Source: Iphinoe sp. HA4291-MV1
Lineage (GTDB): Bacteria > Cyanobacteriota > Cyanobacteriia > Cyanobacteriales > Nostocaceae
Reading direction: 5' to 3'
Length of the DNA stretch: 64,000 nt
Assembly (NCBI GenBank): GCA_019359415.1
Contig: JAHHHH010000001.1
Span: forward strand, 242,841 to 306,840
The notes beneath the pieces were generated by a model. The model searched no databases. It was not told the DNA's origin and saw only the letters and a list, made by a program, of their open reading frames with translations. Within the stretch, counting starts at the first letter, position 1. The number at the start of each line of letters is the position of its first letter. This document shows, piece by piece, positions 1-64,000 of this stretch. Made by a program: the position numbers and the translations under genes.

Positions 1-399
1 GCAGGTTGGGGTGCTTTAATTGCCAAAAATGCACTACGCGCAGCAGGTTTGGGAACACCAGAAAAACCCATAACATCTGCCTTAATTGAGCAGTTTAAGC
101 TAAGCGATACATTCATTGATGGTGCTTTTGCTTTGGAGCAGGGGTTTATTTTTTCAGCTATGATTTTAGCTGGTATCACAGTTTATATTATTGAGCGAGA
201 CTTCCGCAAAGCTGCCTATTGGTCTATCGCAGCAGCTTTACTCTCTTGGGTTGGCTTGATGCATAGCTACCGCTGGACTGTCGCAGATACTGTTGTCAAT
301 TTAGGTTTGGGAACTGGAACGCCTTGGGCTATCGGCTACATTTTACTAGCCATTCTCTTTTTCTACACTGATTGGCAGGCGCGTCAGCGGAGAGAGTAG
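1..399 (+). CDS. C-terminal part of a multi-pass membrane protein, permease-like (5' end outside window)
   Basis: The reading frame is open from the first base, so the start lies upstream of the window. The visible ~132 residues contain about three hydrophobic segments (around residues 55-70, 75-95 and 110-125). They are separated by short charged loops and end in a basic tail (DWQARQRRE). The pattern resembles the C-terminus of cyanobacterial xanthine/uracil-type permeases, but no diagnostic motif is present in this part. The function is therefore a weak guess, while the existence of the coding sequence is well supported. A copy of a dispersed repeat follows within 10 bases of the stop codon. 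Confidence 0.7.
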   Translation, partial: AGWGALIAKNALRAAGLGTPEKPITSALIEQFKLSDTFIDGAFALEQGFIFSAMILAGITVYIIERDFRKAAYWSIAAALLSWVGLMHSYRWTVADTVVNLGLGTGTPWAIGYILLAILFFYTDWQARQRRE

Positions 400-404
400 G
401 GGAA

Positions 405-482
405 GTAAGCTCCGGAAGAGTTTTCCTGTGCAGGTGAGGTGGTATTGGGGTTTGCCTCGTGGAGTGCAAGTGGCGTTGCTTA
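405..482 (+). repeat. Dispersed intergenic repeat, copy 1 (inverted partner at 23421-23520)
   Basis: A segment running from GTAAGCTC through GAGTTTTCCTGTGCA and TTGGGGTT to GGCGTTGCT matches the reverse complement of 23421-23520 with few mismatches. Both copies lie just downstream of a stop codon. The second copy shows an internal direct repeat (CCAGTCGCACT) at its two ends. It looks like a small non-coding dispersed repeat, not a gene. Confidence 0.6.
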
Positions 483-576
483 TCGACAGTATGAATTGAA
501 TTTTGCGCAGAGACAACAGAGGCGCACCAGAGTTAGTGTTTGAATTCAGCAACGCTACGTCTCAGCTACCAAGGCT

Positions 577-1209
577 TTGGTTGTAGGGAACCCCGTGATA
601 CCTTCCAAAGTAAAAGTTTATGTAGATGTTCCTGGAGGAAAAACAGATTATGTGGATTTACCCGATCTACCCAGTGCAGAAAAAGAAGCAAAAGCAGTGG
701 CTCAATTGCTAAACACAGAAGCTATTGTTGGTAAGCAAGCAACCGAGTCTCTGGTAGTTAAGGAAATGCAGCAAGCGAAAATTATCCATCTTGCTACTCA
801 CGGAATTTTAAGAGCTAACGCACTTATTTTCACTACTTTAGGAGAAAATAAACAAGATGACAATCCAGATGATGGATTACTCAATGTGCATGAAATTGCC
901 AATCTAGATTTAAATAATGCAGAATTAGTTGTCCTTAGTGCTTGTGAAACTGGATTAGGTTACATTGGCACTGAGGGAGTGATTGGCTTAGTTCTTCCCT
1001 TCTTGGGAAGTGGTGTCCCTAGTGTAGTAGTCTCACTTTGGTTGATTCCAGATTCTCCCACTTCAGAGTTGATGGTCGATTTTTACAAGAACCTCAAATC
1101 AAATCCTGACAAAGCGCAAGCCTTACGTCAGGCAATGCTGACAACGATGAAAAAGCATCCCGATCCAGTTAACTGGGCAGCTTTTACTTTAGTTGGTGAG
1201 GCACAGTAG
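577..1209 (+). CDS. CHAT-domain protein, N-terminally truncated (probable gene remnant)
   Basis: The 210 residues match the second half of a CHAT (caspase-like) domain. The catalytic His motif HLATHG is near residue 72 and the catalytic Cys motif LSACETG near residue 121, followed by GVPSVVVSLW and a C-terminal AAFTLVG. Cyanobacterial CHAT proteins normally carry several hundred residues of TPR repeats plus the first half of the CHAT fold, and these are missing here. The frame stays open upstream only to a stop at 541-543, and the only start is a TTG without a clear ribosome binding site. The catalytic dyad is intact, but I infer a 5'-deleted remnant. A dispersed repeat lies immediately upstream, which may mark the deletion point. 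A kinase gene follows after 65 bases. Confidence 0.7.
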   Translation: MVVGNPVIPSKVKVYVDVPGGKTDYVDLPDLPSAEKEAKAVAQLLNTEAIVGKQATESLVVKEMQQAKIIHLATHGILRANALIFTTLGENKQDDNPDDGLLNVHEIANLDLNNAELVVLSACETGLGYIGTEGVIGLVLPFLGSGVPSVVVSLWLIPDSPTSELMVDFYKNLKSNPDKAQALRQAMLTTMKKHPDPVNWAAFTLVGEAQ

Positions 1210-1274
1210 TATGAGAATAAAGTTGACTATCTTGCCAAGAAGTTAAAATTTTAACTACTTACAGACTAACAACA

Positions 1275-2288
1275 ATGAGCCAAGATCCTTTAATTGGAAA
1301 AACGCTCCGGAATCGCTACAAAGTTCTTCAACACTTGGGTAGCGGGGGATTTGGCAAAACTTATGTAGCTGAAGACGTTGAAAAGTTCAATGAAGTATGT
1401 GTCATTAAGAAGTTTGCGCCCCAAATACAGGAAATTGGCGCACTCATAAAGGCTACGGAACTATTTGAGCAAGAAGCAAGGCGATTGCAGCAGTTGGGGG
1501 AACATCCAAAAATTCCAACGCTGTTGGCATATTTTGAGCAAGACAATTCCCTGTATTTGGTGCAGCAGTTTATTGACGGGCAGAATTTATTGGAAGAGTT
1601 AGAACAGCAGGGAACTTACAGTGAGCAAAAGATTCAAGAATTTTTGCTCGAATTGTTAGAAATTTTCAAGACTGTTCATCAGCATAAAGTGATTCACCGG
1701 GATATCAAGCCCCAGAATATCATTCGTCGCCGGAGTGATGGTAAGTTGGTACTCATTGATTTTGGCGCTTCCAAACAGTTGAGTCAAACGGTGATGACTC
1801 AACAAGGAACAATGATTGGTTCTTTTGGTTACGCGCCACAAGAACAAATGCAAGATGGCAAAGCTTATCCGACAAGTGATTTATACAGTTTGGGTGCAAC
1901 ATGCGTTCATCTGCTGACAGGGATTCACCCTTTTGAATTATGGCAGCAACATGGTTATGGCTGGGTTACTGGTTGGCGGCAATATTTGAAACAACCTGTG
2001 AGTCAGCAATTGGGAGCTATTCTGGATAAGTTGCTGCAACCAGACTACCTTCAACGTTACCAGTCAGCAGAAGAAGCGTTGCAAGCATTTACAAACCTAA
2101 ACCAAAAGAATACACAAAAAACAATAATTTCTAAAAAGAAACCGAAAACAATAATCAATCCAAAGCTAATTGGTATATCTATTACGCTGCTTCTAGCTGT
2201 GGTGATAGGCGTGGTTTTTTTAACCCGCAGTCTTGATATACGGCTACCTAAAGATGAACCGCAAAAGAAGGAGATACCCGCATTTTAA
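1275..2288 (+). CDS. Serine/threonine protein kinase with C-terminal membrane anchor
   Basis: This is a Hanks-type kinase of 337 residues. It has the glycine loop GSGGFGKTY (about residues 23-31), an ATP-binding lysine in VIKKF, the catalytic loop HRDIKPQN (about 141-148), DFGAS (about 162) and an APE-like APQEQ. After residue ~275 comes a basic linker, then one transmembrane helix (ISITLLLAVVIGVVFL), and only ~22 residues outside the membrane. Cyanobacterial kinases of this type usually carry a longer sensor or effector C-terminus, so this is a minimal form. A close copy of the last ~35 codons is found as a relic at 5344-5457, so a second such kinase once lay nearby. The CHAT fragment upstream fits the frequent neighbourhood of kinases with CHAT proteins in these genomes. 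Confidence 0.92.
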   Translation: MSQDPLIGKTLRNRYKVLQHLGSGGFGKTYVAEDVEKFNEVCVIKKFAPQIQEIGALIKATELFEQEARRLQQLGEHPKIPTLLAYFEQDNSLYLVQQFIDGQNLLEELEQQGTYSEQKIQEFLLELLEIFKTVHQHKVIHRDIKPQNIIRRRSDGKLVLIDFGASKQLSQTVMTQQGTMIGSFGYAPQEQMQDGKAYPTSDLYSLGATCVHLLTGIHPFELWQQHGYGWVTGWRQYLKQPVSQQLGAILDKLLQPDYLQRYQSAEEALQAFTNLNQKNTQKTIISKKKPKTIINPKLIGISITLLLAVVIGVVFLTRSLDIRLPKDEPQKKEIPAF

Positions 2289-2435
2289 CGGGGTTGTTAT
2301 TGTTAGCGATCGCCCTTGGCGGCACTCCGTGCCATCGCTCTTAGACTTTCTCATTAGGTGCAGTTGTTTTGATACTGATAAAATCTGATCCATGATTTCA
2401 AACTGATTCGTCATCATTAGCGATCGCTCCAATAT

Positions 2436-2780
2436 ATGAAACTTCCTAATCCCGAACAGGCAGTCATTGGCAGGCAAAAACTTTCTGGTTATTGTTTGAA
2501 TCCAGAACATCCAGAGGGGCGACACAAAGCGCGGTTGTTTAAGTCTGTTTTAGGAATTGGTTTAGATGACGAAGAAGAATTAGAGATAGCCTTGGAGCAA
2601 GCTATTAAAAATTGTGATGCGATTCCTACTAAAAGAAATCAATATGGACAGAAATATGTCGTTGATTTTATGATGGTTAGAGGTACACAACGAACTGTTG
2701 TGAGAAGTGCGTGGATTGTACGATATACAGAAAATTTTCCTCGTTTAGTGAGTTGTTATATTCTTTTGGATAAGAACTGA
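2436..2780 (+). CDS. DUF6883-family protein
   Basis: The 114 residues follow the pattern I associate with DUF6883. It starts LPNPEQAVI, followed by YCLNPEHPEGRHKARLF, an acidic helix (LDDEEELEIALEQAI), YGQKYVVDF and a closing RSAWIVR...PRLVSCYIL. No catalytic function is established for the family. The next gene, of the DUF4926 family, begins two bases after the stop, so the pair is almost certainly co-translated. Such small two-gene cassettes are often toxin-antidote or effector-immunity pairs. That role is an inference from size and pairing only. The start codon is preceded by an AT-rich spacer that contains a HIP1 site. Confidence 0.8.
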   Translation: MKLPNPEQAVIGRQKLSGYCLNPEHPEGRHKARLFKSVLGIGLDDEEELEIALEQAIKNCDAIPTKRNQYGQKYVVDFMMVRGTQRTVVRSAWIVRYTENFPRLVSCYILLDKN

Positions 2781-2782
2781 GC

Positions 2783-3013
2783 ATGAATTCACAAATTAAG
2801 TTACTTGATGTTGTTGCATTGCTGAAAGATTTACCAGAAATCAATTTGTATAGGGGACAAGTTGGAACAATTGTTGAAGAGTATGAGCCTGGAGTATTTG
2901 AAGTAGAGTTTAGCGATACTCATGGTCGCACTTATGCGATGGAAACATTAGAAGCTGACAATTTGATGATTTTATATCATCAGTCATTAGCAGAAGATAG
3001 GATTGCTATATAA
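2783..3013 (+). CDS. DUF4926-family small protein
   Basis: This protein of 76 residues resembles DUF4926. It begins IKLLDVVALLKDLPE, then has the KOW-like turn YRGQVGTIVEEYEPGVFEVEF and ends with a short acidic stretch. The fold is probably a small beta barrel, as in other proteins with the GQVGTIV motif. Its ATG lies two bases after the stop of the DUF6883 gene, which suggests translational coupling. Together they form a compact cassette, and a role as partner or antidote of the upstream protein is inferred, not shown. Confidence 0.8.
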   Translation: MNSQIKLLDVVALLKDLPEINLYRGQVGTIVEEYEPGVFEVEFSDTHGRTYAMETLEADNLMILYHQSLAEDRIAI

Positions 3014-3031
3014 GTACATAATGACTATTTA

Positions 3032-3928
3032 ATGACAAGAATCCCGTTCGATCAATTTGCTAAGCAATTTTTGGATGAGTTTTTAACCCCTTTAGGTAAA
3101 GTCGAAAAGAGCTTGGAGGTTCTTGGCGAATCTAAACTAGTTGACATTTACTTTGCACCTTCTGCTCAACCAACCGTAAATCCAAAAATTCTTGGTTTAT
3201 TAGGAAGACTTGCTGCAACTCCCTGTCTATTTGAACCATTTCGCAATCCACCTACAGCAACTGAAGTCCGTGACTGTATACTTAAGTTATTTTGGGTTCA
3301 CTCAGACTTGCAGCGCCAAGCTCACCGAGAGCAACGTCGAATTTTAGAAGCAGAATTACCCCGATTATGGATTCTTGCGTCTTCAGCTTCAGCTAGCCTC
3401 CTCAAGAATTTTGCCGCAACACCGAACGATACTTGGCTTCCTGGTATTTATTTGATGGGCGAGTCTTTCAAAAGTGCAATTATTTGTATTAATCAGTTAC
3501 CTCAAACTCAAGAAACCCTCTGGCTAAGACTTTTAGGTAAAGGAACGACTCAGGAACAGGCGATTACACAATTGCTAGATTTTCCCAGAGACGAGCCAAG
3601 TCGTACCAAAGCATTACGATTACTGGCAAACTGGAAGATTACACTAGAAACAAGCAAAGAAATTGACAAAGACGAGCAAGGATTAATTATGATGCTATCA
3701 CAAGCTTACTTGGAGTGGGAACGAGAAACAGAACGTCGAGGTATTCAAACAGAGCGTACAACCACTATTGAAAATCTTCTCAAAGCTCGCTTTGGCTCTC
3801 TTGACGAAGAGTTAACTGGCATCATTCCCATTTTAGTGGAATTCTCTATTGAGAAATACACTTCATTTCTCCTACAGCTACCTCAATTGTCTCGTGAAGA
3901 ATTATTGACTCGGTTTGGGAATAAGTAG
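3032..3928 (+). CDS. Rpn/DUF4351-like conserved cyanobacterial protein
   Basis: The 298-residue protein belongs to a group found in many copies in cyanobacterial genomes and loosely related to Rpn recombination-promoting nucleases. The N-terminal ~200 residues include a segment with acidic residues and strands (ESKLVDIYF near residue 29; ILEAELPRLWILAS near residue 104) that could form a PD-(D/E)XK-like core. The C-terminal ~60 residues (ERTTTIENLLKARFG, then EKYTSFLLQLPQLSREELLTRF) match the helical tail usual in these proteins. The gene starts 18 bases after the DUF4926 gene, so it may belong to the same transcript. Nuclease activity is not proven, because I cannot identify all catalytic residues with certainty. 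Confidence 0.65.
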   Translation: MTRIPFDQFAKQFLDEFLTPLGKVEKSLEVLGESKLVDIYFAPSAQPTVNPKILGLLGRLAATPCLFEPFRNPPTATEVRDCILKLFWVHSDLQRQAHREQRRILEAELPRLWILASSASASLLKNFAATPNDTWLPGIYLMGESFKSAIICINQLPQTQETLWLRLLGKGTTQEQAITQLLDFPRDEPSRTKALRLLANWKITLETSKEIDKDEQGLIMMLSQAYLEWERETERRGIQTERTTTIENLLKARFGSLDEELTGIIPILVEFSIEKYTSFLLQLPQLSREELLTRFGNK

Positions 3929-3956
3929 GCAGGTGTCGCCCCTTTGGGGAATTCAA

Positions 3957-3999
3957 AATTCAAAATGGACTGCGTCCCGCTGCGCTAACAAAATTCAAA
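3957..3999 (+). repeat. 43-bp dispersed repeat, intergenic copy (second copy inside a helicase gene at 12137-12179)
   Basis: Bases 3957-3999 and 12137-12179 are identical over 43 positions. The unit has AATTCAAAAT-type heptad ends around a GC-rich core (GGACTGCGTCCCGCTGCGC). This copy lies between the Rpn-like gene and the IsrB element. Confidence 0.85.
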
Positions 4000-4029
4000 A
4001 TTGTTCGCGCAGCGTCATAAAACCTCGTG

Positions 4030-5335
4030 GGATGTGTGGAAACTCAGTCGCTTCAGCGCTAAGAGGAAACACGACTCAGGCAGTTTTAACTGCCGTGGTT
4101 CTCCATGAGCCGTAAGATTTGAAACTGCAATCTATTGGTATTGCGTTTTGAGTTAATCGTTTACCAGTCTCTAAACTGTGTAAACTAATCGTTTTCCTAT
4201 TCGGGTCTTTTTTAGTAGGTGATTCCTGCCAGCCACCCACATAACAAAAGCCGAATTTAGGATGCTTGATCAGCGAGCCGCGCTTAAGTCCCGCGCTAAT
4301 CGTTCCACCGTATCTAGATCTAATATGTCCAGCAGAATGTTGTAATCGGTGGAGTTGACGACGATGAAATTCTAATGGAACAATCTCAACCAACTTTGTA
4401 TTGTCCGGTGCGTTGTGCCCACCGACAAACCAATTAGCTAATACCCAAGAATCAACACAATGAGCGTCAAACTTGCTAGATAACTTGTTCTTAGATTTTT
4501 TCAAACCTAAGTTTTGACGCATCTCGCAAGTATCGTTACCCGTTTTAGTTTCTAAACTGGCAATTTGTTCTAGTTCTGAGTAGAACCATTTCTTGCCAAC
4601 CTCTAGAGGACTAAACATTACATTCCATTTCTTTGCACTTTTCCAGGTTTTAGCTTTAATATCCTCGACTACAAAAGTTGAGATTGGAAACATCAAGGTA
4701 AGCCACTTACAAATACGCAATTTCCATTGCCATCTCGCTTTAGTCGATGGTGGTAATTTTTGTTTATTTACAAGTCGATTTTTGCGATTCTGACGACATG
4801 GAGTATTACGGAATCGTCTAGCGCGTCGCATATTTCGACGAACTTCTACATGGTCTTTTACCCAATCAACGGCATGAGTCTGGATGTTTAAATAAGTTGC
4901 AAAGCGTGATTTCACGGTATACCCTTCACGCTTACTTCCTGGATCAATTCCTACTGCTACTGGTTGAGTGTTTCTGTTAGATGGCTCTTGATTTAACCGA
5001 ACACAAAAAACTCCTTTTTTAAAGAATGGTGTAGCCTTACCTGATTTAATCCAACGCTTGGCTCTGCTAGAGGTCGTTGGCATCAGGGGACGGTTGTTTT
5101 GGTCAACTACTGGAACAAACATTTACGATAAGTCCTATTGCTAGGTGTATATATCCCTTCGCTACTGACTGCCACAGAGGTTAAAAACTAGGGAGGCATT
5201 CTTAACGTGCTTTGGGCTACCACGCCCAGACAATTCAGTTTAATTAGCTAGACACTTGTTTAACTTGATGAGCGGAAGTGGTAAATTTCCTTCTTGCAAG
5301 CCCAGTGGCTTTAGTCCTGGGTTAGTGACTAAATA
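4030..5335 (-). mobile_element. IsrB-type (IS200/IS605 superfamily) non-autonomous element; ends approximate
   Basis: The element comprises an HNH-less IscB relative plus ~210 bases of structured DNA upstream of it. No TnpA transposase is present, so it would need one in trans. Hairpins lie near both ends. One is GGCAGTT-TT-AACTGCC at 4079-4094, overlapping the 3' end of the gene. The other is CCCAG/CTGGG at 5301-5321, on the 5' side. Just beyond 5340 the sequence becomes a kinase-gene relic, which places the outer boundary at about 5330-5343. The boundary near 4030 is less certain. Confidence 0.6.
4076..5122 (-). CDS. isrB: IsrB-like RNA-guided nickase candidate (RRXRR domain, IscB relative without HNH)
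   Basis: The 348 residues follow the IscB/IsrB order. A PLMP domain (RPLMPT at residues 11-16) comes first, then RuvC-I with the catalytic Asp in GIDPGSK (D60). An arginine-rich bridge helix follows (RRNMRRARRFRN, residues 95-106), then RuvC-II with VVED (E153) and RuvC-III with FDAHCVDS (H221, D224). Only ~65 residues separate RuvC-II from RuvC-III, so the HNH domain of IscB is absent. The length and architecture match IsrB, which is known to be an omega-RNA-guided DNA nickase. The remaining ~115 residues would be the RNA- and target-recognition part. All RuvC acidic residues are present, so the protein is probably active. The last codons lie in a terminal hairpin of the element. In older annotation it would be called an RRXRR-domain protein. 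Confidence 0.85.
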   Translation of the reverse strand: MFVPVVDQNNRPLMPTTSSRAKRWIKSGKATPFFKKGVFCVRLNQEPSNRNTQPVAVGIDPGSKREGYTVKSRFATYLNIQTHAVDWVKDHVEVRRNMRRARRFRNTPCRQNRKNRLVNKQKLPPSTKARWQWKLRICKWLTLMFPISTFVVEDIKAKTWKSAKKWNVMFSPLEVGKKWFYSELEQIASLETKTGNDTCEMRQNLGLKKSKNKLSSKFDAHCVDSWVLANWFVGGHNAPDNTKLVEIVPLEFHRRQLHRLQHSAGHIRSRYGGTISAGLKRGSLIKHPKFGFCYVGGWQESPTKKDPNRKTISLHSLETGKRLTQNAIPIDCSFKSYGSWRTTAVKTA

Positions 5336-5340
5336 TTAAG
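5123..5340 (-). ncRNA. Putative omega RNA (guide RNA scaffold) of the IsrB element
   Basis: In IscB and IsrB elements the omega RNA is encoded directly upstream of the nuclease gene, and its 5' end reads in from flanking DNA as the guide. Here the ~218 bases upstream of the gene (reading leftwards) contain no ORF but do hold hairpins: CCCAG/CTGGG at 5301-5321 and TGGGC/GCCCA at 5213-5228. The position and approximate length fit, while the exact ends and fold are inferred. The guide would be encoded by the kinase relic just outside 5340. Confidence 0.5.
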
Positions 5341-5343
5341 ATA

Positions 5344-5457
5344 AGATTTGTTACACTGTTCATAGCTGTGGTGATTGGAGCGGTTATCTTTACTCGCAGT
5401 CTTAATATACAACTACCACAAAATGAATCACAAAAGAAAGAGATACCTGCATTTTAA
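5344..5457 (+). pseudogene. Relic of the 3' end of a second Ser/Thr kinase gene
   Basis: Translation gives a transmembrane segment with TLFIAVVIGAVIFTRSLNIQLP and ends QKKEIPAF followed by TAA. The kinase at 1275-2288 ends with LLLAVVIGVVFLTRSLDIRLP and QKKEIPAF. Similarity continues ~30 bases past the stop codon, including a HIP1 site. No kinase domain precedes it, because the IsrB element abuts instead. It is the leftover of a tandem kinase duplication. Confidence 0.85.
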
Positions 5458-5550
5458 CTGAATCGTTCTTATTGGCGATCGCTCTTAGTACTGCATTTCA
5501 TAAATCCGTATTGTTCTTGAACTCTTTCTCCTCCAATTCCCCTGCGCGCT

Positions 5551-5781
5551 TGAGTGTTTGATACTTGTCGTTGAGTGTTTGATACTCGTGGGAGAGCGTT
5601 TAATACTCGCGTTTGAGTGTTTGATATTTGTCGTTGAGTGTTTAATACTCGTGGGAGAGCGTTTAATACTCGCGTTTGAGTGTTTGATACTTGTCGTTGA
5701 GTGTTTGATACTCGTGGGAGAGCGTTTAATACTCGCGGCTGAGTGTTTGATACTCATAGCTGAGTGTTTGATACTCATCCA
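5551..5781 (+). repeat. Tandem array of eleven 21-bp units with 63-bp higher-order period
   Basis: Eleven consecutive 21-base units of the form TGAGTGTTTGATACTCGTGGG fill 231 bases. Three unit variants (ending TTGTCGT, CTCGTGGG and CTCGCGTT) recur in order for three rounds, giving a 63-bp period, and then two deviating units follow. Each unit is nearly self-complementary (GAGTGT...ATACTC), so single strands can form a row of small hairpins. Both strands are open across the array (heptapeptides such as SIKHSTT or LILVVEC), which is expected because 21 is a multiple of three. One isolated related unit lies at 5950-5970. I see no promoter or ribosome binding site that would make it a gene. Confidence 0.95.
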
Positions 5782-6090
5782 CGAGCAATATGGTTTCGCA
5801 ATTGACTTTCGTAACTGAGATCTTGCACCATTCTCAAAACCTTTCTCCTAAGGGAGACGCTGCGCGAACAGGTGGGCACTGCTCACAACGTAAAAATAGG
5901 AGTTGAGCGCGAACGATAAGCAGTGCCCACCCTACAAAAATTGCTCGCGTTTGAGTGTTTGATACTCAAAGGACGAGTGCCAAGACTTGCAATTACTAGT
6001 GTTTTGCGTCTCTCAAAAAAATTACCAAAAGTTTTCCCAAAAGTACTTGCCAAATTCTTCATCTTAGTCTAAGATGATTAATCGTGACAT

Positions 6091-6162
6091 TCCTCAGTAG
6101 CTCAGTGGTAGAGCGGTCGGCTGTTAACCGATTGGTCGCAGGTTCGAATCCTGCCTGGGGAG
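6091..6162 (+). tRNA. trnN-GTT: tRNA-Asn (anticodon GTT)
   Basis: The 72-base cloverleaf has acceptor arms TCCTCAG/CTGGGGA with one G-T pair, a D arm around GCTCAGTGGTAGAGC, the anticodon loop CTGTTAA in the stem CGGTC...GATTG, and the T arm with GGTTCGAATCC. The anticodon GTT reads asparagine codons. CCA is not encoded. The gene marks the end of the accessory patch at 0.4-6.1 kb. Confidence 0.97.
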
Positions 6163-6178
6163 TTAAATCAGTGAACAG

Positions 6179-6227
6179 TGATAACTGATAACTGATAACT
6201 GATAACTGGTAACTGATATGATAACTG
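6179..6227 (+). repeat. Heptanucleotide STRR (TAACTGA units)
   Basis: About six imperfect copies of the heptamer TAACTGA lie between tRNA-Asn and the 3' end of glpK. This class of short tandem repeats is typical of heterocystous cyanobacteria. Confidence 0.85.
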
Positions 6228-7727
6228 TTAATCAACCCAGTGCTTAGCGCGTTCTACTGCCTTTTGCCAAGTTGCAAAGTTTTCCAAAGCGCTATTTCTC
6301 CCCACACTAGGGACAAATACGCGGTCAATCTGTCGTTGCTGCAATAGTACCTCATCATTATCCCAAAATCCAGCAGCCAAACCTGCCGCAAATGCGATAC
6401 CTTGCACAGTCATTTCACGCATCGTCGGACGTTCAACTGGTATTCCCAACACGTCTGCTTGGAATTGCATGAGGAAGTTGTTCTCACAAGCACCACCGTC
6501 TACACTCAGTCGTTCAATGGGAATAGTGTTGGATGCATTAATTGCTTGCACAACTTCTTGAACCTGATAAGCCAATGCCTCTAGTACCGCACGTATTAAA
6601 TGCTCACGTTGTACCATTGCGGTAATACCGAAAAAAGCTCCCCTTGCACTCATGTCCCAATGAGGCGCACCCAATCCACTGAATGCAGGGACAAAGTAAA
6701 CTCCGCCATTGTCTGTAACGCGATTTGCTAGCACTTCAGTTTCAGCAGCTGTTGTGATGATTTCAATGCGATCGCGCAACCATTTGATGCAAGCTCCACT
6801 CGTGAATATGCTACCTTCTAATGCATAGCTCACGTCTAAAGTTCCGCTGGCGTTTGCTTGAGTCCATGCTAGAGTACTCAAAAGTTGATGCTGGGAACGC
6901 ACGATTTGAGAGCCAGTGTGAGCAACTAAAAAGCTCCCAGTGCCGTAGGTGCATTTCATCAATCCGGGAGAATGGCAGCCATGTCCAAACAAAGCAGCTT
7001 GTTGATCTCCTAAAATAGCAGTGATAGGAATTTCAACGCCTAATAAGCTAGCATCGGTCATTCCAAATGTTCCGAAGCTAGGTTGAATTTGGGGCAAGAT
7101 ATCAGCAGGTATTTTAAACAAAGTCAGTAGCGTCTCATCCCATTCACAAGTTACCAGATTCATGAGCATTGTGCGGCTGGCGTTGCTGTGATCAGTGGCG
7201 TGAACTTTTCCACCCGTGAGATTCCACAGCACCCAGGTATCAATCGTCCCAGCTAAGATGTTTTTGAGGTCAACGTCTGCAAAATGCTCTAACAGCCATG
7301 ATAACTTTGTGGCGGAAAAATAAGCATCAATAATCAGTCCTGTGCGATCGCAAATTTCCTGAGCATATCCTTGCTCTTGCAGTTGATGGCACAGAGGAGC
7401 AGTGCGGCGGTCTTGCCAAACAATTGCTCTATGGAGAGGTTGCCCAGTTATTTTATCCCAAATTAAGCAAGTTTCTCGCTGCACCGTCAACCCAAGAGCA
7501 ACAATTTCATTAGCGGCAATCTGGGCATTTTGAATCGCAGTTTGCATAACCCAGCAAGTCGCCTGCCAAATTTCTAGGGAGTCATGCTCTAACCATCCAG
7601 GCAGAGGATAGTACTGTGTCAGTTCCTGATATGCCTGACCAACAATATTACCATCTGCGTTAAACACAAACGCACGGTTACTTGTTGTACCCAAATCTAA
7701 TGCCAGGATGTAGCCCGATTTTTCCAT
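6228..7727 (-). CDS. glpK: Glycerol kinase
   Basis: This FGGY-family kinase phosphorylates glycerol with ATP to glycerol-3-phosphate in the cytoplasm. The N-terminal phosphate-binding motif ALDLGTTSNRAFVF is followed by HDSLEIW, WQDRRTA, GDQQAALFGH, YGTGSFLV and, near the C-terminus, VDGGACENNFLMQFQAD. The frame is open further upstream to 7802, but the family start is the Met of MEKSGYILALDLG at 7727, giving ~499 residues, the normal length. No glycerol facilitator or glycerol-3-phosphate dehydrogenase lies next to it, so the gene appears to be monocistronic. Its 3' end runs into the STRR next to tRNA-Asn. Confidence 0.96.
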   Translation of the reverse strand: MEKSGYILALDLGTTSNRAFVFNADGNIVGQAYQELTQYYPLPGWLEHDSLEIWQATCWVMQTAIQNAQIAANEIVALGLTVQRETCLIWDKITGQPLHRAIVWQDRRTAPLCHQLQEQGYAQEICDRTGLIIDAYFSATKLSWLLEHFADVDLKNILAGTIDTWVLWNLTGGKVHATDHSNASRTMLMNLVTCEWDETLLTLFKIPADILPQIQPSFGTFGMTDASLLGVEIPITAILGDQQAALFGHGCHSPGLMKCTYGTGSFLVAHTGSQIVRSQHQLLSTLAWTQANASGTLDVSYALEGSIFTSGACIKWLRDRIEIITTAAETEVLANRVTDNGGVYFVPAFSGLGAPHWDMSARGAFFGITAMVQREHLIRAVLEALAYQVQEVVQAINASNTIPIERLSVDGGACENNFLMQFQADVLGIPVERPTMREMTVQGIAFAAGLAAGFWDNDEVLLQQRQIDRVFVPSVGRNSALENFATWQKAVERAKHWVD

Positions 7728-8117
7728 ATAATATTGCGAGAATATCCTTGTGATGATAACTGAAACTAGTGACAAATGACAAAGCCCCAAGGCGTAATGC
7801 ACAAGGGGTTTGTGTTTGAGTATTAAAGGGCGTTACTTAAACGAGTTTTTACTTGAAAACCATGCTGGGTTTAAAAAAGAATTTCATTTTGCGATCGCTA
7901 TTGATGTTCTTATTCCCCAAAAATCTCTTTTCATAAATCTACCCTCAAATAGCATGATTGATACAGCAGTTGCCAGGTAGATTAGGACATGAACTAATGA
8001 GAAAACATGGACACCAAGAGACTTTCAAGCCTGTTAAGAGTTAAGCGTTCCCTGTTCCCTGCTATAAATCAGGAAAATGTGTTGTTATCTAAGCTCAACT
8101 TTCACTTCATCAAAATC
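7728..8117. other. Intergenic region without a recognisable gene
   Basis: These 390 bases separate glpK from the interrupted secreted-protein gene. I see an imperfect hairpin (ACAAAGCCCC/GGGGTTTGT around 7776-7812) and a HIP1 site, but no supported ORF or RNA gene. It must contain the glpK promoter, which I cannot place. Confidence 0.5.
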
Positions 8118-9077
8118 TCAACCACCTCTTTCGCCTCTTGATACAACATTAGACGGACAGTTATTGCCATTATTTGGAGTCCAAGTTTGGTGGTATTCCT
8201 TCAAAGACATAGCTTCAGAAGGCTCAACATCCCAGTATGTGTGTGAGTGTAAACGGTCGCTTATGCTGGTGAAAGGACGCGTTGCATTAGAGGAGTAGGC
8301 ATCAGGTGTTCCTGCACCTGCTCCACCCGTGATTAAGTTGCCTTGAGCATAAGTACACTGCTGACCAGGTTGTAATACGTTTCCTGATCGAGGACTAGTA
8401 TAAGGTTTTATTGTGTCTTTACGCTGTCGATAACCTCTTTCTGCTCCCGGATGATAGCGCGAAAGTCGAGCGTTAGCACTTTCAAAACCAGACGATCTTT
8501 TAATAATGTCTTGCTCAGTGCAAGGGCAATTGGGAAGGTTCTCTTTCCAACCAGGGAACTCTTCTCGTAGTTGACGTGCTCTCTCGCGTGCAGCCTGGAG
8601 TTTCTCTGGTACTTGCTCATCTCTTCGCGGTGGCGCAGTAGGCTGAGTTCGTTTTGGTACAGTTGTTTGAGAGGATGGAAGCTTTGTCCTATTTGAGCAT
8701 ATAATGAATTTAAAACCATCACAATTGGGATGATTTACCCCTTCTTGACAGATTCTTCCATCACCAATAACCCGGGTTATTTTAGGGCGAGAATCTACAC
8801 CATACTCTACGAATTTACTGTATCCATTTAATTCACAAAAAGCTTTTGCTGCGGGCTTTCCACAATTACGCTCCCACGTATAGCACCAATCTAACCGTTG
8901 ACCTCCAATACTAGGATTCTTAAAAGTTTCAGTTTGCGAACCTGTTTGAGCTAAGAGAAAATTATTATTTTAAACAGGCGGACGAGCTATTTCACCATGA
9001 GCTAATATTGAAGGTGCGATCGCAATGATACAGCCAATTGCGATTCCTAGTAGTTGAACAATTAATTTCTTGACCAT
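8118..9077 (-). pseudogene. Secreted Cys-rich protein gene interrupted by an in-frame TAA at codon 36
   Basis: From an ATG at 9077 the frame encodes a signal peptide (MVKKLIVQLLGIAIGC..., predicted cleavage after SILA) and then HGEIARPPV. It meets a TAA at 8970-8972. Directly after it, in the same frame, ~284 further codons stay open to a TGA at 8118, 960 bases in all. The downstream part has paired cysteines (LDWCYTWERNCG, AFCELNGY, GRICQEG, NCDGFKFIIC), a basic Pro-rich linker, ENLPNCPCTEQD and a C-terminal HTYWDVEPSEAM...NNGNNCPSN. I do not recognise the family. A single base change would restore a full secreted protein. Either this is a very young pseudogene or the stop is read through. 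An inverted repeat CCTGTTT/AAACAGG brackets the stop codon. Confidence 0.7.
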
Positions 9078-9253
9078 TTAAATTTGTAGACGTTGTGATT
9101 AGTGTCGTAGGTACAATCGGATACTTCCCTTTTAAATAACGATTAACACTCCCACCGCCTAAAAGGTGTGGGAGTGTCAATTAAGCTCTGTTTTACGGCT
9201 AAGATTTGTAGGAAACAGTTGGGAAAAAACTGTTACCAAACTCACTTTTTGCC

Positions 9254-9586
9254 TTATGGTGTTTTTTTAGGTGTTGGTGCTGGTGTACTATATGTACCTG
9301 TGCCTGTGCCAGGTGTGCTGTATGTACCAGACGTACCTGGAGTAGGTGTTGGTGAAACTTTGGTTTGGGGTCTCTTTCTACTTCTAGGTGGTTTAGCTGT
9401 CGTTGTGGGTGTAGGCGTGGCTGTCGTTGCGGATCTAGGTGTAGCTGTAGTTGTGGGTTTCGGTGTAGCTGTAGTTGTGGGTTTCGGTGTTTGTGCCTGA
9501 ACTACTGATGGAAAGCTAGCAACAGGTATGGTCAGTGCCATGCCAAAAACTAGGGAGGCTGCGACGGATCTAATAAGCTTACTCAT
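9254..9586 (-). CDS. Small secreted Thr/Pro-rich protein
   Basis: The 110-residue product begins with a signal peptide (MSKLIRSVAASLVFGMALTI, then VASFPSVVQAQ with cleavage after VQA or AQ). The mature part is almost entirely Thr, Pro, Ala and Lys: four TTTATPKP-type repeats, a basic patch (PPRSRKRPQTK) and GTYSTPGTGTGTYSTP. It is probably an extended, possibly glycosylated, extracellular or periplasmic peptide. The opposite strand is also open because of the repeats, but the signal peptide and the GAGGAGT ribosome binding site just upstream favour this strand. It has the same orientation as the interrupted secreted-protein gene nearby. No function can be assigned. Confidence 0.75.
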   Translation of the reverse strand: MSKLIRSVAASLVFGMALTIPVASFPSVVQAQTPKPTTTATPKPTTTATPRSATTATPTPTTTAKPPRSRKRPQTKVSPTPTPGTSGTYSTPGTGTGTYSTPAPTPKKTP

Positions 9587-9736
9587 CTTAACTGGTCACT
9601 CCTCTTAACATTAAAGTAAGTACTTTTCCATGATCTTATATCCGATGTCGTCGCAATAAACTAGTGTTACGATACCTTTTCAAGGTAATCTAATTAATAT
9701 TTTTCTTACTAAAGACCTTCGCCAAAATCCGACACC

Positions 9737-9973
9737 TTAGTACCGCTACCGAGTAAGTCAAAAGTCAAAAGGAGCCAGTGTGCCCTTGGAGGTTCTCTCT
9801 CCTGTCACCAGACGCTGCTTTGAACATTGAGTGCACAAGCGCGTGGTTTCCCCTGTTGTTGCAAGAGCATCTGTGCAAAGAGAAGCAACTGGCGTTCAAA
9901 AGTCAAAAAGTTTATCAAGCTTTTCGCTCCTCCTTGAATGGTAGCTTTATTTCCGCACTAGATGTACTAGTAG
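9737..9973 (+). repeat. Dispersed intergenic repeat, copy 1 (partner at 58403-58525)
   Basis: The segment begins TAGTACCGC, has AGTCAAAAGTCAAAA, and ends GGTAGCTTTATTTCCGC followed by GTACTAGTA. The same order of motifs recurs at 58403-58525 with a shorter middle. It is bounded by TAGTAC/GTACTA complementary ends. The surrounding 9587-10225 contains nothing else that I can support as a gene. Confidence 0.5.
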
Positions 9974-10018
9974 AGCATCAAGGTTGACTTGAGGGGTAAA
10001 TTTTAATAATTTCTTCCT

Positions 10019-10060
10019 TGTCCTCCTTGTCCTCCTTGTCTCCCACTCCCCTTGTCCTAC
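10019..10060 (+). repeat. Short tandem CT-rich repeat (TCCTCCTTG units)
   Basis: Three near copies of the unit TTGTCCTCC stand in tandem in the spacer upstream of the helicase gene. Confidence 0.7.
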
Positions 10061-10225
10061 CTAAACTCGTCAATTCAAAGTTGACAAACCACTAGGCTGG
10101 GATGAAATTTCAGAAGAATGAGAAAATTCTGAATTTTTTGCATAATTATGTCGTGCTCCATACCTACTTTTGGTAAAGTAGTCTAGACCCTCTAGAAATT
10201 CTAGACAAACCAAAAGCGTGGACTC

Positions 10226-13200
10226 ATGAAAGTTATTCATGGTACATGGATACCCAACGCAGTGGCTGACTTTATTCAACCTGGGTCTTTTTATCTGTGG
10301 GTAGAAACCCCTGAACTCAAAGAACGTCGTAATAAAAATCAACAAATTCACCCCAGACATCTAACACAAGGTGAATTAGTAGCCTTTTTACTCCAAGAGT
10401 TAGGAATCAAAGAACCAGCAGCTACTTTAAACGAACGTATATCTCCTAAATATTTTGCTCTACCAACTGCTAACAATCAACCCATCCCCTCACCAGAATT
10501 AATTAAGTATCTGGAAATAGATCTTCCTGAAGAATATAAAGGGTTTCAATACTGGCAGGTAGATTGCTATGAGGCTATAGTGTCTGTCAAAACTGATTAT
10601 TCTCAAGCCTCAAAAGCTATCAATGTTATCAAACTCCTCAACGAAATCCACTTTTTAGCATTATACACCTCAGGTGACATTCAACTTGGATCAGACCTGC
10701 TGTTTTGGTATCACTATACTCAAGCCTTTAAACAATTCATTCTCAAAGACCAATACATTCCAGGACTGAAATACCGTCAGTTAGAAGCTACTGTTACTAA
10801 AACGAATAAAAAAGGTAAGACAAAAACGGGAGCAACGCAGCCATTTGAAATCTATGCCTCTTGGGAAATTATTTCTGAACAATATGAATTGAATCTGAAG
10901 AAATACATCGAATATATGCCGCTAATCTGTGTGGCGGGTTCAGTCGCACCGACTCATCTGGTAGAGTTCTTTGATAAAGAAAAACTTTTACGTCACTTCA
11001 GTGAGTCTCTTCTTAATGATATAGTTACCCACACACCCTCAACGGCTGCTTTTGACAAACAAATTGCTGATTCCCTTATTCACCATTGCTTACGTCCAAA
11101 CAGTGACAACCCACAAACAACGGATGCTGCTTTAGAACAATACAAGCAATGGTTAACATGGAAAACCAAAATCGCTCGTACCCAAAGCGACTCCCCTTTT
11201 CATCTCTGCTTTCAGTTGTACTCTCCTCCTTCAGAGGCGATCGACAACTGGCAGATTCAATTCCTTGTCGCCAGCAAACAAGATCCCTCCCTGAAACTAG
11301 CGCTGGCTGACTACTGGACAATGAGTCAAAAAACCAAAACTGGGGTACACAAGCAATTTGGTAAGAGCTTTGAAACGGATTTGCTTCTTAATCTGGGCTA
11401 CGCAGCACGTATGTATCCTCAGTTATGGCGGGGATTAGAAACACAACACCCCACCGGATTGCAACTCACCTTAGAAGAGGCTTTTGACTTCCTCAAAGAA
11501 AGTGCTTGGGTGCTGGAAGATGCTGGTTTTAAGGTCATTGTACCTGCTTGGTATACCCCCGCAGGTCGCCGTCGGGCAAAAATTCGCCTCAAAGCCTCTG
11601 CTAGCAAACTATCCGCAACGAAAAGCGAGACAAAAAGCTATTTCAGCTTTGATTCGCTGGTGGAGTATCAATATGAACTGGCAATTGGTGACAAAGCAGT
11701 TACTCCACAAGAATGGCAACAACTTATTAATTCTAAAGCTCCCTTAGTCCATTTTCGCGGTCAGTGGATGGAACTAGACCGAGACAAAATGCAGCAGTTC
11801 CTAGAATTTTGGCAGTCACACGCTGATGAAAAATCAGAAATGACAATGCTAGAGTTCCTGCAACGTAATGCTGAAGTTGGCGAAGAGTGGGAATTTGAAT
11901 ATGACCAATTCTTGTCTGAGACAATGGCGAAGTTGCAAGACAAAAGTCGGTTGGAACCCATTTCTGAACTGTCACAATTGCAAGGAAATCTCCGCGAGTA
12001 CCAAAAGCGTGGCGTATCATGGTTGCAATACCTGGAAAGATTAGGATTAAATGGCTGTCTGGCAGATGATATGGGCTTGGGCAAGTCGGTGCAAGTCATT
12101 GCTAGACTTGTGCAGGAGAGAGATGAGGGAGAAAGTAATTCAAAATGGACTGCGTCCCGCTGCGCTAACAAAATTCAAAGTTCAAAATTAGGAGTATCTT
12201 CCTCATCTTTCCCATCCTCTGTATCGCCTACACTATTAATTGCCCCAACTTCAGTTGTGGGGAACTGGCAGAAAGAAATTGCCAAATTTGCACCCCATCT
12301 TAAAACGATGGTTCATCACGGTAGCAGCCGTCTTCAGCAGGAGGCAGATTTTAAAGCAGCGAGTCTACAGCATGATGTGGTGATTACCTCTTTTACCTTA
12401 GCTCGCAAAGATGAAAAGCTACTGAGTAGCATGAAATGGCAGCGGGTGGTACTGGATGAAGCACAAAATATTAAAAATCCCAAAGCTGCACAGACAAAGG
12501 CAGTTTTGAAATTATCAGCAAAACACCGACTTGCTTTGACGGGAACTCCTGTAGAAAATCGTTTGCTAGATTTGTGGTCAATTTTTAACTTTCTTAACCC
12601 AGGTTACTTGGGGAAAGAAGCACAATTTCGTAAGTCTTTTGAGATTCCAATTCAAAAAGAGAATGATAAATTAAAATCAACAACCCTCAAGAAGTTAGTT
12701 GAACCATTGATTTTACGGCGTGTCAAAACTGACCAATCTATTATCAATGATTTACCTGATAAAATTGAACAAAAACTCTACACGAATTTAACAAAAGAAC
12801 AAGCATCACTCTACGAAGTTGTTGTCAAGGATGTGGAGGAAAAACTAAAAACAGCAGAGGGAATTCAACGCAAAGGATTAATCCTCTCTACGTTGATGAA
12901 ATTGAAGCAGATTTGCAACCACCCAGCACAATTCTTACAAGATGGTAGTGAATTTTTACCAGAACGTTCTCATAAATTAAGTCGTTTAGCAGAGATGATA
13001 GAGGAAGCATTATCAGAAGGAGAAAGCCTCCTCATTTTTAGTCAATTCACTGAGATTTGCGAAAGTCTGGAGAAATATCTGAAACACACTCTGCATTGCA
13101 ATACATACTATTTACATGGAGGTACTAGCCGCGAAAGACGTGAGAAAATGATTGCAGAATTCCAAGAGCCAGAAACAGAATCATCTATTTTTATACTTTC

Positions 13201-13510
13201 TCTGAAAGCGGGTGGTGTTGGTATTACCCTCACGAAAGCTAACCATGTTTTCCACTTTGATCGTTGGTGGAACCCAGCAGTAGAAAATCAAGCAACAGAC
13301 CGCGCTTTTCGTATTGGTCAAAAGAAGAATGTTTTTGTTCATAAATTTGTTGCGATCGGTACTCTAGAAGAGAGAATTGACCAAATGATTGAAGATAAGA
13401 AAAAACTCTCTGCTGCTGTTGTTGGTAGTGATGAATCGTGGTTGACAGAACTGGACAATGATGCATTTAAGGAACTTATTGCACTAAACAGAAGCGCGAT
13501 TTTGGAGTAA
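10226..13510 (+). CDS. SNF2-family DEAD/DEAH-box helicase with an in-frame repeat insertion
   Basis: The 1094-residue protein has an N-terminal ~550-residue helicase-associated region and then the SNF2 ATPase. This shows DDMGLGKS (Walker A, about residues 613-620), TLLIAPTSVVGNW, LDEAQNIKNP (motif II near 742), LTGTPVENR, LSLKAGGVGITL and ATDRAFRIGQ (motif VI near 1025). Between motifs I and Ia, residues ~635-667 (SNSKWTASRCANKIQ...SSSSF) are absent from the family pattern. They are encoded by bases 12137-12179, an exact copy of the intergenic repeat at 3957-3999, and by adjoining AT-rich sequence. The frame is kept, so the protein may still work with a surface loop. The SWIM protein gene follows after three bases, a standard bacterial pair. 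The role is ATP-dependent remodelling of DNA-protein complexes; substrates are unknown. Confidence 0.95.
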   Translation: MKVIHGTWIPNAVADFIQPGSFYLWVETPELKERRNKNQQIHPRHLTQGELVAFLLQELGIKEPAATLNERISPKYFALPTANNQPIPSPELIKYLEIDLPEEYKGFQYWQVDCYEAIVSVKTDYSQASKAINVIKLLNEIHFLALYTSGDIQLGSDLLFWYHYTQAFKQFILKDQYIPGLKYRQLEATVTKTNKKGKTKTGATQPFEIYASWEIISEQYELNLKKYIEYMPLICVAGSVAPTHLVEFFDKEKLLRHFSESLLNDIVTHTPSTAAFDKQIADSLIHHCLRPNSDNPQTTDAALEQYKQWLTWKTKIARTQSDSPFHLCFQLYSPPSEAIDNWQIQFLVASKQDPSLKLALADYWTMSQKTKTGVHKQFGKSFETDLLLNLGYAARMYPQLWRGLETQHPTGLQLTLEEAFDFLKESAWVLEDAGFKVIVPAWYTPAGRRRAKIRLKASASKLSATKSETKSYFSFDSLVEYQYELAIGDKAVTPQEWQQLINSKAPLVHFRGQWMELDRDKMQQFLEFWQSHADEKSEMTMLEFLQRNAEVGEEWEFEYDQFLSETMAKLQDKSRLEPISELSQLQGNLREYQKRGVSWLQYLERLGLNGCLADDMGLGKSVQVIARLVQERDEGESNSKWTASRCANKIQSSKLGVSSSSFPSSVSPTLLIAPTSVVGNWQKEIAKFAPHLKTMVHHGSSRLQQEADFKAASLQHDVVITSFTLARKDEKLLSSMKWQRVVLDEAQNIKNPKAAQTKAVLKLSAKHRLALTGTPVENRLLDLWSIFNFLNPGYLGKEAQFRKSFEIPIQKENDKLKSTTLKKLVEPLILRRVKTDQSIINDLPDKIEQKLYTNLTKEQASLYEVVVKDVEEKLKTAEGIQRKGLILSTLMKLKQICNHPAQFLQDGSEFLPERSHKLSRLAEMIEEALSEGESLLIFSQFTEICESLEKYLKHTLHCNTYYLHGGTSRERREKMIAEFQEPETESSIFILSLKAGGVGITLTKANHVFHFDRWWNPAVENQATDRAFRIGQKKNVFVHKFVAIGTLEERIDQMIEDKKKLSAAVVGSDESWLTELDNDAFKELIALNRSAILE
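12137..12179 (+). repeat. 43-bp dispersed repeat inserted in frame in the SNF2 helicase gene
   Basis: This copy is identical to 3957-3999. It is translated as part of SNSKWTASRCANKIQS between helicase motifs I and Ia. The total insertion, with flanking AT-rich heptads, is about 33 codons and leaves the frame intact. Confidence 0.9.
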
Positions 13511-13513
13511 CTT

Positions 13514-14353
13514 ATGGCAAAATTTAGTCGAACTTGGTGGGGCGATCGCTTTATTCAAGCGTTGGAAGCTTTTACCGATGACGCCAGACTACAACGTGGA
13601 CGTTCTTATGCTCGTGGTGGTAAAGTGTTGAGCTTTGAGATTGAGCAAAATCACATCACGGCTAGGGTCAAAGGGTCGATTAATCCTTACTTTGGTGTTT
13701 ACAAAGAACCAACATACAACATTTCAATAGAAATTACACCCATTGCTAAAGCGCGGTGGAATGAAATTATCCAGCAACTTTCATCAAAAGCGAGTGTTGT
13801 TTCTCGACTGCTCATTAACGAAGTTCCAGAAAATATTGAAGACTCTTTTTCGGAATTAGGAGTACACCTATTACCTCATAGTAGAAAGGACTTCAAAACT
13901 TCATGCTCTTGTCCAGATTATGCTAATCCCTGTAAGCATATTGCCGGAGTTTACTATCTCGTTGCTTCTCAACTGGACCAGAACCCATTTTTGCTATTTG
14001 AACTGCGGGGATTATCAAAAGTAGAACTTCAGAAAAAATTAGCTGAATCACCCTTGGGTAAACTCCTTTCTGAGGAACTTGATGCCAAAGAACTTAAGAT
14101 AGAAGCTTCAACTTCTTTATATACAAAGCTTTCTACACAGCAAATTGACCAAAAGCCAAGTGCTAGAGAATTTTGGTTAGGTATAAAGCGATTACCTCAA
14201 ACAATTGAAGTTGCAACTCCAAGCGCAGTCTCAGCAATTTTGATTAAGAAACAGGGTGATTTCCCGGCTTTTTGGCAAAAGGATAATTCTTTTATTGAAG
14301 CAATGGAGGAATTATATCAGCGAGTGAAAACGAAAAATCAGAATTTGATGTGA
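13514..14353 (+). CDS. SWIM zinc-finger protein
   Basis: The 279-residue protein carries a SWIM-type zinc-binding motif CSCPDYANPCKHIAG (C131-x-C133...C140-x-H142). The N-terminal part (FSRTWWGDRFIQALEAF, RGRSYARGGKV) is the usual start of the SWIM family that accompanies SNF2 helicases in bacteria. The ATG lies three bases after the helicase stop, so the two are co-transcribed. They probably act together, the SWIM finger supplying DNA or protein contacts for the ATPase. That partnership is inferred from conserved neighbourhood. A few C-terminal residues (AMEELYQRVKTKNQ) form a short helix after the last domain. Confidence 0.9.
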   Translation: MAKFSRTWWGDRFIQALEAFTDDARLQRGRSYARGGKVLSFEIEQNHITARVKGSINPYFGVYKEPTYNISIEITPIAKARWNEIIQQLSSKASVVSRLLINEVPENIEDSFSELGVHLLPHSRKDFKTSCSCPDYANPCKHIAGVYYLVASQLDQNPFLLFELRGLSKVELQKKLAESPLGKLLSEELDAKELKIEASTSLYTKLSTQQIDQKPSAREFWLGIKRLPQTIEVATPSAVSAILIKKQGDFPAFWQKDNSFIEAMEELYQRVKTKNQNLM

Positions 14354-14376
14354 GGTGAACTACAGATGCAGCGGCG

Positions 14377-15189
14377 TTAGACCGCTCTGTAAGCCCATAT
14401 TTCAAACTTAGCTTTGGAAGAAAGGACTTCCTCTAAAGAGCCGTAATGCTTAATACAAAACTCCTCAAGTTCATTCATGATTATCTTAAATGTCTCATCT
14501 GGTATTTGCCAACATAAGCCGTATGCTCGTGCTCTAAAAAAACTTAGTAACTCTTTGACTGTGTTTTTAACTATCCATTCTTTGGCAACAAAATAATTTG
14601 ACTTGCTCCCTCTACTGTGGAAATATTCCTCTACATCTATTTTTTTGATGACTGCATTGATATGCTTCGATTTTTGCTTAGCATCCTCATATTTAGCCAG
14701 GATTGCTCGAAAATAATCTTCAAGTTCTTTGCGGGCTGGCGGCGTAATCCATTGACAGTTAAGATAAAAGCCGCCAGGTTTCAGTACTCGATTAATATGA
14801 TCTAAAAATACTCTCCAATCAGAAACGGTATGAAGCATATGAACAGTCATGACAACATCAAAACTATGATTTGAAAAAGGCAAATGTGAAGCATCAGCAT
14901 GAATCAACTTCAAATTTGGGGGAGTTTCATTGAATTTCTGACGGAACTGATCGAGCATTTCTTCAGAAATATCAATTCCTGTCACTGAATAACCACGTTT
15001 AACAAAAGGAAGAACATTTAAGCCTGTACCAACACCTGGTTCTAAAAAAGATGTCTCAGGTGTTGCACAAACAAGTTTAAGGATAAAATCTGCCACTTCT
15101 TCTGCTACTGACTCTGTTAACCAGCGCGTTTGGTCGTAGATTTGTGCAATATTATCGTAGTAGTTAATCTGAACTTCCCCCAGTGCCAA
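14377..15189 (-). CDS. Class I SAM-dependent methyltransferase
   Basis: The 270 residues include the SAM-binding motif I FLEPGVGTGLNVLPF (about residues 51-65), GIDISEEML (motif II), HADASHLPF and FDVVMTVHMLH, then the post-core VLKPGGFYLNCQW. This is the methyltransferase type 11/25 fold; the acceptor substrate cannot be deduced. The only usable start is a TTG, with a weak AAGG upstream. The gene is convergent with the SWIM gene (24 bases apart) and has the same direction as the CCA-adding enzyme, 32 bases downstream of it, so they may share a transcript. Confidence 0.85.
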   Translation of the reverse strand: MALGEVQINYYDNIAQIYDQTRWLTESVAEEVADFILKLVCATPETSFLEPGVGTGLNVLPFVKRGYSVTGIDISEEMLDQFRQKFNETPPNLKLIHADASHLPFSNHSFDVVMTVHMLHTVSDWRVFLDHINRVLKPGGFYLNCQWITPPARKELEDYFRAILAKYEDAKQKSKHINAVIKKIDVEEYFHSRGSKSNYFVAKEWIVKNTVKELLSFFRARAYGLCWQIPDETFKIIMNELEEFCIKHYGSLEEVLSSKAKFEIWAYRAV

Positions 15190-15221
15190 TGTACTAAATA
15201 GACCTTACAGCTATTTTCAGC

Positions 15222-16511
15222 TTATAATAATCCAACGGCGAATTCTATCGCTTGTTCTGCTGTGGAAACCTTACCCTCAATCTGTGCTACAGCAATTTCT
15301 GTAAGCAGTTTGCCGACTAATGGCGAAGCAGGAACGTTCAATGCTAACATTATGTCCTTACCACTTAGTAATGGTGTGGGATGAGCAACTGGATCATCAG
15401 GGTTAAGATAGCGGGTGATTAATGGTGCATAGGTTCGTAGCAGTTTGTCGTCAGACATCCCCTCCACCGCTGTTCCATGTGCTATTGCTAAAAGTGCGAT
15501 CGCGCTAAAGACAAATCCCGCTTTTTGGAAGAAAAAATATTGTTCTCGTAAAGACATAAGGGGTGTTTTGAATTGCGGTAACAGTCTTAAAGCGGTAGTT
15601 ACTGCTTTAATTTCAGCACGACTATAGGTCAATTCTGTCAACTCTATTTCTGCTGTTTCTGGTTTTGGGTTGACAAGACAAGCGAGTTTTGCAATACCTA
15701 ACCAAGTCGTTTTGACTGTATCCCGTACGCATTGGGCAATTTCTACTCCAAACTGCTGCCAAATTTCGGCAAGTTGAGCAGCGACTTTGTCAAGCACTGG
15801 CAATAAATTTACACTTTCTTTTGTAGCGTATTTAAAGAAAGGGGCAAGTAAACCATCTTCCCAAGCATGTGCAATCCAAGGAGTTCCTTGAGCATTAGCC
15901 AGCATATAACTCAATTCTACTCGCACTCTTTCAGGCGCAACTTTTGTTATGTGTGATGCGAGAGAGCGAATTGCAGCCTGGGTATCTGGCTCAATCGTAA
16001 AACCAAGTTGTGCTGCTTGGCGATATGCCCGCATTAACCGCAATGGGTCGTCTTCCAAGTTAGCGGGTGATATCATTCGCAAAAGACGGTGTTGCAAATC
16101 AACATAACCTTGCAGAGGATCAATGATTTCTTGAGTGTGAGGATTATATGCTATAGCATTGACTGTGAAATCTCGCCTGTGCAAGTCTATTTCTAAGCGA
16201 TCGCGCAGCGACTCCTGCGGAGTCTCGCCTTCCTGCTGAGCAAAATCTGCTGTAGCATGGGGAAAGACAACACGAGCAATTTGTCTTTCTGGATCTAATA
16301 AAACAAAGCCTGCTTTGTAGTGTGTCGCGATTTTGCGGGCTACTTTTACAGCGTCAAATGGTAAAACAAAATCTAGATCCAGATATTCGCGAGTCCTTCC
16401 CAAAATGGCATCTCGTACAGCACCACCTACTATGTAAGCAGGTTGTGGCAATAATTCTAAACTAAAGGGCCAATTTTCGGGTGACAGGAGAGAAGGAACT
16501 GAATTGTCCAT
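15222..16511 (-). CDS. cca: CCA tRNA nucleotidyltransferase
   Basis: This class II nucleotidyltransferase restores the 3' CCA end of tRNAs. The head domain contains YIVGGAVRDAILGR (about residues 27-40), the catalytic DLDF (about 46-49) and RRDFTVNAIAYN. The neck helix follows with LLRMISPANLEDDPLRLMRAYRQAAQLGF, which supplies the nucleotide-recognition motif. The C-terminal half is an all-helical body. At 429 residues it is normal for a cyanobacterial enzyme. Some cyanobacteria split CC- and A-adding activities between two genes, and this sequence alone does not settle whether this enzyme adds all three bases. CCA is not encoded in the tRNA-Asn gene here, which fits the need for it. Confidence 0.93.
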   Translation of the reverse strand: MDNSVPSLLSPENWPFSLELLPQPAYIVGGAVRDAILGRTREYLDLDFVLPFDAVKVARKIATHYKAGFVLLDPERQIARVVFPHATADFAQQEGETPQESLRDRLEIDLHRRDFTVNAIAYNPHTQEIIDPLQGYVDLQHRLLRMISPANLEDDPLRLMRAYRQAAQLGFTIEPDTQAAIRSLASHITKVAPERVRVELSYMLANAQGTPWIAHAWEDGLLAPFFKYATKESVNLLPVLDKVAAQLAEIWQQFGVEIAQCVRDTVKTTWLGIAKLACLVNPKPETAEIELTELTYSRAEIKAVTTALRLLPQFKTPLMSLREQYFFFQKAGFVFSAIALLAIAHGTAVEGMSDDKLLRTYAPLITRYLNPDDPVAHPTPLLSGKDIMLALNVPASPLVGKLLTEIAVAQIEGKVSTAEQAIEFAVGLL

Positions 16512-16597
16512 CGTAATAAAAATAAACCCAGCGACTAGTGAATAACAATGGCGCTTAAGCTAGATTATCAATAAAGGTCCTCGGAGTTGGTTCCATT

Positions 16598-16846
16598 ATG
16601 TGTGTTTGTGTAAATTGCCACTATGTAGACCGCTGTATCACCTACCATGCGGTAGAAACGCAGCACCAACAACCACACTTGACCGAAACGCCAGATTTTG
16701 AGCCGAATGAACCTTCCATTAATGTCAACATCCGTCCACGTGAGGATGTGATTGAAATGGAATGGGATGTGGTGGGCTGTCTCAGCTTCAAGCGCGAAAT
16801 GGGTAAGTGGTCGAAGTTGCGTCCTGGTGAGTTAGTACCTACTTGA
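16598..16846 (+). CDS. ycf34: Ycf34 family protein
   Basis: The 82-residue protein has the N-terminal cysteine motif CVCVNCHYVDRC and the conserved tail of Ycf34 (NVNIRPREDVIEMEWDVVGC, CLSFKREMGKW, GELVPT). Ycf34 is conserved in cyanobacteria and some plastids. It has been described as an Fe-S cluster-binding protein that affects photosynthetic electron transport. The cysteines for a cluster are visible here. The gene is divergent from cca across an 86-base spacer, and an imperfect GC-rich hairpin at about 16874-16903 may terminate it. Confidence 0.92.
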   Translation: MCVCVNCHYVDRCITYHAVETQHQQPHLTETPDFEPNEPSINVNIRPREDVIEMEWDVVGCLSFKREMGKWSKLRPGELVPT

Positions 16847-17014
16847 TAATTGGTTGTGTTGTGTGTGTTAAACGCGGCTACTACTGTTTAGTGTGGTAGT
16901 CGTGCCTATTTTTGTAATTCTACTCAATAGAGGAACTTGAGCAAATCATTCATGAAAGACGCCAACAGCCATCATGAACTGGGTACACCACCACGCATGA
17001 AAATACCTCTTCCC

Positions 17015-17040
17015 ATTGCCCATTGCCCATTGCCCATTAT
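17015..17040 (+). repeat. Heptanucleotide STRR (CCCATTG units)
   Basis: About three and a half perfect copies of CCCATTG stand in tandem 33 bases upstream of tsaB. Confidence 0.8.
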
Positions 17041-17072
17041 TTCTCTTTTTTTAACTACTATTTGAACGAGCT

Positions 17073-17750
17073 TTGACCACTGAATTAAAATATCTCCAAC
17101 CAACACAATACGGACTAGCACTCCACACCACAACTCGTGAATTGGGTTTGGCAGTAAGTAATTTTGTAGAAGATACACGTTCTCAAGTTTGGTATTTGGA
17201 GCGTGAATTATCTAGCCATTTACATCAATATTTAATTGAGTTTATCCAACCCCAAGATTGGTCAGACTTAGCATTTATTGCTGTAGCAAAAGGACCAGGA
17301 GGCTTTACTGGAACTCGTATTGGAGTCGTTACTGCACGTACTTTGGGACAACAGCTAAATTTTCCTGTTTTTGCCATTTCTACTTTAGCAGCTGTCGCGT
17401 GGTCACAAATTTCCCATACTCCCTTCCTGTCAACACAAAATGGATCAGAAACTGCTATAGCCGTACAAATGCCCGCCCAACGAGGTCAAATTTTCGGTGC
17501 TATTTATCAACCCACACCCGATGCTTCGGAACTTAGCGTCATATTGCCAGATGCTGTGATGACACCTGAAGCATGGCAGGAAAAACTAGCTAGCTGGAAT
17601 ACCAATTATCAACTTATTGAAGCAAAATCTGGATTAGCAGCGACAGTGACAAGCGTGTTGCAGCTAGCATATTTAGATTGGCAACGAGGGCAATGTCCTA
17701 ACTGGTCACAAGCATTACCATTCTATGGGCAACATCCGGTGGAGATGTGA
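17073..17750 (+). CDS. tsaB: tRNA threonylcarbamoyladenosine biosynthesis protein TsaB
   Basis: TsaB is the ASKHA-fold partner of TsaD in making the t6A37 modification of ANN-decoding tRNAs. Visible are LALHTTTRELGLAVS (phosphate-1-like loop), VAKGPGGFTGTRIGVVTARTLGQ (the most diagnostic block, about residues 73-95) and FAISTLAAVAW. At 225 residues it has the usual length. The start is a TTG giving MTTELKYLQP, which matches the N-terminus I expect for cyanobacterial homologues; no in-frame ATG is available upstream. It converges on the catalase gene, and a perfect hairpin sits between them. Confidence 0.92.
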   Translation: MTTELKYLQPTQYGLALHTTTRELGLAVSNFVEDTRSQVWYLERELSSHLHQYLIEFIQPQDWSDLAFIAVAKGPGGFTGTRIGVVTARTLGQQLNFPVFAISTLAAVAWSQISHTPFLSTQNGSETAIAVQMPAQRGQIFGAIYQPTPDASELSVILPDAVMTPEAWQEKLASWNTNYQLIEAKSGLAATVTSVLQLAYLDWQRGQCPNWSQALPFYGQHPVEM

Positions 17751-17758
17751 AAATTAGC

Positions 17759-17799
17759 ATCATAAACCAGAAAGCCCCTGAGACTTTCTGGTTTATGAT
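17759..17799. terminator. Bidirectional terminator hairpin between tsaB and catalase
   Basis: A perfect 16-bp stem ATCATAAACCAGAAAG/CTTTCTGGTTTATGAT with a 9-base loop lies between two convergent genes. Confidence 0.85.
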
Positions 17800-17819
17800 T
17801 AAGTTTGTAGTGCCAATTG

Positions 17820-19310
17820 TTATGCACCGACGGGTTGAGCAGACGTTGGTATCATAGATGGATCAATCGCAACTCCTAACCCTTCTGCGACACGACGACC
17901 GTAATTGACATCAGCGCGGAAGAAATGGCAGAGTTGACGCATCTGAATATCAGATCGTGCCTGACCCAAACTGCCTACAATGTTTTGTATGAGACGCTCC
18001 TGTTGGTCGGGTGTCATGAGCCGATACAGATCTCCTGCTTGAGTGTAATCGTCATTTCCTTCACGGTGGTCATGGCGATCAACTTTGACGTTCCCTAAAT
18101 CCAAAGCTGGCTCCGCATAAGCAGAATTTTGCTTTGGTGTATCCTCATAGCTGTTGGGTTCGTAGTTGGGTGTATTACCTCCATTGTTACCCAATGCCAT
18201 AGCACCATCGCGCTGGTAGTGCATTACCGGACACTTCGGTTGATTGACGGGTAATTGCTGATAGTTCGCACCAAGACGGTAGCGGTGAGCATCAGAATAG
18301 GACAAGATACGAGCTTGCAAAACCTTATCCGGAGAGAAGCTGATACCAGGAACGACATTAGAAGGAGAAAACGCCGATTGCTCAACTTCTGCAAAGTAGT
18401 TTTGAGGATTTCGGTTGAGTTCGAGAATACCTACGTCAATCAAGGGATATTCTGAATGCTTCCAAACCTTCGTCAGGTCAAAAGGATTATCTTGATGGCG
18501 CGCTGCTTGTTCCTCAGTCATCACCTGAATACAGACTCGCCACTTAGGATAATCTCCGCGCTCGATCGCTTCAAATAAGTCACGGGTTGCATGGTCTGGA
18601 TCTTTTCCTTTAACTTGTATTGCCTCTTGGGCCGTAAAGTTTTCAATGCCTTGAAGGGTTTTAAAATGAAACTTACACCACACCCGTTCTTCTTGGGCAT
18701 TGATCAAGCTGAAGGTGTGGCTACCATAGCCGTTCATGTGTCGATGGCTTTTGGGAGTCCCGCGATCGGAGAATAGAATTGTGACTTGATGCAGAGCCTC
18801 TGGACTCAGTGACCAATAATCCCACATAGCGTTGGCATCTTTGCAATTTGTTTGCGGATTGCGCTTTTGTGTGTGGATGAAATCAGGAAACTTGAGCGGA
18901 TCGCGGATAAAGAAGACAGGCGTATTGTTACCTGTCAAATCCCAGTTTCCTTCTTCTGTATAGAACTTGACCGCAAAGCCTCTGGGATCACGCTCAGCAT
19001 CAGCTGAACCTTTTTCACCTCCCACAGTTGAGAACCGGAGGAGAGCCTGGGTTTGCTTGCCAATCTCTGAAAAAACTTTGGCTTTACTGTAACGAGTTAT
19101 ATCGTGAGTCACAGTGAATGTACCAAATGCAGCGGCTCCTTTCGCATGGACGACACGCTCTGGAATTCGTTCCCGATTGAAGTGAGCTAACTTCTCCATC
19201 AGGTGAAAATCCTGCATCAGCACAGGACCGCGAGCACCTGCTGTTAACGAGTTCTGGTTATCAGCAACTGGAATACCATCAGCGGTTGTCAATGTTTTGG
19301 GGTCAGCCAT
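17820..19310 (-). CDS. katA: Monofunctional haem catalase (clade 3 type)
   Basis: This enzyme decomposes hydrogen peroxide. Counting from the ATG at 19310, it has the distal His in [14 protein letters not shown] (H55) and the distal Asn in [13 protein letters not shown], then [11 protein letters not shown]. The proximal haem ligand Tyr sits in [14 protein letters not shown]. The ~496-residue length fits small-subunit catalases. The frame is open to 19361, with another Met at 19328, but ATG 19310 gives the family N-terminus ([16 protein letters not shown]). Many filamentous cyanobacteria rely mainly on Mn-catalase and peroxiredoxins, so a haem catalase is a variable trait. Two inverted repeats lie in the promoter region. 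Confidence 0.96.
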
Positions 19311-19375
19311 AGTGGGCGATTTCTCCATCAATTTACACAAGACGTTGCAATATCTGTTCAATCAGTCGAGCTTGA

Positions 19376-19436
19376 ACTCATAAACAGCAATGTAATCATA
19401 CTCGTTATGAGTTTGTATTTATATCGTAGTCGATAT
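19376..19436. promoter_or_regulatory. Two inverted repeats upstream of the catalase gene (candidate operator)
   Basis: ACTCATAA (19376-19383) pairs with TTATGAGT (19405-19412), and ATATCG (19421-19426) with CGATAT (19431-19436). They lie 65-130 bases upstream of the catalase start. Their match to any known regulator site is not clear. Confidence 0.3.
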
Positions 19437-19600
19437 GACTTTACTATAGTAGTCTCTAAGCAGAGATTGCAAGAAATTGTAATATTTAATTTATTCCTGA
19501 AAGGTCAGAAAGAACCTACAACTTAAGTCTAGTGGTCTGCAAAGTTAGCTTGACAGACTACTAATACTCAAAATTCTCATAAGTTGATTCAGCAGCAAAA

Positions 19601-20659
19601 ATGATTGTCAATCGTCCGCTCATCTTGGAAGAGATACCGTACTACAAAAAACTGCCAAGATTACCTTTTGCTCCGAATTTCTCTGCTTTGCCAGAGGTTC
19701 TTAAAGTTGATGTTCTTACATTGGATGGTATTGAGCCGATAACATTGGATATTGCTAAACTGTATCCTTCTGGAATTCCATTACAGCCATCTCAAAAAGC
19801 TATTGATTACTATTTGAAACAAGAAATCAAATTTCAAATGGTATTTGTAGTAGCTAACTTCTATGACCTGAGATGTGTAGATGGTATTCTTCAGGGAAGA
19901 CCTTACAGCATTTCTCTTATTCCAGCTTCAAAAAGAGGTAGACCGCAAGAAATAAGTCCTGCTTTCTTCAAAAATTTTTCTATAGAAAAGATATTTGAAC
20001 AAGAGCCAATATATCTAAATTTTAATCCTTTTAAAGGAGAATGGGATTTATTTGGAAGCTTTGGTACTTTTTTCAATTCGCAAAGTAAGCTAGATATTTA
20101 CACTGACTCAATTGGATTTATTATTGGCATATACTTCTTAGCAAACAAGTATAGTAAGCGAGATATACTTCTTACAGATATAGTTTCTGCTGACAATCAA
20201 ACTCGAAGGAAATACCGAGATTACAGAATCAAGCGTTATTACACACCCTTTTCAAAACCGGAGCTTCGTAAGCTTTGGGGGGCAGACTCTCCCATTGAAC
20301 TATTTTTAATTCATGCTTTAGCAAATAGAGGACTTTTCCCAAAAATTCAAACATCTATTTTTAGAGACGGATCTGTCTATGCAAATTTCTATGATATGGT
20401 TTCAGCCTTTAATGTGAAAGAGGAGCATCATCTGATCACAGCCGCAGATTTATATTTTGAGCAAGAGAAGTTAGCAGTTTTTTGTGATTCTAAGCAGTAT
20501 CATAGTTCTGATGAAGCAAAGCGTAAGGACAAAAATATTAGTGACAAGCTTACCACTCTTGGTATTACTTCTCTTAGAATTTCAGGTAGTGATATAGTTC
20601 ATGATTTGCTAAAGTGTGTGGCTCAGATTGAGGAGCAGTTAACGCGCCCAGCAGTATAA
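19601..20659 (+). CDS. Uncharacterised protein with PD-(D/E)XK endonuclease-like C-terminus
   Basis: The first ~220 of 352 residues are not recognised; they include a block KAIDYYLKQEIKFQMVFVVA and a Phe-rich stretch FGSFGTFFNSQSKLDIYTDS. The last ~120 residues follow the order seen in DUF559/Vsr-like nucleases. These are a helix with a Glu (SPIELFLIHALANRG), then ITAADLYF with an Asp, the core strand LAVFCDSKQYH (Asp-x-Lys in place of Glu-x-Lys) and the closing DKLTTLGITSLRISGSDI. I infer a metal-dependent nuclease fold. No methylase or helicase partner is near. It could be a solitary repair or defence nuclease. The gene stands alone between divergent catalase and convergent argD. Confidence 0.7.
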   Translation: MIVNRPLILEEIPYYKKLPRLPFAPNFSALPEVLKVDVLTLDGIEPITLDIAKLYPSGIPLQPSQKAIDYYLKQEIKFQMVFVVANFYDLRCVDGILQGRPYSISLIPASKRGRPQEISPAFFKNFSIEKIFEQEPIYLNFNPFKGEWDLFGSFGTFFNSQSKLDIYTDSIGFIIGIYFLANKYSKRDILLTDIVSADNQTRRKYRDYRIKRYYTPFSKPELRKLWGADSPIELFLIHALANRGLFPKIQTSIFRDGSVYANFYDMVSAFNVKEEHHLITAADLYFEQEKLAVFCDSKQYHSSDEAKRKDKNISDKLTTLGITSLRISGSDIVHDLLKCVAQIEEQLTRPAV

Positions 20660-20788
20660 AAACCGTGATGCGGCAGACTGTTGCAAGCGACCACAATCGT
20701 TGTACTGCAAATATCAAAAGGAAGAGGGAAGAGGAAAACTAAAATTTTAAGTTTTATGTTTCTTCCTTCTTGCTCCTTCCTCCTTCCT

Positions 20789-22084
20789 TCATTCTTTTGT
20801 GACAATCGCCATTGCCTTATCAACGACTTGCAACGCCTGCTCAACTTCTTGTTCTGTCACAATCAAGGGTGGTACAAATCGTACTACCTTGGGACCAGCA
20901 GGAACAAGCAATAAGCCCTCGTTGATCGCAGCTTTGACGACATCAGCTGCTGTGAGCGCAATATCTGCATTCAACACCATACCGTTAATAAGACCCCAGC
21001 CGCGTACTTCAGTGATGTGATTGGGGTATTTTGCTGTGATAGCGCCTTGCGCGGCTCCCTGCTGGAGCATCGCCCGCAAACCAACTCGTAACTGTTCACC
21101 CCGCTCCTGTACATTTTGCAAAATATTGTCCTGTTCTAATGTCTGGCAAACTGTCAGGGCGACTCCACAGGCAAAAGGATTTCCACCAAAGGTACTCGCA
21201 TGTTCTCCTGGTTGAAAAACATCGCAGAATGATTTGCACATCATTGCTCCTATGGGGATACCACCGCCCAAACCCTTAGCACTAGTGAAGATATCTGGCT
21301 CAACGTCAAGACATTCATAACCCCATAATTTACCACTGCGTCCCATACCGACTTGCACTTCATCAAAAATCAGCAAAACGCCAGTTTCATCGCAAATCTG
21401 CCGCAGCTTTTGGAAGTAGGCAATATCCCCTGGTCGTACACCGCCTTCTCCCTGCAATGGTTCTATCAAAATTGCTGCGACGCGGTAGTCACCTTCATCA
21501 AGTTCGCTAATCGCTGCTTCCATTGCGTCAATATCATTGTAAGGTACGTAGTGGAAACAGGGCATTAAAGGTTCAAAGTTCTTTTGATACTTCGGTTGAC
21601 CTGTAGCAGTAATTGTTGCTAAAGTCCTTCCGTGAAAACTCTCGTGTGCTGTCAAAATGATTGGTTTGTCAATTTGTAGCACTGTATGGGCATATTTCCG
21701 TGCCAGTTTAATTGCAGCTTCATTTGCTTCTGCTCCAGAGTTGCAGAAAAATGCGCGATCGGCACAGGAATGTTGCACTATCCACTTTGCCAACTCTCCC
21801 TGCTCGGGGATGTAGTACAAATTAGAAACGTGGTGTAGTTTCTGTATTTGTCGTGTCACCGTTTCCACCAAAGCAGGGTGGGCGTGTCCCAAGGTACAAG
21901 TCGCAATTCCTGCTACAAAGTCGAGATATTCTCGCCCCTGTGTATCCCAAACACGGCATCCAGCACCCCGTTCTAGGGCGATAGGAAACCGTGCATAGGT
22001 GGACATGACAACTTGATTGAAACTATCTGTATCAAAGGGGCTAGACGGTATCGTCGCTTGTCCAATAAGAGTTTGTATGCTCAC
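20789..22084 (-). CDS. argD: Acetylornithine aminotransferase
   Basis: This PLP-dependent class III aminotransferase catalyses the fourth step of arginine synthesis. The N-terminus STYARFPIALERGAGCRVWD is followed by GHAHPALVETV, FFCNSGAEANEAAIKLARKY, the Asp of the cofactor pocket in LIFDEVQVGMGRSG, the PLP lysine in TSAKGLGGGIPIGA and STFGGNPFACGVAL. At 431 residues it is complete. Other aminotransferases of this class (for example 4-aminobutyrate transaminase) share these motifs, but the length and sequence fit ArgD best. It is convergent with the nuclease-like gene and divergent from the potassium channel gene. Confidence 0.93.
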   Translation of the reverse strand: MSIQTLIGQATIPSSPFDTDSFNQVVMSTYARFPIALERGAGCRVWDTQGREYLDFVAGIATCTLGHAHPALVETVTRQIQKLHHVSNLYYIPEQGELAKWIVQHSCADRAFFCNSGAEANEAAIKLARKYAHTVLQIDKPIILTAHESFHGRTLATITATGQPKYQKNFEPLMPCFHYVPYNDIDAMEAAISELDEGDYRVAAILIEPLQGEGGVRPGDIAYFQKLRQICDETGVLLIFDEVQVGMGRSGKLWGYECLDVEPDIFTSAKGLGGGIPIGAMMCKSFCDVFQPGEHASTFGGNPFACGVALTVCQTLEQDNILQNVQERGEQLRVGLRAMLQQGAAQGAITAKYPNHITEVRGWGLINGMVLNADIALTAADVVKAAINEGLLLVPAGPKVVRFVPPLIVTEQEVEQALQVVDKAMAIVTKE

Positions 22085-22229
22085 TGCCTAACTCCTAAAA
22101 TTTTTTATCTTACCGTTGGTGACTGGTCTTTATGAAAATCTTGACAAAAATCTTCTTACAAACTTCATCTTAAGCCAGCACCCAGATATTCTCAAACGAG
22201 TCTCAAACGAGTGACGATGGAAAAAAACC

Positions 22230-23294
22230 GTGTATTCAACACTTGAGCAAAAGTATCAACGTATCCAGAAAGAGTTAAAGGCAGGGATCATTGCCCTTGC
22301 TGGAGTCTTTCTCATCGGCACTTTGTGGTACAAGTTTGTGGAGAATTGGTCTTGGGAGGACTCAGCTTACATGACCGTCATCACCTTAGCTACTGTCGGC
22401 TACGGTGAAACTCGACCACTAGGAGCACGAGGAAGATTGTTTACCATCGCCTTAATCTTGATGGGCGTTGTCAGTATTGGTTACATTGTCAATAGGTTTA
22501 CAGAAGCCATTATTCAAGGCTACTTTCAACAAGGAATTAGAATACGACAACAGAGGCGCTTGATGGAGTCCTTACAAGAGCATTATATCATCTGTGGATT
22601 TAGCCGGACTGGTCGCCAAATTGCTATAGAATTTCGGGCAGAAGGCGTTCCTTTTGTCGTTATTGACTCCAATCTGGAATCTGTACAGATGGCTCAATCT
22701 CAGGGTTATGTTGTATACCAAGGAGATGCAACTTTAGATGAAACATTATGGAAAGTTGGCATTGACCGGGCTATTTGTATTGTAGCAGCGCTTCCTTCAG
22801 ATGCTGAAAATTTATACGTAGTATTGTCAGCGAAAACACTTAATCCCAATATGAGAGCGATCGCCCGCGCGAGTACAGAGGAAGCTTTGCAAAAATTACA
22901 ACGTGCTGGAGCAGATGCCGTAGTTTCTCCCTACATAACTGGAGGGAAGCGTATGGCAGCAGCTGCCCTGAGACCCCAAGTGATGGACTTTGTAGATGGT
23001 ATTATCTCTGGTACAGACCGACAGCTGTACATGGAAGAATTTTTGTTAAACCCTGCGACTTGCCCTTTTGTGGGTCAAACGTTAGGGCTAGCAAAGTTGC
23101 GATCGCAAACCGGAGCATTACTTCTGGCTATCCGTCGCGCCAATGGTGAACTCATCGGTGGTCCCACTGCTGAAACAGTATTTATGCCAGGAGATGTTCT
23201 CATCGCTATGGGGACAGCCGAACAATTGCGTACACTCAACCAAGTTTTAGGACCTATTGGTTCCAAGAAGTTGCGGCGACCCAGGAAGAGTTAG
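22230..23294 (+). CDS. Potassium channel with RCK (TrkA-N/TrkA-C) domains
   Basis: This is a two-transmembrane channel subunit. Helix 1 covers about residues 16-35, the pore loop has the selectivity filter TVGYGE (about 55-60), and helix 2 follows (LFTIALILMGVVSIGYIVNRF). The cytosolic RCK-N domain shows HYIICGFSRTGRQIA (a degenerate Rossmann glycine loop), VVIDSN and YQGDATLDETL. An RCK-C domain starts near residue 265 (ATCPFVGQTLGLAKLRSQ). The architecture matches MthK/Kch-like ligand-gated channels in the plasma membrane. The start is a GTG; the nearby ATG at ~22216 is in another frame and soon meets a stop. No trk or ktr transporter gene is adjacent. Confidence 0.9.
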   Translation: MYSTLEQKYQRIQKELKAGIIALAGVFLIGTLWYKFVENWSWEDSAYMTVITLATVGYGETRPLGARGRLFTIALILMGVVSIGYIVNRFTEAIIQGYFQQGIRIRQQRRLMESLQEHYIICGFSRTGRQIAIEFRAEGVPFVVIDSNLESVQMAQSQGYVVYQGDATLDETLWKVGIDRAICIVAALPSDAENLYVVLSAKTLNPNMRAIARASTEEALQKLQRAGADAVVSPYITGGKRMAAAALRPQVMDFVDGIISGTDRQLYMEEFLLNPATCPFVGQTLGLAKLRSQTGALLLAIRRANGELIGGPTAETVFMPGDVLIAMGTAEQLRTLNQVLGPIGSKKLRRPRKS

Positions 23295-23420
23295 GTATGG
23301 GGTGATCTAGGAAAGTGATGAATAAATTTTGCTGAAAAACAGCGACTATACTTAAAAATATAGGTAGTAGTGCATAGTAATGATTTAGTTTCTTAGATTA
23401 GCATCATCTGTGATTCTACT

Positions 23421-23520
23421 CAGCAACACCAGTCGCACTTAACGAGGCGAACCCCAACACCACCTCATCTGCACAGGAAAACTCTCCCTGAGCTTACACT
23501 CCGCAACGCCAGTCGCACTC
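23421..23520 (-). repeat. Dispersed intergenic repeat, copy 2 (inverted relative to 405-482)
   Basis: The reverse complement of this stretch matches 405-482 closely. Its ends carry direct repeats CAACACCAGTCGCACT and CAACGCCAGTCGCACT. It lies between the 3' ends of the convergent K+ channel and NYN genes. Confidence 0.6.
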
Positions 23521-23538
23521 AAAATTCAAAACTCAGCA

Positions 23539-24084
23539 CTATAACATCCGCAATTCAGCCAAACGCTGACGTGCCTTAGCATCGATAGAATTAGCTAAAA
23601 ACCTTGTGTTAGAGTGTTTTCGTACTTTAGACTTTTGCCGCACCCGACAAACACTGGCTTGTACTTCGTAACACAGTTGCTGTGCTGACATCCATTCAGC
23701 ACCGTATCCCTGTACCATCAACTGCTGTGCTCGGTCTGATGTGGCAACAATCATGCGAGAAATAAGAGATTGGGCTAATGAAGAGCGTAAAGACGCACAG
23801 ACTTTTTCAATATAAGTGTCTGCTGTCTGCCCAAACTCTGTATAATGAACCGATAGAAACTCAGTAACAATTTCTCTGTTACTACAGGTATTTTGATATT
23901 GAGCATCGAATACAACTAGAGTTTCATAGCCTTGAAACGCACTGTAGCTCGTCAAAGCTTCAGTCAATTCGCAACGCGCTGGCTCTAGTCCGGCAGTATC
24001 ACGGGTTCTTTTCAAGCAGGACCAACCGCCTATTATGTTGTAGCCGTCCACAAGCAAGACGGCTTGGGGTGAGGAACGGGGCAT
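23539..24084 (-). CDS. NYN-domain ribonuclease (YacP/Rae1-like)
   Basis: The 181 residues form a NYN (PIN-like) nuclease. They start LLVDGYNIIGGW (first metal-binding Asp, residue ~13), followed by LVVFDAQYQ (Asp), FGQTADTYIEKVCASL (Asp) and MIVATSDRAQQ (Asp). The basic tail (RVRQKSKVRKHSNTR) could bind RNA. Bacterial homologues act on ribosome-associated or ribosomal RNA (Rae1 in Bacillus), and a similar role is plausible here. The gene stands alone between the repeat copy and the ABC transporter gene. Confidence 0.88.
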   Translation of the reverse strand: MPRSSPQAVLLVDGYNIIGGWSCLKRTRDTAGLEPARCELTEALTSYSAFQGYETLVVFDAQYQNTCSNREIVTEFLSVHYTEFGQTADTYIEKVCASLRSSLAQSLISRMIVATSDRAQQLMVQGYGAEWMSAQQLCYEVQASVCRVRQKSKVRKHSNTRFLANSIDAKARQRLAELRML

Positions 24085-24244
24085 GATTTTGGATCACCAT
24101 TTTCTAGAGTTAACAAAATTCATTCATAAGATTTATAGTACTTGAAGCATTGCGTGTAACATTATGTTACAGAAATAAAAATGCATATAAGGGTATAGAG
24201 GGAATCAATTCAAAATTCCCCCTACGTCCTTGCATCCCTAAATT

Positions 24245-24922
24245 TCAGGAAACTTCGTCGTGCAATTCCATCAACCGTTGTTTGAGGCGCTGTGGTTCAC
24301 CCCGATCCACTAGAGAACCCTTTTCTAGTAGCAAAGCGCCGTCGCAGTAATTTAACTCGTCTAAGCGATGGGTTACCCAGAGGGCTGTTATACCACGATT
24401 TTTGACTAGGCGGCGGACACCAGCTACTAATTCCAATTGGCTATCCGGATCAAGTAAAGCAGTGGGTTCATCTAACAATAAGACTTCACAGCGACGGGCT
24501 AAAGCGCCAGCGATCGCTACCCGTTGTTTTTGTCCACCACTCAAAGCATAAATCGGGCGTTTTTGCAGTGATAGTAAATTTACCGCCTCCAGCGCCTCCT
24601 CAACGCGAGTTCTCAGAGCAACTGGTGGGAGTTTTTCTTCCACCAGCCCAAAAGCTACATCAGCACCAACTGTTGGCATGACGAGTTGATGATCAGGATT
24701 TTGGAAGACAAAGCCTACAGGATGTAAAAGTTGAATTTCCCCAGACTGAGGGGTTAATAAACCCGCAAGTAGTCTAAGTAAGGTGGATTTGCCACTGCCA
24801 TTTGTACCCAAGAGCATCCAAAATTCACCCTTGGGCACTTCTAGAGAGCAAGACTTAATAACATTCTCTCCGGATGACCAGTCAAAGCTTAAATCTTTAA
24901 CCTCTATGCCCAGTTTCGCCAT
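24245..24922 (-). CDS. ABC transporter ATP-binding protein, ECF/cobalt type
   Basis: The 225 residues form a complete nucleotide-binding domain. Walker A is LLGTNGSGKSTLLRLLAGLL (about residues 37-56), followed by the Q-loop FVFQNPDHQLVMPTV, the signature LSGGQKQRVAIAGALA, Walker B VLLLDEPTALLD and the H-loop WVTHRLDEL. The FQNPDHQ block with a Phe-Gly-Leu segment soon after (VAFGLVEE) is typical of EcfA/CbiO ATPases. No permease is adjacent, so it presumably assembles with a membrane subunit encoded elsewhere, as is common for this gene in cyanobacteria. The substrate is unknown. Confidence 0.88.
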   Translation of the reverse strand: MAKLGIEVKDLSFDWSSGENVIKSCSLEVPKGEFWMLLGTNGSGKSTLLRLLAGLLTPQSGEIQLLHPVGFVFQNPDHQLVMPTVGADVAFGLVEEKLPPVALRTRVEEALEAVNLLSLQKRPIYALSGGQKQRVAIAGALARRCEVLLLDEPTALLDPDSQLELVAGVRRLVKNRGITALWVTHRLDELNYCDGALLLEKGSLVDRGEPQRLKQRLMELHDEVS

Positions 24923-24940
24923 GCGTATACCATCAGCTGA

Positions 24941-25213
24941 TTATTCAGCTGCTACAGCGAAGAAACCAGGTGGTCTGCCACTTCCAGCGGCTGAACCCTC
25001 TTTCTGAGTCAACTGAACTCCAGAAATCTCACTAGTACGGACGGCGACTTTTTTTTCTATCTTGCCCTCGCTTTTAAGTTCCACAATATTAGGGTTGCCA
25101 GTTTGCATAGCTTTCACAATAAGCAGATAAACCTCCTCAGCATCCTCAGCTGTTTTACGTTCTATGGATATAGGGAAAGCTGTGTTCTTTACGGTTAAGT
25201 CGATGGTAAACAT
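24941..25213 (-). CDS. UPF0367 family protein
   Basis: The 90-residue protein begins MFTIDLTVKNTAFPISIERK, followed by TAEDAEEVYLLIVKAMQ, IVELKSEGKIEKKVAVR and EISGVQLTQK. It ends with a Gly/Pro-rich tail (GRPPGFFAVAAE). This is the pattern of UPF0367, a small protein restricted mainly to cyanobacteria and red-algal plastids, with no known function. The gene is 18 bases upstream of the ABC ATPase gene, so the two are probably co-transcribed. Confidence 0.92.
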   Translation of the reverse strand: MFTIDLTVKNTAFPISIERKTAEDAEEVYLLIVKAMQTGNPNIVELKSEGKIEKKVAVRTSEISGVQLTQKEGSAAGSGRPPGFFAVAAE

Positions 25214-25385
25214 TTAGCCTTAATTAAATTTAACTGCAGGACTCATTTTAACGTTAGCTTGCCGTAGGGAGAGTATGAGATGGGTGACAAGGAGAATTTA
25301 GGTTAAGAAAATGAAAAAGATACTGGAAAAATCTGAGAACTTTGTATAGAATTTGATTAGAGTCTGTAAAAATTTGTAAACTGGA

Positions 25386-25414
25386 TTGACAAACCAGTTA
25401 ACTTTCTGTTCTAA
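25386..25414 (+). promoter_or_regulatory. Candidate psbD promoter
   Basis: TTGACA is followed after 17 bases by TTCTAA, about 75-100 bases upstream of the psbD ATG. The -10 match is poor, so this is tentative. Confidence 0.35.
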
Positions 25415-25487
25415 GCAGGCAGTCAAATGTCGATCTTAGAATAGGGAGAGGAAACCCGTAATAATAAAAGTTTGGAGATTCGTTGTA

Positions 25488-26546
25488 ATGAGCATTGCAC
25501 TTGGACGTGCCCCCGGTAGCCGAGGGTGGTTTGACGTTCTGGATGACTGGTTAAAGCGAGACCGATTTGTGTTCGTAGGTTGGTCAGGGATACTACTGTT
25601 TCCCTGCGCCTTCCTCGCACTAGGCGGTTGGCTAACCGGCACCACCTTCGTCACCTCTTGGTACACCCATGGGATAGCCTCATCCTACCTGGAAGGGTGC
25701 AACTTCTTGACAGTAGCAGTATCGACCCCAGCAGACGCAATGGGACACTCGCTATTGCTGTTGTGGGGACCAGAAGCACAAGGAGACTTCACCCGTTGGT
25801 TCCAATTAGGAGGCTTGTGGCCATTTGTGGCGCTGCACGGAGCATTTTCACTCATAGGCTTCATGCTGCGGCAATTTGAAATCGCCAGAGTAGTAGGAAT
25901 TCGTCCCTACAACGCCATTGCCTTTTCTGCTCCCATAGCAGTCTTCGTGAGTGTGTTCTTGATGTACCCGTTGGGACAATCAAGTTGGTTCTTTGCTCCC
26001 AGCTTTGGGGTAGCGGCGATTTTCCGCTTCCTGCTGTTTGTACAAGGCTTCCACAACTGGACACTCAACCCCTTCCACATGATGGGAGTAGCAGGAGTGT
26101 TGGGTGGAGCGCTGCTGTGCGCCATCCATGGAGCAACAGTAGAAAATACCCTGTTTGAAGACAGCGAAGGTTCCAATACCTTCCGTGGCTTCAATCCCAC
26201 GCAAGCAGAAGAAACCTACTCAATGGTGACGGCAAACCGATTCTGGTCACAAATATTTGGAATCGCCTTCTCCAACAAGCGCTGGTTACACTTCTTCATG
26301 TTGTTTGTGCCAGTGACAGGGTTGTGGATGAGTGCGGTAGGGATTGTGGGTTTAGCACTCAACCTGCGGGCTTACGACTTCGTGTCGCAAGAATTGCGGG
26401 CGGCAGAAGACCCAGAGTTTGAAACATTCTATACCAAGAACATTTTACTCAACGAGGGGCTGCGCGCTTGGATGGCTCCTGCTGATCAGCCTCACGAACA
26501 ATTTGTATTCCCTGAAGAGGTACTACCTCGCGGTAACGCTTTGTAA
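25488..26546 (+). CDS. psbD: Photosystem II D2 protein, monocistronic copy
   Basis: The 352-residue D2 reaction-centre protein binds P680 chlorophyll, pheophytin, the QA quinone and non-haem iron with D1 in the thylakoid membrane. It has the normal full length, with FLMYPLGQ (redox-active Tyr160), [11 protein letters not shown] (His197, P680 ligand), CAIHGAT (His214, iron), NRFWSQ (Trp253) and NKRWLHFF (His268, iron). It ends [13 protein letters not shown] few positions differ from the usual sequence, such as RWFQL for RWCQL and GAFSLIGF for GAFGLIGF. psbC does not follow, whereas the standard operon is overlapping psbDC, so this is a second, free-standing psbD. A TTGACA box at 25386-25391 could be its -35 element. 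A strong terminator follows. Confidence 0.97.
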
Positions 26547-26584
26547 TAGTTGTCTTATTCTTAGCGTTTTACAACTGAAACTAT

Positions 26585-26606
26585 CCCCGCTTCATAGCGG
26601 GGTTTT
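26585..26606 (+). terminator. Rho-independent terminator of psbD
   Basis: The stem CCCCGCT/AGCGGGG with loop TCAT is followed by TTTTG, 38 bases after the stop codon. Confidence 0.92.
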
Positions 26607-26685
26607 GTTATTTGTGAGCTAGTGGTCCTTCTACTAATGACAAATAATTAATAAGTTGTGTTATATTGAGTAAAGGTGAATAACC

Positions 26686-26962
26686 CAGAGCTTTTAGCTC
26701 TGCCTTTTTGAGACTAAGACCGCTTAGGCAACAAGGAGGTGATGCCCATGATAGATAGTAGTAAAACCATGGGTCATCAAGTTGCAGTTAGCCGGCTGTG
26801 CGCCGGGGCTGTTCTCTAGAAGTTAGCTCTAGTCTTCTAGTAAGACTAAGATCAACTAACTGGCTAGGCTAGCTTGAAGTTCCTTCCGGCAGTCTGGTTG
26901 CAACTTGAAGACCCGCTAGACCGCTCTTACCTAGATCATCTGAATCTAAAGTAAGAGCGGAT
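26686..26962 (+). ncRNA. Structured RNA candidate carrying a 23-codon ORF
   Basis: A row of good hairpins spans ~275 bases downstream of psbD. They are CAGAGC/GCTCTG (26686-26702, followed by CCTTTTTG), CCGGC/GCCGG (26792-26806), AGTTAG/CTAACT (26821-26861) enclosing AGTCTT/AAGACT, and CCGCTCTTAC/GTAAGAGCGG (26921-26960) enclosing TAGAT/ATCTA. The last hairpin is followed by a short T run and could terminate the RNA. The strand is chosen from the enclosed ORF and its ribosome binding site. I do not recognise it as a known RNA family. Confidence 0.5.
26748..26819 (+). CDS. Small ORF (23 codons) with perfect Shine-Dalgarno sequence
   Basis: The ORF starts MIDSSKTMGHQ and ends RLCAGAVL before TAG. 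It is preceded by AAGGAGGTGAT (26733-26743), the full complement of the 16S rRNA 3' end, with a good spacing of about 8 bases to the ATG. That is stronger than almost any other ribosome binding site in this window. Its 3' part lies in the CCGGC/GCCGG hairpin, and structured RNA continues after the stop. It could be a leader peptide, a small functional peptide or part of a dual-function RNA. It has no recognisable domain or membrane segment. Confidence 0.4.
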   Translation: MIDSSKTMGHQVAVSRLCAGAVL

Positions 26963-27282
26963 AGTTTTATGTGGATAGTTTTATGTGGATAGTTTTATAA
27001 AGATGTCTGGATGAAAACCTCGGAGAAACAGCAACGCAGTTGCGATTTTCATGCTTTAGACCGGGGATGAAATTCGACTGCGAAGGCTTTAGCCTTCTGT
27101 GAGCAATATGATAAAATTGGCAGTTTCACACTAGATACAACCTTGCTGAAGAAGCAAGAGCAATGGAAAATTGTGTTTGCGATCGCTCGACGCCATCGCC
27201 TACAGCGGGCGCTTATGAGGAGATAAAATATACAACTGACTAAACAGAGCCTAAAAAACAAGGAGTGAAGACACTAGTAGTT
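26963..27282. other. Intergenic sequence with short repeats, no gene recognised
   Basis: Three copies of a GTGGATAGTTTTAT-like unit stand at about 26960-27000. The rest up to the MITE holds no ORF that I trust; the open frame at 27049-27261 has atypical composition and no homology that I recognise. Confidence 0.4.
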
Positions 27283-27449
27283 CTGACTTTTCCCGTTAAG
27301 TCGTGAAACAACGAAATAGCAAGGGTTTCACAATCTATCTTATTCTCAAAAACTTAATTTTAATGATAATGAATCACGAGAGAATAGGGCTTTGGGCTAA
27401 GGGTATAGTAAGCGATCGCTCCCTGCGCGGAGATAACGGGAAAAGTCAG
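27283..27449. mobile_element. MITE copy 1 (167 bp, IS4-like ends)
   Basis: The terminal inverted repeats CTGACTTTTCCCGTTA/TAACGGGAAAAGTCAG bound 167 bases identical to 30268-30434. The target-site duplication ACTAGTAGTT (10 bases) lies at 27273-27282 and 27450-27459. The element has no ORF and contains one HIP1 site. The CTGAC end and the 9-10-base duplications resemble the IS4/IS50 group, so a transposase of that kind may mobilise it. Confidence 0.93.
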
Positions 27450-27585
27450 ACTAGTAGTTCTATTGCATACTAGGGTTTGTAAAGGGCTTTTATGAGGAAA
27501 CAGTAGTTAACCCCTGTACAAACTGAAGAGTAGAGTGTAAGTGACTATAGTCACAGTCTTTTTTCAGTATTTAGGATTTGTTGAT

Positions 27586-27867
27586 ATGGCGCAGCTACTA
27601 ATGTCGGCAGAAATTCACGAAAAGACAAGCCAATTGCCAGATTGGACAGTGGAGGGGTCAACGTTACAGTGTACCCGCAAGTTTAAAAACTTTATTCAAG
27701 CTATAGAATTTGTGAATAGGCTTGTTGAACCTGCTGAGTCAGCAGGACATCACCCAGATATTGAGATTTCTTACAACAAAGTCAAAATTTCACTCACAAC
27801 CCATGATGCAGGTGGGTTGACACAGAAAGATATTGATTTGGCAAGGGTGATTTCTCAAATCAGTTAA
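27586..27867 (+). CDS. Pterin-4a-carbinolamine dehydratase
   Basis: This PCD/DCoH family enzyme dehydrates 4a-hydroxytetrahydropterin during pterin-cofactor recycling. The motif AGHHPDIEISYNKVKISLTTHDAGGLT is split here as AGHHPDIEISYNKV and TTHDAGGLT, and contains the active-site His pair and the aromatic position. LPDWTVEGSTLQCTRKFKNF precedes it. The reading frame opens at 27541, but the Met at 27586 (MAQLLMSAEIHEKTSQL) gives the normal ~93-residue protein. MITE copy 1 lies 136 bases upstream and may affect its promoter. A double-domain PTPS-like gene at 34.7 kb belongs to the same pterin chemistry. Confidence 0.92.
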   Translation: MAQLLMSAEIHEKTSQLPDWTVEGSTLQCTRKFKNFIQAIEFVNRLVEPAESAGHHPDIEISYNKVKISLTTHDAGGLTQKDIDLARVISQIS

Positions 27868-28268
27868 GCGATTGCTCACATCGCTATTTGTATAAGAGAG
27901 TCGCATTTTTTGTGCAGGGGTATTTTGAGTGGAGAAAAGCCTTTACAAAGAAGCTTTTTGACCTCATAGCATCTCTGAATTTATTTCTGCGTACTGATAA
28001 AAGATGTGTGACAGTTTATAAGGTGATCGCTTCAATCTTGTCAGCCAGTTTCCATAAATTATAATTACGAGTAAAGACAAATATGTTTTTGCATAAGTTA
28101 ATTGCATTATTTCTTTATCTAAACTTAGCTGGTTGTTAGCTTGGCAAAAACTAAAATAGTATAGAGGGCGACTATGCCTCATCCACAAGTATCAATAAAA
28201 ACTCGTAATTTCGAGAATATTTGCAGCAAAAAAGTTATCTATACAAAGGTGTGAGGAGAACAGGAAAC
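27868..28268. other. Intergenic region upstream of the porin gene
   Basis: These ~400 bases hold AT-rich sequence and no credible ORF. The porin promoter must lie here, but no consensus could be assigned. Confidence 0.4.
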
Positions 28269-30083
28269 ATGTCTAATCTCTTGTGGAAATCTCTAGTAGT
28301 CAGTCCAGCAGTTTTAGGAGCAACGTTGTTGGTGTCTACAACCGCGATGGCTGCTCAGAATAACACCCATGAAGTTGTGACAACGCAAGTCTCACAAACT
28401 AGCAAAAATCAAGAAGCTTCTGCATCAATATCAGCAACTTCAACGACAACAACTGCGACTGAAGTCACCCCCAAGCCAGAAACGTTGGCTCAAGTACAAC
28501 AAACTGATGTCAATGTTTTGCAGCAAGTGAATAGCTACAGCAACGAGGGGAAAAATAATTCTCAGTCCCAAGTGACATCGGTTTCCCAGTTCTCCGACGT
28601 ACAGCCAACAGATTGGGCTTTCCAAGCGCTACAGTCCTTAGTTGAGCGTTATGGTTGTATTGCTGGTTATCCCAATGGTACCTACCGTGGGAACCGTGCT
28701 TTGACTCGTTATGAATTTGCTGCAGGCTTAAATGCATGTCTTGACCGGGTCAACGAACTCATTGCTACAGCAACATCTGACTTAGTCAGAAAAGAAGACC
28801 TGGCGACTTTGCAGCGCTTGCAGGAAGAATTTTCTGCAGAACTAGCAACTTTACGCGGTCGTGTGGATGTCTTGGAAGCACGGACAGCAGAATTAGAAGC
28901 TAACCAATTCTCAACGACTACCAAACTCGTTGGTGAAGCAATCTTTGCCTTAAGTGATGCTTTCGGCGATACAGTAGGTAAAAACAATAACACGGTCTTC
29001 CAAAACAGGGTACGTTTAGATTTGCAAACCAGCTTCACAGGTAAAGACGTTCTGCACACCCGTTTGGCAACTGGTAATGCCAGAAGATTGAACACAGGTG
29101 GAAATATAGATGCCAACGGAAACGGAAGAATAGACACCTCAGAGCAAAGTGCTGAAGGCTTTCAAACCTTTAACCTAACAGGAGATAGCAGCAACAGTAA
29201 TGATATTGTCCTAGATTGGCTGGCCTATTACGTCCCCTTAGGAAAACGTGCCCAACTTTACGTTGCAGCTACTGGTGGTGTTCACAGCGATTATGCTGCC
29301 ACTAACAACCCCTACTTTGAGGACTATGATGGCGGTAATGGCGCTTTGTCCACCTTCGCTTCTGAAAACCCCATCTATCGCATTGGTGGGGGTGCAGGTG
29401 CAGCGCTCAACATTAACTTTGGTAAGGGTGGTGGTATCCTCAAACCAAGTTCATTAACTCTAGGTTACTTGGGATCTGAACCAAATGATCCTGGTATAGG
29501 TTCAGGTATATTCAACGGTAACTATGCTGCTCTAGGACAGTTGAACTTTAATCTTGGTCAACGGTTTGCATTAGCAGCCACCTACGTTCACGGATATCAC
29601 GGTGCTGGTAGTGCTTTATTTGATGCTGGTGGATTCCAAGGAGCAAACGTCCCTGTTGTAGGTACTCCACAAGCCAACGCTCTCAGTGCGGCCAACGCAT
29701 CTTCTAGTAACTCCTACGGTTTGTCAGCAGCCTTTAGACCAAGTGACAAAATCTCTGTTAGTGGCTTCGTTTCCTATCACGACGTCACAGGCTTTGGTTC
29801 CAATGATGACTATGAAGCTTGGGGTTACGGAGGTGGAATCGCTTTACCTGACTTTGGAAAGAAAGGTAACGTCTTAGGTCTTTTTGCAGGTGCTGAACCC
29901 TATGCGATTGGTAGACAATCAGGTGCTAGAGATATACCTTTGCATTTTGAAGGCTTCTATAAGTATCGCGTGAGTGATAACATCTCCATCACTCCTGGTG
30001 TTATTTATCTGATGTCTCCTGGTCAGAACAGCGACAACGATGATGCGATTATTGGAACCCTGAGAACAACGTTCACCTTCTAG
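28269..30083 (+). CDS. SLH-domain outer-membrane porin (iron-uptake porin/OprB type)
   Basis: The 604-residue precursor starts at the Met of MSNLLWKSLVVSPAVLGATL; the frame opens 16 codons earlier. It has a signal peptide cleaved near AMA-AQ. A Gln/Thr-rich linker follows, then one SLH domain (FSDVQPTDWAFQALQSLVER, YPNGTYRGNRALTRYEFAAG) at about residues 105-155. Next comes a short coiled coil (LQRLQEEFSAELATLRGRVD) and then the carbohydrate-selective-porin beta barrel, ending in a terminal Phe (TTFTF). SLH binds peptidoglycan-linked polymer, and the barrel spans the outer membrane. Cyanobacterial homologues pass inorganic ions including iron. A terminator follows 42 bases after the stop. Confidence 0.95.
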   Translation: MSNLLWKSLVVSPAVLGATLLVSTTAMAAQNNTHEVVTTQVSQTSKNQEASASISATSTTTTATEVTPKPETLAQVQQTDVNVLQQVNSYSNEGKNNSQSQVTSVSQFSDVQPTDWAFQALQSLVERYGCIAGYPNGTYRGNRALTRYEFAAGLNACLDRVNELIATATSDLVRKEDLATLQRLQEEFSAELATLRGRVDVLEARTAELEANQFSTTTKLVGEAIFALSDAFGDTVGKNNNTVFQNRVRLDLQTSFTGKDVLHTRLATGNARRLNTGGNIDANGNGRIDTSEQSAEGFQTFNLTGDSSNSNDIVLDWLAYYVPLGKRAQLYVAATGGVHSDYAATNNPYFEDYDGGNGALSTFASENPIYRIGGGAGAALNINFGKGGGILKPSSLTLGYLGSEPNDPGIGSGIFNGNYAALGQLNFNLGQRFALAATYVHGYHGAGSALFDAGGFQGANVPVVGTPQANALSAANASSSNSYGLSAAFRPSDKISVSGFVSYHDVTGFGSNDDYEAWGYGGGIALPDFGKKGNVLGLFAGAEPYAIGRQSGARDIPLHFEGFYKYRVSDNISITPGVIYLMSPGQNSDNDDAIIGTLRTTFTF

Positions 30084-30124
30084 ATAGTTGACAATATTTA
30101 GAAGATTTTGTATATACAAGAATT

Positions 30125-30150
30125 GCTCCGCACATTGCAGCGGAGCTTTT
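30125..30150 (+). terminator. Rho-independent terminator of the porin gene
   Basis: The stem GCTCCGC/GCGGAGC with an 8-base loop is followed by TTTTC. Confidence 0.9.
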
Positions 30151-30267
30151 CATATTTTTAGAATGTAGCCACCCAATCTGAACGACTCATCATTACCCAT
30201 ATTTTCCCAAAATCTTCTAAAGATAGAGGATAGAACCTCTAATCCTTGGACTAACTCTGTCGAGCAT

Positions 30268-30434
30268 CTGACTTTTCCCGTTAAGTCGTGAAACAACGAA
30301 ATAGCAAGGGTTTCACAATCTATCTTATTCTCAAAAACTTAATTTTAATGATAATGAATCACGAGAGAATAGGGCTTTGGGCTAAGGGTATAGTAAGCGA
30401 TCGCTCCCTGCGCGGAGATAACGGGAAAAGTCAG
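30268..30434. mobile_element. MITE copy 2 (167 bp, identical to copy 1)
   Basis: It has the same 167 bases and terminal repeats as 27283-27449. The target-site duplication GTCGAGCAT (9 bases) lies at 30259-30267 and 30435-30443. Identity over the full length points to recent movement. Confidence 0.95.
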
Positions 30435-30749
30435 GTCGAGCATAACGCCTCAGAATGAGTTATCTTTAGTATCTTAGTTATATTTATTACTGTTTAATCT
30501 AAGTAAATAGAACACTAACTCTAAGATTAAAGTGTTCGCCATACTATTTTGTGGGAACTGTTGATTTAACGGAGACTCATAAAATACTTGCTCGCTACGT
30601 ATTCAAATTTAAACAATAAAATAAAAAACCCTAGTGGATAACCGGAGTATAATAGCGAAAGAGGACAAGAAAAAGAAAAAAGCAAAGAATCTTTTGGCTT
30701 TTTATTTTCTCTCTATCTCCCTCTTTTCTAAACCCATCACCTCTTTCAA
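30435..30749. other. Intergenic region between MITE copy 2 and the Rrf2 gene
   Basis: This is AT-rich sequence with no supported ORF. A pyrimidine-rich stretch (TCTCTCTATCTCCCTCTTTTC) directly precedes the Rrf2 gene, and no clear ribosome binding site is visible. Confidence 0.4.
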
Positions 30750-31196
30750 ATGCGACCAGTGGAACTATCTTGTAAATCAGAATACGCGATTCTTGCTCTA
30801 CTAGAGCTAGCAATTCATTACCAAAGCGGGGAACCACTGCAAATTCGACAAATTGCGGCACAACAAAATATACCAGACCGCTATCTAGAACAACTGCTAG
30901 CGACTTTGAGGCGTGGAGGTATAGTCAAAAGCCAGCGCGGATCAAGGGGCGGTTATCTGTTGGCGCGAGAACCGTGGAAAATTACTCTTTTCGAGATTTT
31001 GAATTGTTTAGAAGGGTTAGATGTGCGGACATGTGAGGAAGACATCAACCCTAAAACTGTAGATGGTGCCGTTGTGGAAGATATCTGGCAAGAGGCAAGG
31101 CTGGCAGCAAACACAGTTTTGCAAAAATACACGCTTGCAGAACTCTGTGAAAAACGAGATTCTCGACGACAATTGGACATAATGTACTACATTTAG
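30750..31196 (+). CDS. Rrf2-family transcriptional regulator
   Basis: The 148-residue protein has the N-terminal winged helix-turn-helix of Rrf2 proteins: SCKSEYAILALLELA, IRQIAAQQNIPDRYLEQLLATLR and the wing KSQRGSRGGYLLAR. The three-cysteine Fe-S motif of IscR and NsrR is not present; only RTCEED remains in the matching loop, so it may not bind a cluster in the usual way. It is followed by cysK in the same direction after an 81-base STRR-rich spacer. The family includes the cysteine-metabolism repressor CymR, so control of cysK is a reasonable inference. Confidence 0.92.
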   Translation: MRPVELSCKSEYAILALLELAIHYQSGEPLQIRQIAAQQNIPDRYLEQLLATLRRGGIVKSQRGSRGGYLLAREPWKITLFEILNCLEGLDVRTCEEDINPKTVDGAVVEDIWQEARLAANTVLQKYTLAELCEKRDSRRQLDIMYYI

Positions 31197-31265
31197 TTAG
31201 TTGTAGGTTGTTAGTTGTAGACCATTAACCACTAACTACTAACTACTAATTACTAACTAATAACT
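31197..31265 (+). repeat. Heptanucleotide STRR (CTAACTA-type units)
   Basis: Imperfect tandem units such as CTAACTA fill most of the spacer between the Rrf2 gene and cysK. They are AT-rich and may place both genes on one transcript. Confidence 0.85.
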
Positions 31266-31277
31266 AAGGATTTCAGT

Positions 31278-32240
31278 ATGCGAATCGCTCGTGATATTAC
31301 AGAACTTGTCGGTCGTACTCCTCTGGTGCAACTCAACCGTATCCCTCAAGCGGAAGGCTGTGTGGCACAGATTGTGGTGAAGCTGGAAAGTATGAATCCA
31401 GCGGCATCAGTAAAAGACCGAATTGGTATAAGTATGATTAACTCCGCAGAGGCAGAAGGGTTGATTGCTCCAGGGAAAACGGTATTAGTGGAACCCACCT
31501 CTGGAAATACGGGAATTGCCCTCGCAATGGTTGCAGCGGCAAAGGGCTATCGATTAATTCTGACAATGCCTGAAACAATGAGCGCTGAACGAAGGGCAAT
31601 GTTGCGGGCGTATGGAGCCGAATTAGAACTCACGCCAGGAATTGAAGGCATGAGTGGGTCAATTCGACGGGCGCAGGAAATCGTTAATACCACTCAAGAT
31701 GCTTATATGTTGCAACAGTTCCGTAACCTAGCTAATCCAAAAATACACCGGGAAACAACAGCAGAGGAAATTTGGGAGGATACTGACGGACAGGTCGATA
31801 TAATGATCGCTGGAGTCGGAACAGGTGGTACAATTACAGGTGTTGCTGAAGTTATCAAAGCACGCAAACCAAGTTTTCAGGCGATCGCAGTTGAACCAGC
31901 AAATAGCCCAGTTTTATCTGGGGGAAAGCCAGGACCTCACAAAATTCAGGGAATCGGCGCAGGGTTCGTTCCCCAAGTGCTGAACGTCAGCTTCATAGAT
32001 GAAGTGATTTCCGTTACCGATGAAGAAGCGATCGCTTACGGTCGGCGTCTAGCAAGAGAAGAAGGACTGCTATCTGGCATTTCCAGTGGAGCAGCCTTGT
32101 GTGCTGCTGTCCGTGTCGCTCAACGCAAAGAGAACGAGGGGCGCTTGATAGTGATGATTCAACCTAGTTTTGGAGAAAGGTATCTGAGTACGCCGTTGTT
32201 CCAGGACTTGGAGCCAAAGGTAGCAGTTAGCATCAGCTAA
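31278..32240 (+). CDS. cysK: Cysteine synthase A (O-acetylserine sulfhydrylase)
   Basis: This PLP enzyme forms cysteine from O-acetylserine and sulfide. The PLP lysine sits in [14 protein letters not shown] (about residue 46), followed by the substrate loop [12 protein letters not shown], the phosphate-binding [11 protein letters not shown] (about 178-188) and the C-terminal [12 protein letters not shown]. At 320 residues it has the standard length. It follows an Rrf2 regulator in the same direction, which suggests sulfur- or redox-dependent control. The J-domain gene starts 15 bases after the stop and may be read from the same message. Confidence 0.96.
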
Positions 32241-32255
32241 CAGTACATTGAAAGA

Positions 32256-32957
32256 ATGGCAGATAAGACGAACCACTACGAAACACTTAAAGTCAGTCCA
32301 AACGCAAGCCAAGCGGAGATTAAGCAAGCTTATCGTCGCTTGGTCAAGATGTTTCATCCTGATAGCAATCAGAACACCTCAGACCCTGAGCAAATCATCC
32401 GTATTAATGCAGCGTATGAGGTTTTGGGCGACGTTCAAAATCGCCAAAATTACGACCAAAAACTGCGTCAACACTCCCAAAAAACAACTAGCAATAGACA
32501 ACAACGTACAGCTGCTGCTCAACAGCAATACCAGACGACACGAAAAACAGGAAAAGATGCAGATGAACAAATAGAGGAATGGCTGCACCAAGTTTATCAG
32601 CCAGTAAATCGCCTGCTGTTTAGCATTCTCGCTTCTCTACGAGAGCAAATTGATAAGCTAGCCGCTGATCCCTTTGATGATGTCCTCTTAGAAGAATTTC
32701 AGGATTATTTACACGCTTGTCAAGATGACTTTAAGCGGGCGCAAATAACTTTTCGTTCTCTACCAAATCCCCCTAGTTTAGCAAGAGCAGCAGCTCATCT
32801 CTACTATTGTCTTAATCAAGTAGGCGATGGGCTAGATCAGTTAGCGTATTTCCCTCTCAACTATGACGAAAGCTACTTGCACGCTGGACTAGAAATGTTT
32901 CGCACTGCCCATCATATGTATCGTGAGGCACAACAGTCTGTGGGTGCTTCTGTGTAG
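32256..32957 (+). CDS. J-domain (DnaJ-like) protein
   Basis: The N-terminal ~65 of 233 residues form a J domain (HYETLKVSPNASQAEIKQAYRR, the HPD motif in KMFHPDSNQ, INAAYEVLGD). J domains stimulate the ATPase of Hsp70/DnaK. There is no Gly/Phe region and no zinc finger. A Gln/Thr-rich linker (residues ~75-100) leads to a helical C-terminal domain (EEWLHQVYQPVNRLLFSILA, then LARAAAHLYYCLNQVGDGLD) that I do not recognise by name, although it looks conserved in cyanobacteria. It is thus a class C J protein with a lineage-specific client domain. It lies 15 bases downstream of cysK. Confidence 0.92.
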   Translation: MADKTNHYETLKVSPNASQAEIKQAYRRLVKMFHPDSNQNTSDPEQIIRINAAYEVLGDVQNRQNYDQKLRQHSQKTTSNRQQRTAAAQQQYQTTRKTGKDADEQIEEWLHQVYQPVNRLLFSILASLREQIDKLAADPFDDVLLEEFQDYLHACQDDFKRAQITFRSLPNPPSLARAAAHLYYCLNQVGDGLDQLAYFPLNYDESYLHAGLEMFRTAHHMYREAQQSVGASV

Positions 32958-33289
32958 TGGTTAATGGTTAGTGATAGGACTAGCCTGTCAATGTGAGTCG
33001 TAAAATCTTGGTTCAGGCGGTAAAATCCCATTTTTTCTCTGCGTCCTCTGCGTCTTCTCTTCTCCTGTCACCAGACGCGCAAGGGACGAGACGCTGAGCG
33101 CAAAGCGCACGCACTCGCGTTCGCGTTCGCCCTTGAAGGCGTCGCCCTTTGGGCGAAGGCGGTTAAATGCATCCCAAATGTGTAAATTTATTTTATTTTG
33201 TAGTAATAAAGTAGGGAGCAAGATGCACACCATACCCGTCTTTTTTGCATGCATTGGGATGCTCCCGTAGCTCCACAGAGCTTACTGTT
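32958..33289. other. Intergenic region with GC-rich palindromes
   Basis: The stretch contains a GC-rich palindromic cluster around 33100-33165 (CGCCC-TTT-GGGCG). It also has an inverted repeat GGGAGCA/TGCTCCC around 33212-33268, and TTCTCCTGTCACCAGACGC, which resembles sequence at 9800-9815. No gene is supported. Confidence 0.5.
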
Positions 33290-34561
33290 CTATCCATTGG
33301 CAGATTTGTGTGAGCGAATTGGCGAAAGTTGACTGGCTTTGAGGATTGCTGCCATCAAAAATATGTAAGCTAGAGAGCCTATCAAAGCTAAAAGTACGTT
33401 ACCGATGAGAAAATCTAGTTTTTGTTCCTTTTGCAACTCAGAGATGATAGCTCCAAGGGTATGTAGAACTGCTGAAGTCAGGTAGCCGATTCCTAGAAGC
33501 CGCCAAAGTTTAGAAGGTTTCATTGCACCCAATCCAATGAAGTAGCCAAAGTAGCCACTATATGCCACCTGTCCACAAATATCTCCTAAGATGAGGGGTA
33601 TTAAAAGTGTCAACCCTGCAAAACTACCTTTGGTTTGCGTTTCTTGATGCACTATCATCATAGTCTCTACTAATGCAAATCCAGTGGCAGATGCCGTCGC
33701 TAAAAGGATTCCATCTATAGGTTCCCAAACTCCAATGAGTTCCCGTTTGGGTGATTGAAGTTGTCTGCCTAGGAAGTAAACTAATAGCACTGGTAGTATT
33801 TTGAAAAGTTCCTCTAATAAGCCTGCTTTAAAAAATTCTTTGACAGTTATACCAAAAATATTTTCTTCGTGCTTAAAGAAATTTCCTGGTAAAATATCGG
33901 AGAAAATAGCTGTCAATTCATGAAAGCCAATTAAAAGCGGCAGACTAGTAGTCAGACCTAAGCTAACTAGCAACCACCAGGGCTTATGTTTATGGCAGAG
34001 TTTGTGGATAACATAGTGACTTGCAATAGCTAGGTAAGCTGCCAAGATATAGAGAAAATTATTACTATTTCGAGTAGCTAACATTGCTACTACAAATATC
34101 ACTGTGACAATGCCTGGAACAAGGAAACCCTTCTGGTGTAAATCCAGCTTTCCTGAGACGACAGGAAATATTTCGCTCACGCTAATAAAGCTAGGCTGTT
34201 CACACTCAAAAATGAATTCTGGACCATTGCGACCAAGTTTGATCTTGTCATGTACTTGCAAAATTTGACAACCCTGTAAGCGCTGACCATTGATATAAGT
34301 GCCGTTACGGCTTTCCAAGTCGCATATCTCCCAAAGAGGCATACCACTTGGAGATTGAGACGAGAGTGGAGAAATTTTTACATGCTGACGGGACACTTCC
34401 TGGTATTTTGTGGGATGTAAAACGATGTCACAAGAACTAGTATTTCGTCCAATTACTATTGGTTTATTGGGTAAAACTAGGTTCTCTGTCTGTTTAGAGT
34501 CACTTGCTGCATTAGGGTCAATTTGTGTTAAGAAGCTTTTGTAACGGTGGAACCCTGTCAT
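33290..34561 (-). CDS. FHA-domain PrsW-family membrane protease
   Basis: The protein has ~423 residues from the ATG at 34561, which has AGGAG upstream; the frame itself opens earlier at a TTG. Residues ~25-115 form an FHA phosphopeptide-binding domain (IVIGRNTSSCDIVLHP, VSRQHVKISP, SRNGTYINGQRL). The rest has about eight transmembrane helices with PrsW motifs: AGLLEELFKILPVLLV (paired Glu), ATGFALVETMMI and ICGQVAYSGYFGYFIG (substituting the usual His region). PrsW proteins are intramembrane metalloproteases, for example for anti-sigma factors. The FHA fusion suggests control by Ser/Thr kinases, which these genomes have in number. A second PrsW-type gene lies at 36.8 kb. Confidence 0.85.
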   Translation of the reverse strand: MTGFHRYKSFLTQIDPNAASDSKQTENLVLPNKPIVIGRNTSSCDIVLHPTKYQEVSRQHVKISPLSSQSPSGMPLWEICDLESRNGTYINGQRLQGCQILQVHDKIKLGRNGPEFIFECEQPSFISVSEIFPVVSGKLDLHQKGFLVPGIVTVIFVVAMLATRNSNNFLYILAAYLAIASHYVIHKLCHKHKPWWLLVSLGLTTSLPLLIGFHELTAIFSDILPGNFFKHEENIFGITVKEFFKAGLLEELFKILPVLLVYFLGRQLQSPKRELIGVWEPIDGILLATASATGFALVETMMIVHQETQTKGSFAGLTLLIPLILGDICGQVAYSGYFGYFIGLGAMKPSKLWRLLGIGYLTSAVLHTLGAIISELQKEQKLDFLIGNVLLALIGSLAYIFLMAAILKASQLSPIRSHKSANG

Positions 34562-34734
34562 CAAATTACTCCTCAAGTTGTGTCTTTATCAATAAAAATG
34601 CTACTAAAGCCCTGTTTTTTTTGTTTTAGAGCCTCATAGAGATTTATACACACTATATATATACTTTTACGACTTACGCTATGCTGAAAGCAGTGAAAGT
34701 TTAAGAAATTTTAAGTTTTGCTCCCAGCTTACTC

Positions 34735-35607
34735 ATGCAATGTATTGTAAATCGTCGCGCTCAGTTTTCAGCAAGTCATCGCTATTGGTTGCCAGAACTG
34801 AGTGAAGCAGAAAATATTGAGAAATTTGGTGTTTGCTCAAAATTTCCCGGACATGGGCACAATTATGTCTTATTCGTCTCCCTCGTAGGGGAATTGGATA
34901 AATATGGCATGGTTCTCAACTTGTCCGACGTGAAACACGTCATTAAGCAAGAAGTGATTAGCCAACTGGACTTTTCCTATCTCAATGATGCGTGGGTAGA
35001 GTTTCAACAAACTCTACCCACCACAGAAAACATTGCACGGGTAATTTGGCAACGGCTTGCACCCCATTTACCTTTAGTCTGCATACAGCTTTTTGAACAT
35101 CCTGAACTTTGGGCTGATTATTTAGGAAACGGCATGGAAGCATACCTCACTGTTAACACTCATTTTAGCGCCGCTCATCGGCTAGCTCATCCTCGCCTCA
35201 GTAGCGAAGAAAACTTCAAGATTTACGGTAAGTGTGCTCGTCCCAACGGTCACGGGCACAATTATCATCTGGAAGTGACTGTGAAAGGGGAGATTAATCC
35301 ACGCACTGGGATGATTGTTGATTTGGGTGCTTTGAATCAAGCTATAGAAGATTACGTTGTCGAGCCATTCGACCACACCTTTTTAAATAAAGATATCCCG
35401 TACTTTGCTGAAGTTGTTCCCACTGCTGAGAATATTGCACTTCGGATTACTGACTTGTTGCGATCGCCTATCCAGGAATTAGGAGCCAAGCTATACAAAG
35501 TGAAATTAATCGAAAGTCAGAATAACTCCTGCGAAATTTATTGTACTGAGTCAGATTCCAACTCAGTTAACGCTGCAGAGAATGAACCTATATTAGTACG
35601 CGTGTAG
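34735..35607 (+). CDS. Tandem-domain 6-pyruvoyl-tetrahydropterin synthase / QueD-like protein
   Basis: Two PTPS domains are fused in 290 residues. The first (residues ~1-125) has QFSASHRYWL, GVCSKFPGHGHNY and TTENIARVIW. The second (~135-275) has HFSAAHRL, GKCARPNGHGHNY, FDHTFLNKD and PTAENIALRI. Each domain keeps the catalytic Cys and the zinc-binding His residues (SASH/SAAH, HGH), so both could be active. PTPS/QueD enzymes act on dihydroneopterin triphosphate, giving tetrahydrobiopterin or queuosine precursors. In cyanobacteria the product may be a pterin glycoside precursor. The normal enzymes have one domain of ~120-150 residues, so this is an internal duplication. The pterin dehydratase gene at 27.6 kb is functionally related. 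Confidence 0.88.
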   Translation: MQCIVNRRAQFSASHRYWLPELSEAENIEKFGVCSKFPGHGHNYVLFVSLVGELDKYGMVLNLSDVKHVIKQEVISQLDFSYLNDAWVEFQQTLPTTENIARVIWQRLAPHLPLVCIQLFEHPELWADYLGNGMEAYLTVNTHFSAAHRLAHPRLSSEENFKIYGKCARPNGHGHNYHLEVTVKGEINPRTGMIVDLGALNQAIEDYVVEPFDHTFLNKDIPYFAEVVPTAENIALRITDLLRSPIQELGAKLYKVKLIESQNNSCEIYCTESDSNSVNAAENEPILVRV

Positions 35608-35645
35608 CTAGCTCGAAGCAAATGGCGCGATTCACATCCGCTCAT

Positions 35646-35695
35646 AAGCATGAAAAGGGGCGTTCTAGTTTCACTAGTCGCCCCTTTTCATGCTT
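35646..35695. terminator. Bidirectional terminator between the PTPS gene and xisI
   Basis: A perfect 17-bp stem AAGCATGAAAAGGGGCG/CGCCCCTTTTCATGCTT with a 16-base loop lies between convergent genes. It ends on the first base of the xisI stop codon. Confidence 0.9.
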
Positions 35696-36030
35696 TATTC
35701 CACAGCAAAACCCGATAGCTGACGCATTTTTGGTGTATGAAACCCAATAACAATAGCTTGTTTAGGTACGCCCATTTCCATCAATTCTGAGGCAATATCA
35801 GCTTCTGTTGTATTTTGCTGAATCCAAATTTTATCATTCTTAATATCAAGGTGCATTATCGGACCGTAAACCCGCTTTTGATTGTTCCATCCAACGCTAA
35901 TAATTTGATAGTGGTCGCGTTCGGTATCAAAGATTTGTTCGACTTCAACATCTCCGTAGCTAGGTTTGTACTGTATATATTTGGTTAGCAGTTGCTTAAC
36001 TTTCGTTCGGTATTCATCTAATTGCTCCAT
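35695..36030 (-). CDS. xisI: XisI-family protein (fdxN excision controlling factor type)
   Basis: The 111 residues show the XisI pattern: MEQLDEYRTKVKQLLTKYIQ, then DTERDHYQIISVGWNNQKRVYG, HLDIKNDKIWIQQNTTE and the ending GVPKQAIVIGFHTPKMRQLS. XisI and XisH were described as factors needed, with the recombinase XisF, for excision of the fdxN element in heterocysts of Anabaena. Homologous pairs occur in many copies away from any excision element, and no recombinase gene is visible here. The gene overlaps xisH by 13 bases, so translation is coupled. A defence or toxin-like role for solitary pairs has not been demonstrated. Confidence 0.93.
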   Translation of the reverse strand: MEQLDEYRTKVKQLLTKYIQYKPSYGDVEVEQIFDTERDHYQIISVGWNNQKRVYGPIMHLDIKNDKIWIQQNTTEADIASELMEMGVPKQAIVIGFHTPKMRQLSGFAVE

Positions 36031-36431
36031 TGCACAATTTCCTCCGTATCAACGTTGTAAATGATAAGTTTCAATTGGTTTTCGCGTACTACAGTTTGGG
36101 TAAACGGCAAATTAAAGAAATCGTTATAAATCGCGAGCGGAATAGCTAAATATAAAGTTCTATTTGGGTCTTCAGTACGCAACGCAGTGCGATAGTTAAT
36201 AAATTGCCCCAGCGCCATGTGGAATTCCGAAATTTTCGAGGCGCTAACAAAATTTTTGATTTCAACCGCTATCTTTTCTCCAGCTTTCTGGGCAGCAAGA
36301 AGGTACTCCGCACCCAAATCAATTTGAATATCAACTCCACCACAACGAATGTTTAACGGGTCATTTGTAATCATCCATCCATCTTTCTCTAGTGCAGACC
36401 TAACAATATTGTGGAATAAATCGCGAGCCAT
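36018..36431 (-). CDS. xisH: XisH-family protein
   Basis: The 137 residues match XisH: MARDLFHNIVRSALEKDGW, then DPLNIRCGGVDIQIDLGAE, the PD-(D/E)XK-like core KIAVEIKNFVSASKISEFH and ALGQFINYR, and the ending IYNVDTEEIVQW. The Asp and the Glu-x-Lys of the nuclease fold are both present, so a nuclease fold with possible activity is likely. It is the first gene of the xisH-xisI pair and overlaps xisI by 13 bases. Confidence 0.93.
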   Translation of the reverse strand: MARDLFHNIVRSALEKDGWMITNDPLNIRCGGVDIQIDLGAEYLLAAQKAGEKIAVEIKNFVSASKISEFHMALGQFINYRTALRTEDPNRTLYLAIPLAIYNDFFNLPFTQTVVRENQLKLIIYNVDTEEIVQWSN

Positions 36432-36504
36432 ACCTTAATAAAAGATTAGATAAGGGTGATGATTACGAGTTAAAAGAGAACGGTGTGAATGGGCTACTTT
36501 TACC

Positions 36505-36773
36505 CATTTGTGACAGGTTAAGACAGCACTACTTTTGTCAATTAGTAATTATCCTGAATATTGAGGAAAATGTAAGGTATAAAATTTAGTTTTATACTGG
36601 CTTTTTTGGGCAAGAATGAATGATGCGTCTAAATACTAAGCGATTGCCCAAAGGGCACTGCGCTCTGCGCAATCGCTAACCCAAAAATCATGTTTTCGAC
36701 CACAGTTTTCTGAATATTTTTCAGTCCTATTACATATTGACAAATGCACCATAACCTTAACCTGTCACGAATG
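36505..36773. repeat. Candidate MITE-like segment with ~18-bp inverted ends
   Basis: CATTTGTGACAGGTTAAG (36505-36522) is the reverse complement, with one mismatch, of CTTAACCTGTCACGAATG (36756-36773). The 269 bases between hold a hairpin GTATAAAA/TTTTATAC followed by a T run (36577-36607), a GCGATTGC/GCAATCGC palindrome near 36641-36678, and no credible ORF. No target duplication was found. Confidence 0.45.
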
Positions 36774-36841
36774 ACTTTTACCAGTCTATGCACGAGAAAT
36801 TGCTGCACAGATGCGTTTTTTAACACGTAAATTGTTGCACA

Positions 36842-37819
36842 TTAAAAATACCGACGACCTGCTGAACGTCGCAAAGAGCTATAAATCACTACTGCTACGA
36901 GTCCAAAGCTTATATATAGCAATAAGCGACTCAGTAGAAATGACATAATATCAGGGTAAAAAAGCTCAGACAGACTCAACAAGCTCAGACTTTTGACTAA
37001 GATAAATAACCCAAAAAGAGCATTTCCACCTAACAACAAAACTAATAGCACCAAGGTACGTTGCCTCAAGCGCTGTTTCGGTGTAAATCCAGAGATAAGA
37101 GTCATTGGAAGTTTGCCTTCCAACTTTCGCAGTAACTGCTCTAGTCGCCAAAACATCCACAATAGAAACGGAAACAAGCCATAACTGAGCAAACGCAGTG
37201 GTATTGGATAGCGACTACTACCACTAATAGATAAAATATTCACTAAGGCATGACAAATCACAGCATTGAGCCAAGCTCTAGGAACAAGGTGCCAATATCG
37301 ATGTAAATAAATATTGAAGCCAATGGATATTCCCAAGACATACCCCCAAGGGGCAGAAAACATAGCGTGGACTGGCGTGCTGATGATTCGCTCAAAAATT
37401 GATGCTGTGTCATGAAAAAGGTAAATCCAATTCTCTTGGGCAGTGAATCCAAGAGCAACAGCTATACTGAAGAGAAAAACAGAAGTAGGGCGAAATCGGT
37501 ATCGACGTTGGAGATAGTAAATTGGGGCAATGACTGCTACCAACTTACAGCCTTCTTCGATTGGACCGACTTCTATAACTTGTCGCAGAACAACACCTGC
37601 GAAAACTCCCTGCATTCTCTCCCAGTCAACAACATAATTGGCTACTGTTTCAAAAACCAATTCCAACTGAAGAGCAAGAAAACCAGATATTGCTCCTAAC
37701 ATAAAGAAAAACAGCAGCCGCATCAAAGAAGGGACAGATAAGATGCGGTAATAGTAGTAGATTAGAAGCAGTAGCGGTGGTATGGCTGCCCACAACAATT
37801 CCGTGTAAGGACGTAGCAT
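36842..37819 (-). CDS. PrsW-family intramembrane metalloprotease
   Basis: The 325-residue membrane protein has about eight hydrophobic helices. The PrsW/CPBP-like motifs are EVGPIEEGCKLVAVI (paired Glu, about residue 83), VALGFTAQENWIYLF (about 120), STPVHAMFSAPWGYVLG (His, about 150) and ICHALVNILS (His, about 195), which give the expected metal ligands. The upstream methyltransferase gene ends exactly one base before this ATG, so the two are transcribed and probably translated together. Substrates are unknown. It differs from the FHA-linked PrsW gene at 33.3 kb in having no N-terminal soluble domain. Confidence 0.88.
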   Translation of the reverse strand: MLRPYTELLWAAIPPLLLLIYYYYRILSVPSLMRLLFFFMLGAISGFLALQLELVFETVANYVVDWERMQGVFAGVVLRQVIEVGPIEEGCKLVAVIAPIYYLQRRYRFRPTSVFLFSIAVALGFTAQENWIYLFHDTASIFERIISTPVHAMFSAPWGYVLGISIGFNIYLHRYWHLVPRAWLNAVICHALVNILSISGSSRYPIPLRLLSYGLFPFLLWMFWRLEQLLRKLEGKLPMTLISGFTPKQRLRQRTLVLLVLLLGGNALFGLFILVKSLSLLSLSELFYPDIMSFLLSRLLLYISFGLVAVVIYSSLRRSAGRRYF

Positions 37820-38743
37820 CTACGTCTGGTACACTTGAGCAATAATAGTGCGGTGACGGGGACTGTTAGGAGTGATGGTGGGAGCGTTAAATCCCGCCTC
37901 AACAATGGCTTGCTCAATATCCAAAGTGAAATACTCATCGAAATACGGTTCAGTACTTTTGAGCAGCGTCATAATGTACGGCGGTATTTTATTATACACT
38001 TCAGATTTTGGATTCATGTCCATAATTGCCAGATGTCCACCCGGACGCAGTAGACGTCTCGCCTCAGCAAAAATCCGTCGCGTTGCTGCTTGAGGCAGTT
38101 CGTGACACATTAGGAAAATGGAGATTAAATCAAACGAGGCATCTGGTAGTCCAGTGGATTCAGCTGCGGCATGAATCCAGTTGATACTAGCATGGCGCTG
38201 TTTACTACGGTAGTGGGCAACGGCTAAGAAGTAGGGAGATAAGTCTAAGCCTGCAACTTTGGCATGGGGATAAACTTTTTGTAGGGCAAAAGTACTTAAA
38301 CCCACACTGCACCCCATATCTAGGATGTCTTGTGGTTCTTGAGGAATTTGCTTTTTCAGGATGTCGTGGTAACTCTGGCGCAGCATAGGATCACCCTTCG
38401 CCCCAGTATTAGACCAAATCTTGGCATGGACGGCATAAGCAGCCGACTCTACTTCAAAAGCGGCTTGCCAGTTGAGATTTCCTGTTTCGTAAGCGTGGAA
38501 TGAGCGCAGGTAGTATTCTGGATAGGAAAGCTTGGGATTTTGTACTTGAGCTAAGTCAGCTTGCCAATCACGCGCTTGTAGCGTTTGTGCTTCTTTGAGC
38601 CAATGTACCCCTATTTTCTCAGCACGTTTAATCATCATCTGCCTAGCTTGATGCTTGGCTAGATTGGCTAAAGGCTTGATTGCCAGTACCCCATTTATGA
38701 AACGCGAAGCTAATCCAGAAGTATTTTTTACAGCCTTACTCAT
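37820..38743 (-). CDS. Class I SAM-dependent methyltransferase
   Basis: The protein has 307 residues. A helical N-terminal extension of ~130 residues (with PKLSYPEYYLRSFHAYETGN) precedes the methyltransferase core. The core has DILDMGCSVGLSTFALQKVYP (motif I, about residues 146-166), VAGLDLSPYFLAVAHYR, FDLISIFLMCHELP and RLLRPGGHLAIMDMNP. The extension occurs in cyanobacterial and plant-plastid relatives, but the acceptor is unknown to me. The PrsW gene begins directly after the stop codon, a tight pair that may share regulation. Confidence 0.88.
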   Translation of the reverse strand: MSKAVKNTSGLASRFINGVLAIKPLANLAKHQARQMMIKRAEKIGVHWLKEAQTLQARDWQADLAQVQNPKLSYPEYYLRSFHAYETGNLNWQAAFEVESAAYAVHAKIWSNTGAKGDPMLRQSYHDILKKQIPQEPQDILDMGCSVGLSTFALQKVYPHAKVAGLDLSPYFLAVAHYRSKQRHASINWIHAAAESTGLPDASFDLISIFLMCHELPQAATRRIFAEARRLLRPGGHLAIMDMNPKSEVYNKIPPYIMTLLKSTEPYFDEYFTLDIEQAIVEAGFNAPTITPNSPRHRTIIAQVYQT

Positions 38744-38950
38744 CAGTAATAGTGCTTAAATGTGAATAGTCTACCTTTGGAATCAGGAGAGAGCCTGTCC
38801 ATTTCGTCTTACAGCCATAGTATCTGTATTTTCTTTGTTGACGATTATGGGTATTTTATTACGATTTTGTCTGCCCAATCGCTGATTGAAAAACTTTATT
38901 TTACATTTTAAGTCAACAGCGAAAAAAAGTGAACCAGTGACCAAAAAGCA

Positions 38951-38986
38951 AAGAAACCCGGTTTCTGGGAGAAACTGGGTTTCTTT
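38951..38986. terminator. Hairpin with GAAACCC arms (terminator or REP-like)
   Basis: AAGAAACCC pairs with GGGTTTCTT, flanked by T runs on both strands, downstream of the DUF3352 gene. The same GAAACCCGG core forms the palindrome at 58554-58582, so it is also a repeated sequence. Confidence 0.65.
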
Positions 38987-39058
38987 TTATTGAGTTATTG
39001 AGATTTATGATTATGGCACTAGGAATGGGTTTCTCAGTCCCTATTCCTTAGAGTCCTG

Positions 39059-40729
39059 CTAATTCCCATTTTTCGGCTTCAGTGCGAGCAACATCTCAAC
39101 TTGGGTAGTTGTTTTGTCGGGACTAGTAGCAGTCATACCTAAACCACGAATGGAACTCAGGATAGCACTTGCTTCAGGAGTTATCGGCTGCTGTTGTACA
39201 ATGGCAAAACGATTTAACAAAGGTGCGGTTTTGTCCATATCTAAGTAAAAATATCCACCATTAGGCTTTTGCAGAGTGCCAGTTACGGCTTTGAAGCTAT
39301 CGCTACCTTCTAAAGACTGACCTTTGCGATCTGCAAGCGTTTGGGCTATGGAACCACCAATGGCGACAAATACGGAGTCGTTATCTAGCCATCCGTGTGC
39401 TAATAAAGCTCCTTGTTGAGGAATTAGCCATTCAGTGACTTCTTTATCACCGATATTTCTTTTTGCTACATTGACTGATTGTGTTTTAACAAAGTCATCT
39501 AATTTGTTGAGGGTGGCTTGGGCTGTTTTGCGATCGCTCGTGTGGAAAACCAACGCTCCCCCAAAACCAACCGGCGCCAACACACCCTGATTTGATGGAA
39601 TGGCTGCAAAAGCAAATTCTCCATCCATCCAACCGAAAATCTCTTTATCGAGGTCAATATTGACTAATCTGAGTTGCGATCGAGCTTGTTCGAGCGTAAG
39701 CTTCAATTCAGGAACGTCTTTTGATTGTTCCACAAGTGCTGACCACCAACTGCTGATCCCCTTTCCGCTCATTAAGGCGATTGTATCAGCAGGTAATTGG
39801 GATACCACCTCAGCAGAAGTATTTTGATACTGGTATTTGACCAACTCTGGGTCTAACTTGGCAATGGCTTTCATCCGCACACCCGCATTATCAATTCCGA
39901 CACCCGCCACCATAGATTTCATCTGCTTTAATTGCTTCAAGGTTTCTGGAGAGAGCGGCGTTGCGTTCGGATTTGCGGCTATTAATTGCTGTATCATGCT
40001 GCCATAGTCAGGCACATAAATTTGTGCCAAGGTATTGTCTACATTGACACCCCTTGCCAGCATACTGTTGGCACCTTCTTTACTTGCAAAGGAAGGTTCT
40101 CCTTTATAAGTGTCAATTGCATGCTCTACAGCTTGCTTTTGGGGAGCAATGACAACATAAGTTGTATTTAAAACTGTAGTATAATTAAGTTCACCTTTAC
40201 CAGTCGTTTCTATAATTTTTTCGCCTTTATAGTCAGTTTCCTGTACCTTGACATCTTTTTGTGACTTTAACTTATTCGCAAAATTCAAAGCAGCTAATTT
40301 GTCCTTGATCCCCACTACCATTAAGATTTTAGGTTCCTGTGCTGTTTGCGGAGTATTCTGTGCAGCAGGCTGCGTTGGACTTGAGGGTAGCATGGCAATC
40401 ATGACACCACCTATCCAAGGTTTTAAATCTTGCTCATAAGAAATGTTACTGTCAGTTGACAGTTTTTTATTTAAGTCTTGCAAACCTTGTGCGACTATCT
40501 TTTGCGCTTCGGGAGTGCCAAACTGCTCCAATTTTGCCCAAACTTTTGGTTCAGTAGAAATGTAAGTTGCCAATACTGCCTCATCTGGAACGATTTTAGC
40601 AGCACCCAGAGCGCTAGAGATATCTCCAGAGGGACCACCCTTAAAATACATATATGCTGCTATTCCTCCTGCCACAACTACGGCAGTACTAACAGCAGGA
40701 ATTAAAAATTTTGATTTACTCTCAGGCAT
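39059..40729 (-). CDS. DUF3352 domain-containing membrane-anchored protein
   Basis: From the ATG at 40729 (AGAGGA nine bases upstream), the ~556-residue protein has an N-terminal transmembrane helix (LIPAVSTAVVVAGGIAAYMYF). A large periplasmic or lumenal domain of the DUF3352 family follows: VPDEAVLATYISTEP near residue 50, IGGVMIAMLPS, ADTIALMSGKGISSWW and WMDGEFAFAAIPSN. It is probably a bound, beta-rich protein with two similar halves. The family is common in cyanobacteria and has no known function. The gene appears to be monocistronic. Confidence 0.9.
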   Translation of the reverse strand: MPESKSKFLIPAVSTAVVVAGGIAAYMYFKGGPSGDISSALGAAKIVPDEAVLATYISTEPKVWAKLEQFGTPEAQKIVAQGLQDLNKKLSTDSNISYEQDLKPWIGGVMIAMLPSSPTQPAAQNTPQTAQEPKILMVVGIKDKLAALNFANKLKSQKDVKVQETDYKGEKIIETTGKGELNYTTVLNTTYVVIAPQKQAVEHAIDTYKGEPSFASKEGANSMLARGVNVDNTLAQIYVPDYGSMIQQLIAANPNATPLSPETLKQLKQMKSMVAGVGIDNAGVRMKAIAKLDPELVKYQYQNTSAEVVSQLPADTIALMSGKGISSWWSALVEQSKDVPELKLTLEQARSQLRLVNIDLDKEIFGWMDGEFAFAAIPSNQGVLAPVGFGGALVFHTSDRKTAQATLNKLDDFVKTQSVNVAKRNIGDKEVTEWLIPQQGALLAHGWLDNDSVFVAIGGSIAQTLADRKGQSLEGSDSFKAVTGTLQKPNGGYFYLDMDKTAPLLNRFAIVQQQPITPEASAILSSIRGLGMTATSPDKTTTQVEMLLALKPKNGN

Positions 40730-40735
40730 TGTCAA

Positions 40736-41266
40736 TATCCTCTTTTCCTCAACAAATTGTCCTAGAGGTTCGTGAGAATGTCATTGTGGAGTTTTCGGAT
40801 TCACCCTTACGGGTGTCTCCTCCCCAGAGGCTGCGCCAACACCAGTTCCTTGGGCGTGAGAGACCCGCCTACAGGACTGGATTCACTACCTATCTCCACT
40901 AATTTATCGGAATTTACTGATAGAATGGTTATTTCTATAGATTATGGGTACAATAGCACTCCGAGTATGACTTCAAAGGCGTCAAGAGCAAATCCGTAAA
41001 TATCTGAAAATCTGAAAAATCTTTCTTTTGGTAGTCGTAAGATATTCTAAGCTATGTAAAATCATCGGGGTACTATTACAAAATTTTAATTGCTTAGGCG
41101 CAAAACGCAAAACGCAAAATACAAAACATTGTATGTCCAGTGACAACAGTGTGCAAAATGTACAGGGTGTATCCTAGATTAACGTGGGAATAATACGCAA
41201 TAAAGCTGTTTTTCCTGACAACATCCATGAGGAATTTTCAGGGTTACCAAGGTTCAGTAAACATCA
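40736..41266. other. Intergenic region between divergent DUF3352 and aminopeptidase genes
   Basis: The 530 bases include the promoter regions of both genes, a CAAAACG-type heptad repeat at about 41096-41128 and a GC-rich repeat-like stretch at 40800-40890. No ORF is supported. Confidence 0.5.
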
Positions 41267-43867
41267 ATGTCGCAGTATTGTTTTGATACAGAAAAGAATC
41301 GGTATAAATCTTTTGAGTTACCTGGGGCAAAACCGCATTACAATCCTGACCGTCCTGGACAGGTAGAGCATATTTTTCTAGACCTCAACCTGGATATCCT
41401 TAACAAAAGATACCAAGGTCTTTGTCGCATAATGCTTACACCAATCCGCGACGGTCTTGACCGTTTAAATTTAGATGCTGTCAACTTAGATATTGAATCC
41501 GTGCAGGTGGATGAGAAATCGCAAAACTTTGACTACGATGGACGACAGTTATCTATCCAACTCGATCCTCCTACACAGGTTGACAAGCCTATTGTCATTG
41601 CTATTGCTTACTCAGCAGACAAACCGCAACGTGGCCTTTACTTTATACAACCAGACAAACACTATCGTCATAAATCCTCCCAAGTCTGGACGCAAGGAGA
41701 AGACGAAGATTCTCGATTCTGGTTCCCTTGCTTTGACTACCCTGGACAACTTTCTACTTCTGAAATTCGCGTCCGCGTTCCCAAACCACTGATTGCAATT
41801 TCCAACGGCGAACTCACCAAGAGTGAAGAACAAGGTAATAACAAAATCTACCACTGGTCACAGCAGCAAGTTCATCCAACCTACTTAATGACTTTAGCAG
41901 TAGGCGATTTTGCCGAAATTCGCAATGAGTGGAACGGTATACCTGTTACATACTACGTTGAAAAAGGTCGTGAAGAAGACGCCAAACGTAGTATGGGGAA
42001 AACTCCCCGGATGATGGAATTTTTGAGTGAAAAATATGGCTATCCATACCCTTACCCCAAATACGCTCAAATCTGTGTTGACGACTTCATCTTTGGGGGA
42101 ATGGAAAATACTTCTGCTACACTGTTAACCGATAGATGTTTGCTGGATGAAAAGGCAGCATTAGATAACCGCAATACAGAAAGCTTGGTTGTTCACGAAC
42201 TAGCACACCAGTGGTTTGGGGATTTGATAGTAATCAAGCACTGGTCGCATGCTTGGATCAAGGAAGGGATGGCTTCTTATTCCGAAGTTATGTGGACAGA
42301 ACATGAATATGGTGCTCAAGAAGCAGCATACTATCGTTTACTAGAAGCTCGTAGTTATCTGGCTGAAGATAGCGATCGCTATCGCCGTCCAATGGTCACG
42401 CACGTTTACCGGGAAGCTATTGAACTTTATGATCGCCACATCTACGAGAAAGGATCTTGTGTCTACCACATGATTCGAGCAGAATTGGGAGAAGAATTGT
42501 TTTGGAAAGCAATTCAGACATTTGTGCAGGATAATGCCCACAGAACCGTGGAAACAGTTGATCTACTACGGGCGATCGAAAAAGCAACTGGGCGCAATCT
42601 CTTGTTCCTTTTTGATCAGTATGTCTATCGAGGTGGTCATCCTGATTTTAAAGTGGCTTACTCTTGGGATGGAGATAGCAAGCTGGCTAAGATAACCGTG
42701 ACTCAAACCCAAGCAAATGTAGGAAATAGTAGTGATTTATTTGACTTAAAAATTCCTATTGGTTTTGGGTACACTCAGAACTCAGAACTCAGAACTCAGG
42801 ACTCAGAATTCAAGACTTATACAGTGAGAGTGAATGAGCGGGAACAAAGTTTTTACTTCCCTCTTAAGGAAAAACCCCAATTTATAAGCTTTGATGTGGG
42901 GAATCATTTCCTCAAAACGGTGTCCTTGGAATATCCAGTACCAGAGTTGAAAGCGCAGTTGGAATTTGATCCCAACCCCATCTCCCGCATCTTAGCAGCA
43001 GGAGCTTTGGCGAAAAAAGGAAGTTTGGAGGCTCTAAAAGCGCTGTCTGCTGCACTCAAAAATGACTCCTTCTGGGGTGTACGCGTCGAAGTGGCTAAAC
43101 AACTAGCTCAAGTCAAACTAGATCAAGTTTTTGATGAGTTAGTTGTTGGCTTAAAAGATAAAAGTCCATATGTACGGCGTGCTGTGGTGGAAGCACTAGC
43201 AAAAATCAAAACCCATGAAAGCTACAAAGCGTTGAAAGAACTGGTGGAGATGGGCGATCCCAGCTACTATGTAGAAGCCGCAGCAGCTCGTGCTGTAGGA
43301 AAAATTGCGGCTGCGACAACACAAGAGAAACCCACCGAAGAAAAGGTTATCAAGCTGCTAAGATCCGTCTTGGAAGAAAAAGCGGGTTGGAATGAGGTTG
43401 TACGGAGTGGTGCGATCGCTGGTCTAGCCGAACTCAAAACCTCAGAAGCCGCTTTAAATCTCCTCATGGAATACACTTACCTTGGTGTACCGCAACCTTT
43501 ACGTTTAACAGCAATTCGTGCTCTTGGGAAGATTTCTACTGGTCAAAGTAGTGCCAATGTGGAACGCGTTTTAGAGCGATTAACAGAAATTTCCACCGAA
43601 ACGTTCTTTTTAACTCAAATAGCAGTGGTAACAGCCCTAGGACAAATGGAAATTCCCAAAGCAATTGGGATTTTACAAGCCTTGGCTGACCAAACACCAG
43701 ATGGACGCGTACGTCGCTATGCTGAGGAAGAGATTTCCAAGGTACAAAACAACATTGGCTCCGAAAATGCACTTCGTCAGTTACGTTCTGAACTTGACCA
43801 ACTCAGACAACAAAACCAAGAACTGAGAAGCCGTTTAGAAAACTTGGAAGCAAGATCTCAGTCGTAA
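41267..43867 (+). CDS. M1-family metallopeptidase with C-terminal HEAT-like repeats
   Basis: The 866-residue protein has an N-terminal beta domain, then the exopeptidase motif FGGMENTSA (about residues 276-284) and the zinc site HELAHQWFGD (H310, E311, H314). The third ligand Glu is in KEGMASYSEVMW. After residue ~560 come HEAT-like helical repeats (EALKALSAALKNDSFWGVRV, DKSPYVRRAVVEALAKI, GRVRRYAEEEI) and a final coiled coil (LRQLRSELDQLRQQNQELRS). It resembles the aminopeptidase N/TAF2-like group of cyanobacteria. A STRR has been translated near residue ~505 (NSELRTQDSEF). It probably trims N-terminal residues in the cytoplasm; substrates are unknown. Confidence 0.94.
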   Translation: MSQYCFDTEKNRYKSFELPGAKPHYNPDRPGQVEHIFLDLNLDILNKRYQGLCRIMLTPIRDGLDRLNLDAVNLDIESVQVDEKSQNFDYDGRQLSIQLDPPTQVDKPIVIAIAYSADKPQRGLYFIQPDKHYRHKSSQVWTQGEDEDSRFWFPCFDYPGQLSTSEIRVRVPKPLIAISNGELTKSEEQGNNKIYHWSQQQVHPTYLMTLAVGDFAEIRNEWNGIPVTYYVEKGREEDAKRSMGKTPRMMEFLSEKYGYPYPYPKYAQICVDDFIFGGMENTSATLLTDRCLLDEKAALDNRNTESLVVHELAHQWFGDLIVIKHWSHAWIKEGMASYSEVMWTEHEYGAQEAAYYRLLEARSYLAEDSDRYRRPMVTHVYREAIELYDRHIYEKGSCVYHMIRAELGEELFWKAIQTFVQDNAHRTVETVDLLRAIEKATGRNLLFLFDQYVYRGGHPDFKVAYSWDGDSKLAKITVTQTQANVGNSSDLFDLKIPIGFGYTQNSELRTQDSEFKTYTVRVNEREQSFYFPLKEKPQFISFDVGNHFLKTVSLEYPVPELKAQLEFDPNPISRILAAGALAKKGSLEALKALSAALKNDSFWGVRVEVAKQLAQVKLDQVFDELVVGLKDKSPYVRRAVVEALAKIKTHESYKALKELVEMGDPSYYVEAAAARAVGKIAAATTQEKPTEEKVIKLLRSVLEEKAGWNEVVRSGAIAGLAELKTSEAALNLLMEYTYLGVPQPLRLTAIRALGKISTGQSSANVERVLERLTEISTETFFLTQIAVVTALGQMEIPKAIGILQALADQTPDGRVRRYAEEEISKVQNNIGSENALRQLRSELDQLRQQNQELRSRLENLEARSQS
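42772..42814 (+). repeat. Heptanucleotide STRR inside the M1 peptidase gene (ACTCAGA units)
   Basis: About six units of the heptamer ACTCAGA/ACTCAGG lie inside the coding frame. They add a short polar loop (TQNSELRTQDSEF) without breaking it. Confidence 0.85.
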
Positions 43868-43977
43868 CAGATACAACAGTGCTTCTTATTTGCTCATTTC
43901 AGATAGTAGGGAATATTGCTGTGCCATTCACGCATCTTTCCCTACTTGAGCGTAGATAGAGGTATTTACCGAAAAAA

Positions 43978-44085
43978 AAGAACTCACCAACACAGTTGTC
44001 AGAACTCAGAATTAATAGGGAATGAGTACATTTTTCCAATTCCCAATGCCCAATTCCCAAGGATATTCTGTGTTGGTGCGTTCTT
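43978..44085 (+). terminator. Long inverted repeat downstream of the M1 peptidase gene
   Basis: AAGAACTCACCAACACAG (43978-43995) pairs with CTGTGTTGGTGCGTTCTT (44068-44085), 17 of 18 positions. A T run follows shortly after. A large loop of STRR-like sequence lies between the arms. It may act as a terminator. Confidence 0.5.
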
Positions 44086-44591
44086 CTTAAGTTCTTTTTT
44101 TATATTTAGATTTATTGAACTACTGTATATTAAGTTATTATAAAGTATTTTTGTTACATTTCTTTACTTTTAAATGTATATTTACTTACTATTCTATCAG
44201 AAATTTAATATTTATAAGACAAATTTTATACTATAAATATTAAGATTTTATAAAGATTAGATTTGTTAAGTAAAAATAGGCTTCAGAAATACTACGATTT
44301 GATTGGTGTAATTAAGCTTCGGTGTAAGAATCACATATAAACTTTGTGCCTTTTTAAAAGGTAGAAAAATATCTCGGTGTTTGTACGAAAGTTGTAAGAT
44401 ATCTCACAATGTGTAAATATGATACTGATGATTTTTTATGAGTTCATTCTGATGATTATGACTATCGGAGGAATGCAAATACTCTTAAATATCTTTAACC
44501 TGTAGGAGGGCAGATTTTAAAGTTTTTTGAGTGTTTTTGAAAATTGAAAAATATTTGAGATTTTGTACTGAAGTTGTGCAGGGTAGTCGCC
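44086..44591. other. AT-rich region upstream of the polysaccharide cluster
   Basis: This spacer has no ORF and is strongly AT-rich. Two ~35-base direct repeats (44364-44398 and 44546-44580; GAAAAATAT...TTTGTAC...AAGTTGT, about 25 of 35 positions shared) lie within 230 bases of the first glycosyltransferase start. They could be regulator sites. Confidence 0.4.
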
Positions 44592-45803
44592 ATGCGTAAA
44601 CCTGTTCTTACGATTTTTTACCAATTCAATCCTTGGAACGCCACAATCGGAGGTATACAAACACTCATTAATACATTTATCAAATACGCTCCAAGCGAGT
44701 TTGAGATCAGACTTGTGGGAACATGTATCGATGCAAACAAGCCTGTTGGTGAATGGCAACAAGCAGAATTTGCAGGTAGAGAGATTAATTTTTTGCCTCT
44801 ATTTACATTGCAAAATGACAATGTCAGAAGTTTGATACCAACAACACTCAAATACACAGCAGCTCTTTTAGGGCATTGCTTTGCCTCTGACTTTATGCAT
44901 TTTCATAGGATAGAGCCAACAATAGCAACTCTAAATTGGCAGGGAGAGAAAACTCTGTTTATCCACAACGATATACGGACGCAAATGCAAGCTGTGGGTA
45001 ATAAGAAAGCTATTCTTTGGCGAAGATTTCCTGCTGCATATTTTGCATTAGAAAGTTTGTTAGTTCGTCAGTTTAGCCAAATTCTCTCGTGTCATACTGA
45101 TGCAACACAACTCTATAAACAACGTTATCCTAGCTTGCAAGACCGCATAGCGTACATCAAAAATTCTTTTGACAATGGAGTTTTTTTTCCGTTAAGAGAA
45201 GATGAACGGGAAGTAAAAAGACGAGAATTAGCATCTCGGCTAGGTGTGGATGAGCAAACTCGTTTTATTTTATTTGCTGGTCGGCTTCATCCTCAAAAAG
45301 ACCCCATTCTGCTGTTACGTGCGTTTGCTGCTTTGAATGAGCCTAATATTCACCTACTTATAGCGGGTGATGGCGAGTTAGCAGTAGAAGTCCGTGCGGA
45401 AATTGCGAGATTGGGACTGTTAAATAGGGTTAAGCTGCTAGGAGCGGTGACCCAAGGCGAACTTGCACAACTCCATCGTGTCTCCAACGTCTTTGTCCTC
45501 AGCAGTGCATACGAAGGTCTACCTTTAGTGGTTCTTGAAGCGCTAGCAAGCGGGACTCCGGTAGTCACGACTCAATGTGGTGAAACACCAAAATTACTGA
45601 CTGCTGACAGTGGGGTGGTTTGTTCTCAACGAACGCCTGTTTGTATAGCAGATGCTTTACGCAAAGTACTGCTGCATCCAGGAGACTATCCAACAGAGTC
45701 TTGCGTGCAGACTGCAAAACCTTACGCAGCTCGTACAGTTGTTCAACAAGTTTACAGCGAAATGTTAAATCGCTGGGAACAGCGGAATAGCATGGCTGTT
45801 TAA
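44592..45803 (+). CDS. Glycosyltransferase family 4 (polysaccharide cluster)
   Basis: The 403-residue GT-B enzyme starts at the Met of MRKPVLTIFYQFNPWNATIGG; the frame opens six codons earlier. The donor-binding C-terminal half has FILFAGRLHPQKDPILLLRA (about residues 220-240), LLIAGDGELA and VFVLSSAYEGLPLVVLEALA, which is the E-x7-E motif of GT4 enzymes. It would transfer a nucleotide-activated sugar to the lipid-linked repeat unit at the inner face of the membrane. The sugar is unknown. It is the first gene of the cluster, 237 bases from the next. Confidence 0.9.
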   Translation: MRKPVLTIFYQFNPWNATIGGIQTLINTFIKYAPSEFEIRLVGTCIDANKPVGEWQQAEFAGREINFLPLFTLQNDNVRSLIPTTLKYTAALLGHCFASDFMHFHRIEPTIATLNWQGEKTLFIHNDIRTQMQAVGNKKAILWRRFPAAYFALESLLVRQFSQILSCHTDATQLYKQRYPSLQDRIAYIKNSFDNGVFFPLREDEREVKRRELASRLGVDEQTRFILFAGRLHPQKDPILLLRAFAALNEPNIHLLIAGDGELAVEVRAEIARLGLLNRVKLLGAVTQGELAQLHRVSNVFVLSSAYEGLPLVVLEALASGTPVVTTQCGETPKLLTADSGVVCSQRTPVCIADALRKVLLHPGDYPTESCVQTAKPYAARTVVQQVYSEMLNRWEQRNSMAV

Positions 45804-46040
45804 ATGTGAGCACCAATTGGCAGTCAAACTTGATACAAAAGAAAACAGAAAAGACGAACAATTTATAGTTATCGGGGAGAAACAATGTTTTTTTAGACTT
45901 CATAACATTTGAAACAAAGAAACGGAAGCTCTTTTGTGTTCCCGCCTGCTGTGTTCTTGTTTCAATTTCTTTCACTTAATACTACTGGGTTTCAATTTGT
46001 ACACCCTTTTCCAGAGCAAAAATAGCACGACTCAACTCGT

Positions 46041-47231
46041 ATGAAAATTGCTGTTATTGGAGCAAAAGGTCTACCTCCCAAGCAGGGTGGAATTGAGCAT
46101 TACTGTGCAGAAGTGTATCCTCGTATGGTAAAACAGGGGCACTCTGTTGATTTATTTGCCCGCTCCTCTTATACTGACTGTTCTTGGCAAGACCGTTATG
46201 ACTATCAAGGCGTCCAAGTCATTTCCTTACCTGGCTTGAGTTTAAGAGGAGTGGATGCTTTTGTAACCTCGGCACTAGGAGCAGTTGCAGCCTCTGCGAC
46301 AAAATACGATATCATTCATTTCCACGCTCTTGGTCCATCTCTATTTACTTGTTTACCAAGACTTGTCAATACTGCCAAGGTTGTTGTAACTTGTCAGGGG
46401 TTAGATTGGCAACGTGCCAAGTGGGGCAGTTTTTCAACTCGCATCATTCAAATGGGGGAAAAGGCTGCAGTCCGTTTCGCTCATGGACTGATTGTCGTAT
46501 CTAATGCGCTCCAAACTTACTTTTTGCAAACTTATGGTAGAAACACAGTCTATATCCCCAATGGTCCTGCAAGGTATGGTGAGTCAGACCCCAACTTTGG
46601 TTACGGTACTCAATTAGGTCTTCAGCAAAAGCGCTATATTCTTTTTTTGGGCAGACTTGTACCAGAAAAGCGTCCTGACTTGCTGGTTGACGCCTTTAGT
46701 GCTTTGAATCCACTTGGATGGAAACTGGTTCTAGCAGGCGGTGTGAGTGATACAAAATCATTCACCTCACAACTATTAGAAAAAGTTTCAAATCATCCAA
46801 ATATCATATTTGCAGGCGAACTTCGGGGACAACGTCTTTGGGAAATAGTCCGGGGAGCAGGGTTATTTGTCCTTCCCTCTGATGTAGAAGGACTACCTCT
46901 AGCAATGTTAGAGGCGATGCAGGAAGAGATACCAGTCATAGCAAGCGACATCCCACCCCACAAGCAATTGATGAGCGGTGGTCGGGGAATGCTGTTTGAA
47001 GCAGGAAACCTCACCTCTTGTACTCACATCCTAGACTGGGCAATACATCACCCACAAGAACTAAGAGCGATGGCTGTGAATGCAAAAAGGCAAGTACAAC
47101 TGAACTATAGCTGGGATTACATCACTTCTGAAACCCTAAAACTCTATACAACACTTCTCACCTCGCCCGAACCAGTACATATTTACGGACAAAGCCAAAC
47201 TGGACTTGCTGAGGTTGTAGGCAAAAAATAG
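46041..47231 (+). CDS. Glycosyltransferase family 4
   Basis: The 396-residue protein begins MKIAVIGAKGLPPKQGGIEHYCAE, a glycine-rich N-terminal loop typical of GT4 members that act on polysaccharide repeat units. The donor half has ILFLGRLVPEKRPDLLVDAF (about residue 205), LVLAGG and LFVLPSDVEGLPLAMLEAM (E-x7-E). It lies upstream of the Wzc-like gene, separated by 85 bases that contain a stable hairpin. The sugar and linkage cannot be predicted. Confidence 0.92.
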   Translation: MKIAVIGAKGLPPKQGGIEHYCAEVYPRMVKQGHSVDLFARSSYTDCSWQDRYDYQGVQVISLPGLSLRGVDAFVTSALGAVAASATKYDIIHFHALGPSLFTCLPRLVNTAKVVVTCQGLDWQRAKWGSFSTRIIQMGEKAAVRFAHGLIVVSNALQTYFLQTYGRNTVYIPNGPARYGESDPNFGYGTQLGLQQKRYILFLGRLVPEKRPDLLVDAFSALNPLGWKLVLAGGVSDTKSFTSQLLEKVSNHPNIIFAGELRGQRLWEIVRGAGLFVLPSDVEGLPLAMLEAMQEEIPVIASDIPPHKQLMSGGRGMLFEAGNLTSCTHILDWAIHHPQELRAMAVNAKRQVQLNYSWDYITSETLKLYTTLLTSPEPVHIYGQSQTGLAEVVGKK

Positions 47232-47242
47232 GTAGTAAGGGC

Positions 47243-47296
47243 AGTCATTAGCCATTTGTCCTGTGTTCACATTTAAATGACAAATGACTAATGACT
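47243..47296 (+). repeat. Intergenic 18-bp inverted repeat upstream of the Wzc-like gene
   Basis: AGTCATTAGCCATTTGTC and GACAAATGACTAATGACT pair at 17 of 18 positions, with an 18-base loop, in the spacer before the polysaccharide co-polymerase gene. There is no T run, so RNA processing or attenuation is more likely than simple termination. It is built from heptad-like units. Confidence 0.75.
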
Positions 47297-47319
47297 CATG
47301 AAACAAGGGGGGATACGTG

Positions 47320-49503
47320 ATGGAAAAAGGAGTATCAACAGTACTAGCAGTGTTGAAGCGGCGAAGTATTCCCGCGATCGCTGCGTTTGTTGCTGTCATT
47401 GGTGGGGCGATCGCATACCTTGCGGTTACCCCAAGTAAATATGAAGCTTATGCACGAGTGATGCTGGACGACAAAAGAGTGAGTGTTTCAGAATTAGGTC
47501 GTGATCTCACCCAAGTGTCTGCAAACGCACCAGGAATTAGCCCCTTGGCTGATCAAGCAGAACTCATCAAGTCGCAACGTGTTCTCGAACAAGCTATTAC
47601 CATTGCTTATCCTCAGACAAAAGGTCATTTATCTCGAAGTCCTGTATCGACTTGGGAACTCAGTCGAAATTTAAAAGTCAAAATTGTCCCAGCAACCAAT
47701 ATTCTTGAACTGAGTTATCAATATCGAGATCCTCAGCTCGCAGCTAAGCTACTCAATGCCATTTCTCAAGCGATGGTTGAAGAAAATATTAAAGCTATCA
47801 GTTCTGAGGCGACAAAAGTACGGCAATTTTTAGAAAAAGAGGTACCTAAGGCTAATAATCAACTGCTACAGGCTGAAGCGAAAGAAAACAGATACAGAAA
47901 ATCAAGCGGTATTGTCTCCGTTGAAGAGCAAACAAAAAGTTTAGTGCAGAGTATAGCTACTGTAGAAGACCAAGAGCGTACTCTGTTGGCTCAACTTCAA
48001 GAGATAAAAGCAAAAGACGCATCCTTAGGGCAAATTACCAACGCCGGAAACCTGAACAATGCTTATTCATCCGTTCGCAGCGGACAAGACGACGAAATCA
48101 AGAAGTTGCGAGCTAAGTTATCAGAATTGGAGAATAAGATAATCGAGGCTCGTTTGCGCTTAACAGACGAGCATCCAACTGTGGTGAACTTAGTTGGAGA
48201 ACGGGACGCCTTGCGTGCAGTCTTGTCAGAACAACTAGCTCGCGTGTCCTCTGAAAATCAAAACGTCTCAGCAAACAATTTTGCTGGTGATCAACTCTCT
48301 CAAGAACTGAACTCCAAATTTATCCTCAATAGGATTGAAGAATCCGCAGTTAATGAGAGGCAGAAACTCTTACAGGATAAGAAATACGACCTCCAGAAGC
48401 GTCTTGAAGAACTACCCCGTAAACAGCAAACGCTGAGTGTACTTACCCGCAAACGGGAAGAAGCTGCAGCATCTCTAAAGCTCCTACAAAGCAAATTTGA
48501 AGAAGCACGGCTGACAGAAGCACAAAAGGTGAGCAATATTCGTGCGATTGAAAATGCTGTACCACCATCATCACCATCTGAGCCAAAGCTAAAAGTTATA
48601 TTAGCACTTGCTTCCGCGTTTGGAACTATGCTAGCTGTTGGCGTTGTGTTGCTCTTGGAGGTGATGGATAATACACTGCGAGATGCTTCCGAAGCAGAGG
48701 AGCTGCTACAACTACCCTTGCTGGGAATTTTGCCACGTCTACCTGGTAAGACGCTTATTCTTAAGCCAGCCAATCGATTTCTGGATAACATTGGCTTGGT
48801 TGAGCCTTACCGCACACTCTTCAAAAATTTGGAGTTTCGCAGTCCTGAACAATTGCGGCTCATTGTTGTCAGTAGTACCATATCAGGAGAGGGGAAATCT
48901 GTAGTAGCATCACACCTTGCCGCCGTTGTAGGTATGCTTTCTTGGAGGACATTGATTATTGATGCAGATTTACAAAGACCTGTCCAACATACGCTGTTCA
49001 ACCTAGCTTCAGGTCCAGGAATGACCGATGTCCTGGAAGGAGATGTATCCTTGCTTGATGCTGTACAGCCAACAGAGATTGAAAACTTAGACGTATTAAC
49101 TTGTGGTGAACTGCATGGACATCCCTCGCAATTGCTAGAGTCAATCGCTATGAAGTCTTTGATGGCAGAAGCTGCTGAAAATTATGATTTGGTGATAATA
49201 GACACACCTCCATTAACTGCTTGCGCTGATGCTTCAACATTGGCTCAACAAAGCGATGGAATCATGCTGGTGACACGTCCTGGCTTTACCGATAAGGAAG
49301 TTCTCTCAAGATGTGTATGGGAGTTAACACAAAATCGGATACCTATCCAAGGAGTCGTAGTGAATGGAATGACACATCTGACACACAAATATTACCGATA
49401 TCCTATTCAGGGTTACCAACCTCGACTACCCAAGCCTCACAAGCAATTGATTGGTGTGGGAGATAGTACTAAAAATCCTGCAAACGGTATAAGGCAGAGG
49501 TAA
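47320..49503 (+). CDS. Wzc-like polysaccharide co-polymerase and tyrosine (BY) kinase
   Basis: The ~727-residue inner-membrane protein controls chain length and export. The N-terminal Wzz part has a transmembrane helix (IPAIAAFVAVIGGAIAYLAV) and a second helix near residue 430 (ILALASAFGTMLAVGVVLLL), with long coiled coils between them. The C-terminal BY-kinase domain has Walker A SGEGKSVVA, A' LIIDADLQRP and B DLVIIDTPP. A small tyrosine cluster (KYYRYPIQGY) is at the end. GTG at 47317 and ATG at 47320 are both possible; AAGGGGGG upstream serves either, and the ATG is taken. The Wzy-like gene follows after two bases. Confidence 0.93.
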   Translation: MEKGVSTVLAVLKRRSIPAIAAFVAVIGGAIAYLAVTPSKYEAYARVMLDDKRVSVSELGRDLTQVSANAPGISPLADQAELIKSQRVLEQAITIAYPQTKGHLSRSPVSTWELSRNLKVKIVPATNILELSYQYRDPQLAAKLLNAISQAMVEENIKAISSEATKVRQFLEKEVPKANNQLLQAEAKENRYRKSSGIVSVEEQTKSLVQSIATVEDQERTLLAQLQEIKAKDASLGQITNAGNLNNAYSSVRSGQDDEIKKLRAKLSELENKIIEARLRLTDEHPTVVNLVGERDALRAVLSEQLARVSSENQNVSANNFAGDQLSQELNSKFILNRIEESAVNERQKLLQDKKYDLQKRLEELPRKQQTLSVLTRKREEAAASLKLLQSKFEEARLTEAQKVSNIRAIENAVPPSSPSEPKLKVILALASAFGTMLAVGVVLLLEVMDNTLRDASEAEELLQLPLLGILPRLPGKTLILKPANRFLDNIGLVEPYRTLFKNLEFRSPEQLRLIVVSSTISGEGKSVVASHLAAVVGMLSWRTLIIDADLQRPVQHTLFNLASGPGMTDVLEGDVSLLDAVQPTEIENLDVLTCGELHGHPSQLLESIAMKSLMAEAAENYDLVIIDTPPLTACADASTLAQQSDGIMLVTRPGFTDKEVLSRCVWELTQNRIPIQGVVVNGMTHLTHKYYRYPIQGYQPRLPKPHKQLIGVGDSTKNPANGIRQR

Positions 49504-49505
49504 CA

Positions 49506-50978
49506 ATGTTGACCAAACAACGCTCAAGTCGTTCTTCTCGTTTGGGACTCCTGATTGGGTTAGCAGGTGTGATGGTTGGTTTGGTAACAGGGTTCCTGAT
49601 AGGAAGTAGCAAACCTATTTACTTGGGCTTAGCTTTGGCTGCAATACCATTTCTTTTTTGCTTTTTTACCAAGTTTGAACAAACTGTTCTCGGACTTTTA
49701 GTTTTGCGCAGCTCTATCGATAGTATTACGTCCATACAGCTACCATCTGTGTTTGCCATCAGTATTGACGCTTTGACTTTGCTGTATGTGACAGTGATGT
49801 TACTCGTCGGGCGAACTGTAAAAACTGATCGATTTTGGTGGTTTTTTGCTTGTTGGGTAGCGCTACAGAGCTTATGGGTTATACTTCTGCCTTTGGGGGG
49901 ACTGGGGCTGGGTGGTGGGTTTTTGCAGGACAGCGTCCGCGAGTGGGTACGTCTATTTACTTGGCTGATGATCTACTTGCTGGTGATGCAACTTAAAGAA
50001 AAACTCCATCCTGAGAAGCTCATCTCTACACTTTTCTTGAGTCTTGTTGTACCAATCACAGTAGCTCTAATGCAGATGTTCCTACCTTCTCTATTACCTG
50101 CTGATCTCTCGCCTGGTGGAGGAGATATCAGCGGTGCACTTGTCACATCTGAAGGAACTCGAATTAGAGGTACTATCGGTCATCCCAATGGATTTGCAAC
50201 CTTTCTATTTCTGTTTATTGGTTTGATTTGGTGGAAGCTAGGTCACTCAAAGCGACGCTGGATTTGGCTTATTTTGCTAAGTTTAGTCGCCTTTTTCTAT
50301 GTGAGTACCAAGTCTCTGTTTAGCTTGATGATGCTTGCCGTATTTGTCCTAGTTTTGATTGCTCCTAAATTAAATTTAATCAACTTATTGGGTGGGATAC
50401 TCCTGTTTGCAATTATTGTAGGGCTGTTTGCTAGTACAGAATTTGGACAACAACGCCTCAACTCGATAGCTAACACACCGTTACTCAATCCAGACATCGA
50501 TATATCACGTGCAATTTTGCTGTCAAATGGAGACAACAATAGTTTTAACTGGCGGATTTCCCAGTGGTATTTACTACTTAAGGCCTGGCAACAGTACCCA
50601 ATTTTAGGTTACGGTTTGGGGTTAAGTATCCAAGCCGCTGGCAACGGGTTTCTTCCCCACAATGATTACATACGTGTTCTAGTAGAAGAAGGAATTGTGG
50701 GTTTCGTGATTTTTATTGCGTTTCTCGTTGCTCAAGGTTTGCGTCTTGTTTGGTTAATCCAGCATACAGCTCGTGGGAGTAAACAGCGTGACCTTTGCTT
50801 GGTTCTATTAGCCATTCTTCTGTCTCTACCTGTGGCAATGATTACCGAGAACATCTGGAGCCATACAATGCTTTTCTTATACTGGTACACTATATCAGCA
50901 GTAGCTGGTTGGAATTGGAACGAGCAGTCACCTTCAAAGAGTCCTGCGTCTATTGGTCCTCCAATGCAGTTTTCATGA
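49506..50978 (+). CDS. O-antigen ligase/polymerase-like protein (Wzy family)
   Basis: The 490-residue membrane protein has about 11-12 hydrophobic helices and a periplasmic loop with RGTIGHPNGFATFLF (about residues 222-236). A second motif, YGLGLSIQAAGNGFLPHNDYIRVLVEEG, is split here as GLGLSIQAAGNGFLPHND. The histidine-containing HNDYIRVLVE block is typical of the Wzy_C domain in polymerases and ligases. It begins two bases after the Wzc-like gene, so the two are coupled. In this setting it most likely polymerises the repeat unit. Confidence 0.9.
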   Translation: MLTKQRSSRSSRLGLLIGLAGVMVGLVTGFLIGSSKPIYLGLALAAIPFLFCFFTKFEQTVLGLLVLRSSIDSITSIQLPSVFAISIDALTLLYVTVMLLVGRTVKTDRFWWFFACWVALQSLWVILLPLGGLGLGGGFLQDSVREWVRLFTWLMIYLLVMQLKEKLHPEKLISTLFLSLVVPITVALMQMFLPSLLPADLSPGGGDISGALVTSEGTRIRGTIGHPNGFATFLFLFIGLIWWKLGHSKRRWIWLILLSLVAFFYVSTKSLFSLMMLAVFVLVLIAPKLNLINLLGGILLFAIIVGLFASTEFGQQRLNSIANTPLLNPDIDISRAILLSNGDNNSFNWRISQWYLLLKAWQQYPILGYGLGLSIQAAGNGFLPHNDYIRVLVEEGIVGFVIFIAFLVAQGLRLVWLIQHTARGSKQRDLCLVLLAILLSLPVAMITENIWSHTMLFLYWYTISAVAGWNWNEQSPSKSPASIGPPMQFS

Positions 50979-51193
50979 ATTCAAAAAATTCTTATGACAC
51001 TCTTTTGCTAGCGAGCCTTTGATTCCAACATAAACTTGGTAAATTCTTGAACTTGTTAAAGGTTTGGAACTTTGAGTAATAGCAAGCAAAATTACCTGTA
51101 AATCTCAACTCCAAAGAGAATACCAACGTCTTGAAAAGTTGATTTCATAAGTTGTTTGATTCAAGATTTTCTTTAGCTTAAGAGGTTTTCAAG

Positions 51194-52219
51194 ATGAAAG
51201 TTGATGTGAATTTTAAAGGAATTTTATCCCAGGATTTATATGTTATTAGAGGAATTGCTATAGTTCTTGTCGTTCTCGGTCATATTATTGGCTATAACCG
51301 TGAGTATGGTATGCGCCAAATTTACAATTCAGACCTATCCGCTCTGGGATGGTTATGTGATTTTATTAATACTTTTCATATGCCAATATTCTTTATTGCT
51401 TCTGGTATAGCTTTTGCTACCTTTAGTAAGAAAGATACCAAGTTTTTAAGTTTTTTTTTGTCTAAGTTTGAAAAACTAATTATTCCTTTAATCTGCTGGT
51501 CACCAATTTATTTTGTTTTTCAATCTTTGTCTAAAGGTAAGCATTTTAGTTTTTTGGATGTCATCAAAGTCATAATCTATCCATATGAAATTTTTTGGTT
51601 TCTCCATGCTCTTATTTTTGCTACTTTTTTATCTTTTACCTGTTTGAAAATTTTCCGATTACAATCAGTTTATTTTACATTATCAATTATTTTATTTGTT
51701 TTAGGTTTTGGTTATTGGAATTTTTTTTATGCTTTAGGTGTATTGAGCGCCTCTTATTTACAGAAACTTAAATTAATTTTAGAGAAGCTTCCACTTTATC
51801 ATATATTATTATTAGGCTCTGTTTGTATCATGACAATGATTTACAGTCATACTATGCTCGCAGTTAAAAATATTGATATTTCTAGAATTATTAATGGACC
51901 AATAGCTTTTTTCTTTCTATACATAGTCTTAAATCTAGGAACAAGAGTACTTTTTCCTAAGCAAGTTGAGAAATTGGTGCACAGAACTAGAAATTATCTA
52001 GTTTATTTAGGAACGCTTAGTATGATTATTTATTTATTTCATGGATATTTTACGCGTAGCACAATAATCTTGATGACTAAGTTATTTCATCTACCTAACC
52101 CGATTTTATATTTTATTGTAGTGAGTTTTATGGGAGTTGTCGGACCTCTAATAATTTATAATTTTCTCAAAGATAGGAGCCAAATATTTATGTATTCAAT
52201 TGGCGGAGCTAAGAAATAG
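51194..52219 (+). CDS. Acyltransferase family 3 membrane protein
   Basis: The 341 residues form about ten transmembrane helices. The N-terminal motif LYVIRGIAIVLVVLGHIIGYNR contains the conserved Arg and the catalytic His of the acyltransferase-3 family (about residues 15-30), and TFHMPIFFIASG follows. The base composition is visibly more AT-rich than neighbouring genes, with many runs of T, which suggests acquisition by transfer. It would add an O-acetyl or similar group to sugar residues of the exported polymer. It differs clearly from the next acyltransferase gene. Confidence 0.88.
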   Translation: MKVDVNFKGILSQDLYVIRGIAIVLVVLGHIIGYNREYGMRQIYNSDLSALGWLCDFINTFHMPIFFIASGIAFATFSKKDTKFLSFFLSKFEKLIIPLICWSPIYFVFQSLSKGKHFSFLDVIKVIIYPYEIFWFLHALIFATFLSFTCLKIFRLQSVYFTLSIILFVLGFGYWNFFYALGVLSASYLQKLKLILEKLPLYHILLLGSVCIMTMIYSHTMLAVKNIDISRIINGPIAFFFLYIVLNLGTRVLFPKQVEKLVHRTRNYLVYLGTLSMIIYLFHGYFTRSTIILMTKLFHLPNPILYFIVVSFMGVVGPLIIYNFLKDRSQIFMYSIGGAKK

Positions 52220-52340
52220 GTATACTTGCAAGTGAAGGAACTAGAAGTAGAAATAACATGACCGGGAAAATGATTTGAAGATTTGGTTGGCTCGTTTTCT
52301 ATCTTGAAACATAAAAATACTAAGGGCATACAGTAAATTT

Positions 52341-53453
52341 ATGACAAGTTACGATTTGACCGAAAATACTGATAATCAATCAAGATATATGACAAAAAAG
52401 AAGCTCAATCTCATTCAGGTTTTTCGAGGTGTTGCTGCATTACTTGTCGTGCTAGCTCACGGAGATCTCATATTTCATCAAAATCTTAATCGAGATTTTT
52501 TATTTGACATATTTGGCTTTGGTGGTTCAGGCGTAGATTTCTTTTTTGTCTTAAGCGGCTTTATTATTTTTTATGTTAACCAAAATGATATTGGTAAACC
52601 CTTTAAATTAAGAGAATTTTTCTTCAAAAGATTTGTGCGTATTTACCCAATTTATTGGATAGTGTTGACGGGTAAGCTGTTAGCTTCTGTGAATTCGCTT
52701 TACTCAAACACGCAGGAACTTAACCTAATTGATTATATCAAAGCTTATTTACTCTTTCCCCAAGATAGAACTATTTTATCTAAGAGTTTCCTTGGGGTTA
52801 GCTGGACACTGAGCTATGAGATTTTTTTCTATCTGATTTTCTGCCTGTTAATTTTCCTGAAGCCCAAGTTCTACACACCGATAATTCTGACATGGTTTGC
52901 AGGAATATTTTTAAATTTAATAGGTATTATTCAGCCTCCTCAAAATAGCGTTCTTCTTCAGTTTCTTTTGAGCGAATTGCACATAGAATTTTTCTTGGGA
53001 GTTTTAGCCGCCTATTTTGTCTCCCACTATAGGATTAGCTATGGCAAACAGCTACTTTTTGTAGGTCTTTTTTTGTATACTTTAGCAGCAATCAACTATT
53101 ATTACAAAATTTTTCCATTATCTAAAATTATAACCTTTGGTATACCCTCAACCACACTTGTCGTTGGTGCAGCAGCCTTGGAAATGACGAAATCAATCAA
53201 TATTCCCTTTGTGCTAATTTTGTTAGGTGATGCATCGTACTCTATTTACCTCATACATGGGTTTGTAATGAATAATTTCACCAAAGTTGCTATTAAGTTA
53301 GAAATAGTAGATTTCCTCACTCAAAATCCTTTGCTCTTTAGTTTGTTTGCCATTGTCAATGCGATCGCTGCTGTCTTTGTTGGAATAACTATGTATCTAT
53401 ATATAGAAAAACCAGTGATTTCACTTTTAAGACACCAAGTACCAAGATCGTAA
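52341..53453 (+). CDS. Acyltransferase family 3 membrane protein
   Basis: This 370-residue protein has the OafA-like start LNLIQVFRGVAALLVVLAHG (Arg and His in place, about residues 24-43), then GSGVDFFFVLSGFII and a series of about ten transmembrane helices. The ending has LGDASYSIYLIHGFVMN and YIEKPV, both usual for the family. It is moderately AT-rich. A second modification enzyme next to the first suggests two O-acyl decorations or two acceptors in the polymer. The start at 52341 is supported by the frame, but a shorter form from MTKKKLN is possible. Confidence 0.9.
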   Translation: MTSYDLTENTDNQSRYMTKKKLNLIQVFRGVAALLVVLAHGDLIFHQNLNRDFLFDIFGFGGSGVDFFFVLSGFIIFYVNQNDIGKPFKLREFFFKRFVRIYPIYWIVLTGKLLASVNSLYSNTQELNLIDYIKAYLLFPQDRTILSKSFLGVSWTLSYEIFFYLIFCLLIFLKPKFYTPIILTWFAGIFLNLIGIIQPPQNSVLLQFLLSELHIEFFLGVLAAYFVSHYRISYGKQLLFVGLFLYTLAAINYYYKIFPLSKIITFGIPSTTLVVGAAALEMTKSINIPFVLILLGDASYSIYLIHGFVMNNFTKVAIKLEIVDFLTQNPLLFSLFAIVNAIAAVFVGITMYLYIEKPVISLLRHQVPRS

Positions 53454-53578
53454 GCTAATGCGCTTTTACAGTACATTGTTCGTGCGTAAAGTACAATGCT
53501 GAAGTCTAAAAGCCAAACAGAAAGCCCTTCTGACTTCTGACGCCTCTATTCTGCTGTAAATTGCATTGTTAAAAAACT

Positions 53579-54772
53579 ATGACGCACCAGTCTATCAGTT
53601 CCTCTAGTAATCCTCAATTGATGAATGTCGAGGACAGGCACAAATACCGAATTGCACTAGTGCATCCCAGTACCGGAGTTAACTGGAGTGGTGGAGCAGA
53701 AATTATGGCAATTGAACTGACTCGCCGCCTCAGTTCCTACTTTGAAGTCGAGCTGCTTAGTGGCGCTGATTGTGGATCTTTTAGCCACCCCATTCCATGT
53801 ATTCCCCGTTCCTATGCTTATCATGCTGTACGTCACCCTCTCATTGCGCCCTTGGTGCGTAAATTCTCAACTCCTGAGATTGTGTTGGAACATCTAACCA
53901 GTTTCTTCCCTTGCTTGCTCCGCTTGCTTAGGCATCCCGCTGACCTCATTTTTCCTCACAATGATTATGGTGGATTGGCAATGGCAGCTTGTGTCAGAGC
54001 ACTGACAGGTACACCGATACTTTTTACTGAACACAATAGCTTAAATGCAGATGGGAAATGTTTGCAGCGGAATCTTCGTTTTCGTCCGGATCGCCTTGTT
54101 GTGTTGGATGAAGCGACAGCTGCATTCGCCCATAACTTAAAACCAACACAACCGATAAGTGTTATTCCCAATGGTGTGAATCTTGAGCGATTTACACCAG
54201 AAGGAACAACTATTAATCTTGGGTTATCAAAACCAATAGCGCTGTGTGTCGCTAGTTTAAGCCGGAAGAATCATAAGCGAGTTGAACTAGCCATTCAAGC
54301 AGTGGCTCGTTTACCTCACGTTAGTCTTTTTATATGTGGGGACGGATCCGATCGCGCATACTTTCAAGCGCTAGGAGACCAGTTGCTAGGACCACAACGG
54401 TTTGCCATTCGGACTTTCTCCCATGACCAGATGCCTGAAGTTTACCGTAGTGTGAATGTCTTTACACTCCCTTCTATTCACGAGCCATTTGGGCTTGTCT
54501 ATTTAGAAGCAATGGCTAGTGGTTTGCCAGTTGTCGCTACTGATGACCAGATGCGGCAATATATTGTCAATAATAGTGGAATTCTATGTGATGTCACTAA
54601 TCTAGATAGCTACACAACCGCCATTAAAGACACGCTCAGTGGTCACTGGAGTGTAGGTGCAAGACTGAATGCTGCTCGCTTTAGTTGGGATATCATAGCA
54701 TTGCGTTATCGCGATGTGATTTTAGAAACGATTTTGCAATCCAAGAAAGAATTGCCATTACCAACTCATTGA
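53579..54772 (+). CDS. Glycosyltransferase family 4
   Basis: The 397-residue GT-B enzyme has an N-terminal glycine loop (HPSTGVNWSGGAEIMAIEL), VIPNGVNLERF near residue 195, the donor region ALCVASLSRKNHKRVELAIQA and VFTLPSIHEPFGLVYLEAMA (E-x7-E). The last motif has HEPFG, the form seen in many GT4 enzymes. It is 125 bases downstream of the acyltransferase gene and 65 bases upstream of the first GT2 gene. The transferred sugar is unknown. Confidence 0.9.
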   Translation: MTHQSISSSSNPQLMNVEDRHKYRIALVHPSTGVNWSGGAEIMAIELTRRLSSYFEVELLSGADCGSFSHPIPCIPRSYAYHAVRHPLIAPLVRKFSTPEIVLEHLTSFFPCLLRLLRHPADLIFPHNDYGGLAMAACVRALTGTPILFTEHNSLNADGKCLQRNLRFRPDRLVVLDEATAAFAHNLKPTQPISVIPNGVNLERFTPEGTTINLGLSKPIALCVASLSRKNHKRVELAIQAVARLPHVSLFICGDGSDRAYFQALGDQLLGPQRFAIRTFSHDQMPEVYRSVNVFTLPSIHEPFGLVYLEAMASGLPVVATDDQMRQYIVNNSGILCDVTNLDSYTTAIKDTLSGHWSVGARLNAARFSWDIIALRYRDVILETILQSKKELPLPTH

Positions 54773-54837
54773 ACAAGGAACTCTTAAGAAGGAATAAAGG
54801 TGTACCTAGCTGAGCAAAAATTAAATAGGAGGGTTAT

Positions 54838-55821
54838 ATGCCAAAAGTTTCTGTTATTATCCCAGCTTACAATGCTGTAGCTTACTTAAGAGAAACTGTG
54901 GAGAGTGTTCTGAAGCAAACATTCACAGATTTTGAAGTGTTAGTTATTGATGATGGAAGTTCTGATGGAACAGTGGAGTGGGTTTCTCAAATAAAAGATC
55001 CACGAGTTCGACTGATTTCACAACAAAACCAAGGTTCATCTGGAGCACGTAATACAGGGATTACTGCTGCTACTGGTGAGTATATCGCGCTTTTGGACGC
55101 TGATGATATTTGGGAGTCAACCAAACTGGAAAAGCAAGTACGTTACTTAAAAGAAAACCCATCAGTAGGTTTGGTTGATACCTGGACAGTTTTAATTGAT
55201 CAGCAAGGTAAGTCCACAGGGAGAATTGTTGTTTCCCATGCAGAGGGAGACGACGTATGGAAGCAGCTTATCCAGTTTAAAACAGTATGCTGTTGTGACA
55301 GCACACCCTTAATTCGTCGCAGTTGTTTTGAAATGGTAGGGTTATTTAACCGAGAATTACCATTTCTTGAAGATTTAGATTTATGGATTCGCCTTGCTTG
55401 GCAATATCGTTTTGCAGTCATTAAAGAACCCTTAGTTCGGTATCGTCAGCATCCAGGTAGTAAGTCTACAAATTGTCAAGGAACTTTGGAGGCTTTTCGT
55501 ATAATTATCGAGAAAGCTTTTGAGTCAGTTCCCGCAGAATTACTACCTTTAAGAGAAAGAGGATATGGTCGTATTCATCTCTACCTAGCTTGGAGAGCTA
55601 TCAACAATAAAGATTACGACCAAGCGCTGCATTTTAATTATCAAGCGATCGCTCATTATCCGCAACTTATCTTTTCTTGGGATTTCATCCGCCAAACCAT
55701 AGCTTTAACACTCTTAAAAAGATTTGGTCATCAAACTTATGACAGAGTGAAAACACTTATCCAAGCACTACGACGACGCACGTCAAGGACTCATGGGCAA
55801 TGGGGAATAGGAAATCAGTGA
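54838..55821 (+). CDS. Glycosyltransferase family 2 (paralogue A)
   Basis: The 327-residue GT-A enzyme starts MPKVSVIIPAYNAVAYLRETV, with VIDDGSSDGT (donor Asp), the DxD-type LDADDIWE (about residues 87-94) and an acceptor region with EDLDLWIRLAWQYRF. A very good ribosome binding site (AGGAGG) precedes the ATG. The next gene encodes a close paralogue: the two share most of their first 220 residues, so they arose by tandem duplication. No transmembrane helices are seen, so it should work at the cytoplasmic face. Confidence 0.93.
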   Translation: MPKVSVIIPAYNAVAYLRETVESVLKQTFTDFEVLVIDDGSSDGTVEWVSQIKDPRVRLISQQNQGSSGARNTGITAATGEYIALLDADDIWESTKLEKQVRYLKENPSVGLVDTWTVLIDQQGKSTGRIVVSHAEGDDVWKQLIQFKTVCCCDSTPLIRRSCFEMVGLFNRELPFLEDLDLWIRLAWQYRFAVIKEPLVRYRQHPGSKSTNCQGTLEAFRIIIEKAFESVPAELLPLRERGYGRIHLYLAWRAINNKDYDQALHFNYQAIAHYPQLIFSWDFIRQTIALTLLKRFGHQTYDRVKTLIQALRRRTSRTHGQWGIGNQ

Positions 55822-55959
55822 ACAGTGAAGGAGTCAGAAGTCACCGAGTCAGAAGTCAGGAAACTAAATTCTTTATTTCTTCCTTCTGAATCAAGAATTG
55901 CTGTATTGGTGAATTCTTCCTCAAATTGATAACTAATAACTGTTAAAAAGTTAAAGAAT

Positions 55960-56922
55960 ATGCCTAAAGTTACTGTTATTATCCCGGCATATAATGCCAT
56001 GAAATATCTCCCAGAAACAGTGGAGAGTGTTTTGAAGCAGACACTGACAGATTTTGAAGTCTTGATTATTAATGATGGTAGTTCTGATGGAATTGTTGAA
56101 TGGGCTTCTCAAATCATAGACTCGCGAGTCAGATTAATTTCCCAAGAAAATCAAGGCACAGCTACGGCAAGAAACAAGGGTATTGTTGAGTCTAAAGGCG
56201 AATACATTGCCTTTTTAGATGCTGATGACATTTGGGAACCAACTAAGTTAGAAAAACAAGTCCAATGTTTAGATAATAATCCCTTGGTAGGTCTTGTCGA
56301 TGCTTGGACAGCTTTTATAGAGGAGAATGGCAATTCCACAGGTTTAGTGATGAAGCACGATACCGAGGGTGATGTCTACAAGGAGGTTGTGGAAACATGT
56401 GATAGCACGGTGTGTTGTGGAAGTTCACCCATGATACGTCGTTCTTGTTTCGACACTGTTGGCTTATTTGACCGGGAGAGCTACATTGAAGATGTGGATA
56501 TGTGGATACGTATTGCCATTCGCTATCACTATGCAGTGGTTAAAGAGCCTTTAGTGAAATATCGTATGCACCCAAACAACAAATCAAAAGATTGCCAATC
56601 AATGTTCAGAGGTTTTCGGCAGTTAATTGAGAAAACCTATAAATCTCTACCTACAGAAATTCTGTATCTCAGACCTCGAAGCTATGGACGATTGTATGTT
56701 TTTCTAGCCTGGAGATCGATAGACACAAAAGATTATCAACAGGCTTTTTATTATAGTAAGCAAGCATTTGCAATTTACCCTCAACTACTTTTCCATCCGT
56801 GGTTTACTCGCCTAAATATAGCGATCGCGGTGCTTTGGTTGCTGGGACCCAATGGATACGATACAATAAGGTCTTTTAATCGTAACTTACGCCGACGCTT
56901 GTTTGCTCGTACAACAACATGA
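55960..56922 (+). CDS. Glycosyltransferase family 2 (paralogue B)
   Basis: The 320 residues are closely related to the preceding gene product: MPKVTVIIPAYNAMKYLPETV, IINDGSSDGIVEW, FLDADDIWEPTKLEKQV and EDVDMWIRIAIRYHYAVVKEP. The copies differ mostly in the region before the acceptor site, which may mean a changed acceptor. A 138-base STRR-containing spacer separates them, consistent with a repeat-mediated duplication. It should add a sugar in the same polymer pathway. Confidence 0.93.
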   Translation: MPKVTVIIPAYNAMKYLPETVESVLKQTLTDFEVLIINDGSSDGIVEWASQIIDSRVRLISQENQGTATARNKGIVESKGEYIAFLDADDIWEPTKLEKQVQCLDNNPLVGLVDAWTAFIEENGNSTGLVMKHDTEGDVYKEVVETCDSTVCCGSSPMIRRSCFDTVGLFDRESYIEDVDMWIRIAIRYHYAVVKEPLVKYRMHPNNKSKDCQSMFRGFRQLIEKTYKSLPTEILYLRPRSYGRLYVFLAWRSIDTKDYQQAFYYSKQAFAIYPQLLFHPWFTRLNIAIAVLWLLGPNGYDTIRSFNRNLRRRLFARTTT

Positions 56923-57011
56923 TTAAGCAAGAACTCAAGATTCAGAATGCAGAAGAATTTTGTGTTCTGAATACTTTGCAAAAGTAAAACTCATTCATTT
57001 TTGGAGTCGTC

Positions 57012-58397
57012 GTGGGATTGCGTACTAAAGTCATCAAAGGCGGAGCCTTGATGGTTATACGTCAAGCTTTAGGTATCTTACTCAGCTTAATTGGTGTATT
57101 ATTCATCACTAGAGTCATTGGACCGACCGAGTACGGACTTTATGGAGTGGGTTATGGGATTGTAAGCTTCCTCGGTGGTTTGGGTATATGGGGTTTAGAT
57201 GTTTATTTACTACGTAAAACATCTACCCCAGAGCAACAGGATTATGACCAAGTTTTTACTCTGTTGCTATGTATTAGCAGTGTCTTTACACTCAGTCTTG
57301 TATTAGGACAACACATTATTGCCCAGATGTTGAAACTTCCACAAGTCGCACCACTCTTGGCAACATTGGGTTTAACGCTACCTATTTCTCTGTTAAATCT
57401 GCCTTTGACAATCAAACTGGATCGAGACTTAAATTTCCAGCGTGTCGCCTACATTGAGTTAATCAGTCAAATTAGCTACTATGTGATAGCGTTACCCCTA
57501 GCACATCAAGGGGCTGGTGCTTGGGCTCCTGTTAGTGGTTTGTGGCTACAGCAAATCACGATGGTTGTGCTAACTTTCTTTAGTACCAATCTGCGCCCAC
57601 GCTTATGCTGGAAGCCCAGTTTAATACGGGAGATGTTGGCGTATGGTTTGAGTTACTCAAGCTCAACTTGGGTTTGGCAATTGCGATCGCTCGTCAATCC
57701 AGTTATTGTAGGACGTTTTGCTGGGGCTGAAGCTGTTGGTTTTGTGGCTTTGGCAATTCGCTTAGCAGAAATGCTTGCTTTTGCTAAGTCTGTCACCTGG
57801 CGTTTGGCTATGGCAGCGCTTGCTAAGTTAGAAAATGATTCATTTCGCCTACGCAAGAGTATTGAAGAGGGAATGCGTCTACAAGCACTAGCTGTTGGTT
57901 TGCCGATGGCTGCTTTTGCAATAGCAGCTCCTGTTATATTACCACTCGTTTTTGGGAAAGATTGGACTCCAGTGCTGTACATCTTTCCGTTAATTGCTAT
58001 TGGCTATATTTTCAATTCCATCTTTAACTTACATTCGTCAGTCCTCTATCTTCTGGGTAAAAATCTTCTGGTTACTTGGTTTCATGCAGCACACATAGCA
58101 CTTTTTGCAGGAAGTACTTTTTTACTCGTACCGTACTTGGGGATGGTGGGTTATGGCTGGGCTGAGATTGCTGCATTAGCGAGTTATATCGTCATTCATA
58201 TATACACGGCAAAACAGATAGGTAGTCCAAATTACACAGTAGCTCTTAGTTGGTTTACTATATCAGTTGCTGTTCTGATTTTGAGTACAGTCAACGAAAC
58301 AGTCCGTTACCTGTCTTTTGTGTTGTTGCTACTTCCACTTATCTCCAGTAGAGAGAGAAATAGCTTGATTGGTTATTTTCAAATACTGAAATCTTAG
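57012..58397 (+). CDS. Polysaccharide flippase (Wzx/MATE-like)
   Basis: The 461-residue protein has about 12-14 transmembrane helices. Its start is typical of the oligosaccharide flippase family (GALMVIRQALGILLSLIGVLFITRVIGPTEYG, shown as GVLFITRVIGPTEYG), with WGLDVYLLRKTSTPEQQ following. It would carry lipid-linked repeat units across the cytoplasmic membrane for the Wzy-like polymerase. The start is a GTG. It closes the cluster; a dispersed repeat and a palindrome follow the stop codon. Confidence 0.92.
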   Translation: MGLRTKVIKGGALMVIRQALGILLSLIGVLFITRVIGPTEYGLYGVGYGIVSFLGGLGIWGLDVYLLRKTSTPEQQDYDQVFTLLLCISSVFTLSLVLGQHIIAQMLKLPQVAPLLATLGLTLPISLLNLPLTIKLDRDLNFQRVAYIELISQISYYVIALPLAHQGAGAWAPVSGLWLQQITMVVLTFFSTNLRPRLCWKPSLIREMLAYGLSYSSSTWVWQLRSLVNPVIVGRFAGAEAVGFVALAIRLAEMLAFAKSVTWRLAMAALAKLENDSFRLRKSIEEGMRLQALAVGLPMAAFAIAAPVILPLVFGKDWTPVLYIFPLIAIGYIFNSIFNLHSSVLYLLGKNLLVTWFHAAHIALFAGSTFLLVPYLGMVGYGWAEIAALASYIVIHIYTAKQIGSPNYTVALSWFTISVAVLILSTVNETVRYLSFVLLLLPLISSRERNSLIGYFQILKS

Positions 58398-58402
58398 AGG
58401 CT

Positions 58403-58525
58403 AGTACCGCAAGACGGAAGTCAAAAGTCACTCATTCAAAAGTCAAAAGAAAGAATCAAGATGCTGCAAGCTTTTTATATCTTTCGGATGGTAGCTTTAT
58501 TTCCGCTGCGACGTACTAGTACTCA
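58403..58525 (+). repeat. Dispersed intergenic repeat, copy 2 (partner at 9737-9973)
   Basis: The ends TAGTACCGC and GTACTAGTA, the AGTCAAAAGTCA heptads and the block GGTAGCTTTATTTCCGC match copy 1 in order. The middle parts differ in length. Confidence 0.5.
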
Positions 58526-58553
58526 ACCACACAAGTTTTGATAAGTTATCACC

Positions 58554-58582
58554 AAACCGGGTTTCTTAAAGAAACCCGGTTT
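58554..58582. repeat. Perfect palindrome with GAAACCCGG arms
   Basis: AAACCGGGTTTCTT and AAGAAACCCGGTTT form a 14-bp stem around one base. The same core is found at 38951-38986. It may terminate the polysaccharide transcript. Confidence 0.85.
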
Positions 58583-58805
58583 CTAGCCCTCACTACCTGT
58601 CAGGCGTTGCTGTGACGGACTACTAACTTGAAAATAGAATTCAGTAATGCTTGCAGTAGGGGCTTGGGATTCACCACATTATTGTTGACCACTGATACCA
58701 TTTCATTTTAATGTTGATATATAACATGGGCAGGCACTGGGGAAGGGCGAGTAGGGGGAGTGAAATGTATCATGATTTTCGTGAAAGAGTTTGAATCAGA
58801 GATGA

Positions 58806-58968
58806 GCATGGGGGCAAGAAGAAAGCCCCAAGTCATCCGTCACTAGCACAGCAGTCAGAATGACTCCTTGGCGGAGGGGAGCCGTCTTTGCTCCTGACTG
58901 CTTATGCAGGTCAAGTACATTGCAGAATTGAAATCTCAGTCGTAATATAACTGAGATTGCCTTTTTTC
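58806..58968 (+). ncRNA. Structured 5' leader with terminator hairpin upstream of tandem mscS genes (candidate riboswitch or attenuator)
   Basis: Hairpin TGGGGGC/GCCCCA (58809-58830) is followed by GCAGTCAG/CTGACTGC (58851-58901). That stem encloses two small stems, CTCC/GGAG and GAGC/GCTC, forming a three-way junction. Next comes the Rho-independent terminator AATCTCAGT/ACTGAGATT with GCCTTTTTTC (58932-58968). The mscS start lies 75 bases further on. The order aptamer-like junction, terminator and gene is that of a transcription-attenuating leader. I cannot assign it to a known riboswitch class. Confidence 0.55.
58932..58968 (+). terminator. Rho-independent terminator upstream of the first mscS gene
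   Basis: The 9-bp stem AATCTCAGT/ACTGAGATT with a 9-base loop is followed by GCCTTTTTTC. Confidence 0.88.
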
Positions 58969-59042
58969 TTACTATCTGAAATCGTTTATTGTCATACAAC
59001 TTTGAACCAACAAGAATTACGTGTAAAGGAGTTGATTAGATT

Positions 59043-60155
59043 TTGGATATCACTCTCTTCTCTGAAACAGTTCGAGATAATTTTCTTCCTTTGGTCATTA
59101 TTGCCTGTGGCATAGGGGTAGCAGTCAGTTTTTTTGCTCTGTTATTTCTTTTAGCTTTCTTATTTAAGAAAATGACTGAATTCATGACAACTCGCTTCTT
59201 ATCTTCTGAAGGAAGAAGAATGTATAACAAAGTTGTTTCTTCCTATCAAAATTTGTTGGTCTTAACTGTCGTCTTAGTTCTGATTGACTTGACTTTGTTA
59301 CTGATTCCCAAACCTAATTGGCTTAACTACCTCGAATTTCCTCTGGCGTTGTTAGTTGCGATTACAGCTGGCTGGTTAACCTCTCGCTTGTTTGAGAAAT
59401 TCTATGAGGCTTACTTGCAAGAAAATGCTCTCAACCGCAAAATCAACGGTGAGTTACTGGTTGTAGGTAATATCATCGCCGATACAGCTATTTTTCTCGT
59501 TATTTTCTTCATTTTTGCTCAGACTCACCAAATCAACGTCTTAGGTTTGACAGCAAGTTTAGGACTTGGGGGATTAGCTATTGCTTTTGCAGCACAACAG
59601 ACTTTGCAACAGTTGTTGGGTGGAATCGTACTCTATATTGACCGACCTTTTGTCATTGATGACTATATCGGTTTACCGGATGGCACATTTGGTAGAGTCG
59701 AATCCATTGGGTTACGTTCCACTAAGATTCGTAATTCTGGCAAAGGAACTTTAACTATAGTTCCCAATAGTTCTCTTACAAACATGAGTATCGAGAACTT
59801 CACGGGAGCTAAAAAAGTCGTTTCTCTGGTTTATCTAACTTTCTATCGAGAAGTGCTGGAAGATGAAAGAGCTTTGATTCGTCAAGTCATATTAGAAAGT
59901 ACCAGAGAGATTTTCGGTATTGACTCTCGCAACACGGATGCGACATTTAAAGATATTATCCAAGAGGGAAAAGCCAATATGACTCAGGCTCAAATAAACT
60001 TTTTCATTCTTGGTTCTGGTGAGATGTCAATGGAGATGCGCCGCCAGTTGCTAGATATGGCGAAACAAAGCATAGCTGTGCGATTAAAAGAGTATGGTAT
60101 TGCTTTCGATCTAGAAGAAAGACCGATTGATGTTGATGCACCCATTACTATCTAA
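59043..60155 (+). CDS. MscS-family mechanosensitive channel (1 of 2)
   Basis: The 370-residue protein has several N-terminal transmembrane helices. The pore helix follows with GLTASLGLGGLAIAFAAQQTLQQLLGG (about residues 170-196; here GLGGLAIAFAAQQTLQQLL), then the beta domain (DRPFVIDDYIGLPDGTFGRVESIGLRSTKIR) with VPNSSLTNMSIEN, and a C-terminal alpha/beta part. It releases solutes under hypo-osmotic stress through the plasma membrane. The start is a TTG with AAAGGAG 11 bases upstream; no ATG is available. A structured leader with a terminator precedes it. A paralogue follows after 26 bases, so the two form an operon. Confidence 0.92.
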   Translation: MDITLFSETVRDNFLPLVIIACGIGVAVSFFALLFLLAFLFKKMTEFMTTRFLSSEGRRMYNKVVSSYQNLLVLTVVLVLIDLTLLLIPKPNWLNYLEFPLALLVAITAGWLTSRLFEKFYEAYLQENALNRKINGELLVVGNIIADTAIFLVIFFIFAQTHQINVLGLTASLGLGGLAIAFAAQQTLQQLLGGIVLYIDRPFVIDDYIGLPDGTFGRVESIGLRSTKIRNSGKGTLTIVPNSSLTNMSIENFTGAKKVVSLVYLTFYREVLEDERALIRQVILESTREIFGIDSRNTDATFKDIIQEGKANMTQAQINFFILGSGEMSMEMRRQLLDMAKQSIAVRLKEYGIAFDLEERPIDVDAPITI

Positions 60156-60181
60156 CTATCTAATTTAACTCTTGGGCTGAA

Positions 60182-61318
60182 ATGGAGACTCTACTGAGCA
60201 GAAAATCTTGGTTTTCGCTGGACGAAGCGACGCAAAAGCTTCTGATTGCAATTGGAATTAAACTTGCCATTTTCTTATTATTTCTATTCCTAGCTTTGAT
60301 AGTTGGGAAATCCATTCCCCGCTTTCTCAAGCTGATTATTCGGAGATTTACACCCCAACTGGTTTTTAGAATTTACGAAAGTTTAGTCAATCCACTAGAA
60401 AAGACGCTTGGAATTGTCACAACATTAATTCTCGTTTCTGTTTGTCTAAACTTTATTCAAGAATACACGGGATTTTACCGATTCTTGAAATTTTTCTCAG
60501 ATCTATCAATAGCTGTCAGTGTTGCGATATTCATTTCTGGTTTATTTCGTAACTTCTTGCGTGTTTACGGAATGGAATTGATTCGCAGACTAGGTTTTGA
60601 AATTGATGAGTTACTGCTCGTTTTTGAAACCATTGCTAATATTGTCATTGGGTTTATTGTGGCTGTAGCATTTGCTCAAAGCCAGAACGTGAACTTAATT
60701 GGTTTAATTGCTGGTTTGGGGATTGGGGGTATAGCGATTGCTTTTGCATCTCAAAAAACTCTGGAACAGATTTTTGGAACAATTGTCATATACTTAGACC
60801 GTCCTTATGTTCCTGGAGAATACATTCGTGTTCATTTAAGTTCCCAAGGAATTTTATTTGCGCGTGTCGAGGCGATTGGTTTGCGTTCAACAAAGCTCCG
60901 GACACTTGCGAAAAGTACCCTCGTAGTTGTTCCCAACTCAGTGATGGCGGAAGCAGATCTCGAAAACGTGACACGAGGGAAAAAGGTCATGGTCTTGCTC
61001 TATCTTGATTTTTATCGGCATTTAGAAAAATCTGAACAAGCGTTGTTGGAAAAAGTAGTCAAGGAAAGTACCAACACATTATTTGGAATAGATGCAAACA
61101 GTACAAAGATTAGTTTATTTCCTTATGAGGATGATTCAAAGAGAGTTCGTGCTAGGGTGAGTTTCTTTATCCTGGGATCAAATGAAAATTCGCTTGAATT
61201 CCGCAAGCGTTTATTAGAGTTAGCCAATGAATCTATATCGAAAAGGCTTCAGAGTCATGGCATAGAAGTTACTATGCAAGAACCAACTCTCTACCTCGAA
61301 TCTCCCGTCCCAATCTAG
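60182..61318 (+). CDS. MscS-family mechanosensitive channel (2 of 2)
   Basis: The 378-residue protein has the same design as its upstream neighbour: transmembrane helices, then the pore helix LIGLIAGLGIGGIAIAFASQ, RPYVPGEYIRV, the beta domain with ARVEAIGLRSTKLRTL, VVVPNSVMAEADLENV, and a C-terminal domain with ARVSFFILGSNENSLEFR. The two channels are diverged paralogues, about 26 bases apart, and may form mixed or separately tuned heptamers. Both probably share the control of the leader RNA upstream of the first gene. Confidence 0.93.
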   Translation: METLLSRKSWFSLDEATQKLLIAIGIKLAIFLLFLFLALIVGKSIPRFLKLIIRRFTPQLVFRIYESLVNPLEKTLGIVTTLILVSVCLNFIQEYTGFYRFLKFFSDLSIAVSVAIFISGLFRNFLRVYGMELIRRLGFEIDELLLVFETIANIVIGFIVAVAFAQSQNVNLIGLIAGLGIGGIAIAFASQKTLEQIFGTIVIYLDRPYVPGEYIRVHLSSQGILFARVEAIGLRSTKLRTLAKSTLVVVPNSVMAEADLENVTRGKKVMVLLYLDFYRHLEKSEQALLEKVVKESTNTLFGIDANSTKISLFPYEDDSKRVRARVSFFILGSNENSLEFRKRLLELANESISKRLQSHGIEVTMQEPTLYLESPVPI

Positions 61319-61463
61319 CTATACAAAGAAGAAATTATCTTTCTTTAGTCTTCAATTGTCCATTTCGCAGTTGTTAAGGTCACCAGGAAGCGCTCCTTTT
61401 ACTCTATTCGTGATTCTACACTTTAGTACACTGGATAATTAGTTCAGGCAAGAGATAGTAAAA

Positions 61464-62444
61464 ATGCAAATTTGTCAAGAACTCTCCCTTTCAACTATAG
61501 GCTGCGGAACTTGGGCATGGGGTAACCGACTGCTTTGGGGATATGACGAAAGCATGGATGACCAGTTGCAAGCCGTCTTTAACCTTTGTGTCAGCAATGG
61601 TGTGACCTTGTTTGATACGGGTGATTCTTACGGAACGGGGAGATTGAATGGGCGAAGCGAGTTACTCCTAGGACGATTCTCTAGAGAATATTTCGTTTCA
61701 GGCAAAGAAAATATTTGCATTGCAACCAAGCTTGCTGCTTATCCCTGGAGATGGACACGCCAATCAATGGTGTCGGCTTGCAAGTCATCTGCTAAGCGGC
61801 TGGGAAGAAATGTAGATCTCGTACAAATGCACTGGTCTACAGCAAACTATGCTCTTTGGCAAGAGGGATCGCTGTTGAATGGTCTTGCGGACCTTTATGA
61901 GCAAGGACTTGTTAAAGGAGTGGGTTTATCTAATTATGGACCAAAACGGCTCAAACGCGTGCATCAAAAATTTGCTGAACGAGGAGTTCCAATCGCGACT
62001 CTACAAGTCCAATACTCACTGCTGTCCACATATCCTGTCACTCAATTGGGGGTTAAAGATGTTTGCGATGAGCTTGGGATCAAACTGATTGCCTACAGTC
62101 CTCTTGCATTGGGGCTGTTGACAGGAAAGTACTCTGAGAAAGGTTCTTTTCCAAAAGGCATTCGAGGTTTGCTGTTTAGGCAGATATTACCAGGAATCCA
62201 TCCACTTTTGGCATGCTTACGAGAAGTAGCACAATCAAGAAACAAAATGATGTCACAGGTAGCCATAAACTGGTGTATTTGTAAAGAAGCTATTCCTATT
62301 CCTGGAGCGAAGACTGTAGAACAAGCAAAGGAGAATATTGGTGCTTTGGGTTGGCAACTAGACTCTGGTGAGATAGCAGAATTGGATAAAGCGGCTGCGA
62401 GTACAGACAAAAAAATGGTGCAAAATATTTTTCAAACTCAATAA
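61464..62444 (+). CDS. Aldo/keto reductase
   Basis: The 326-residue TIM-barrel enzyme of the aldo/keto reductase superfamily starts LSLSTIGCGTWAWGNRLLWG. The catalytic tetrad is visible as Asp and Tyr in LFDTGDSYGTG (about residues 51-61), Lys in IATKL and His in VQMHW. IPIPGAKTVEQAKENIGAL near the C-terminus binds the NADP(H) adenosine part. This group (with pyridoxal reductase-like and plant plastid relatives) is common in cyanobacteria, and the substrate is unclear. The gene stands alone. Confidence 0.92.
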   Translation: MQICQELSLSTIGCGTWAWGNRLLWGYDESMDDQLQAVFNLCVSNGVTLFDTGDSYGTGRLNGRSELLLGRFSREYFVSGKENICIATKLAAYPWRWTRQSMVSACKSSAKRLGRNVDLVQMHWSTANYALWQEGSLLNGLADLYEQGLVKGVGLSNYGPKRLKRVHQKFAERGVPIATLQVQYSLLSTYPVTQLGVKDVCDELGIKLIAYSPLALGLLTGKYSEKGSFPKGIRGLLFRQILPGIHPLLACLREVAQSRNKMMSQVAINWCICKEAIPIPGAKTVEQAKENIGALGWQLDSGEIAELDKAAASTDKKMVQNIFQTQ

Positions 62445-62560
62445 AATCTTGCCAGAAATCTCGCAAGATAGTTTATAGGCTCAACAATTTACTAAACTCC
62501 AAATTCTGGAAAGTTAGATAAAAACAGTTTGAGCACTCTAGATTGGCAAGGGGGCGTGAA

Positions 62561-63796
62561 GTGGCTCAAACCAAGAGAAATGCAAGAGGAACGCAAGGAC
62601 AAGAGATTCATCCAAGAGACTTTTCATGGTCTTTTTGGCTTGCTCTGCCACTTTACCCCTTTGGCAAGCGGCGGACAATTCGCAAAGAAGTCCTCAAGGA
62701 TACAATCTGGACTTTTGACCAGCTTCAGGGCATTTTCTATGTTGTCGTGCCCATTCGCATGACTGTTGTGAAGTTAGATGAAGGGGGTTTGCTCATCTAT
62801 GCACCTGTCGCGCCGACGACCGAGTGTATCCGCCTTGTCAATGAATTGGTGGTAGAACACGGTAACGTTAAGTATATCATCCTGCCAACAATCTCTGGCT
62901 TAGAACACAAAGTCTTCGTTGGTCCCTTTGCGAGATGCTTCCCGAATGCACAGGTTTTTGTTGCTCCCAACCAGTGGAGTTTTCCGCTCAATCTTCCGCT
63001 GAGCTGGCTTGGCTTACCTCCCAAACGCACTCAAGTACTCCCAGAAGACAGCAGCAAAACTCCCTTTGCCGACCAGTTTGACTATGCGATACTAGGTTCT
63101 ATAAACCTTGGACCAGGTCGATTTGCGGAAGTTGCGTTTTTTCATAGGCGATCGCACACACTACTCGTCACAGATTCAGTGGTTTCCGTACCAGAAGAAC
63201 CACCTGCGATCGTCCAATTAGATCCATACCCCTTGCTGTTCCACGCAAAAGACAAAGCGTCTGACATCGTTGAAGATAATCCGGCAAATCGCCGTAAAGG
63301 ATGGCAACGCATCTCCCTGTTTGCTTTTTACTTCCGACCAAGTATGCTGGAGATTATTGCATGGGGTGAGGTATTTCGTAATGCCTTTCAAGCACCAGAT
63401 CGCTCCAAGAAAGCTTATTTTGGGTTATTTCCCTTCAAATGGGACTCAAACTGGAAGCGCTCATTCGATGCACTGCGAGGAAATGGTCGTTTGTTTGTCG
63501 CACCAATTTTACAAACTCTTATTCTCAATCGAGCACCCAAGGAAACTATAGACTGGGCTGATAAGGTAGCGAGTTGGGACTTTCAGTGGATTATTCCTTG
63601 TCATTTTGACTCACCAATCAAGGCACAGCCGCATCAGTTTCGACAAGCGTTTTCTTTTCTGGAGCAGACTTCTGGTAGTACGGGGTTGAGCAGTAGCAGT
63701 TATCTTTTACCGGAGGAGGATTTTCAGTTATTGAGGGAACTTGATAAAGGTTTAAATAAGTTTGGTATTTTACCGCCAGCGAAGGAGTTGAAATAA
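62561..63796 (+). CDS. DUF4336 domain-containing protein (metallo-beta-lactamase-like)
   Basis: The ~411-residue protein begins, after a basic stretch, with DFSWSFWLALPLYPFGKRRTIRKEV (here DFSWSFWLALPLYPFGK) and has VYAPVAPT-like IYAPVAPTTECIRLV, YIILPTISGLEHKVFVGPF, VFVAPNQWSFPLNLPLSWLG and IIPCHFDSP. This is the DUF4336 pattern, related to the metallo-beta-lactamase fold, although the canonical HxHxDH is missing (HKVF in its place). The frame opens at a TTG at 62543; a GTG at 62561 with AAGGGGG six bases upstream is the better start. The start remains uncertain. The function is unknown. Confidence 0.85.
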   Translation: MAQTKRNARGTQGQEIHPRDFSWSFWLALPLYPFGKRRTIRKEVLKDTIWTFDQLQGIFYVVVPIRMTVVKLDEGGLLIYAPVAPTTECIRLVNELVVEHGNVKYIILPTISGLEHKVFVGPFARCFPNAQVFVAPNQWSFPLNLPLSWLGLPPKRTQVLPEDSSKTPFADQFDYAILGSINLGPGRFAEVAFFHRRSHTLLVTDSVVSVPEEPPAIVQLDPYPLLFHAKDKASDIVEDNPANRRKGWQRISLFAFYFRPSMLEIIAWGEVFRNAFQAPDRSKKAYFGLFPFKWDSNWKRSFDALRGNGRLFVAPILQTLILNRAPKETIDWADKVASWDFQWIIPCHFDSPIKAQPHQFRQAFSFLEQTSGSTGLSSSSYLLPEEDFQLLRELDKGLNKFGILPPAKELK

Positions 63797-64000
63797 GACT
63801 TATATAGGTATGATTTTCAAAATTGACCAAGAAAGCAGTCAGGAGTAGGGGTCCATAATTCAGAATGAATTTGTATACTTTAAATGGTCATAAACTGAGC
63901 TTTAGAAAAAGTCTGAAATCGCAACGTCAGCAAGGAATTTAATTCCTGAGTATGCGTTTGATGTGCTGTATCTATAAAGCGAGAAATGGCTGTTTGAAAT
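63797..64000. other. Window end, no gene recognised
   Basis: The last 204 bases are AT-rich with no supported ORF or RNA. They contain a short STRR-like stretch (AAGCAGTCAGGAGTAGGGG). Confidence 0.4.

Follow-up and report, generated by a model that had tools for sequence, protein, structure and literature searches.

The window (the whole 64,000-nt stretch of Iphinoe sp. HA4291-MV1 DNA analysed here) very probably carries an intact IS200/IS605-type element that lacks TnpA, encodes IsrB, is moved in trans, and is retained through nicking of its empty site. At the level of sequence its protein, structured RNA, ends and target-adjacent motif (TAM) are established; there is no transposase inside it, and any present movement would depend on one supplied in trans. 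The features on which this reading rests, all on the minus strand, are:

5330..5349, (-), presumed 20-nt guide, host DNA adjoining the element, by analogy with DtIsrB and from the L042 empty site
4019..5329, (-), IsrB mobile element of 1,311 bp, opening with GTCAC at its left end and closing with GAGGTTTT at its right
5326..5329, (-), GTCA, cleavage tetranucleotide of the left end, not itself a TAM
5297..5300, (-), left transposase guide tetranucleotide CTTG, beside the hairpin CCCAGG..CTGGG; covaries with the left cleavage tetranucleotide
5147..5329, (-), omega RNA (HEARO) scaffold; HEARO match of 32.4 bits, below the cut-off, with covariation
4076..5122, (-), isrB, 348 aa: PLMP, RuvC-I D60, Arg-rich bridge helix, RuvC-II E153, RuvC-III H221/D224, TAM-interacting (TI) domain with R322/Q325
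4043..4063, (-), right-end hairpin
4039..4042, (-), TTTC, transposase guide tetranucleotide of the right end; varies together with TAM bases 1 and 4
4015..4018, (-), ATGA TAM, outside the right end

The IsrB protein and its omega RNA

The isrB reading frame is intact and begins with ATG, and its product is, judged by its sequence, an IsrB without HNH, as the sequence-only reading had proposed, and is predicted to nick the non-target strand under RNA guidance. Its sole Pfam domain is RRXRR (1.3e-34, residues 3-158), with no HNH family among the Pfam matches, which rules out a hidden HNH. Identity as an IscB was rejected because the HNH between RuvC-II and RuvC-III is missing and the NCBIfam IscB match is partial (residues 5-157 only) and, at 94.4 bits, under its cut-off of 175. 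The PLMP, catalytic residues and Arg-rich bridge helix lie where they had been placed: D60, E153, H221 and D224 do not vary across 37 aligned IsrB proteins, which rules out a decayed frame, and neither do the bridge-helix arginines R95, R99, R102, R103 and R105. R322 is likewise invariant and position 325 is Q in 36 of the 37 rows. The interval between RuvC-II and RuvC-III, estimated earlier at about 65 residues, is 67 (E153 to H221). In a broader set of 141 copies and fragments, departures from the four catalytic residues occur in one sequence each, with gaps at these positions in 6 to 11 sequences.

DtIsrB of Desulfovirgula thermocuniculi (8dmb) heads the matches to solved structures, with an E-value of 3.5e-36 for the single sequence and 4.2e-77 for a profile of 37 relatives; the predicted model (mean pLDDT 77.9) likewise returns 8dmb as its top Foldseek match (E 7.9e-24, TM-scores 0.61 and 0.65). 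The alignment to DtIsrB suggested earlier places R322/Q325 opposite R323/Q326, the TAM-reading residues of the TI domain. The two systems share a length of about 350 aa, the PLMP-RuvC-BH-TI plan without HNH, the catalytic residues, this residue pair, an NTGA TAM and a guide at the 5' end of the RNA (PMC9581776, excerpts). They differ in that the window protein is only about 29% identical in the fold alignment and its RNA scaffold is about 183 nt, against 284 nt with a 20-nt guide for DtIsrB (PMC9581776, excerpts). Like the window protein, DsIsrB (Dolichospermum) and CwIsrB (Crocosphaera) are cyanobacterial IsrBs, with nicking assayed and an NTG TAM (PMC9581776, excerpts). The window element encodes a well-formed further IsrB of a protein family already known; one related copy, on a 200,795-bp contig, encodes a protein only 33% identical to the window protein.

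Relatives are common. Matches at E <= 1e-20 occur in 77 of 218 family genomes and 28 of 56 genera, and since DsIsrB of the heterocystous Dolichospermum had also been assayed already (PMC9581776, excerpts), the rarity in heterocystous cyanobacteria suggested earlier was overstated. Full-length relatives of 77-90% identity are present in many genomes, alongside partial and stop-containing copies; a plasmid search gave few relatives (10 records) and a viral search two loci. The counts below come from two sets. The first holds the 141 copies and fragments mentioned above, from Nostocaceae genomes and two IMG/VR contigs, with right ends located in 125. The second derives from a GTDB genome scan that gave at least 421 relatives, of which the best 80, spanning cyanobacteria, Chloroflexota, Poribacteria, Acidithiobacillus, Sulfobacillus and others, were used; removing 15 already in the first set, one at the same site and five lacking a right end left 59, none of which (0/59 loci) has a 1,500-nt stretch in common with the first set at 99% identity.

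Upstream of the gene lies a conserved and structured omega RNA, with an Rfam score below the cut-off. The covariance-model search proposed earlier does find HEARO (RF02033) at 5147-5329 on the minus strand, with an alignment spanning the whole model (1-211), at 32.4 bits (E 2.4e-4 in 2.4 kb), short of the gathering score of 83. The upstream parts of 31 copies were aligned and a consensus structure was drawn with RNAalifold, giving 38 pairs with two-sided changes in 26. Standard pairs fill 95.4% of pair cells against 82.1% after shuffling, pairing falls to 50% or less once the alignment is slid by 1 to 3 columns, and the covariation score of 0.467 was reached by 0 of 500 shuffles; the structure was drawn from the alignment on which it was tested, which favours it, and kinship alone can lift sequences above shuffles without structure, but the margins here are large. 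The earlier assignment of the upstream bases to omega RNA is borne out by the HEARO match and the covarying pairs, though not in its extent, the scaffold being 5147-5329. Neither a missing RuvC residue, nor a hidden HNH, nor a lack of conserved RNA structure, the three outcomes that had been named as telling against the reading, was found. For the presumed guide at 5330-5349, the own genome holds no other site with NTGA at three or fewer mismatches.

Three further loci in the same genome carry HEARO-type RNAs. Whereas the window RNA aligns along the whole model yet reaches only 32.4 bits, L035 (C1:24248) scores 159 bits, on a contig without a match to the window protein, and L036 (C88:9980) scores 140 bits, beside a 526-aa frame weakly matching IsrB. 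L037 (C72:6279-6472) is an element of about 320 bp without isrB, with a HEARO-like RNA of 58.8 bits and a right end like that of the window element, standing before a 170-codon ORF; it might serve as a source of omega RNA in trans.

Element ends, empty sites and transposase pairing

In blastn comparisons with relatives, the block from 5329 to 4015 is common to many copies and has sharp ends, GTCAC on the left and ..ATGA on the right. An empty site fixes where the element stops: L042, a copy that a congener carries before a leuA gene, is missing in all seven other genomes of the genus that were searched (7/7), the window's own included, and at these empty sites the flanks join as guide region followed directly by ATGA. 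ATGA is therefore left outside, and the window element is 4019-5329 rather than the 4030-5340 first proposed. Compared by eye with the seven empty alleles, the 20 nt before the L042 copy are identical in two and differ at 1-3 positions in five. The subterminal hairpins, the guide and cleavage tetranucleotides and, at L042, insertion without target duplication are features of IS200/IS605 elements. The GTCA at the left end is not a TAM, so an inserted copy has no NTGA beside its guide.

For the window copy itself, no orthologous empty site was present among the matches listed for both flanks in the 218 genomes, which were repeats or distant gene matches; its flanks are themselves repeats. A repeat array (GAGTATCAAACACTC..., with a spacing of about 63 nt) occupies 5485-5818, just upstream of the element, and the array-bearing flank finds a match in 142 of 218 family genomes, nearly always through the array part among the matches listed. 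A palindromic repeat (CGCTGCGCG..CGCAGCG) at 3950-4014 abuts the right flank, and many of the right-flank matches listed fall in this repeat (query positions 12-77). The peptide SKWTASRCANKIQ, found in ORF 3915-4115 over the palindromic repeat, recurs at about 12.1-12.3 kb in an ORF (10226-13510) that by eye is helicase-like, probably as an in-frame insertion of the repeat in that gene. Elsewhere in the family, L004 and L005 have identical right flanks; L004 carries 121 nt, beginning with ATGA, between left flank and element, and L005 lacks those 121 nt exactly from that ATGA, perhaps the outcome of a double insertion followed by recombination that yielded a new guide. The right end of L005 also bears an insertion of about 170 nt from a small repeat family with several matches per genome in the eight genomes of the genus that were searched.

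Inspection by eye revealed no Y1 transposase (TnpA) among the ORFs inside the element besides isrB. Elsewhere in the genome there are 14 matches to Y1_Tnp, of which several to about half are fragments; none is on the window's contig (C99). In IS608, cleavage tetranucleotides pair with guide tetranucleotides beside each hairpin (PMC5934647, excerpts). The window element resembles IS608 in its hairpin ends, its CL/GL and CR/GR layout and the same pairing code at both ends; it differs in having no tnpA, in carrying IsrB rather than TnpB, and in encoding its guide RNA at the end opposite to the target motif (PMC5934647, excerpts).

At the right end, guide base 1 complements TAM base 1 and guide base 3 complements TAM base 4. 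Over both sets, the second drawn from the best 80 of at least 421 relatives, and with flanking letters picked after inspection, the expected pattern occurs as TNTC in 126 of 147 ATGA copies, ANTC in 25 of 27 TTGA copies, CNTC in 3 of 4 GTGA copies and TNCC in 5 of 6 ATGG copies, the miss being L311. In the same sets (second: best 80 of at least 421), guides of a pattern expected for a different TAM number three ANTC, one CNTC and two TNCC among ATGA copies, one TNTC each at TTGA and GTGA, and two ANTC at ATGG. An automatic but noisy register resolved 153 of 184 right ends, with 99 and 102 complementary against permutation means of 69 and 94, values reached by 0 and 1 of 5000 permutations. At the left end, 169 of 215 scanned sequences (some copies counted twice, once per collection) were resolved as GTCA/CTTG in 144, TTCA/ATTG in 15, ATCA/TTTG in seven and GTCA/TTTG in three; six of the ATCA/TTTG rows (L116, L117, L118, L127, L129, L131) are probably in the wrong register.

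The fourth TAM base also follows residue 325 of the protein. The first set contains Q/ATGA 94 times, Q/TTGA 26 times, R/ATGG in all three R copies, and H/ATGA and gap/TTGA once each; in the second set (59 of the best 80 of at least 421), Q/ATGA occurs 48 times, T/ATGA and T/GTGA four times each, and Q/ATGG (L311), R/ATGG and K/ATGG once each. Taken together, with the second set again from the best 80 of at least 421, the copies with R or K at 325 all end at ATGG (5/5), and those with Q end at NTGA in 168/169. The nearest relatives of the three first-set R copies are Q/ATGA copies, so these look like separate changes; in the second set (best 80 of at least 421), the copies with R and K come from Poribacteria and Anaerolineae. 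L311, the sole Q325 copy at ATGG (among the best 80 of at least 421), lacks the TNCC guide at its right end, so that this end may have been misplaced or may be decayed. The fourth TAM base is read by Q326 in DtIsrB, where the Q326R variant accepts G too (PMC9581776, excerpts). In the copies aligned here TAM base 4, the residue at the Q325 position and the right-end guide base change together, which suggests that TnpA's choice of target and IsrB's reading of the TAM shift jointly.

Placement before start codons

Many relatives stand exactly at the start of a host gene. In the first set, an ORF of at least 87 codons opens from the TAM ATG at 45 of 96 deduplicated ATG sites, and in the second (59 of the best 80 of at least 421) from ATG or GTG at 44 of 59 sites. 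Within the latter (again from the best 80 of at least 421), GTGA sites have such an ORF in only 1 of 4 cases. Over both sets, the ATGG sites have one in 6/6, of 225 to 468 codons. Control ATGA sites (second-set flanks from the best 80 of at least 421) do so in 11-18% overall: 15/140 for noncoding ATGA in the window (window genes being ORFs of at least 100 codons, so that this control overlooks a start lying behind a GTG or TTG further upstream), 78/552 for ATGA anywhere in the window, and 152/905 and 156/872 for ATGA in second-set flanks (best 80 of at least 421). None of 27 TTGA copies has such an ORF, a weaker control since TTG starts are rare.

Of 19 group-1 copies with such an ORF, the left end was found in 12. 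Each of these has a left flank whose frame closes within 32 codons, and they are therefore not insertions inside genes. Ten downstream proteins were searched against Pfam, and in eight the first domain starts by residue 35 (aminotransferase V and galactokinase 2, CN_hydrolase 6, LeuA 9, NadA 16, CobO 20, ABC 21, lyase 35); the other two, a glycosyltransferase and a P450, were matched over their later part only. The window copy does not stand at a gene start, its TAM ATG opening seven codons within a repeat. A general role of the right end as a ribosome-binding site was not upheld, the association being confined to group 1: an ORF of at least 60 codons follows 17 of 24 Shine-Dalgarno-like right ends against 2 of 10 others in group 1, and 11 of 24 against 21 of 40 in group 2.

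We tentatively propose, while thinking it on balance doubtful, that IsrB elements with RTGR targets seek start codons: the transposase guide, the TAM-reading residue of IsrB and the RNA guide would jointly specify a leader, a start codon and a purine, and the element would insert between that leader and the ATG, take over the leader (in some clades with its own ribosome-binding site), keep the old leader as its RNA guide, be tolerated before housekeeping genes and police the empty allele. The simpler account, to which we give close to an even chance, is survivor bias only, in which insertions inside genes are lost, insertion at an ATG keeps the frame, and no property of the element favours the position. 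The TAM contains ATG, so that no extra mechanism is needed, and Shine-Dalgarno-like right ends track ORFs of at least 60 codons in group 1 and not in group 2. Against this, the noncoding control implies that intergenic survival alone predicts only about 11%, and an element inserted between a leader and its ATG should impair expression if it does not itself stand in for that leader. Weinberg's original description of HEARO in 2009 is said to mention integration before ATGA/GTGA. We did not find start-codon placement in the excerpted text of PMC9581776 or the text of PMC9755519, the founding HEARO and IscB papers lying outside this comparison; the text of PMC13180657 uses 'start codon' once, in an unrelated sense, with nothing on element placement.

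A proposed cycle and its alternatives

Our preferred reading can be put as a rough cycle. A Y1 (HUH) transposase supplied in trans would move the element in single-stranded form and select ATGA through its pairing with the right-end guide tetranucleotide, and the flank left of the element would become the 20-nt guide of the omega RNA. Where the element is excised, or absent from a sister or related chromosome, the guide target and its ATGA TAM would be rejoined, and IsrB-omegaRNA could then nick this empty allele and aid the element's return by recombination; the inserted copy would be spared, since GTCA and not NTGA comes after its guide. As the TAM often consists of a start codon and a purine, many copies in the family rest exactly before a host gene and would become its leader in place of the original one. 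For TnpB it has been proposed that the donor joint is cut and that recombination restores the element, and plasmid interference has been shown (PMC8612924, excerpts); we carry this retention model over to IsrB by analogy, the uncertain step being a nick instead of a break.

That the window copy is instead a transposition-dead remnant, its frame kept by chance or through recent arrival and with no functional RNP, seems improbable. It would fit the lack of a tnpA-like ORF in the element and the partial and stop-containing copies among its relatives, but the frame is intact with its catalytic and TAM residues, both ends and the RNA pairs are intact, and full-length relatives 77-90% identical persist in many genomes. 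TldR is a TnpB derivative that hosts have adopted as an RNA-guided gene regulator. A comparable co-option of IsrB, with the former host leader as guide, would accord with the many relatives placed exactly at start codons, including those of leuA, cobO, nadA, galactokinase and adenylosuccinate-lyase type genes; we consider it very unlikely, as the RuvC residues are conserved, the copies stand at many different genes, and the window copy precedes a 7-codon ORF rather than a gene.

In summary, the window provides a compact and complete IsrB with a short RNA, and across its relatives the natural changes from Q to R or K, with those from ATGA to ATGG, mirror the engineered Q326R of the DtIsrB study (PMC9581776, excerpts). 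If placement at start codons is functional, these elements would be natural leader-replacing insertions, and the reason for which they keep a nickase would become directly testable.
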